Below, one piece after another: positions 1 through 22,912 of a stretch of 22,912 nucleotides of DNA. The notes beneath the pieces were generated by a model. The model did no database searches. It had not been told where the DNA came from and saw only the letters and a list, made by a program, of their open reading frames with translations. The stretch's first letter is position 1. Each line of letters begins with the position of its first letter. Source of the stretch: a virus; the IMG/VR virus record IMGVR_UViG_3300025314_000511, positions 1-22,912 of that record; one strand, 5' to 3'. The translations under genes and the position numbers were made by a program.

Positions 1-659
1 CCTGAAACGATAGCATCGGAGCCATCAACAAAAAGATTTTTTAGCGGAGCGACACCTAATTTTATTTCTGTGAGTTTATCGGATAGTCCTCCAAATTCCT
101 GAGCCATTGCAGCGATACCATGCAACGCCTGCAGTCGCAATAATGTTTCTTCAAACTCCTTTGATTTATCGCCAAGCAGTACCTGAGCTGATGCGGCTCC
201 TTCGAATCCTCTCGCAATTAAACTGATTGAAGTTCCGGCGGCACGTCCCAGGTTCTCTCCCATGTTTCCGGTAAGTGCTTTTGCTTCGTTGTTTAAATCC
301 TGAAGCTCATCCCTTAATTTACCGGCTTTGATTCTTAGTTCTTCGCCAAGTGCTTTATTTCCTGCCTGTGCTGCTTTATAAGCCTGCGTTTCATAGTCCC
401 GGGCTTGCTTTTTTAATTCTTTATAAATATTTGCAGTCTTACCAAACTTTTCAGTTTCCTTTAACAACGCACCTGTTTGGCCAACTCCGTCCTTTAATTC
501 GTTTGTCAGCTTTTCCGTTTCATTAGCAACCGCTTTCATTCCTGCCTTACCTTGCTGTTGGAATTGTTCAACGGAATCACCAAGCTCTCCCATTTTTTGG
601 GAGGTCTGCAATAACACCGCAGCAGCGTTTGATTCTAAATTAAGGCTTATTGTTGACAT
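1..659 (-). CDS. Tail tape measure protein, N-terminal part
   Basis: Open reading frame starting at ATG 659 and running off the left edge; 219 codons are visible. The protein begins MSTISLNLESNAA and is rich in Ala, Glu, Gln and Lys in long helical, coiled-coil-like stretches (about residues 20-130), then becomes more hydrophobic with Gly/Ala, as usual at the start of tape measure proteins, which set tail length and pass into the host at infection. The start overlaps the end of the frameshifted tail chaperone reading frame by 20 nt, the same order and overlap type as lambda T and H. Position after the chaperone is the strongest argument. Exact family not determinable from this fragment. Confidence 0.8.
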   Translation of the reverse strand, partial: MSTISLNLESNAAAVLLQTSQKMGELGDSVEQFQQQGKAGMKAVANETEKLTNELKDGVGQTGALLKETEKFGKTANIYKELKKQARDYETQAYKAAQAGNKALGEELRIKAGKLRDELQDLNNEAKALTGNMGENLGRAAGTSISLIARGFEGAASAQVLLGDKSKEFEETLLRLQALHGIAAMAQEFGGLSDKLTEIKLGVAPLKNLFVDGSDAIVS

Positions 660-864
660 CCTGTGATTGCTTTATTCGTTTATCCAAACGCTCTTTAAAT
701 ACTAATAACTTTATAAAAAATTCTTCAACTGATAATTTCATTAATGCGTTTTCTTCGGTCGGTCTTACGTGTCCATGTTCATCTTCGCACATTACCATCA
801 ATAATTCAGACCAGTATTTTTCAACCTTCAAATCGTGATGTTGAAATAATATTATACTTTCGCC
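640..864 (-). CDS. Tail assembly chaperone, -1 frameshift extension (T-like part of a G/GT pair)
   Basis: This frame has no ATG and no Shine-Dalgarno-like sequence; the first possible start is a TTG at 831. It is open without a stop from at least 882 down to the stop at 640, in the -1 frame relative to the preceding 170-residue chaperone gene, which ends at 852. A ribosome slipping back one base near 864-882 would read through into it and add about 74 residues, giving a fusion of about 241 residues. The extension is charged and helical, with segments such as VEKYWSELLMV and VEEFFIKLLVFKERLD. Long-tailed phages often make such a G/GT pair before the tape measure gene. The fusion is inferred, not shown. 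Confidence 0.6.
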   Translation of the reverse strand, partial: GESIILFQHHDLKVEKYWSELLMVMCEDEHGHVRPTEENALMKLSVEEFFIKLLVFKERLDKRIKQSQDVNNKP

Positions 865-1364
865 TTTTTGTCCTCCCCTTTTATTAGCATCTCTGCCTGT
901 GTCTGGGTATATTTTACTAATGTTTCCCTGAACCCGTGGATAGAAGTCAGAGACAAGTCGAAAAAAGACATCATATCCAAACCCTCCACAGTCCAGTCAT
1001 TCACCTTATCTAACATCGTTTGTTCATCGTATTTTGTAGCGTCCTCTCCCTCTCTGTTGATAACTAATGCAGCCATCATAAGTGCAGGATGAACACGTTT
1101 AGAATTATTCACATCTGCAATTCCATTCATTAAATTGTGAATGATAATACCGGCATCTAAAGGTTTAGGTTGAGGTGTATTTAACGATGAATATGCTTTT
1201 TTTAATGAAGTAAATATTTCATCAAAACCGATTCCAAACGTTAAGCGCGGGACTAGCTTTTCGTACTCCTTAAATCTTGACACAGGAATTTTATCTACTA
1301 AAAAATACTTATGACCATTGGCCATAAATTCCTTTTGTGTTTTCTCAATTGATTTTACTTCCAT
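852..1364 (-). CDS. Putative tail assembly chaperone (G-like)
   Basis: 170 residues from ATG 1364, which directly abuts the stop of the upstream membrane-protein gene. Soluble, mostly helical protein with no catalytic motif that I recognise. Role inferred from position: it lies immediately before the tape measure gene and is followed by an in-register -1 open frame. This is the hallmark of tail assembly chaperones, which coat the tape measure protein during tail assembly and leave the virion. The C-terminal KGEDKKAKV is encoded by the A/G-rich tract where slippage is proposed. The sequence alone gives only weak family evidence. Confidence 0.6.
   Translation of the reverse strand: MEVKSIEKTQKEFMANGHKYFLVDKIPVSRFKEYEKLVPRLTFGIGFDEIFTSLKKAYSSLNTPQPKPLDAGIIIHNLMNGIADVNNSKRVHPALMMAALVINREGEDATKYDEQTMLDKVNDWTVEGLDMMSFFDLSLTSIHGFRETLVKYTQTQAEMLIKGEDKKAKV
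864..882 (-). other. Candidate -1 programmed frameshift site
   Basis: In the chaperone gene, minus-strand codons at 884-864 read ATA AAA GGG GAG GAC AAA AAG. The tract C AAA AAG (870-864) allows the A-site Lys tRNA to re-pair after a -1 slip; A AAA GGG (882-876) is a weaker alternative. A purine-rich Shine-Dalgarno-like AGGGGAGG lies just upstream of the AAAAAG. Either slip leads into the open frame ending at 640. Neither heptamer is the ideal X XXY YYZ, so the exact slip point is uncertain. Confidence 0.45.
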
Positions 1365-1724
1365 TTATTCGATTACTTTTTTATAAAATGATTTAACGAT
1401 TATTGTAAAAAATATTGTTAGCCCGACAAATAAAAGATGTTGCAATGCCAATAAAAACGACACTTTCAAATATTCGTTATAATGAATAATCAGAAACGAC
1501 CAGAAACTTATCTGCCCGGCAACACATTTCTCACAATCAATTAATACTTTGAACAATGGGTGCCTTGGCAATCCTTTTGATTCTCTTTCATCCGATTTAA
1601 AAAGGTGGTACATCCTTTTATAAAGCCACCCAAATGCTTCACCGTTGCCTGTAAGTATATTTGTATAGACAAACGACACAACAGCGATAAGAAGCGATAA
1701 TATGAAGTAATCCGGTGTAAACAT
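1365..1724 (-). CDS. Small membrane protein with CxxC motif
   Basis: 119 residues. N-terminal hydrophobic helix at about residues 7-25 (LSLLIAVVSFVYTNIL) and further hydrophobic segments at about 70-115 suggest two or three membrane spans. A conserved-looking CEKCVAGQISFW motif (about residues 64-75) joins two cysteines to a Gly-Gln-Phe-Trp loop, vaguely like the Cys-Trp motif of DUF1360-type small membrane proteins. The start codon overlaps the stop of the upstream gene (TAATG), so translation is probably coupled. Located among head-tail joining genes, which is odd for a membrane protein; a role in exclusion or host interaction is possible but unproven. Confidence 0.6.
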   Translation of the reverse strand: MFTPDYFILSLLIAVVSFVYTNILTGNGEAFGWLYKRMYHLFKSDERESKGLPRHPLFKVLIDCEKCVAGQISFWSFLIIHYNEYLKVSFLLALQHLLFVGLTIFFTIIVKSFYKKVIE

Positions 1725-2341
1725 TATCCAAAGTATTTATTAATAAATAATTGCAATTCTGAATCGTAAGTAAGTGCCAGTCCTTTTTCTTCATCTTTAT
1801 TTACTTCCAAAAAATCCCCATAATGATCTTTATTAAATCCCATTATGTCATCAGTTGTTAGTTTTTTATCTCCACGGCTTCTATCCTTAGTATTTTTTGC
1901 CCCCACCGTTGTAATAATTTTTGTACTATCGACAATCTGTTTTACAACACCAGTGTCATTCCACATTGAAGCAGCACCGGAAAAATTCAAATTAACAAAA
2001 CTCGTTTCTAATTTATTTCCTTTGCGCCAGTCCTCATAAGACAATGAAGTTGCTTTGAACTCCTTTTTTGTTTTTCGTGATCCTTTTCCGGTGATTCCTT
2101 TACGACCTAATTTGTCCGCAATCTCCTGAGCCTTTTCAATGGGCTTATAAAAAAATAAAGGTAGTGGATTTTCTGAATATGTACCAAGTGATTTCCCTTT
2201 GCCGTCTATGCCTTCATTCCTTATCCTATCTGCGACCATGCCGAACGCATTCATAGCCACAGATGCGTTTATCTTAGGCATCTCAACGAGTAACGCCTGG
2301 GAGAATGATTTTATTTTTTCGCTGAATTCATTTGGTTTCAT
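1724..2341 (-). CDS. Putative head-tail joining / tail completion protein
   Basis: 205 residues, basic N-terminal half. The central stretch SLSYEDWRKGNKLETS followed by VNLNFSGAASMWND fits a pattern seen in phage morphogenesis proteins of the tail completion or HK97 gp10-like group, where a conserved Tyr-rich loop precedes a short beta hairpin and 'SG-x-M/L-W' turn. It sits between the capsid and tail chaperone genes, where such connectors are expected. Overlaps the upstream 84-residue gene by 14 nt and the downstream gene by 1 nt. Assignment rests on position and a loose motif, so other structural roles remain open. Confidence 0.5.
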   Translation of the reverse strand: MKPNEFSEKIKSFSQALLVEMPKINASVAMNAFGMVADRIRNEGIDGKGKSLGTYSENPLPLFFYKPIEKAQEIADKLGRKGITGKGSRKTKKEFKATSLSYEDWRKGNKLETSFVNLNFSGAASMWNDTGVVKQIVDSTKIITTVGAKNTKDRSRGDKKLTTDDIMGFNKDHYGDFLEVNKDEEKGLALTYDSELQLFINKYFG

Positions 2342-2582
2342 TGTTCCAAATTTTTAACATTTCTTTATATCCTTTGCCAACCTGAAAAGACTGACCGCTT
2401 TTGCAATAAATCATACAGGTTTTTGTGCAAATTTCTTCTTCCTGTCCATCTTTTCCGCGCTCCCTTACTGATTCAATGTCATTTGTATCAATGGTTATTT
2501 TTGCAAGCAAGTCATCACAAGGAATATCCAGCACATCTACTTTGTGAGTGTTGTATAAAAAACAAATTAGCTCTACTTTCAT
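2328..2582 (-). CDS. Small hypothetical protein in the head-tail region
   Basis: 84 residues, acidic, with cysteines at CFL, CDD and CTKTCMIYC. Starts in a TAATG overlap with the stop of the virion protein gene at 2582 and overlaps the next gene by 14 nt, so it is part of the coupled late operon. I do not recognise the family. The predicted mix of short beta strands (LICFLYNTHKVDVL, AKITIDTNDIESV, TCMIYCKSGQSFQVG) would fit a small beta-rich structural or assembly protein. Confidence 0.55.
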   Translation of the reverse strand: MKVELICFLYNTHKVDVLDIPCDDLLAKITIDTNDIESVRERGKDGQEEEICTKTCMIYCKSGQSFQVGKGYKEMLKIWNNETK

Positions 2583-3649
2583 TACGCAATAATATTACCC
2601 ATGTGAAAATTCGGATTCGGCTTGCACATCAAGCATCCTGTTGATACCTCTTTGTTATCGCACAAATACTGAATGAAATCATTGTACATTTTACGAGCAT
2701 GATTGCGCATTCCATAAGTCTTTTCACGTTCCATCATAGTATAGCGGTTCAATTCAGGACTGTCAAGCATTTTTTGAAGCAACAGTTCTCCGGCCTTCCA
2801 ACGAATAGCGTACCCAATTTGCATATCCCATCCATCATTTTCAAAATCCAAAGGATGAGTATCGGAGCAAATCAATTCGCTTGTCTGACAACGAAAATCA
2901 ACATCCAGCACTATTCCATTCGTGTATTTGGTTGTAATAAATTGCGAATAGTTTGTGCCAGTACCCTGAATACCGTTAAGAGTAACCCAAGGTTTCCAAC
3001 CCGGAGGAGTGCCACCGCATCCGCAATCCGTTTTAATATCTTTAGGCTGAAATCCAACACGGTCGTAAACAAAGTAATATTCAAGCCTGCTCACATTGTT
3101 ACTCCACATTGGTAATGTTAAAGAGGGCGATAACGTAGCATAAACAAGGGTATTGGCAACTTCATTGATAACATAAGATACTATCGGGGTAGTCTTATTT
3201 GCATCGTTATTGTAAATTAAAACAGTAACCGGTAATGACGTGTTCATCGCTAATCCGATTCTCTTTACTTTCATTGTACCGCCTTGAATCTGCGGAAAAT
3301 GAACTTTTGCGCCTACCTTTGAATTACTAAGTGCTAATGATGCGGTGAATGAATTTTGACCCAACAGTCCTGAATAAACTGGTCTCCGTGGGGTGTAATT
3401 AGTTCCGATGCAACCAAGCAAATCAGCCTTAAATATCTTAGGAGCCTCATCTCTCGCCCATGCCATTAAATCCCAAACGCCACCCTGCTCGCAATCCGCA
3501 GCACCGCCAAGCATCTTTAAATTTAAGCCGTCTAATTCATCTAAGTATATTTCGGATTGCCCTGTGTTGTACCCTGTTGGCTTATCGTCATCAAAGCATT
3601 CGCATTCCGTCCGGGAAAGTTTTATAATATTTGTTAAGCAAGTTTCCAT
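2582..3649 (-). CDS. Putative virion structural protein, cysteine-rich
   Basis: 355 residues directly downstream of the major capsid gene, separated from it by a terminator-like hairpin. Cysteines cluster at the N terminus (TCLTN, ECECFDDDKP), in the middle (DCGCGGTPPGW) and at the C terminus (TGCLMCKPNP). The middle part is beta-rich (TLVYATLSPSLTL), while the C-terminal 100 residues are helical. It resembles proteins found after the capsid gene in other Bacteroidota phages, which are usually left unnamed; neck, head decoration or connector roles all fit. No enzymatic motif is visible. Confidence 0.55.
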   Translation of the reverse strand: METCLTNIIKLSRTECECFDDDKPTGYNTGQSEIYLDELDGLNLKMLGGAADCEQGGVWDLMAWARDEAPKIFKADLLGCIGTNYTPRRPVYSGLLGQNSFTASLALSNSKVGAKVHFPQIQGGTMKVKRIGLAMNTSLPVTVLIYNNDANKTTPIVSYVINEVANTLVYATLSPSLTLPMWSNNVSRLEYYFVYDRVGFQPKDIKTDCGCGGTPPGWKPWVTLNGIQGTGTNYSQFITTKYTNGIVLDVDFRCQTSELICSDTHPLDFENDGWDMQIGYAIRWKAGELLLQKMLDSPELNRYTMMEREKTYGMRNHARKMYNDFIQYLCDNKEVSTGCLMCKPNPNFHMGNIIA

Positions 3650-3668
3650 TTTTGATAGTATTAAAAAA

Positions 3669-3693
3669 AGCCACCAACATTACGAAGGTGGCT
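3669..3693 (-). terminator. Terminator-like hairpin after the major capsid gene
   Basis: Minus-strand AGCCACC (3693-3687), 11-nt loop, GGTGGCT (3675-3669) followed by a run of six further T residues, a good intrinsic terminator shape. It lies between the capsid stop (3726) and the next gene (3649). A second inverted repeat, TTCAATT/AATTGAA with a 3-nt loop (3700-3716), sits just before it. Since the operon continues, it is more likely a partial terminator that keeps capsid mRNA in excess than a full stop. Confidence 0.75.
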
Positions 3694-3725
3694 TCTTTAT
3701 TCAATTGATAATTGAAATGGTTATT

Positions 3726-4766
3726 TTACGATACTATTTCAGGACAAGCTCCGCACTCGAACTCAATAACGCCAGTTTGACCGGAACATCCTTCAGCACC
3801 GTTGAATAAATCAAAACGAGTGTGAATAAGTACGTTTGTTTTTTCATACGCCCCAGAGCAGTCTTTGGTTGCATACACATCATAGATTACTCCCGGTAGA
3901 TTTTTTGATGCTTCTGAGTACTTAATTCCAATATCACCGCCTCTGTCAATTGCATTAACAGCAGTTGTACCTTTCCATAATGATTTGTTTGCAAACGCAA
4001 CAGTTCCGCGTTCAATCATGTAAGTCATTCCCGGTGCAATGGCGGTCATGTTTTTCAAATCGCTGTAAATTTTCATTAGTTCAACAGCCTTTGCAGAACC
4101 TGAACCATTTGCATTTCCTGCATCCAATTTCGCAGCAACAATAATATCAAACAAATTCTCGCCATCAATTAAGAAAGGAGAAGTAAAGTTATTCATCATT
4201 GCAACTTTTTGAAAGTATGCGAAAACTTTCGGTGTCCAATAAATCGGAGGGATGAAAGTAGTTGCCCATAAGCCTGTGTCATCGGAACAGCCAATTCCTG
4301 CCTGTGTGTACAAGTTTGCAGATGTAAATGTTGCTAATTTTGCAAGAATTAGTTGAGCAAGTTTTTCATCCAACGCTTTCATCGTCTTCAAAAGGTTATC
4401 AGCGTACACCTCGATCACATTAAGGTTACTGTTAACATAGTTAGCGTCATCAATAGAGAATGCTTTTGACACTTCCATTGTGATTGCATAATCCTTGCAA
4501 TCGGCATCTGCCTCAGTGCCGGAAATGGTACAGAAATTAGGCGCACCGGTGCTTACCTCTGTGTTACAAAACTTTGTCCAATAGATGCGTGCTTCACGTT
4601 CCTTTTTCGGGTCAGTAAGATATTCAACATTCGCAGTACTGTTTTCAATCAACGCCTTAGCGGATTCCACATTTACGACATAGTCTGATTTTTTTGCTGA
4701 ATCAGCAAACATTGTTTGTGCTAAAAAATATGCTGCGGTTAATTCCGCACAAGTTAGAGTTGCCAT
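3726..4766 (-). CDS. Major capsid protein
   Basis: 346 residues, the main shell protein of the head. The N terminus (MATLTCAELTAAYFLAQTMF) and the Cys-rich N-terminal third (KFCNTE, NFCTISG, ADCKDY) resemble the capsid proteins of Bacteroidota phages as I recall them; the C terminus ends in ECGACPEIVS. The middle has long helices followed by the IERGTVAFANKSLW beta region typical of HK97-fold C-terminal domains. It follows the scaffold gene by 22 nt and is followed by a terminator-like hairpin, the usual arrangement for the most expressed late gene. Identification rests on length, order and overall character. Confidence 0.85.
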   Translation of the reverse strand: MATLTCAELTAAYFLAQTMFADSAKKSDYVVNVESAKALIENSTANVEYLTDPKKEREARIYWTKFCNTEVSTGAPNFCTISGTEADADCKDYAITMEVSKAFSIDDANYVNSNLNVIEVYADNLLKTMKALDEKLAQLILAKLATFTSANLYTQAGIGCSDDTGLWATTFIPPIYWTPKVFAYFQKVAMMNNFTSPFLIDGENLFDIIVAAKLDAGNANGSGSAKAVELMKIYSDLKNMTAIAPGMTYMIERGTVAFANKSLWKGTTAVNAIDRGGDIGIKYSEASKNLPGVIYDVYATKDCSGAYEKTNVLIHTRFDLFNGAEGCSGQTGVIEFECGACPEIVS

Positions 4767-4788
4767 TTGGTTTAGTTTTTTTTAATAG

Positions 4789-5733
4789 TTAGGTTTTTGG
4801 TTTAGTTACCCAAGCCTTTGTGATTGCCTGCTTTGAAGCATCGTCTGGGGCTTCGTTAATCATTTTCACATACTCGTCTCCAGTTTTCGGAATCGGGCCT
4901 GTGTAACCTTTATTCGCGTTCGCTTTTGCAGGATCATTATTATTGCTGTTACCAGCCGATTGCCTATGCTCTCCTTGTTTGAAGTCCCACACCTCTGCTG
5001 CCCTCGATTTGATTAACTCATTGAAGTCAATCATTCTACCGTGTGCATCTTCGAGTAGTTTTCCTTCTTTAGAAATAAGCATTTTCCCGTCTTTACTCTC
5101 AAACTGATATTCGCCTGACAACTCTTTTAAAAATCGCTGTATTTGAACGTCTGCCTTTGATTTGCCGTCAGTTGTTTTACCCTCTGGCAGGATAGGTTGC
5201 AATTCGTTTTTAATTAAATCCATCGCTCTGTCCGAAACACTTTTAAAGGTCGTTTCTTTTTGAATCGAAGTTTGCAAATCATTGAATTTAGTTGTTTCGA
5301 TTGCGATTGCGTCTGTCTTTTCCTTAGTCAGTTGATCCACCATTGACATATAAACGGATGAACGTTTTATTTTGTCATCGTCTTTGGGGTCACCCGATAA
5401 TTTCAATTTTTCTGCAACAGCAAACTCAATTAAATCAAGTCCTTGCTTATCAGAAACGATTCCGAACTTATCCTTTAAATCTTTTTCAAACTTAGTTAAA
5501 GCCTCGCCTTTTGCTTTGTTAAAGCCTTTATCGTGGGCTTGCGTTTCCAAATCTTTGAACGATTGAATCCGCGTTTTATCTTTGTCTAAAAGAGTTGGAA
5601 GAGCTGTTGTCTTTAGCGTTCCTGATCCATCCTCGATTTTTATATCAAACAGAAGTGAGGCGGCTTCTGTTGGCGAAATTCCTAATGTTTTTTGAACAAA
5701 TTCAGTAACAAAATTTATTTCTTCTTTTACCAT
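4789..5733 (-). CDS. Capsid scaffolding protein
   Basis: 314 residues, highly charged and mostly helical with a coiled-coil centre (about residues 60-190), and a polar low-complexity tail (SAGNSNNNDPAKANANKG, about 260-278) before a short C-terminal helix. This composition and the position immediately upstream of the capsid gene are typical of phage scaffolds of the GP20-like type, which guide prohead assembly and are then lost. ATG 5733 lies directly after two tandem hairpins in the leader, which may control translation. No protease signature (Ser-His) is seen, so a protease-scaffold fusion is unlikely. Confidence 0.75.
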   Translation of the reverse strand: MVKEEINFVTEFVQKTLGISPTEAASLLFDIKIEDGSGTLKTTALPTLLDKDKTRIQSFKDLETQAHDKGFNKAKGEALTKFEKDLKDKFGIVSDKQGLDLIEFAVAEKLKLSGDPKDDDKIKRSSVYMSMVDQLTKEKTDAIAIETTKFNDLQTSIQKETTFKSVSDRAMDLIKNELQPILPEGKTTDGKSKADVQIQRFLKELSGEYQFESKDGKMLISKEGKLLEDAHGRMIDFNELIKSRAAEVWDFKQGEHRQSAGNSNNNDPAKANANKGYTGPIPKTGDEYVKMINEAPDDASKQAITKAWVTKPKT

Positions 5734-5734
5734 G

Positions 5735-5791
5735 ATTCATGCAGCTTTCCTGCCAGCTTTTAGTTTTAATTCATACGGCTTTCCCGTCAGC
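5735..5791 (-). promoter_or_regulatory. Two tandem covarying hairpins in the scaffold leader
   Basis: Two copies of a 23-nt element (5791-5769 and 5757-5735 on the minus strand) share 19 of 23 bases. Each contains a 4-bp stem closing a GAAAG loop: ACGG-GAAAG-CCGT in the first and GCAG-GAAAG-CTGC in the second, preceded by GCTG and followed by ATGAAT. All four differences fall in the stem and are two compensated base-pair changes. The second copy ends one base before the scaffold ATG (5733). This indicates selection for structure, for example a repressor or ribosome-control site. Function unknown. Confidence 0.65.
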
Positions 5792-5797
5792 AATAAT

Positions 5798-5819
5798 ATT
5801 TATTTAACCCTAAATAAAT
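5798..5819 (-). promoter_or_regulatory. AT-rich hairpin in the scaffold leader
   Basis: Perfect inverted repeat ATTTATTTA / TAAATAAAT with a 4-nt loop, seven bases upstream of the two tandem hairpins in the 143-nt gap between the 85-residue gene and scaffold. No T-run follows it, so it is not a standard terminator. It could be an mRNA processing or stability element, or part of a larger leader structure with the neighbouring hairpins. Confidence 0.5.
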
Positions 5820-5876
5820 TTGTTTCTTGTGCCTTTCTGAAAGTTCGGAAATAAATCCAAAACTCTCAAAAGGTCT

Positions 5877-6134
5877 TTAAAGTTTTTCTTTGTCCTTCGC
5901 TTTTTCGCCTGATGCCGGAGGAGTTTTTTTCTTAAAAATAATTTTTTTATCTTCCTGTTTTTGAATCACAGCGTTTTTTACAACGTGGATATTTTCTACA
6001 ATCTGGTCAGGAATAGTTGATGAATCCGTTTCACTTATAACTGTGAAGTTCATTTTCTGTCGATGGTTTAATGTATCGAATTTGTTTTTTTCGATAACGA
6101 TTTCTTTCCCGTTGGTGTTGTTTTTGATTATCAT
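5877..6134 (-). CDS. Small hypothetical protein upstream of scaffold
   Basis: 85 residues, Lys/Ile-rich, ending in a very basic tail (KKIIFKKKTPP then GEKAKDKEKL). Starts in an ATGA overlap with the stop of the upstream 151-residue gene, so the two are probably co-translated. No family recognised. The first half (MIIKNNTNGKEIVIEKN) looks like a small beta unit; its place just before scaffold and capsid suggests a minor head or assembly role. Confidence 0.55.
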   Translation of the reverse strand: MIIKNNTNGKEIVIEKNKFDTLNHRQKMNFTVISETDSSTIPDQIVENIHVVKNAVIQKQEDKKIIFKKKTPPASGEKAKDKEKL

Positions 6135-6586
6135 AGTCCTGCGATTTCTACTTTAAATTTAAATGCGATTTTTAATTTTTCAATGCTTCCTAACTTTTCA
6201 TAAAGCAATGTTATCAAAGCATTCAGGCTCATACTGTTTTTGTACGGTACATTTTCAGCATCAAAATAATCTTTGATTTGTGATTTGAAAATGTTATCCT
6301 TAACGAAGTTGGCAAACTCTTCTTTAGGCTCTATCTGAGACTTTGCTGTGTTTGTAACAAACTGTTCAGGAACGTTTGCAGGTGCAGTATTTTCAACCAC
6401 TTGGTTTATTTCATCATCTTTTTTCTGCCCGGAATTAGGAACAATCCGTTTTACGACACTGCTCTCAACAACCTGATTTGATTGCTCTACCTCAACCCAA
6501 CCATTTTTATCTTTCAATAAATTCCACGAATCAAGATTGAATCTTTTTCTTAATTTTCCTTTTTGGGCGATAATAGTTTGAGCCAT
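6131..6586 (-). CDS. Hypothetical protein with possible C-terminal HeH/LEM-like helical domain
   Basis: 151 residues. The N-terminal part (MAQTIIAQKGKLRKRFNLDSW) is basic; the middle (about residues 35-95) is a polar linker in which NQVVE occurs twice (SNQVVESS and INQVVENT), suggesting a small internal duplication. The C-terminal 60 residues (KDYFDAENVPYKNSMSLNAL and following) have the short helix-turn-helix spacing of HeH/LEM-type domains often found in phage head proteins. First gene of the late block downstream of the inserted plus-strand cassette; a candidate promoter lies about 20 nt upstream of its ATG. Function is inferred only. Confidence 0.5.
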   Translation of the reverse strand: MAQTIIAQKGKLRKRFNLDSWNLLKDKNGWVEVEQSNQVVESSVVKRIVPNSGQKKDDEINQVVENTAPANVPEQFVTNTAKSQIEPKEEFANFVKDNIFKSQIKDYFDAENVPYKNSMSLNALITLLYEKLGSIEKLKIAFKFKVEIAGL

Positions 6587-6605
6587 GACCTGTGATTTGT
6601 TTTGA

Positions 6606-6613
6606 CAAAACTA
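6606..6613 (-). promoter_or_regulatory. Candidate minus-strand promoter (-7 element)
   Basis: TAGTTTTG, matching the Bacteroidetes -7 consensus TAnnTTTG, lies 19 nt upstream of the ATG at 6586. No good TTTG is found at the -33 position. It would restart late transcription for scaffold and capsid to the left of the inserted plus-strand cassette. Confidence 0.4.
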
Positions 6614-6662
6614 AAAAAAATATTTAATACTGCATAATTATTTTTTACGAAATTTTATTGAA

Positions 6663-6693
6663 TTTGCACATACAAATATTTTTTATACTTTTG
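6663..6693 (+). promoter_or_regulatory. Promoter of the plus-strand cassette
   Basis: TTTG (6663-6666), 19-nt spacer, TACTTTTG (6686-6693): an exact match to the Bacteroidetes TTTG-N19-TAnnTTTG pattern. The ATG at 6703 is only nine bases past the -7 element, so the first mRNA would have almost no leader. Confidence 0.65.
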
Positions 6694-6702
6694 TTCCTGA
6701 AA

Positions 6703-6846
6703 ATGAGTACAAAAAGTAAAATTCCGATTTATTGTAAATGTGAAAATTGTGAAGAGTTCTTTTTATTCACAAAAAAAAAACTATATTGCTCTGATTCCTG
6801 CAAAAAGAAATCCTATTATAAAAGAAAACTCATAAAAAATGATTGA
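6703..6846 (+). CDS. Small zinc-finger protein
   Basis: 47 residues from ATG 6703. Metal ligands C13-x2-C16 and C29-x3-C33 (CENC then CSDSC) followed by a basic helix (KKKSYYKRK) form the compact 'CxxC ... YCSdxC+' finger common in small phage and bacterial proteins, probably nucleic-acid binding. A longer reading from TTG 6658 is rejected because it would run through the promoter. Its last codons overlap the next gene by 8 nt. First gene of the cassette, so it could be a regulator of it, though that is only inference. Confidence 0.6.
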   Translation: MSTKSKIPIYCKCENCEEFFLFTKKKLYCSDSCKKKSYYKRKLIKND

Positions 6847-7213
6847 AGTAAATCAGTTGCGTTGCGGAAATACTGTATCAAATGGAAGAAAGCCAATAAG
6901 TATTGATTTGGAATTTTTTGAATTACTAAATGATGGATCAAATGATATATCGGAATTTCCATTTATCCAACTAACAAAAGAATGGGCGCATTATTTAGGC
7001 TTTGAAGTAATCGACATGGGTGATTTCTGGGAGTTCAATAAAGGTGATTTTCAATTAATACAATTTAAAACACCTATTAACAATGGAACTTTAGAGCCTG
7101 TATTTGTAATCCATTCCAAAACATCAAAGCATATCAAAGTGCCTTATGTTCACAAATTACAGAACCTTTACTTTGAAATTGAAGGTATGGAGTTAATTTA
7201 TAAACCTAAATAA
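6839..7213 (+). CDS. Conserved Bacteroidota phage hypothetical protein
   Basis: 124 residues. The layout 'ELRIGN'-like start (NQLRCGNTVS), a middle QLTKEWAHYLGFEV motif and a C-terminal YVHKLQNLYFEIEGMEL motif matches an unnamed family that recurs in Bacteroidota phages and prophages. The C-terminal HxLQNLYF(A/E)(L/I)xGxEL block is the family's signature as I recall it. Function is unknown. It overlaps the zinc-finger gene upstream and is six bases from the next gene, so it belongs to the same transcript. Confidence 0.65.
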   Translation: MIEVNQLRCGNTVSNGRKPISIDLEFFELLNDGSNDISEFPFIQLTKEWAHYLGFEVIDMGDFWEFNKGDFQLIQFKTPINNGTLEPVFVIHSKTSKHIKVPYVHKLQNLYFEIEGMELIYKPK

Positions 7214-7219
7214 AAAGCT

Positions 7220-7489
7220 ATGAAACCAATCCCATTTGAAGGACAAAACGTTGTCTTCGCAGAAAATCAAAAAGAGTATGAACCATTGCCAGCACATAGA
7301 ACCGAAGATGGGATAGTAACAAGTTGCTGGGAGCTTAGTAAGGAAGACCTTGCAAAAATAAATGAAACAGGAAAGCTGTACGTATGTCAAATGACTTTTA
7401 ACAAGCCATTGCAACCGATTAATGTTTTTACTGAGTTTACATTTTTAACGGAAGATGAGTTACAGGAAGAAGAAGATTTGAATACGTAA
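7220..7489 (+). CDS. Conserved phage hypothetical protein (PLPAHR family)
   Basis: 89 residues. Begins MKPIPFEGQNVVFAENQKEY and contains EPLPAHRTEDGIVTSCW, LSKEDLAKINETGKLYV and QMTFNKPLQPI. This succession (P-L-P-A-H, then SCW, then TGK-x-YV, then TF-x-x-PLQP) is characteristic of an unnamed family in many phages and prophages. I know of no established function. Acidic C-terminal tail (EDELQEEEDLNT). It lies 1 nt from the next gene. Together with the preceding gene it may be older phage sequence to which the glycosylation genes were added. Confidence 0.65.
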   Translation: MKPIPFEGQNVVFAENQKEYEPLPAHRTEDGIVTSCWELSKEDLAKINETGKLYVCQMTFNKPLQPINVFTEFTFLTEDELQEEEDLNT

Positions 7490-7490
7490 A

Positions 7491-8171
7491 ATGAAGCTAC
7501 ACATCAACATTCACAGCTACCAACGAAAGGGAATGCTTGAATCTTTAATTAAAGAGATAAAAGATTTTCAGGCAAAGGAAATACACGAAGTTTCTTTTTC
7601 AATCATTGATGACGGCTCTGATTTTACCTCATCAAACAAATGCTTTCACCAGTTGCCACACGGAGGCAAGTCTAATTTTTGGAAGTTATTTGATTATTCT
7701 TTAAAATTGTGCAAAAATATTGATGCCGATATTTATTTGTTCATCCCGTCCGATGTTTCACATATTCAATTTGAAAATATATTTAAGTACCATAATAAAT
7801 ATAAAGGATTTGGGCGTACTTTGGAGGCATACTGTTACAATGTTACCAACGATGGCAGGGTGAAGTGCTGGGGTAATAAAAGAATGACCGTACATGATGA
7901 GTATTCGTTTAGAAGTTATTTCACAGACTGCGGTTTCTTTTGTCCTCGATTAACTCTTGAAAAATTAGACTTTACAATTCATCCGGTTGAGCAATGCAGG
8001 TTCAAAATGAATCCAAACATAAGTTCAGGTGTTGGCCAACAAATGACAACCAGGTTAAACAATTTGAAAGTTAAAATGTTTATTCCAAAGAAAAGTCTTT
8101 GTTTTCACGGAGACCACGATAGCCTGATGCACTTTGAACACCGAAAAAAAGTTCCTTTACTAAGCAAGTGA
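7491..8171 (+). CDS. Glycosyltransferase-like protein (GT-A type)
   Basis: 226 residues. The N terminus HINIHSYQRKGML with SIIDDGSD at residues 37-44 is the nucleotide-sugar binding start of GT-A family-2-like transferases; FIPSDV (84-89) stands where the metal-binding DxD is expected, with Ser-Asp instead of a full DxD. GGKSNFW at 58-64 is another conserved-looking loop. No membrane segment, so it would act in the cytoplasm or at the inner membrane face. Followed by the methyltransferase gene after one base. Substrate unknown; surface polysaccharide or glycoprotein are the likeliest targets. The altered DxD makes activity less certain. Confidence 0.6.
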   Translation: MKLHINIHSYQRKGMLESLIKEIKDFQAKEIHEVSFSIIDDGSDFTSSNKCFHQLPHGGKSNFWKLFDYSLKLCKNIDADIYLFIPSDVSHIQFENIFKYHNKYKGFGRTLEAYCYNVTNDGRVKCWGNKRMTVHDEYSFRSYFTDCGFFCPRLTLEKLDFTIHPVEQCRFKMNPNISSGVGQQMTTRLNNLKVKMFIPKKSLCFHGDHDSLMHFEHRKKVPLLSK

Positions 8172-8172
8172 A

Positions 8173-8835
8173 ATGGAAACAATAAACCATACATTAAAAG
8201 ACAAAACAAAATTAACCTTATTTAAGGGCGATCACATAACAAATGTTATTGTTAGGAGTGATTATTATTACGAATCAGCAATGCTGCTATTTATAAGGGA
8301 CAATATTCCAAAGGGCTTATTTATTGATGTAGGGGCAAACATTGGCAATCATACTGTTTTCTTTGCGAAGTATTGCGCCAGTTCGGTAATGTCATTTGAG
8401 CCGTTCCCAGATACTTTTAAATTATTGGCGAAAAACATTCATCAAAATGATTTAGAAAACACTAAAATATTTAATGTAGGATTGTCGGACACGAATGAAG
8501 ATATATCTATGCTTGCGGTTAGTGGTAATGCAGGGATGAATAAGGTAGATAAGACCGGGACAATAAAAGCTAAACTAATAGTGTTCGATCCTTGCTTTGT
8601 TATTTCAGATAAAAACCCTGTAACATTAATTAAAATTGACTGCGAAGGATACGAAGAAAAGGCAATATTAGGAATGATTAATATTATAAATAAATATCAT
8701 CCTGCTTTATTTATTGAGTGCCAAACAGACAAAGAATTATTTGAAATGAGAAAATTATTAAAACCTCTTGGTTATGATGATAGATATAAATTCAACGCTA
8801 CTCCGACTTATTTTTTTAGCCACCAAAACAAATGA
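8173..8835 (+). CDS. FkbM-family methyltransferase
   Basis: 220 residues, full length for the family. SAM-binding motif I FIDVGANIGNHT (residues 50-61), acidic loop SFEPFPDTFKLL after strand 2, the family's KIDCEGYEEKAI motif at about 155-166, and HPALFIEC near the C terminus together are diagnostic of FkbM-type methyltransferases. These usually O-methylate sugars or related small molecules and are frequent in surface polysaccharide clusters. It sits between two glycosyltransferase-like genes, so the likely target is the glycan they make. The stop overlaps the next start (ATGA), indicating coupled translation. Confidence 0.88.
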   Translation: METINHTLKDKTKLTLFKGDHITNVIVRSDYYYESAMLLFIRDNIPKGLFIDVGANIGNHTVFFAKYCASSVMSFEPFPDTFKLLAKNIHQNDLENTKIFNVGLSDTNEDISMLAVSGNAGMNKVDKTGTIKAKLIVFDPCFVISDKNPVTLIKIDCEGYEEKAILGMINIINKYHPALFIECQTDKELFEMRKLLKPLGYDDRYKFNATPTYFFSHQNK

Positions 8836-9503
8836 TTGAGCGAAAAACATCATATAAAAAACCTGTTGTAATAGGCATTGCCACCTATGCAGGGAGAGAA
8901 GAATCATTAAAACAAGTATTGATTTCGCTTTCAAAACAGTGCGACCAGATAGTGCTTTACGACAATGAAGTAAATCCAAATTTAACCGACCTCGGAAAGT
9001 TCTACGGGCTTTATGATTTGAAGGAATCGGTTTATTATTTGTGCTGTGATGACGATATAGTTTATGGCGATACCTACGTTAAAGATATGGTTTCAGCAAT
9101 TGAAAGGACAGGGACAATAGTATCGCACCACGGGAGGCAATTGTTAGGGCTTGGGCGTTCTTATTACCGAGGTCATAAATCATTCAGGTGCCTTGGAAGT
9201 GTTTTAAAAGAGGAAGTAATTGATGTTGCAGGAACTGGTGTTGCTGGATTTGATACAGAATATTTCAATCCTATTGATTTAATTTATTCAAAAGATATGA
9301 AAATGTCTGATCTTGTTTTTTCTTTGGAAGCTGCAAAACAAAATAAAACAATAACGATATTGAGGCACAATGCAGGATATTTGAAGTCATTGCCACAGGA
9401 TGAGAAAAAATCAATATGGTTTGAACATAGAAAAAATCATTCAAGACAAAATGAAATTGCAGACGAAATTTATTTATTAACTAATAAAAAAACAAAACCA
9501 TGA
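8832..9503 (+). CDS. Glycosyltransferase-like protein with DDD motif
   Basis: 223 residues. VVIGIATYAGREESLKQVL (residues 12-30) matches the start of GT-A transferases, and LCCDDDIVYGDTY with D73-D74-D75 supplies the metal-binding DxD. The later GVAGFDTEYF segment could be part of the acceptor site. Starts in ATGA overlap with the methyltransferase gene and ends in ATGA overlap with the lipoprotein gene. Together with the neighbours it probably decorates a surface glycan. Donor and acceptor cannot be predicted. Confidence 0.68.
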   Translation: MIERKTSYKKPVVIGIATYAGREESLKQVLISLSKQCDQIVLYDNEVNPNLTDLGKFYGLYDLKESVYYLCCDDDIVYGDTYVKDMVSAIERTGTIVSHHGRQLLGLGRSYYRGHKSFRCLGSVLKEEVIDVAGTGVAGFDTEYFNPIDLIYSKDMKMSDLVFSLEAAKQNKTITILRHNAGYLKSLPQDEKKSIWFEHRKNHSRQNEIADEIYLLTNKKTKP

Positions 9504-9835
9504 AAAAAATATTATTGATTTTAGCAGTTACTTTTGCATTTTCGGGATGCGAAAAGAAAGAAGAAGTAAAAAAAGCAGAACCAAACGGTACAATGATTTT
9601 TTATAAAACTCATAATACAGCAGACTGGACTTTGATATGGGAAGGTGTGGAGTGTGCACATTTGAAATACGCTGTACAATCTCCTCCGTGTGGTGCTGCT
9701 GGATTCATCACTAAAGATGTTAAGCCGGGAACGTATGATATTGGATTTAAGAGTTACAGCGGTCTTGCATGGTCTGCAAGTGGTACGAAGGTTACTATTG
9801 TCAGCGGACAATGTAAATTTTATCCGTATAATTAA
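9500..9835 (+). CDS. Lipoprotein with surface-export-type signal
   Basis: 111 residues. Signal peptide MKKILLILAVTFAFSGC with lipobox FSGC and lipidated C17. The residues after the cysteine, E-K-K-E-E, are like the K-(D/E)2 lipoprotein export signal described in Bacteroidota, which sends lipoproteins to the outer face of the outer membrane. The mature part is a small beta-rich domain (TMIFYKTHNT, GTYDIGFKSYSG) with two or three further cysteines. Last gene of the cassette, followed by an intrinsic terminator. A surface lipoprotein in a phage moron could block superinfection or change receptor access; this is inference. Confidence 0.8.
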   Translation: MKKILLILAVTFAFSGCEKKEEVKKAEPNGTMIFYKTHNTADWTLIWEGVECAHLKYAVQSPPCGAAGFITKDVKPGTYDIGFKSYSGLAWSASGTKVTIVSGQCKFYPYN

Positions 9836-9840
9836 AATAC

Positions 9841-10767
9841 TTATAATTTATTTCTCTTAACAAAAGCGGAATTCCTTTGAGCCGCTTTTTTATTTTGACT
9901 TGCTGTGATTCTTTTAGCCAAATCAGCGGTTATGTAATCCCAATGATGTTTGCACCCAAATCCGCCGGGCAATTCAAACGGGTCGTATTCACCTGGGTAA
10001 TTTTCGTACATCTTTACAATCCGTGGATCGTTCCTTAGATTTTCAATTTGCTTTGTGCTGAAAATCTTGCCGTTATTCTCAATACAAATATCATGAGATG
10101 TAAGCATCAGCCCTCCGCCATAATAAGCGTGTCTAAGTTCTAATTCATCAGCGTAAATCTTGCTATTAGCGTTATCAATAGAATTTAAAACATCCTTTGC
10201 AAAAGTGTTATAATGCCGTTCAAAGATACCTGATTGCTCAGGAGAGCCTACAATAATTTTTTTAAATGATTCCTGTAATTTAAGCAGGTCGTAATTGTTG
10301 GTAATTGCTTTGCGAACCTCTTTAGCAACCTGCTTTTGAATGGATGGATCAGCAATGACTTTATCAAAGAATCCATTAGGTTTAATCGTTCCGTCCGGCT
10401 TCAATCCCAACTTTCTTTTTTGTACTTCGACTGTTTTTTTTCTGATTAAATCCAGCTTTTTAACGTCATCAAACATTGTTGCATAGTATCGCATAGTCCA
10501 ATTACCAAGAGAAAAAGCCGAATCGCTGTAATCCTTTAAAATAGATGTGTTGGCATTAATTGAGAACTCCTTAACAGTTTTCTCGATTGAATTTATTACT
10601 TTCAGTTCTTCAGCGGAAGAGAATTTTTTACCGACAATATCTTTTAGATACTTGTTGAAAAGTTTATCAAACAAATCCAACTGATACGTGGACATCTTCG
10701 CACGTATCAACTTTTCCCGTTTGAGAACAAAATCAGTTTTTATTTTGCTTATTTCTTTTCGTGTCAT
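9841..10767 (-). CDS. Minor head protein, SPP1 gp7 / Mu F-like
   Basis: 308 residues. Long helical N-terminal two thirds, then a C-terminal domain with C228-IENNGKIFS and GGFGCKHHWDY (C272, H274, H275). A Cys/His C-terminal unit of this shape is characteristic of the SPP1 gp7/Mu F head morphogenesis family, which binds the portal and acts in head assembly or DNA delivery. It lies four bases after the portal gene, its normal partner. Its last codons contain, on the opposite strand, the terminator of the inserted cassette. Confidence 0.8.
   Translation of the reverse strand: MTRKEISKIKTDFVLKREKLIRAKMSTYQLDLFDKLFNKYLKDIVGKKFSSAEELKVINSIEKTVKEFSINANTSILKDYSDSAFSLGNWTMRYYATMFDDVKKLDLIRKKTVEVQKRKLGLKPDGTIKPNGFFDKVIADPSIQKQVAKEVRKAITNNYDLLKLQESFKKIIVGSPEQSGIFERHYNTFAKDVLNSIDNANSKIYADELELRHAYYGGGLMLTSHDICIENNGKIFSTKQIENLRNDPRIVKMYENYPGEYDPFELPGGFGCKHHWDYITADLAKRITASQNKKAAQRNSAFVKRNKL
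9862..9892 (+). terminator. Intrinsic terminator of the plus-strand cassette
   Basis: AAAAGCGG (9862-9869), 12-nt loop, CCGCTTTT (9882-9889), with the T-run continuing through 9890 and then ATTTT. An 8-bp perfect stem plus U tract, 27 bases after the lipoprotein stop. It lies inside the 3' end of the oppositely oriented minor head gene. In the minus direction the A-rich side gives only a short T tract, so it should act mainly on plus-strand transcripts. Confidence 0.8.
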
Positions 10768-10771
10768 TTGA

Positions 10772-12613
10772 TTATGCTACTGCGACTTCCTGTGCACCCC
10801 CTGGTGCATTGAATGACATTGCCCTTCCTTCTGCGCCCTCCGTTTCAATAACAGCCAGATACTCATCAACTTTTATTTTAATCAAATCTTTTTGCTTTTG
10901 ATATTCCATATCGTAAAAGTTCAATGATAGTTTGGATTGCTCCTGCTCAATTTCAAAGAAGATATTATCAAACTTAGCGTAAAAAGTCTTATCAAAATTA
11001 GAAACCAAATCATTTGCCAAAATATAATTTATTTCATTTTCCGATTTCCCATTGAACGGAAAAAACTTTTCTTTCGTTTGTATTTTCAATAGTTCCGAGG
11101 GTTGGTCTACATAAACTTTCTTTGCCAAATCATGTGCAATGGATTGTTTAATGTACGAAGGAGCACCGGAGGTATTCGCTAATGTTAAATCGGATAACAG
11201 CATAGCCAGCGACTTCATTTTAAAGTCCTTCGCAAAGCTGTGAGTTACTGTCAAGTCAGTTCCTAAGTCAAGATAAATAGCAGTCAATGAAACGATATGA
11301 ACCCACATTGCAGACCAGTTATCGCCAAATGGTTTGAGCGTATCATAAACAGATTCTAAGTCGATGTTCTTAGCGGTCGCTGTGGCTACTACCGTGTCCG
11401 AAACATACGTATCCCCATTATACACTGCCTTTATTGCCAACTGCTTTAAATCAAACAATCCGTATTGTTTTTGAAATGCAACCAAATCAATAGGAGGGGC
11501 TTTATAGGTCATCATTAATTCCAATGATACCATGTCCTTCATATCCTTTGGTGCTGCGACTATTACCTCGCTTGCTGTGGTGGTTTGATTAGACCATCCC
11601 GAACCTTTACAAACAGGGCAATCAGTATCGTCCGAAAGATTCTTACCACTATCGCAAATAATACCTTTCTTCATATCTCCCGGACACTTGTTACCATACC
11701 GGAACACCTTTGGAAACGTATGAAGAGCATTCGTTAAATCAAATTCTGAAACGGTTTTAATCGCTTTTTCAAAATAAGGCTTAGCCGGATGAATCATTGG
11801 TACACAGGTACGTCCTCGTGTTTCAATATCTAATATCGAGCCTACACGTTTGGCAGGCATACGCCCTGCTTTATGATTGTATTCTAAAACATAATACATT
11901 GGTGAATTTTGCTTATCCTTTTCATCCTTGTACCATATTTCTGCCTTTGGGAATGCAGTGATAATACCGGCCATCTCTTCCTTTGTAAACTCAATAGCAA
12001 CGACCGAATGATTTTCTAAATAGATTGTATGCTTTGTTTCTTCTTCATTCAGGACAATCAAATATTGCAATGAGTTATTGATATACTTATAATCAATAGC
12101 CTCTTTAGCATTGACTTCAAAGGGATAAGGGTTCGCCCTTGTATCAGGCTTTGCCGGGTCAACCGCTTCCTCAAATTCAACGACAATAAAACTATTAGGG
12201 TCAGTTAAATCCATTGATGGCATCCGGTAAGTTAGATACTTATCGACTGAGGAGCCGCCCCAAAATTTATTCAGGTAATCGGTTAATGTACTTCTATTTT
12301 TTGCGGTCGATTCAATATTTTTCCACGTCATTGAACTATCCGCGGAGGTACGGCCCAACTTATACATTGGAGTACTGATAGTATTGGCAATATCGGGAGT
12401 TGTAAGTGATGTTATTGCGACACGCTGTTTAAATAGTTCCGCGCTTTCTCTGGGCACAAATTGACGAAGCAATCCCTCCACATCTTCACCAGTAATATAA
12501 GCCTTGTAATCCTTTGCCATCTTACATACACGTTTATAATCTCGGTGTCTTAAACCTGTTTGAATGACTTGTTTTAATCGGGCTTTGCCCTGTATTAATG
12601 TTAATGATGGCAT
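10772..12613 (-). CDS. Portal protein
   Basis: 613 residues from ATG 12613, preferred over TTG 12643 because the latter lies inside a promoter-like -7 element. The dodecameric portal is the DNA entry channel of the head. Position between large terminase and gp7-like protein, size, the helical N-terminal region (FVPRESAELFKQRVAITSL) and the long Lys/Glu-rich helical C-terminal part (FFEIEQEQSKLSLNFYDMEY) support this. Unusual is an insert at about residues 308-340 with KCPGDMKKGIICDSG and CPVCKGSGW, a probable zinc-binding element resembling the DnaJ CxxCxGxG motif. The C terminus is Ala/Gly-rich. Confidence 0.82.
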   Translation of the reverse strand: MPSLTLIQGKARLKQVIQTGLRHRDYKRVCKMAKDYKAYITGEDVEGLLRQFVPRESAELFKQRVAITSLTTPDIANTISTPMYKLGRTSADSSMTWKNIESTAKNRSTLTDYLNKFWGGSSVDKYLTYRMPSMDLTDPNSFIVVEFEEAVDPAKPDTRANPYPFEVNAKEAIDYKYINNSLQYLIVLNEEETKHTIYLENHSVVAIEFTKEEMAGIITAFPKAEIWYKDEKDKQNSPMYYVLEYNHKAGRMPAKRVGSILDIETRGRTCVPMIHPAKPYFEKAIKTVSEFDLTNALHTFPKVFRYGNKCPGDMKKGIICDSGKNLSDDTDCPVCKGSGWSNQTTTASEVIVAAPKDMKDMVSLELMMTYKAPPIDLVAFQKQYGLFDLKQLAIKAVYNGDTYVSDTVVATATAKNIDLESVYDTLKPFGDNWSAMWVHIVSLTAIYLDLGTDLTVTHSFAKDFKMKSLAMLLSDLTLANTSGAPSYIKQSIAHDLAKKVYVDQPSELLKIQTKEKFFPFNGKSENEINYILANDLVSNFDKTFYAKFDNIFFEIEQEQSKLSLNFYDMEYQKQKDLIKIKVDEYLAVIETEGAEGRAMSFNAPGGAQEVAVA

Positions 12614-12640
12614 GGTAATAGTTTTAGAATTATTTATTTG

Positions 12641-12648
12641 CAAATATA
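12641..12648 (-). promoter_or_regulatory. Candidate promoter in front of the portal gene
   Basis: TATATTTG, an exact TAnnTTTG -7 element, sits in the 44-nt gap between terminase stop (12658) and portal ATG (12613). No clear TTTG at -33. It would give an extra late transcript starting at portal with a leader of about 20 nt. Confidence 0.4.
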
Positions 12649-12657
12649 AACTTTTTA

Positions 12658-14127
12658 TTATTGGTTGAAAAATTGTGAGAATGCGGAGGTAAAGAAATAC
12701 TCAAAACTGTCTGCCAAATGTCCATATTTTTGAAACTGGACGCTTGTAATTGGGTTTGTTGCAAGCTGTTTTAACTTGCCTCCGTTCGGATCTTCTTTTA
12801 AATATTCAAACTCATTTACTGAATGTTTACAAATAGGGGCAATATAATATTCAAGCGGCAATCCTCCGAACAAAATCTTATTCATAAAATCATGTCGAAC
12901 TGATAATCCTTTATTAGTAATTACCTTATCCGAGTAAGCACCTATGTATTTCTTTAGCACCCTGTTTATAACATCATAATCGTCCTCCGTGGAGTTGGTT
13001 CGACCTGCCTTCCCGGAATAGTCACCGTAAAAAAACAATCCATTTTTTAATAAATGACTGTATTTTTCTTCAATATCTTGACATAGTGCCTCAGTATAAT
13101 TCTTTGGAGCTTCTAAACAAAATTCATCAAATTGGTTTACAATCCATTTCTTAATTGATTCATCCCACCACGTTTGAAAGCACGAACAGGTCATGTAAGG
13201 GTTACGGTTGAAGTCAAAGGATAAATGAACCGGGAGCACCGGGTTAATAGGAATATATTTAATATGTTTCAAACGGTCGAACCTTGAGAAGTACTCTCCA
13301 CCAGTCTTAGCCAACGGAGAACCATAAACAAGCATATCTATTCGCTGTGAATTGTGTTTGTTATCTTCAATGAATTGTTCAATAAAACCATCAGAAAGAT
13401 TTGCCTTGTTATGGTAAGTAGAAGAAATAACAACCATCTTATCATTTTTGCGCTTACGGAAATAATCTGTTTCTGAAAATATTGAAGCGTTTATTTCTTC
13501 AAAGTATTCAGGAATGTCAAACCATTCAGCAAGCCAATCAGTCTTTGCCGGGGATGTGAAAATGTATAACGGATTGAAGCCCTTGTAATCACCCGTTTTC
13601 TTTTCCTTACAAAGAATACCACTCGGATTGATATACATTCCTGATTGCCTTAATCGGGCTGTTATAACCTCCCTTACCGCCTCCTCTTTAGTGTCTTTGG
13701 TTTCATCCAGACACGCCCACGCAAATTCAGTTCCATCAATTACTTTATAATTGTCGAGTGAAGCCGTGAATATCAAAGCTCCGTTTGCAAATGAAATTAC
13801 ATGTTCGTAGGAATCGAGCCTTGCCCCGAATGTTTTGAAGGTCTTAGGAGGCATTATATTGCTCACATAATGAATCCCCCTCTTATAGCCGAGGGTTGTT
13901 TCCCAAACATTAAACACCCTATCAAGAGTTGACTTAGTCAGCTGTGAATAGGTGTTTGCCCCGATGAATCCCCTAACTTCGGGATTGTTAATTACAAAAT
14001 CTGCGGATATTAAACCAAGTCCATGCGACTTGCCCGAACCTGCGCCTGAATGGAATAAATTTCTTTGTGCTGTGCTTTCGATGATGTCAGCCTGGGGATC
14101 GCTTAACCAAATGTCGGCATATTTCAT
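12658..14127 (-). CDS. terL: Terminase large subunit
   Basis: 489 residues. Packaging motor ATPase with nuclease. Walker A HSGAGSGKS at residues 26-34 (K33), Walker B-like EFAWACLDE at 134-142 (D141, E142), then a C-terminal RNase H-like nuclease with HLSFDFNRNPYMT near residue 300 and FFYGDYSGKAGRTN further on, whose aspartates are the expected metal ligands. Starts in an ATGA overlap with the small subunit gene. Length is normal. It cuts genome concatemers and pumps DNA through the portal encoded next. Confidence 0.93.
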   Translation of the reverse strand: MKYADIWLSDPQADIIESTAQRNLFHSGAGSGKSHGLGLISADFVINNPEVRGFIGANTYSQLTKSTLDRVFNVWETTLGYKRGIHYVSNIMPPKTFKTFGARLDSYEHVISFANGALIFTASLDNYKVIDGTEFAWACLDETKDTKEEAVREVITARLRQSGMYINPSGILCKEKKTGDYKGFNPLYIFTSPAKTDWLAEWFDIPEYFEEINASIFSETDYFRKRKNDKMVVISSTYHNKANLSDGFIEQFIEDNKHNSQRIDMLVYGSPLAKTGGEYFSRFDRLKHIKYIPINPVLPVHLSFDFNRNPYMTCSCFQTWWDESIKKWIVNQFDEFCLEAPKNYTEALCQDIEEKYSHLLKNGLFFYGDYSGKAGRTNSTEDDYDVINRVLKKYIGAYSDKVITNKGLSVRHDFMNKILFGGLPLEYYIAPICKHSVNEFEYLKEDPNGGKLKQLATNPITSVQFQKYGHLADSFEYFFTSAFSQFFNQ

Positions 14128-14669
14128 TCTCTGCGTTTTGCTGAAAAGGTAATTGCCTCCATTGGGTTTCCTCCGGTAGTGATGTCCACTTTCTGCGGAG
14201 CGTACTCCCCTTCCATTTTAGAAATTTCAGCCAAATAAGATTTAATCGTATCTCGTAAAATTGTCTGTGTTTCAATTGGTATTATAAATATTTTTGTCCC
14301 TTCTTTATTGATACCATGAGTGTTTTTAACGGTATTTCCAACCTTAAAAGTTGATTCTATTTCGCCCCTCAATTGCTTTTCCATAACAGCAATTTCACTT
14401 TGATAAAATAATTGCCGTTCTAATTTAGTCTTTAACCCACTTTTAACGTCATTAATTGCGTTTTGGGTATTAACATCTTTTATCCTACTTTCAATCTCTG
14501 TACGCTCAATTGCGTATTGTTCTTTGGCAATTTTCAGATGCCGATCAAATGCAGACTTGCTAACTCCCCACTTTTTACCAACTTTTACCAATATATTACA
14601 ACGAGCCTCACCTAATTTTAAGCAAGACACAATATAGGCAATGATTACATCTTTACCAGCAATTCTCAT
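14124..14669 (-). CDS. terS: Terminase small subunit
   Basis: 181 residues. N-terminal helix-turn-helix-like unit (KVGKKWGVSKSAFDRHLKIA, about residues 29-48) for recognition of the packaging site, a central charged coiled-coil oligomerisation region (about 50-110) and a C-terminal helix with GEYAPQKVDITTGG, a pattern common in small terminase subunits. Placed directly upstream of terL with ATGA overlaps on both sides: its start overlaps the stop of the ParB-like gene and its stop overlaps the terL start. Confidence 0.82.
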   Translation of the reverse strand: MRIAGKDVIIAYIVSCLKLGEARCNILVKVGKKWGVSKSAFDRHLKIAKEQYAIERTEIESRIKDVNTQNAINDVKSGLKTKLERQLFYQSEIAVMEKQLRGEIESTFKVGNTVKNTHGINKEGTKIFIIPIETQTILRDTIKSYLAEISKMEGEYAPQKVDITTGGNPMEAITFSAKRRE

Positions 14670-15314
14670 TTCATTTTTTTAATTAGAAAATCCCCATCAA
14701 TATAACGACTATTCCCATCACAATCCATTTTCTCTAAAAACGCTTCTTTTATTTCGATTGACTGAAAAGTGATAATCAAATAGTTTTCTCCGGTTACTTT
14801 GCTTTTATCCTTGGATTCTTTTTTAGCCTTTTTAATAGCCTCAATGTTTTCTTTTGTATTCTTTGTTTCGGTTTCTTCTTCCAATGATTCTACGATTGAT
14901 TTGATTCCTATTATGTTTAAATCTTCATCGGTAAATCCTGTGTTACCCCAATCGACATCTAAAGTTTTTAGAATATCAAAATCATACTCCCCTTGAGTGC
15001 TGGGATTATTAAGAATAATATTTATTTCCTTTTCCTTCTTTAGATCAACGTCAATGCAGGAAACTGTTAATGAGTAATCGTTTGTTTTTTCGAGAATATC
15101 TAATTGAGAAATACGCTGATGCCCCCCCCACTAAATTACCAGTGCGCTTATTCCATACAAGCGTTTCAACAAGCCCGTTCTGCTTTAATGACTTTCTCAG
15201 CCCTTTTTGAGCGTGGTCTGCAATTTTACGAGGGTTATAGTCAGCGTTTTTTATTTCGCTTCGATGAATCGTAACCGCTTCAAATTTTTGGTATTTGCTT
15301 ATTTTGGCTTCCAT
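14666..15314 (-). pseudogene. ParB-like nuclease-domain protein, frameshifted at a G8 tract
   Basis: From ATG 15314 the reading begins with a ParB/Srx-like domain (IKNADYNPRKI, LRKSLKQNGLVETLVWN, GNLVGG) but after the minus-strand G8 tract at 15129-15122 it goes out of frame and stops at 15051. With seven G instead of eight, reading continues GGHQRISQLDIL..., the ParB box, and stays open to the stop at 14666, giving 215 residues. That stop forms an ATGA overlap with terS, which supports the longer frame. The C-terminal part is Lys/Glu-rich. Overlaps the PAPS-reductase-like gene by 35 nt. It could be a sequencing error, a slippage-expressed or phase-variable gene, or a true mutation. Confidence 0.8.
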
Positions 15315-15960
15315 TTAGTATTTGAACTTCCGCGAATGGGAAAACTTTTATTATTTTTTCTAAATCTTTTGGATAATTTAATTTTAAATAGCTTAAACAA
15401 TCAAAATTAAGATCAACCCCGGAGCTTTTACTTCCTTTGGTGTATTCAATTGGTGCTGGTAAGCGGTTTTGTTTAATGTATGACAAACACATTGATTTGC
15501 TCCATTCAGATAATGGATAAGCTCGTTTAGCATCTAAATTTATTGCTTTTAAAAAGTAAGTTCCAAGCATTAACCTTCTATTAAGGCTGTCCGATTGCTT
15601 TATACCAGTAATTATCCAATCACAATTAAAATCTTTTTTTGCCTGAGCTTCAATGTCTCCAAGTTTTATTATAGGAACCGGCTTTTCGTGGAATCGTAAA
15701 AAATTATCGTTAAAGTACTGCGAAAGAACAAAGTGAGGGTATTTTCTGCATTCTACTTTATATTTTTTCTCCGCCCAATCACAATATTTCTCAACGTGTT
15801 CCAACCCTTTTACCAAATACATGAAGGCTAAATTAACCTTTAAATCCGACTTAGAAAGTAAATCTAAAAGTATTAAACTATCCTTTCCACCGGAATAAAA
15901 CAAAACAACGCTATCGGTTTGCGTTTTTATAAACTCAATTACCTTTAGCGTTGTTTTCAT
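15280..15960 (-). CDS. PAPS-reductase-like PP-loop protein (IbrA/DndC-like)
   Basis: 226 residues. The PP-loop SGGKDS at 23-28 marks an ATP-pyrophosphatase fold of the phosphoadenosine phosphosulfate reductase superfamily; ITGIKQSDSLNRR and the Pro-rich YPLSEWSKSMCLSYIKQN segment fit too. The C-terminal catalytic Cys signature of true PAPS reductases is not evident, so sulfate reduction is unlikely. Phages often pair such a protein with a ParB-domain protein near terminase; the IbrA/IbrB pair of E. coli prophages is the named parallel. DNA modification or gene regulation are candidate roles. Starts two bases after the stop of a 23-residue peptide. Confidence 0.78.
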   Translation of the reverse strand: MKTTLKVIEFIKTQTDSVVLFYSGGKDSLILLDLLSKSDLKVNLAFMYLVKGLEHVEKYCDWAEKKYKVECRKYPHFVLSQYFNDNFLRFHEKPVPIIKLGDIEAQAKKDFNCDWIITGIKQSDSLNRRLMLGTYFLKAINLDAKRAYPLSEWSKSMCLSYIKQNRLPAPIEYTKGSKSSGVDLNFDCLSYLKLNYPKDLEKIIKVFPFAEVQILNGSQNKQIPKI

Positions 15961-15961
15961 T

Positions 15962-16033
15962 TTAGGCTTTACCTGTTTGTCCGCCTGTTGCTGTCATCCC
16001 AGAAACTAAGTTTCCGATACGTGATTTTGCCAT
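15962..16033 (-). CDS. 23-residue peptide upstream of the PAPS-reductase-like gene
   Basis: ATG 16033 opens a 23-codon frame beginning MAKSRIGNLVSGMTATGG and ending just before the next gene (TAAAATG). The strong promoter-palindrome unit upstream (16052-16077) would make it the first reading frame on that transcript. Composition is Gly/Thr/Ser-rich after a basic start, with no membrane segment. Could be a leader peptide that couples translation to the next gene, or a small protein in its own right. Confidence 0.4.
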   Translation of the reverse strand: MAKSRIGNLVSGMTATGGQTGKA

Positions 16034-16051
16034 GATGTTTGTGTATTGGTT

Positions 16052-16077
16052 TTTTGGAATATTCCAAAACAAATATA
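16052..16077 (-). promoter_or_regulatory. Promoter with an 18-bp perfect palindrome (operator candidate)
   Basis: On the minus strand TATATTTG (16077-16070) fits the Bacteroidetes -7 element and is directly followed by the perfect palindrome TTTTGGAATATTCCAAAA (16069-16052), which would cover the transcription start. A palindrome at that place is a typical dimeric repressor site. The -33 element is not clear. It would control the 23-residue peptide, the PAPS-reductase-like gene and possibly the packaging genes. Confidence 0.6.
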
Positions 16078-16083
16078 CAAATT

Positions 16084-16326
16084 TTAATTAAATATAGGAT
16101 TTTCAATGTGAATTTCGTACAGATTTTCATCATGCACAATATCCGTGCAATCACAAATGAATTTTACCCGATTTGCCGAATAACCAACAAAGAATTGAAT
16201 TTTTGTAATGTCTTTACCTTCAATTTTTGATTTGTAAAATGGTTTAAAATCTCTATATTCTTGGCGTTTTTTGCCAAAAAGAATTTCGTTAGCGTATTTT
16301 TCTGAAATGATAAGATTTAAAATCAT
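16084..16326 (-). CDS. ASCH-domain protein
   Basis: 80 residues from ATG 16326 (an earlier start at 16362 would add only a Phe/Ile-rich leader from AT-rich upstream DNA). MILNLIISEKYANEILFGKK, then QEYRDFKPFYKS and IQFFVGY follow the ASCH (PUA-like, RNA-binding) domain layout, where Ile-x-x-Gly-x-K-x-x-E-x-R is the conserved core. Small ASCH proteins are frequent in phages; some family members bind RNA or act as nucleases or amidohydrolases. Specific role unknown here. Confidence 0.65.
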   Translation of the reverse strand: MILNLIISEKYANEILFGKKRQEYRDFKPFYKSKIEGKDITKIQFFVGYSANRVKFICDCTDIVHDENLYEIHIENPIFN

Positions 16327-16398
16327 AATTAAATATACAAAAAAAATCAATACGAAATACAAATATTTTTAAAAATATGCAATTGATTGATTTTTAAG

Positions 16399-16749
16399 CT
16401 ATTGAGAAAAATCTGCCCTACCTTCAACAGTTTCCACCTTTTCCGCTTTCAAGTCTGCCAGTTGCTTGGCTGCTAAATCCATCATATATTCGACACGAAG
16501 TTCAAAGGCGTTCAAATGCACCTTAACATCACGTTGTTGTTTGTTTTTGATAGTTGCAAAGGTTTTCCACTCATTGTTATATTTATCGAAATAATGATGT
16601 CTCCCAAAACTATCCCCGGATGCTTCACGAAGGTAATCCAGTACTAATTGATTTACTTTATTTCCGCAAAGCTCATGTACTTTCTTACCACGGATTTCGG
16701 CAGGCGTTGGGGACTTTGGAACGACTTTCATTGTTGTTTCAGGCTTCAT
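16399..16749 (-). CDS. Hypothetical protein, early late-operon gene
   Basis: 116 residues, basic N-terminal half (KVVPKSPTPAEIRGKKVHEL) and helical C-terminal half (FELRVEYMMDLAAKQLADLK). It overlaps the upstream 79-residue gene by 11 nt. I do not recognise a family and see no catalytic motif. Its place between the main late promoter and packaging genes suggests a late regulator or packaging accessory, but nothing in the sequence proves that. Confidence 0.55.
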   Translation of the reverse strand: MKPETTMKVVPKSPTPAEIRGKKVHELCGNKVNQLVLDYLREASGDSFGRHHYFDKYNNEWKTFATIKNKQQRDVKVHLNAFELRVEYMMDLAAKQLADLKAEKVETVEGRADFSQ

Positions 16750-16978
16750 TTAATAGTTCTTTTTGGATTCTGAAAAATGTTTGTGTTACTTTTTCTAATG
16801 ACAAATCGGATTCGTCAATCTTGTAATGCTTCAGGAACGATAATGCCGATTCCTTAACTGATATTCCTGGGATTGTAAACCGCTGGGCATCAATGAACGT
16901 GTATATCATTGTATCTAAGGTATTTTTCCGGTACATTGCCGGGACCTCTTTATCCAGATACTTGTTTTTTTGACCCAT
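16739..16978 (-). CDS. Hypothetical protein, first gene of the minus-strand operon
   Basis: 79 residues, helical and charged (YLDKEVPAMYRKNTLDTMIY, SALSFLKHYKIDESDLSLEK). It lies directly behind the best minus-strand promoter; the ATG at 16978 begins nine bases after the -7 element, so the mRNA has almost no leader. No family recognised. The length and helical content would fit a small DNA-binding or adaptor protein. Confidence 0.55.
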   Translation of the reverse strand: MGQKNKYLDKEVPAMYRKNTLDTMIYTFIDAQRFTIPGISVKESALSFLKHYKIDESDLSLEKVTQTFFRIQKELLNEA

Positions 16979-16986
16979 AATTTAAA

Positions 16987-17018
16987 CAAAACTATGAATT
17001 TTTTATTAAATGGGCAAA
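16987..17018 (-). promoter_or_regulatory. Main minus-strand promoter
   Basis: TTTG (17018-17015), 20-nt spacer, TAGTTTTG (16994-16987), a full match to the Bacteroidetes promoter. It faces left toward the packaging and structural genes. A perfect palindrome (17026-17040) lies just upstream of its -33 element. Confidence 0.7.
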
Positions 17019-17025
17019 TAAATGC

Positions 17026-17040
17026 TTAGAATGATTCTAA
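17026..17040. promoter_or_regulatory. 15-bp perfect palindrome between divergent promoters (operator candidate)
   Basis: TTAGAAT-G-ATTCTAA, seven-base arms around one central base, eight bases upstream of the -33 element of the leftward promoter. The position suits an activator of the minus-strand operon or a switch between the two modules. Its GAAT/ATTC core resembles the centre of the palindrome at 16052-16069, although the spacing differs by one base. Confidence 0.5.
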
Positions 17041-17197
17041 ATTACGCTAAATATCAATTTCAATAAAATACGGGATAAATCGCTAAACGACTACACAACT
17101 GCGATTTTTGGCTCTTTATTCTTATTTAGACTGGATATAAATAACGCTATTTTTAAAAATAAATGAAAATAAATTAGATTATACCATTATATCTATA

Positions 17198-17205
17198 TAC
17201 ATTTG
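17198..17205 (+). promoter_or_regulatory. Candidate early rightward promoter
   Basis: TACATTTG matches TAnnTTTG; TTAG at 17174-17177 stands at the -33 position, 20 nt upstream, with one mismatch to TTTG. It would start a transcript about 40 nt before the ATG at 17249. The rest of the 270-nt gap 16979-17248 is AT-rich; CGCTAAA occurs twice (about 17046 and 17083), with no other clear structure. Confidence 0.5.
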
Positions 17206-17209
17206 TACT

Positions 17210-17233
17210 ATCAAAATCAATTAAGGTTTTGAT
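17210..17233 (+). repeat. Inverted repeat at the early transcription start
   Basis: ATCAAAA (17210-17216) and TTTTGAT (17227-17233) with a 10-nt spacer, beginning five bases after the candidate -7 element. Could be a repressor site covering the start point or a leader hairpin. Confidence 0.35.
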
Positions 17234-17248
17234 TTAAACTCTCACAAA

Positions 17249-17506
17249 ATGAAAACTAAAATCATACCAGCAAACAATTTCAAAGGGATTCATAATGTTA
17301 AGCCTGTTGAATTTACCAACCGTGAAGAATTAAGTGATTCAGTAATTGCGTTTTTTGAAGAATTTGAAAAGCCTTACGGCATAACGTCCAATACAATTGG
17401 GTATGTTATAGATGAAGATACCAACGAATCAGTTGGTTACATTGAAGAACACTACGTTGATAGCGGTTCTGTTGATTACTATTATACGCAATTGAATCAC
17501 GGGTAA
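17249..17506 (+). CDS. Hypothetical protein, first early gene
   Basis: 85 residues, acidic (EELSDSVIAFFEEFEKPYG, VIDEDTNESVGYIEEHYVDS) with a tyrosine-rich C terminus (VDYYYTQLNHG). No family recognised. Being first behind the rightward promoter, small and very acidic, it is the type of protein that early phage genes often use to inhibit or mimic host factors, but no specific target can be named. The start codon follows a 9-nt sequence that is complementary to one just after the stop codon. Confidence 0.55.
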   Translation: MKTKIIPANNFKGIHNVKPVEFTNREELSDSVIAFFEEFEKPYGITSNTIGYVIDEDTNESVGYIEEHYVDSGSVDYYYTQLNHG

Positions 17507-17516
17507 TGATTTACAA

Positions 17517-17569
17517 CCTCTCCGATGTGAGAGTTTGAGGGCGCACCGGCTCCGCCATAAACCGGCTCC
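17517..17569 (+). promoter_or_regulatory. GC-rich structured spacer with direct repeat
   Basis: In an AT-rich window this 53-nt stretch is GC-rich. It holds a hairpin CTCTC-CGATGT-GAGAG (17518-17533), a possible stem GGCG/CGCC (17540-17556), and a 9-bp direct repeat ACCGGCTCC at 17545 and 17561. GTGAGAGTT (17527-17535) is also the exact complement of AACTCTCAC (17237-17245) just before the upstream gene's ATG. No T-run follows, so it is not an ordinary terminator. Function unknown. Confidence 0.4.
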
Positions 17570-17595
17570 TAAAATTAACTTCAAATATTAAAAAC

Positions 17596-17784
17596 ATGGC
17601 AACTTTAAAAAATACAATAAAAAAAGCTGAAAAACTTTCGGGCGAAAAAATACAAACCAATTCAAATAATGAGCATTTTGTAAATTATAAAGGTTATTCG
17701 ATTTCATTTTACCCAAACGGCAGAATGGATGAAAATGTTGAATCCTCAAATTTTTATACAACAAAAGAAAAAAAGGACTATTGA
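17596..17784 (+). CDS. Small conserved phage protein, C terminus shifted at an A7 tract
   Basis: Reads 62 residues, MATLKNTIKKAEKLSGEKIQ ... YKGYSISFYPNGRMDENVES, a layout I recognise from short unnamed Bacteroidota phage proteins. In those the sequence goes on with a (S/T)DYFxGxFxxNxTQ motif. Here the frame ends at TGA 17782-17784, but the +1 frame continues DDCQSDYFPGCFHENITQCF to a stop at 17867-17869, which overlaps the ATG of the next gene as ATGA. Loss of one A from the A7 run at 17768-17774 would join the two. So the natural product may be about 90 residues, made by slippage, or the gene is mutated. Confidence 0.6.
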   Translation: MATLKNTIKKAEKLSGEKIQTNSNNEHFVNYKGYSISFYPNGRMDENVESSNFYTTKEKKDY

Positions 17785-17865
17785 CGATTGCCAGTCTGAC
17801 TACTTTCCCGGATGCTTTCACGAAAATATTACACAGTGCTTTTCGCACATAAATTATATGACCAA

Positions 17866-18027
17866 ATGAAAAAACAAGAACAAGAAAACGCAGTGCCTTT
17901 CAATTACCGTTTCAAAAACAAAACAGTTCACAAAGCATTCAAACTACTTTCAGTCGAAAGTGGAACATCTATTCAAGAGTTGATTTCATCAGCTTTAAAG
18001 GCTAAATACAAGGACATAAAGCAATGA
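17866..18027 (+). CDS. Ribbon-helix-helix-like small protein
   Basis: 53 residues from ATG 17866, preferred over ATG 17812 because it makes an ATGA junction with the restored upstream frame and gives a compact domain. VPFNYRFKNKTVHKAF (strand and first helix), LLSVESGTSIQ (turn) and ELISSALKAKY (second helix) follow the CopG/Arc ribbon-helix-helix plan of small DNA-binding repressors. Ends in an ATGA overlap with the next gene. Probably a transcription regulator of the early region; no toxin partner is evident. Confidence 0.6.
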   Translation: MKKQEQENAVPFNYRFKNKTVHKAFKLLSVESGTSIQELISSALKAKYKDIKQ

Positions 18028-18215
18028 GTTATACTCCCGACCGCCAACTTATCCCCGATAAGCACATTCCTGACAGCGAAGAAATCGAGGACAAAGAGTG
18101 TTTATTATGCCATTGTCCTATTTCAATTTTTCAATCTGATAAATTTTGGTTCGCAGGACACGAACACCGAGTTTGTAAAAGTTGTTATGAAAAAATAAAA
18201 CCTAAAAAAGCATGA
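18024..18215 (+). CDS. Small zinc-ribbon protein
   Basis: 63 residues. CLLC and CKSC pairs 23 residues apart, with HEHRVCKSCYEKI at the C terminus, form a four-cysteine zinc ribbon preceded by an acidic N-terminal stretch (PDSEEIEDKE). Such small proteins usually bind nucleic acid or protein partners. ATGA overlaps on both sides. No closer family recognised. Confidence 0.6.
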   Translation: MSYTPDRQLIPDKHIPDSEEIEDKECLLCHCPISIFQSDKFWFAGHEHRVCKSCYEKIKPKKA

Positions 18216-18367
18216 GCGAAATCCCAAAGAAATTATTATCTGAACTTGCAAAAGTTCAAGTTGATTCACCAAAAGCTCATATAGCTTATAATGCAAATAT
18301 AAGAGAGTATTTTATTTGCTATTTATCCATCAATTATTATTCATCATTAATGATTATAAGGCCATGA
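18212..18367 (+). CDS. Small hypothetical protein (51 residues)
   Basis: MSEIPKKLLSELAKVQVDSP start, then a Tyr/Ile-rich C-terminal half (YFICYLSINYYSS). It fills the interval between two ATGA junctions (18212-18215 and 18364-18367), which argues that it is a real translated link of the chain. The N-terminal half looks like a normal helical domain; the C-terminal half is unusually hydrophobic and could be a membrane segment or the result of a frameshift. Confidence 0.5.
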   Translation: MSEIPKKLLSELAKVQVDSPKAHIAYNANIREYFICYLSINYYSSLMIIRP

Positions 18368-18654
18368 AAAAAGGAATATCAAGACCGTATCAAGACCAAA
18401 GCCGGAGGGCTGATGTTTACGAGCAGTTTTTGCTCGGAAAATCAAGTACTGAGGCTGCAAAAGAATTATTCTTTCCGATTTACTATTGTAATGAAGTTTA
18501 TCGTGAGTTTATCACAAATGCAACAATAACAACGAGTTCAAGAGTTGCTCAAATAAAGTCAATTGAAAAGGAGTTATGGGAGTCCATTGAGCACAAAGAA
18601 AGCCCTGTAAAAATTGATAGATTACAAAATTCTTATGCTAAATTCTGCTTATGA
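18364..18654 (+). CDS. Small protein with helix-turn-helix-like region
   Basis: 96 residues from ATG 18364 (ATGA junction with the preceding frame). VYEQFLLGKSSTEAAKELF, then NEVYREFITNA, is compatible with a helix-turn-helix; the C-terminal half is helical and charged (VAQIKSIEKELWESIEHKES). No named family. Ends in an ATGA overlap with the next small gene. Confidence 0.55.
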   Translation: MKKGISRPYQDQSRRADVYEQFLLGKSSTEAAKELFFPIYYCNEVYREFITNATITTSSRVAQIKSIEKELWESIEHKESPVKIDRLQNSYAKFCL

Positions 18655-18815
18655 AAGAGAAACAATTAATACAGCAAAAAATCGACTATTCTTTAAATCT
18701 TATTCGCCTTGAGCAAATGAGTTTAGAATTTAACCGGGCAAAACTGGCGAAATTAAACGGAACGGAAACACCGGATCCTATTAGTAGTAATGAAATAAAC
18801 CATTTTAACCGATAA
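18651..18815 (+). CDS. Small coiled-coil-like protein (54 residues)
   Basis: MKEKQLIQQKIDYSLNLIRL then EQMSLEFNRAKLAKLNG: one long charged helix with heptad-like Leu/Ile spacing, and a short polar tail (TPDPISSNEINHFNR). Start in ATGA overlap with the gene before, stop two bases before the next ATG. No family recognised; oligomerisation or adaptor role possible. Confidence 0.5.
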   Translation: MKEKQLIQQKIDYSLNLIRLEQMSLEFNRAKLAKLNGTETPDPISSNEINHFNR

Positions 18816-18817
18816 AA

Positions 18818-19042
18818 ATGAAAACAGAAACTAAAATAATCACAATAGAATTTGGCATTATGTCGAATAAACACAGCGTAAAATGTGAAAACTGTAGAAA
18901 AGATAGTTGGATAAATTTTTCTGGTGATACTGAAAAAAGAATTGAAGAACTATTCAAAGAGTTTGGAGGTCTTGAAAAATTCATAACCGAAAATAAAGAC
19001 GAGATAAAAGTTTGTATGAAAACTATAAAAAGAATAGTATGA
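18818..19042 (+). CDS. Small hypothetical protein with a CxxC pair
   Basis: 74 residues. N-terminal beta strand (TKIITIEFGIM), then KCENCRKDSW with one CxxC pair, an acidic helical middle (DTEKRIEELFKEFGGLEKF) and a single Cys near the end (VCMKTIK). With only two clustered cysteines a full zinc site would need a dimer or the distal residues. Ends in an ATGA overlap with the next frame. Confidence 0.5.
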   Translation: MKTETKIITIEFGIMSNKHSVKCENCRKDSWINFSGDTEKRIEELFKEFGGLEKFITENKDEIKVCMKTIKRIV

Positions 19043-19191
19043 AAAACTTTAAACACAAATCAGTTAGGAATACAGTTGATTTATTTCCGAACCTAAGCCC
19101 AATACAACGGGCTGTTGAGTTCTTCCGCAGCCGAGGTAAACTTACTATCACCAAACATAACGAAGTCATAAATTCACATAAAAACAAATAA
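19039..19191 (+). CDS. Small basic hypothetical protein (50 residues)
   Basis: Basic protein, MKNFKHKSVRNTVDLFPNLS, then PIQRAVEFFRSRGKLTITKH and a Lys-rich end. Start fixed by the ATGA junction with the preceding gene; the next gene begins one base after its stop. The VEFFRSRGKLTI segment could be a short DNA-binding helix, but no family is recognised. Confidence 0.48.
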   Translation: MKNFKHKSVRNTVDLFPNLSPIQRAVEFFRSRGKLTITKHNEVINSHKNK

Positions 19192-19192
19192 C

Positions 19193-19372
19193 ATGGCAAC
19201 CTCCGCAGAATTTCAAAATACACTTGTAAAAATACTTGATAGTAATTATGACCGTCAAACTAAATTCACAATGATAAATCTAAACTGTGAAATGGAAGTG
19301 CTACGGTCGGCAATAACACAGGCAGAAATTGATAGTAAAAAAGCAAATCAAATTATAAACCCTAAAAATTAA
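19193..19372 (+). CDS. Small hypothetical protein (59 residues)
   Basis: MATSAEFQNTLVKILDSNYD, then a helical segment MINLNCEMEVLRSAITQAEI. Mostly alpha-helical, no motif recognised. Lies one base after the previous stop and four bases before the next ATG, so it belongs to the same chain of early small genes. Confidence 0.48.
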   Translation: MATSAEFQNTLVKILDSNYDRQTKFTMINLNCEMEVLRSAITQAEIDSKKANQIINPKN

Positions 19373-19376
19373 AATA

Positions 19377-19604
19377 ATGGATTTAACCCTGCCGGAAATA
19401 AGAAAACGAAATGAATATTACGCCCGGATAATTGCAGAATGTCACCCACCTGAAAGTTATTTTGTTTTGAAAATAATTGAGAGCGTAGAAATCCCTGTTA
19501 TACCTGCAATTACTAATCCCGAACTTTTCAAAGCAACCGTTTTAATTACTCAAAGTTTTGAAAAGTGGAAAAAAGAAAGTATTGAAATTATAAATAAATT
19601 ATAA
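19377..19604 (+). CDS. Small hypothetical protein (75 residues)
   Basis: MDLTLPEIRKRNEYYARIIA, then CHPPESYFVLKIIESVEIPV and a C-terminal helix (SFEKWKKESIEIINKL). Helical with a Pro-rich hinge. No family recognised. It immediately precedes the recombination genes, 17 nt from the annealing protein start. Confidence 0.5.
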   Translation: MDLTLPEIRKRNEYYARIIAECHPPESYFVLKIIESVEIPVIPAITNPELFKATVLITQSFEKWKKESIEIINKL

Positions 19605-19621
19605 CCTTAAAATTAAACAAA

Positions 19622-20482
19622 ATGGAAACAAATGAAGAAATAGTAATTATCACTGAAACCGACCAGTCGGCAATATACTTGCAAGATAGGGCAATGGTAG
19701 ATGTACAGATAAGTACTGCGAAGGCTTATCCCAGGAATATCCGCAAAGCGACTGAAAACGCTATTGCTATTGTTACAATGGATAAAGCGACTGCATCTAC
19801 TTGCACTTATTCCGTTCCGAGGGGGGGGAAGTCGATAACAGGTCCAAGCGTTCACCTCGCTAAGATATTGGCTCAGGTTTGGGGAAATATGCGATGTGAA
19901 GCAAAAGTTATTAGCCATGATGGGAAGCAAGTAACATCACAGGCAATTGCGTTTGACCTTGAAAGTAATTTAGCTATCAAAGTGGAAGTTAAGCGCTCTA
20001 TTCAGCAAAATGAATATAAGGAAGGAAAACGTACTGGCAAGATGACAACAATGGCAGATGATATGATAGTAGTTACTGGTAATGCTGCTAATTCAATCGC
20101 GCTAAGAAATGCCATACTTTCAGTAATCCCGAGGGCAATTGTTGATAAAATTTACAACGCTTCTTTACAGACAATTACAGGCGATGTTTCCGATAAAAAT
20201 AAATTACTTAAAAGGCGTAAAGAGGTGTTTGATGCTTTAATTGATTCTTATTCAGTAACCGAAAAAGAAATATTATCAGTAGTTGGTAAAGCATCCATAA
20301 ATCACATTGTAGCGGAGGACTTGGTTGTATTAATTGGTTTGGGTCAATCAATTAAAGATGGGGACACAACGGTAGAATTAGCTTTTAAATCAAATAAACC
20401 AAAAGCAACGGTTGCAGAAAAAAAGGAAGTAATAAAAGAAAATTCAAAAACTAATGAAACCCCTAAACTTGACCTGCCATAA
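19622..20482 (+). CDS. Putative single-strand annealing / recombination protein
   Basis: 286 residues. Central core CTYSVPRGGKSITGPSVHLA, WGNMRCEAKV, FDLESNLAIKVEVKRSI, MIVVTGNAANSIALRNAI and SVIPRAI is a pattern I know from a widespread but mostly unnamed phage protein family. I place it among annealing-type recombination proteins because it is directly followed, with a one-base overlap, by a phage exonuclease domain, the usual pairing of annealing protein and exonuclease. The conserved RGGKSITGPS loop and the Lys-rich, disordered C terminus (after about residue 255) fit a DNA-binding role. A G8 tract (19821-19828) encodes the Arg-Gly-Gly and is in frame. Confidence 0.6.
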   Translation: METNEEIVIITETDQSAIYLQDRAMVDVQISTAKAYPRNIRKATENAIAIVTMDKATASTCTYSVPRGGKSITGPSVHLAKILAQVWGNMRCEAKVISHDGKQVTSQAIAFDLESNLAIKVEVKRSIQQNEYKEGKRTGKMTTMADDMIVVTGNAANSIALRNAILSVIPRAIVDKIYNASLQTITGDVSDKNKLLKRRKEVFDALIDSYSVTEKEILSVVGKASINHIVAEDLVVLIGLGQSIKDGDTTVELAFKSNKPKATVAEKKEVIKENSKTNETPKLDLP

Positions 20483-22587
20483 TGAGAAAAGAACATAAAT
20501 ACAGGGATTTGACCCACGACCAGCATGAAGAACTGTTTTTCAACTATCTTATTGATAGTTGGAGCTTTTCAAAAGTTGCATCCTTTGCCCGGAATGAAAA
20601 AGCGTTTGAAATGTCATACATTTATAGACAGCCTTTCAAAATGTCATCTTCAATGGTTGCAGGGTCTGCTTATCATGCAGCAATGGAATTGTTTTTTACT
20701 GATTTGAAAGATGGTGTAAAAAATGACCTTGCAACCTTGCAACTGGAAGCATACGCATCCATTGATAATGTTATGCCGAACCAGTGGAAAATTCAGAAAA
20801 CAACTCCTACAATTGAGGATTGCAGGGATAAAGCTACCAAAGGCGTGAATGCTTTATTAAAAAACTTTTTCTCTGATTACTCACTTTTTGAATCCGAAAT
20901 TAAAGAGGTGCTATTTGTCGAATGCAAGTTAGACCAATTTTTAACGATAAACGGTGTCGATATTCCTTTGCCCTGCCATTTACGAATAGATTTGATAATT
21001 AAAACCAATAACGATAAAATTGTAATTATTGACCATAAATCAAAGGCAAGTTTTTCAGATGAAAAAGAATTAAAATTTTCAATCGGGAAACAGGCTATTA
21101 CTTATACTTTGGGATTTGAAGCTGAAAGCGGTTTAACAGTTGATGAGGTTTGGTTTATTGAAAATAAAACTTCTGAAAATCGGGATAAATCACCGCAAAT
21201 AAGCTGTTTTAAAATGGCAATGGATAAAGATACTCGCCGATTGTACGAAGCGATGCTATATGAGCCATTAAAGCGCATGCTGGAAGCTGTATCAAATCCT
21301 GACTATGTTTACTTAATTAACGAAAGCGACAATTTTGTGGACAAAGCAGAAATATACGAGTTTTGGGCAATGACAATGATAGCGGAGGTGGACGATTTCA
21401 ATATTCAATATTCAAAAAAAGGAATGATTGAGAAACGATTAAAGAAAATAAGGGATAGTTCTATTGCTGTTATTTCACCACAAGTAATAAAAAAATTCAG
21501 AGAAAATGCAAGTGAGTTTATTCAATTTGATTTAACAAATAAAGATATGACAAAGCAGGAAAAAATAGAACACATTTTAAGGTCACTTTCAATAGTTGTA
21601 AAGGTTGCCCACACATTTACAGGGTATAGTTCTGACACCTTTTTAATTGAAGTTTCTGCCGGAACAAATTTAGCAAGTGTGCAAAGATTCAAGTTAGATA
21701 TTGCAAGTGCTTTAAACGTTGAATCAATACGTATGATGAAAGATTTATACGTACACGACGGAAAGTCTTATTTGGCAGTCGAAAGCTCTAAGGTGAGGGA
21801 AAATGACCTGTTATTTGATGCAAAATATTTAGAAGGTTCAAAAATTCCAATCGGAATTAATAACTTTGAAAAAACTATTTACTGGAATGTTGAAAATCCA
21901 AGTACTCCGCACGTTTTAATATGCGGTTCAACTGGCTCAGGAAAATCAGTTTGTATAATTTCAATTATTGAATACGCAAAAATTTACGGATTTGATGAAA
22001 TACAAATCTTCGACCCAAAATTTGAATTTACAAAATATAAAGGTTCAAAAGTTTCAGTTTATAATGATATTGAACATATTGAAACTGTTATGGAATCAAT
22101 GGTTGAAGAAATGCAAATGCTTGTAAAAACTGGCAAAAAGAAAAATACTTTAATCGTTTTTGATGAGTTTGCAGATGCTCTTTCTCAGGCTCGTACTGGC
22201 AATGAATTAGATGTGAAAAGTATGGTACAAACTGGATTTACAAAAATAAAAGGAATGTTTGGGCAGGAAATGATACCTAAAATGGAATTAAAAACAACCG
22301 GAGTAAAAAAATCATTAGAAGAAAATCTAAAAATCCTTTTACAAAAAGGTCGTTCATCTGGTTATCGCATTATTGCAGCTACTCAAAGAGCATCAGTAAA
22401 AGTAATTACCGGAGATGCGAAAGTTAATTTCCCTGTTCAAATATGCTTTAAAGTTCCAAAAGCAGTGGATTCTAAGGTTGTAATTGATGAAGAGGGTGCT
22501 GAAAGTTTGTCCGGCAAAGGTGATGGTTTAATAAAATCACCTGAGTATTTAGGAGTTGTAAGATTCCAGGCGTTCTATAAAAACTAA
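20482..22587 (+). CDS. PD-(D/E)XK exonuclease fused to an FtsK-type DNA translocase
   Basis: 701 residues with two enzymatic parts. Residues 1-290: RecB/Cas4-like exonuclease, with SFSKVASFAR (28-37), GSAYHAAME (61-69, H65), RID (D170), IIDHK (D184, K186) and QAITY (Q204, Y208), i.e. all core motifs of the fold. Residues about 365-445: alpha/beta region like the FtsK alpha domain. Residues about 470-700: RecA-type motor with HVLICGSTGSGKS (Walker A, K488), TLIVFDEFADAL (Walker B, D561, E562), IIAATQRASV and a terminal GxGDGLI element. The winged-helix gamma domain of FtsK is missing. It probably cuts or resects DNA while moving along it, in partnership with the annealing protein. One long uninterrupted frame, so the fusion is real. 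Confidence 0.85.
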   Translation: MRKEHKYRDLTHDQHEELFFNYLIDSWSFSKVASFARNEKAFEMSYIYRQPFKMSSSMVAGSAYHAAMELFFTDLKDGVKNDLATLQLEAYASIDNVMPNQWKIQKTTPTIEDCRDKATKGVNALLKNFFSDYSLFESEIKEVLFVECKLDQFLTINGVDIPLPCHLRIDLIIKTNNDKIVIIDHKSKASFSDEKELKFSIGKQAITYTLGFEAESGLTVDEVWFIENKTSENRDKSPQISCFKMAMDKDTRRLYEAMLYEPLKRMLEAVSNPDYVYLINESDNFVDKAEIYEFWAMTMIAEVDDFNIQYSKKGMIEKRLKKIRDSSIAVISPQVIKKFRENASEFIQFDLTNKDMTKQEKIEHILRSLSIVVKVAHTFTGYSSDTFLIEVSAGTNLASVQRFKLDIASALNVESIRMMKDLYVHDGKSYLAVESSKVRENDLLFDAKYLEGSKIPIGINNFEKTIYWNVENPSTPHVLICGSTGSGKSVCIISIIEYAKIYGFDEIQIFDPKFEFTKYKGSKVSVYNDIEHIETVMESMVEEMQMLVKTGKKKNTLIVFDEFADALSQARTGNELDVKSMVQTGFTKIKGMFGQEMIPKMELKTTGVKKSLEENLKILLQKGRSSGYRIIAATQRASVKVITGDAKVNFPVQICFKVPKAVDSKVVIDEEGAESLSGKGDGLIKSPEYLGVVRFQAFYKN

Positions 22588-22591
22588 CAAA

Positions 22592-22711
22592 ATGAAAGAC
22601 CTCTTAGACCGTAAAGCAGAATTACAAAAGGATTTAGATGCTTTGATTAAGGCTCTTGCTTCTACTATGGAAGCTATGAAAAAATGTGATGCAATGATTA
22701 AACTAAACTAA
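22592..22711 (+). CDS. Small coiled-coil protein (39 residues)
   Basis: MKDLLDRKAELQKDLDALIK then ALASTMEAMKKCDAMIKLN: one continuous amphipathic helix with Leu/Ile at heptad-like spacing. Begins four bases after the nuclease-translocase stop and ends four bases before the next ATG. Possibly an accessory or oligomerising partner of the large protein; unrecognised. Confidence 0.5.
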   Translation: MKDLLDRKAELQKDLDALIKALASTMEAMKKCDAMIKLN

Positions 22712-22715
22712 AAAC

Positions 22716-22912
22716 ATGAAAAAACAAATCGAATTATTAAAAAAATACGGAATACGTAATTACTCCGTTGAAAATGGAAAAATAACTATCAATGGTTCTT
22801 TGTATTTAAGAAGCCTTACAAGTGCTGACAAAGACTTCCTGAAAAGTACTACTATCAATGGTTCTTTGTATTTAAGAAGCCTTACAAGTGCTGACAAAGA
22901 CTTCCTGAAAAG
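22716..22912 (+). CDS. Repeat protein (leucine-rich/solenoid type), 5' part
   Basis: ATG 22716, open to the right edge (65 codons). After MKKQIELLKKYGIRNYSVEN it enters 22-residue repeats with the pattern INGSLYLRSLTSADKDFLKS. The G-S-L-x-L-x-S-L-T spacing resembles the short leucine-rich or beta-solenoid repeats found in phage and bacterial proteins. The number of repeats and the end of the gene lie outside the window. Function unknown; repeat solenoids usually bind proteins or glycans. Confidence 0.6.
   Translation, partial: MKKQIELLKKYGIRNYSVENGKITINGSLYLRSLTSADKDFLKSTTINGSLYLRSLTSADKDFLK
22785..22912 (+). repeat. Tandem 66-bp repeat, two copies to the edge
   Basis: Unit 1 is 22785-22850; unit 2 begins at 22851 and is identical over its 62 visible bases. 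The unit is in frame (22 codons). Base-perfect identity including synonymous sites points to recent duplication, or to an assembly end inside a longer array. Confidence 0.9.

Follow-up and report, generated by a model that had tools for sequence, protein, structure and literature searches.

Two neighbouring short sequences in the leader of a phage gene differ from each other exactly where their letters can pair with one another, which raises the question whether an RNA structure has been kept by selection at this place and what it might do. We have analysed this locus in a 22.9-kb virus record (22,912 nucleotides, called the window below), whose late genes lie on the minus strand. The features around the locus are as follows.

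3726-4766, minus strand: major-capsid-like gene, 346 aa
4789-5733, minus strand: scaffold-like gene whose 314-aa product is mostly helical (pI 5.9); it begins 1 nt after the proximal element
5735-5757, minus strand: proximal hairpin GCTG-GCAG-GAAAG-CTGC-ATGAAT (5' arm 5753-5750, loop 5749-5745, 3' arm 5744-5741); 42.3 bits, part of the covariance model seed
5758-5768, minus strand: A-rich linker between the two hairpin copies, TAAAACTAAAA
5769-5791, minus strand: distal hairpin GCTG-ACGG-GAAAG-CCGT-ATGAAT (5' arm 5787-5784, loop 5783-5779, 3' arm 5778-5775); 42.1 bits, part of the covariance model seed
5798-5819, minus strand: AU-only 9-bp hairpin ATTTATTTA-GGGT-TAAATAAAT, only in the window phage
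5877-6134, minus strand: small basic protein of 85 aa (pI 9.5); all five phages compared have a gene of about this length upstream of the leader
6131-6586, minus strand: 151-aa protein; a similar gene lies at the same place in all five phages
9841-10767: late gene, MuF-like as judged by eye

Tandem hairpins in front of a scaffold-like gene

The preliminary description had reported two 23-nt copies with a 4-bp stem around a GAAAG loop, and on the minus strand of the window it proved exact. The flanks (GCTG and ATGAAT) and the loop are indeed identical in both copies, and the four letters at which the copies differ make up pair 1 (A-T/G-C) and pair 3 (G-C/A-T), both of them compensated. The copies are held in two tandem 34-nt units directly 5' of the scaffold ATG, and the second one ends, as had been noted, one base short of it, with a single C (5734) between the end of the proximal copy (5735) and the ATG (5733-5731). 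A third hairpin had been described further upstream; it does exist, with a 9-bp AU-only stem, but it is absent from the leaders of the relatives.

By chance, 0.88 matches would be expected in the window with 3 mismatches allowed, and two exact ones are observed. The folding energies are unremarkable when compared with shuffled sequences, with z of -1.3 and -1.7 for the two copies in the window and from -0.0 to -1.9 for all copies tested. Since the folding energy is unexceptional, the case has been built on conservation and covariation in relatives.

As for the genes, the terminase and portal among the late genes of the window have PHROG matches, and the late set further includes the MuF-like, scaffold-like and capsid-like genes and two small genes. 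The names "scaffold" and "capsid" are weak assignments from gene order and weak matches. The structure model of the scaffold is moderate (pLDDT 62) with weak fold matches only, and that of the capsid was set aside as too poor (pLDDT 38). The capsid of one relative matches PHROG 7231, a virion structural protein (E 4e-6).

A plus-strand gene block (6658-9835) separates the MuF-like gene from the small genes before the scaffold; judged by eye, its products include two likely glycosyltransferases, a putative methyltransferase of FkbM-like type and a putative small lipoprotein. This block looks like inserted cargo, since the corresponding gap is only ~75 bp in two relatives (L119 and L120). Elsewhere the window encodes a 701-aa protein with PD-(D/E)XK nuclease and FtsK/HerA-type ATPase domains (20482-22587, Pfam) and a PAPS-reductase-family protein (15280-15960, Pfam PF01507), which is followed by an 87-aa ORF that is ParB-like by eye.

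The element in related phages

A search with the scaffold protein alone gave only a near-identical sibling contig. With the capsid protein two further phages were found, L064 and L065 (74% and 48% identical), and with a scaffold profile another two, L119 and L120. All four were thus identified independently of the hairpin (L064 and L065 by the capsid, L119 and L120 also by the scaffold), and since they were not used in proposing the structure, they serve as an out-of-sample check. Their scaffolds are 53-63% identical to that of the window. In all five of these uncultured, distantly related phages with the scaffold family, the element ends one base before the ATG. The copies in the relatives read as follows.

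L064: GCTG-ACGG-GTAAG-CCGT-ATGAAT
L065: GCTG-ACGG-GATAG-CCGT-ATGAAT
L119, proximal: GCTG-ATGG-GTAAG-CCAT-ATGAAT
L119, distal: GCTG-GTAG-GTAAG-CTAC-ATGATT
L120: GCTG-ACGG-GTAAG-CCGT-ATGAAT, plus a degenerate distal copy

The distal stem of the window (ACGG/CCGT) is the stem of the proximal copy in three relatives, while two stem types are new with respect to the window (ATGG/CCAT and GTAG/CTAC); the degenerate distal copy in L120 shows one more pair type. A leader has one or two copies, and L119 carries a tandem pair as the window does. In both of these phages, which have two good copies each, the copies agree in the loop and the second pair and differ at pairs 1 and 3. That is, the same difference (A..G vs G..A) is found in both phages, with the order reversed. 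The arms of neighbouring copies could form two of the four Watson-Crick cross-pairs (three if G-U is counted). It may be inferred that the differing tandem stems guard against cross-pairing between neighbours or against loss by recombination.

In addition, four of the five phages have a tRNA-Met(CAU) gene (L064:4927-5002, L065:4908-4981, L119:3865-3938, L120:3868-3941) that stops 42-62 nt short of the scaffold ATG, and there the element sits between the tRNA and the ATG. Upstream of the scaffold leader in the window and in the sibling contig, no tRNA was found. The tRNA is placed within the late structural operon in these four phages. L119 has an additional 104-aa ORF with a signal-peptide-like start (L119:3539-3853), which separates the small gene from the tRNA; this ORF is absent from the ORF lists of L064, L065 and L120.

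Conservation and covariation

The seven well-formed copies have four stem types, and all of their 28 stem cells are paired; three of the four pairs have changed on both sides and none on one side only. For the new stem cells contributed by the relatives alone, 20 of 20 pair. Shuffles have a mean covariation score of 0.36, and 0 of 500 reach the observed 0.71; the paired fraction collapses to 7-50% if the structures are slid by 1-3 columns, while the count of pairs changed on both sides is matched by 53 of 500 shuffles and kinship among the sequences inflates the remaining covariation measures. The independent compensatory events are few (about five double changes), since there are only five lineages and all changes in the well-formed copies are transitions.

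The proximal element is 67-100% identical between the phages, in comparison with 36-47% at the fourfold synonymous sites of the scaffold gene and 8-50% in the 24 nt 5' of the element. Constant are GCTG, the closing G-C pair, the GNNAG loop and ATGA-T, with A as the fifth base of ATGAAT in six of the seven copies. The RNA consensus is GCUG-RYRG-GNNAG-CYRY-AUGAAU, and the stem is unbulged and 4 bp long.

Overall, the earlier proposal of an RNA element under structural selection is borne out in five of five phages, with two added compensated stem types and every stem cell paired. The support named beforehand, namely copies preceding the scaffold genes of related phages and further compensatory pairs among them, is supplied by the four relatives, and we have encountered neither stemless relatives nor uncompensated changes in the arms, which had been named as counter-evidence. 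As the hairpin shape has been kept while the letters changed, the element is, on this comparative evidence, a structured cis-acting leader RNA.

Position of the element at the ribosome-binding region

The best terminase matches of these phages are Flavobacterium phages, their GC content is 32-35%, Shine-Dalgarno (SD) sequences show little excess upstream of the genes (5 of 61 vs 3.4 expected), and the start context is A-rich, with A enriched at -3 and from -10 to -14. By these features the phages look adapted to Bacteroidota, which look like the probable hosts. Initiation in Bacteroidota does without the SD interaction. In Flavobacterium, A at -3 aids initiation, and structure near the start usually lowers it (PMC6847099).

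Counted from the scaffold AUG, the hairpin arms and loop occupy -8 to -20 in each of the five phages, so that they overlap the ribosome-binding region. When 61 upstream regions were folded, the five scaffold leaders were all within the ten most stable, with a median of 0 kcal/mol over the regions; for most other genes of these phages, no structure is predicted there. The GAAAG loop was also considered as an SD sequence and rejected, since the loop varies among GAAAG, GTAAG and GATAG and the complementarity to CUUUC is lost in relatives.

Searches for further copies

A covariance model run over the records of the five phages gave no credible further copy, and none before the capsid gene. The window has no match in Rfam 15 at the gathering score, and a relaxed Rfam search of the leaders returned only the tRNA and sub-threshold chance matches. 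In IMG/VR, nearly all matches to the exact flank and loop pattern are due to chance, with one to three of the four pairs formed, and all four pairs are formed only in the window phage (its sibling contig). A relaxed scan of IMG/VR gave the relatives and chance matches; L081, L082, L092 and L100, which are all one sequence, have four of four pairs, yet they lie in unrelated contexts and were dismissed as chance. A scan with GCTG and the stem freed gave, among the matches listed, the same phages and L258, which is fully paired but lacks GCTG and was likewise not accepted.

In 84,980 species genomes, the pattern together with a start codon had seven matches, none with all four pairs, and a capsid profile found no relative in the species genomes. 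Neither scaffold nor capsid has a relative among 50,697 phage records. No credible copy was seen in the nearest cultured phages by terminase (Winoviridae of Flavobacterium) or in a human-gut phage record sharing the terminase type. Within the reach of these searches, the element belongs to the scaffold leader of this phage lineage.

Possible functions of the element

We hold with moderate confidence that these uncultured tailed dsDNA phages have a cis-acting RNA hairpin in the scaffold 5' leader which is probably a protein-bound translational operator. Given that five phages have kept the shape despite the letter changes, the hairpin probably serves as a switch or handle for scaffold output, and the combination of a weak stem, an invariant loop and invariant flanks at the ribosome site is the anatomy of such an operator. 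The element would act as RNA at translation initiation. A protein ligand would recognise the GNNAG loop and the GCUG/AUGAAU flanks, for which a C-G pair plus a 2x2 internal loop is predicted, and by clamping the weak hairpin it would block or tune the entry of the ribosome; the output of scaffold, and the coupled output of capsid, would thereby be set. The candidate ligands, likeliest first, are the scaffold, the capsid, the small upstream phage protein and a host protein. Feedback by scaffold or capsid protein would amount to autogenous control, for which both are plausible candidates.

The location at the start codon would also suit a positive element of initiation, in which the hairpin gives the ribosome a handle (a standby site, or a platform for bS1 or the 30S subunit) and raises or fixes scaffold translation without a phage repressor. 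Here the hairpin takes the place of the A-rich zone at -10 to -14 and keeps the A at -3, the spacing to the start site is invariant, and high output is expected of scaffold and capsid genes. We nevertheless give this explanation, the stronger of the two main rivals, a fairly low probability, as structure in the initiation region usually has the opposite effect in Flavobacterium (PMC6847099) and the element precedes neither the capsid gene nor any other gene of these phages. Lower still we would rate the other main rival, a role in protecting or processing mRNA ends, whereby RNase P and RNase Z excise the tRNA and the scaffold-capsid mRNA is shielded by hairpins that lie close to its new 5' end. 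The tRNA-Met(CAU) at its short distance from the ATG in four of five phages is in line with this, and so are the two hairpins in most leaders; however, such shielding has no need for an invariant GNNAG loop, for the GCUG/AUGAAU flanks or for a fixed AUG spacing, and the window phage has the element without the tRNA.

Read as DNA, the stem forms a 4+4 inverted repeat, which might be an operator of a dimeric protein or a hairpin for recombination or nicking, and tandem copies are common among operators. A DNA operator is unlikely because adjacent copies have unlike half-sites (ACGG, GCAG) but the same loop and flanks, the reverse of what an operator shows, and because the element keeps its place relative to the start codon, on the sense strand; very little weight is left for this reading at the DNA level. 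Hardly any is left for a conserved short upstream coding sequence in which the pairing is coincidental. In six of the seven copies one frame does read L-x-G-K-x-[YH]-[ED], but residues 2 and 5 vary, and the changes occur in step at paired positions, not mainly at third codon positions. This reading was rejected because L065 has a TAG within the only otherwise open frame and the upstream AUGs lie in differing frames. Resemblances to hammerhead, k-turn and boxB that were noticed by eye also found no support.

For the protein-bound operator, a fuller scheme can be offered tentatively, as an assembly sensor. Free scaffold or capsid would bind the putative GNNAG hairpins and stop its own translation in an SD-less host; the orthogonal tandem stems would fold separately, and the tRNA may define the 5' end of the mRNA.

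Comparison with known systems

As far as its sequence tells, the RNA element is new, and its general kind is a known one. The boxB of lambda-type nut sites is a small hairpin with a G-led pentaloop that is bound by a phage peptide; it goes together with an adjacent boxA and an N-like antiterminator. The present element is likewise a small hairpin with a G-led pentaloop, but it belongs to a late operon, where it sits right by a start codon, and its loop ends in G, not A; the position at the start codon makes an identity with boxB unlikely. Mini-ykkC (guanidine-II) consists of two small tandem hairpins with a constant loop before a gene, and this arrangement 5' of a gene is shared here, whereas the loop and stem sequences are others, Rfam gives no match, and a single copy is enough in some phages.

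The coat operator of the ssRNA phages MS2, PP7 and Qbeta is a short start-codon hairpin whose stem can be exchanged, whereas letters of its loop are conserved. The coat proteins of these phages bind RNA (PMC7952577). Our element resembles this operator as a short hairpin adjoining a start codon, with a conserved loop and a changeable stem; it differs in that the phage is a dsDNA phage, the gene is that of a scaffold and not of a replicase, and the binder is putative only. An operator of MS2 type is defined by a bulged adenine in the stem and an ANYA-type loop, and our element has an unbulged 4-bp stem and a GNNAG loop, with no AUUA-type loop.

In phage P22, autogenous post-transcriptional control of the scaffolding protein has long been proposed, by which its output would follow capsid assembly; phages need a suitable ratio of scaffold to capsid. 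The scaffold gene is a candidate target of post-transcriptional control here as well, and homology to the P22 scaffold was not seen in the searches made. We know of no defined RNA hairpin or site for scaffold control in P22, and the hairpin locked to the scaffold start codon would be a concrete candidate site for control of this type.

In the SD-less Bacteroidota, gene-specific control of initiation is exemplified by the autoregulation of rpsU (bS21) in Flavobacterium johnsoniae (PMC9976891). While rpsU relies on an unusually strong SD, the scaffold leaders carry a hairpin and have no SD, only GGNNAG in the loop; an extended SD against the 16S 3' tail, as in rpsU, is not found in them. To our knowledge, few gene-specific initiation elements have been recognised in SD-less Bacteroidota. 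The scaffold hairpin points to such control in these hosts, and it would add an RNA-protein pair that could be usable as a tool.
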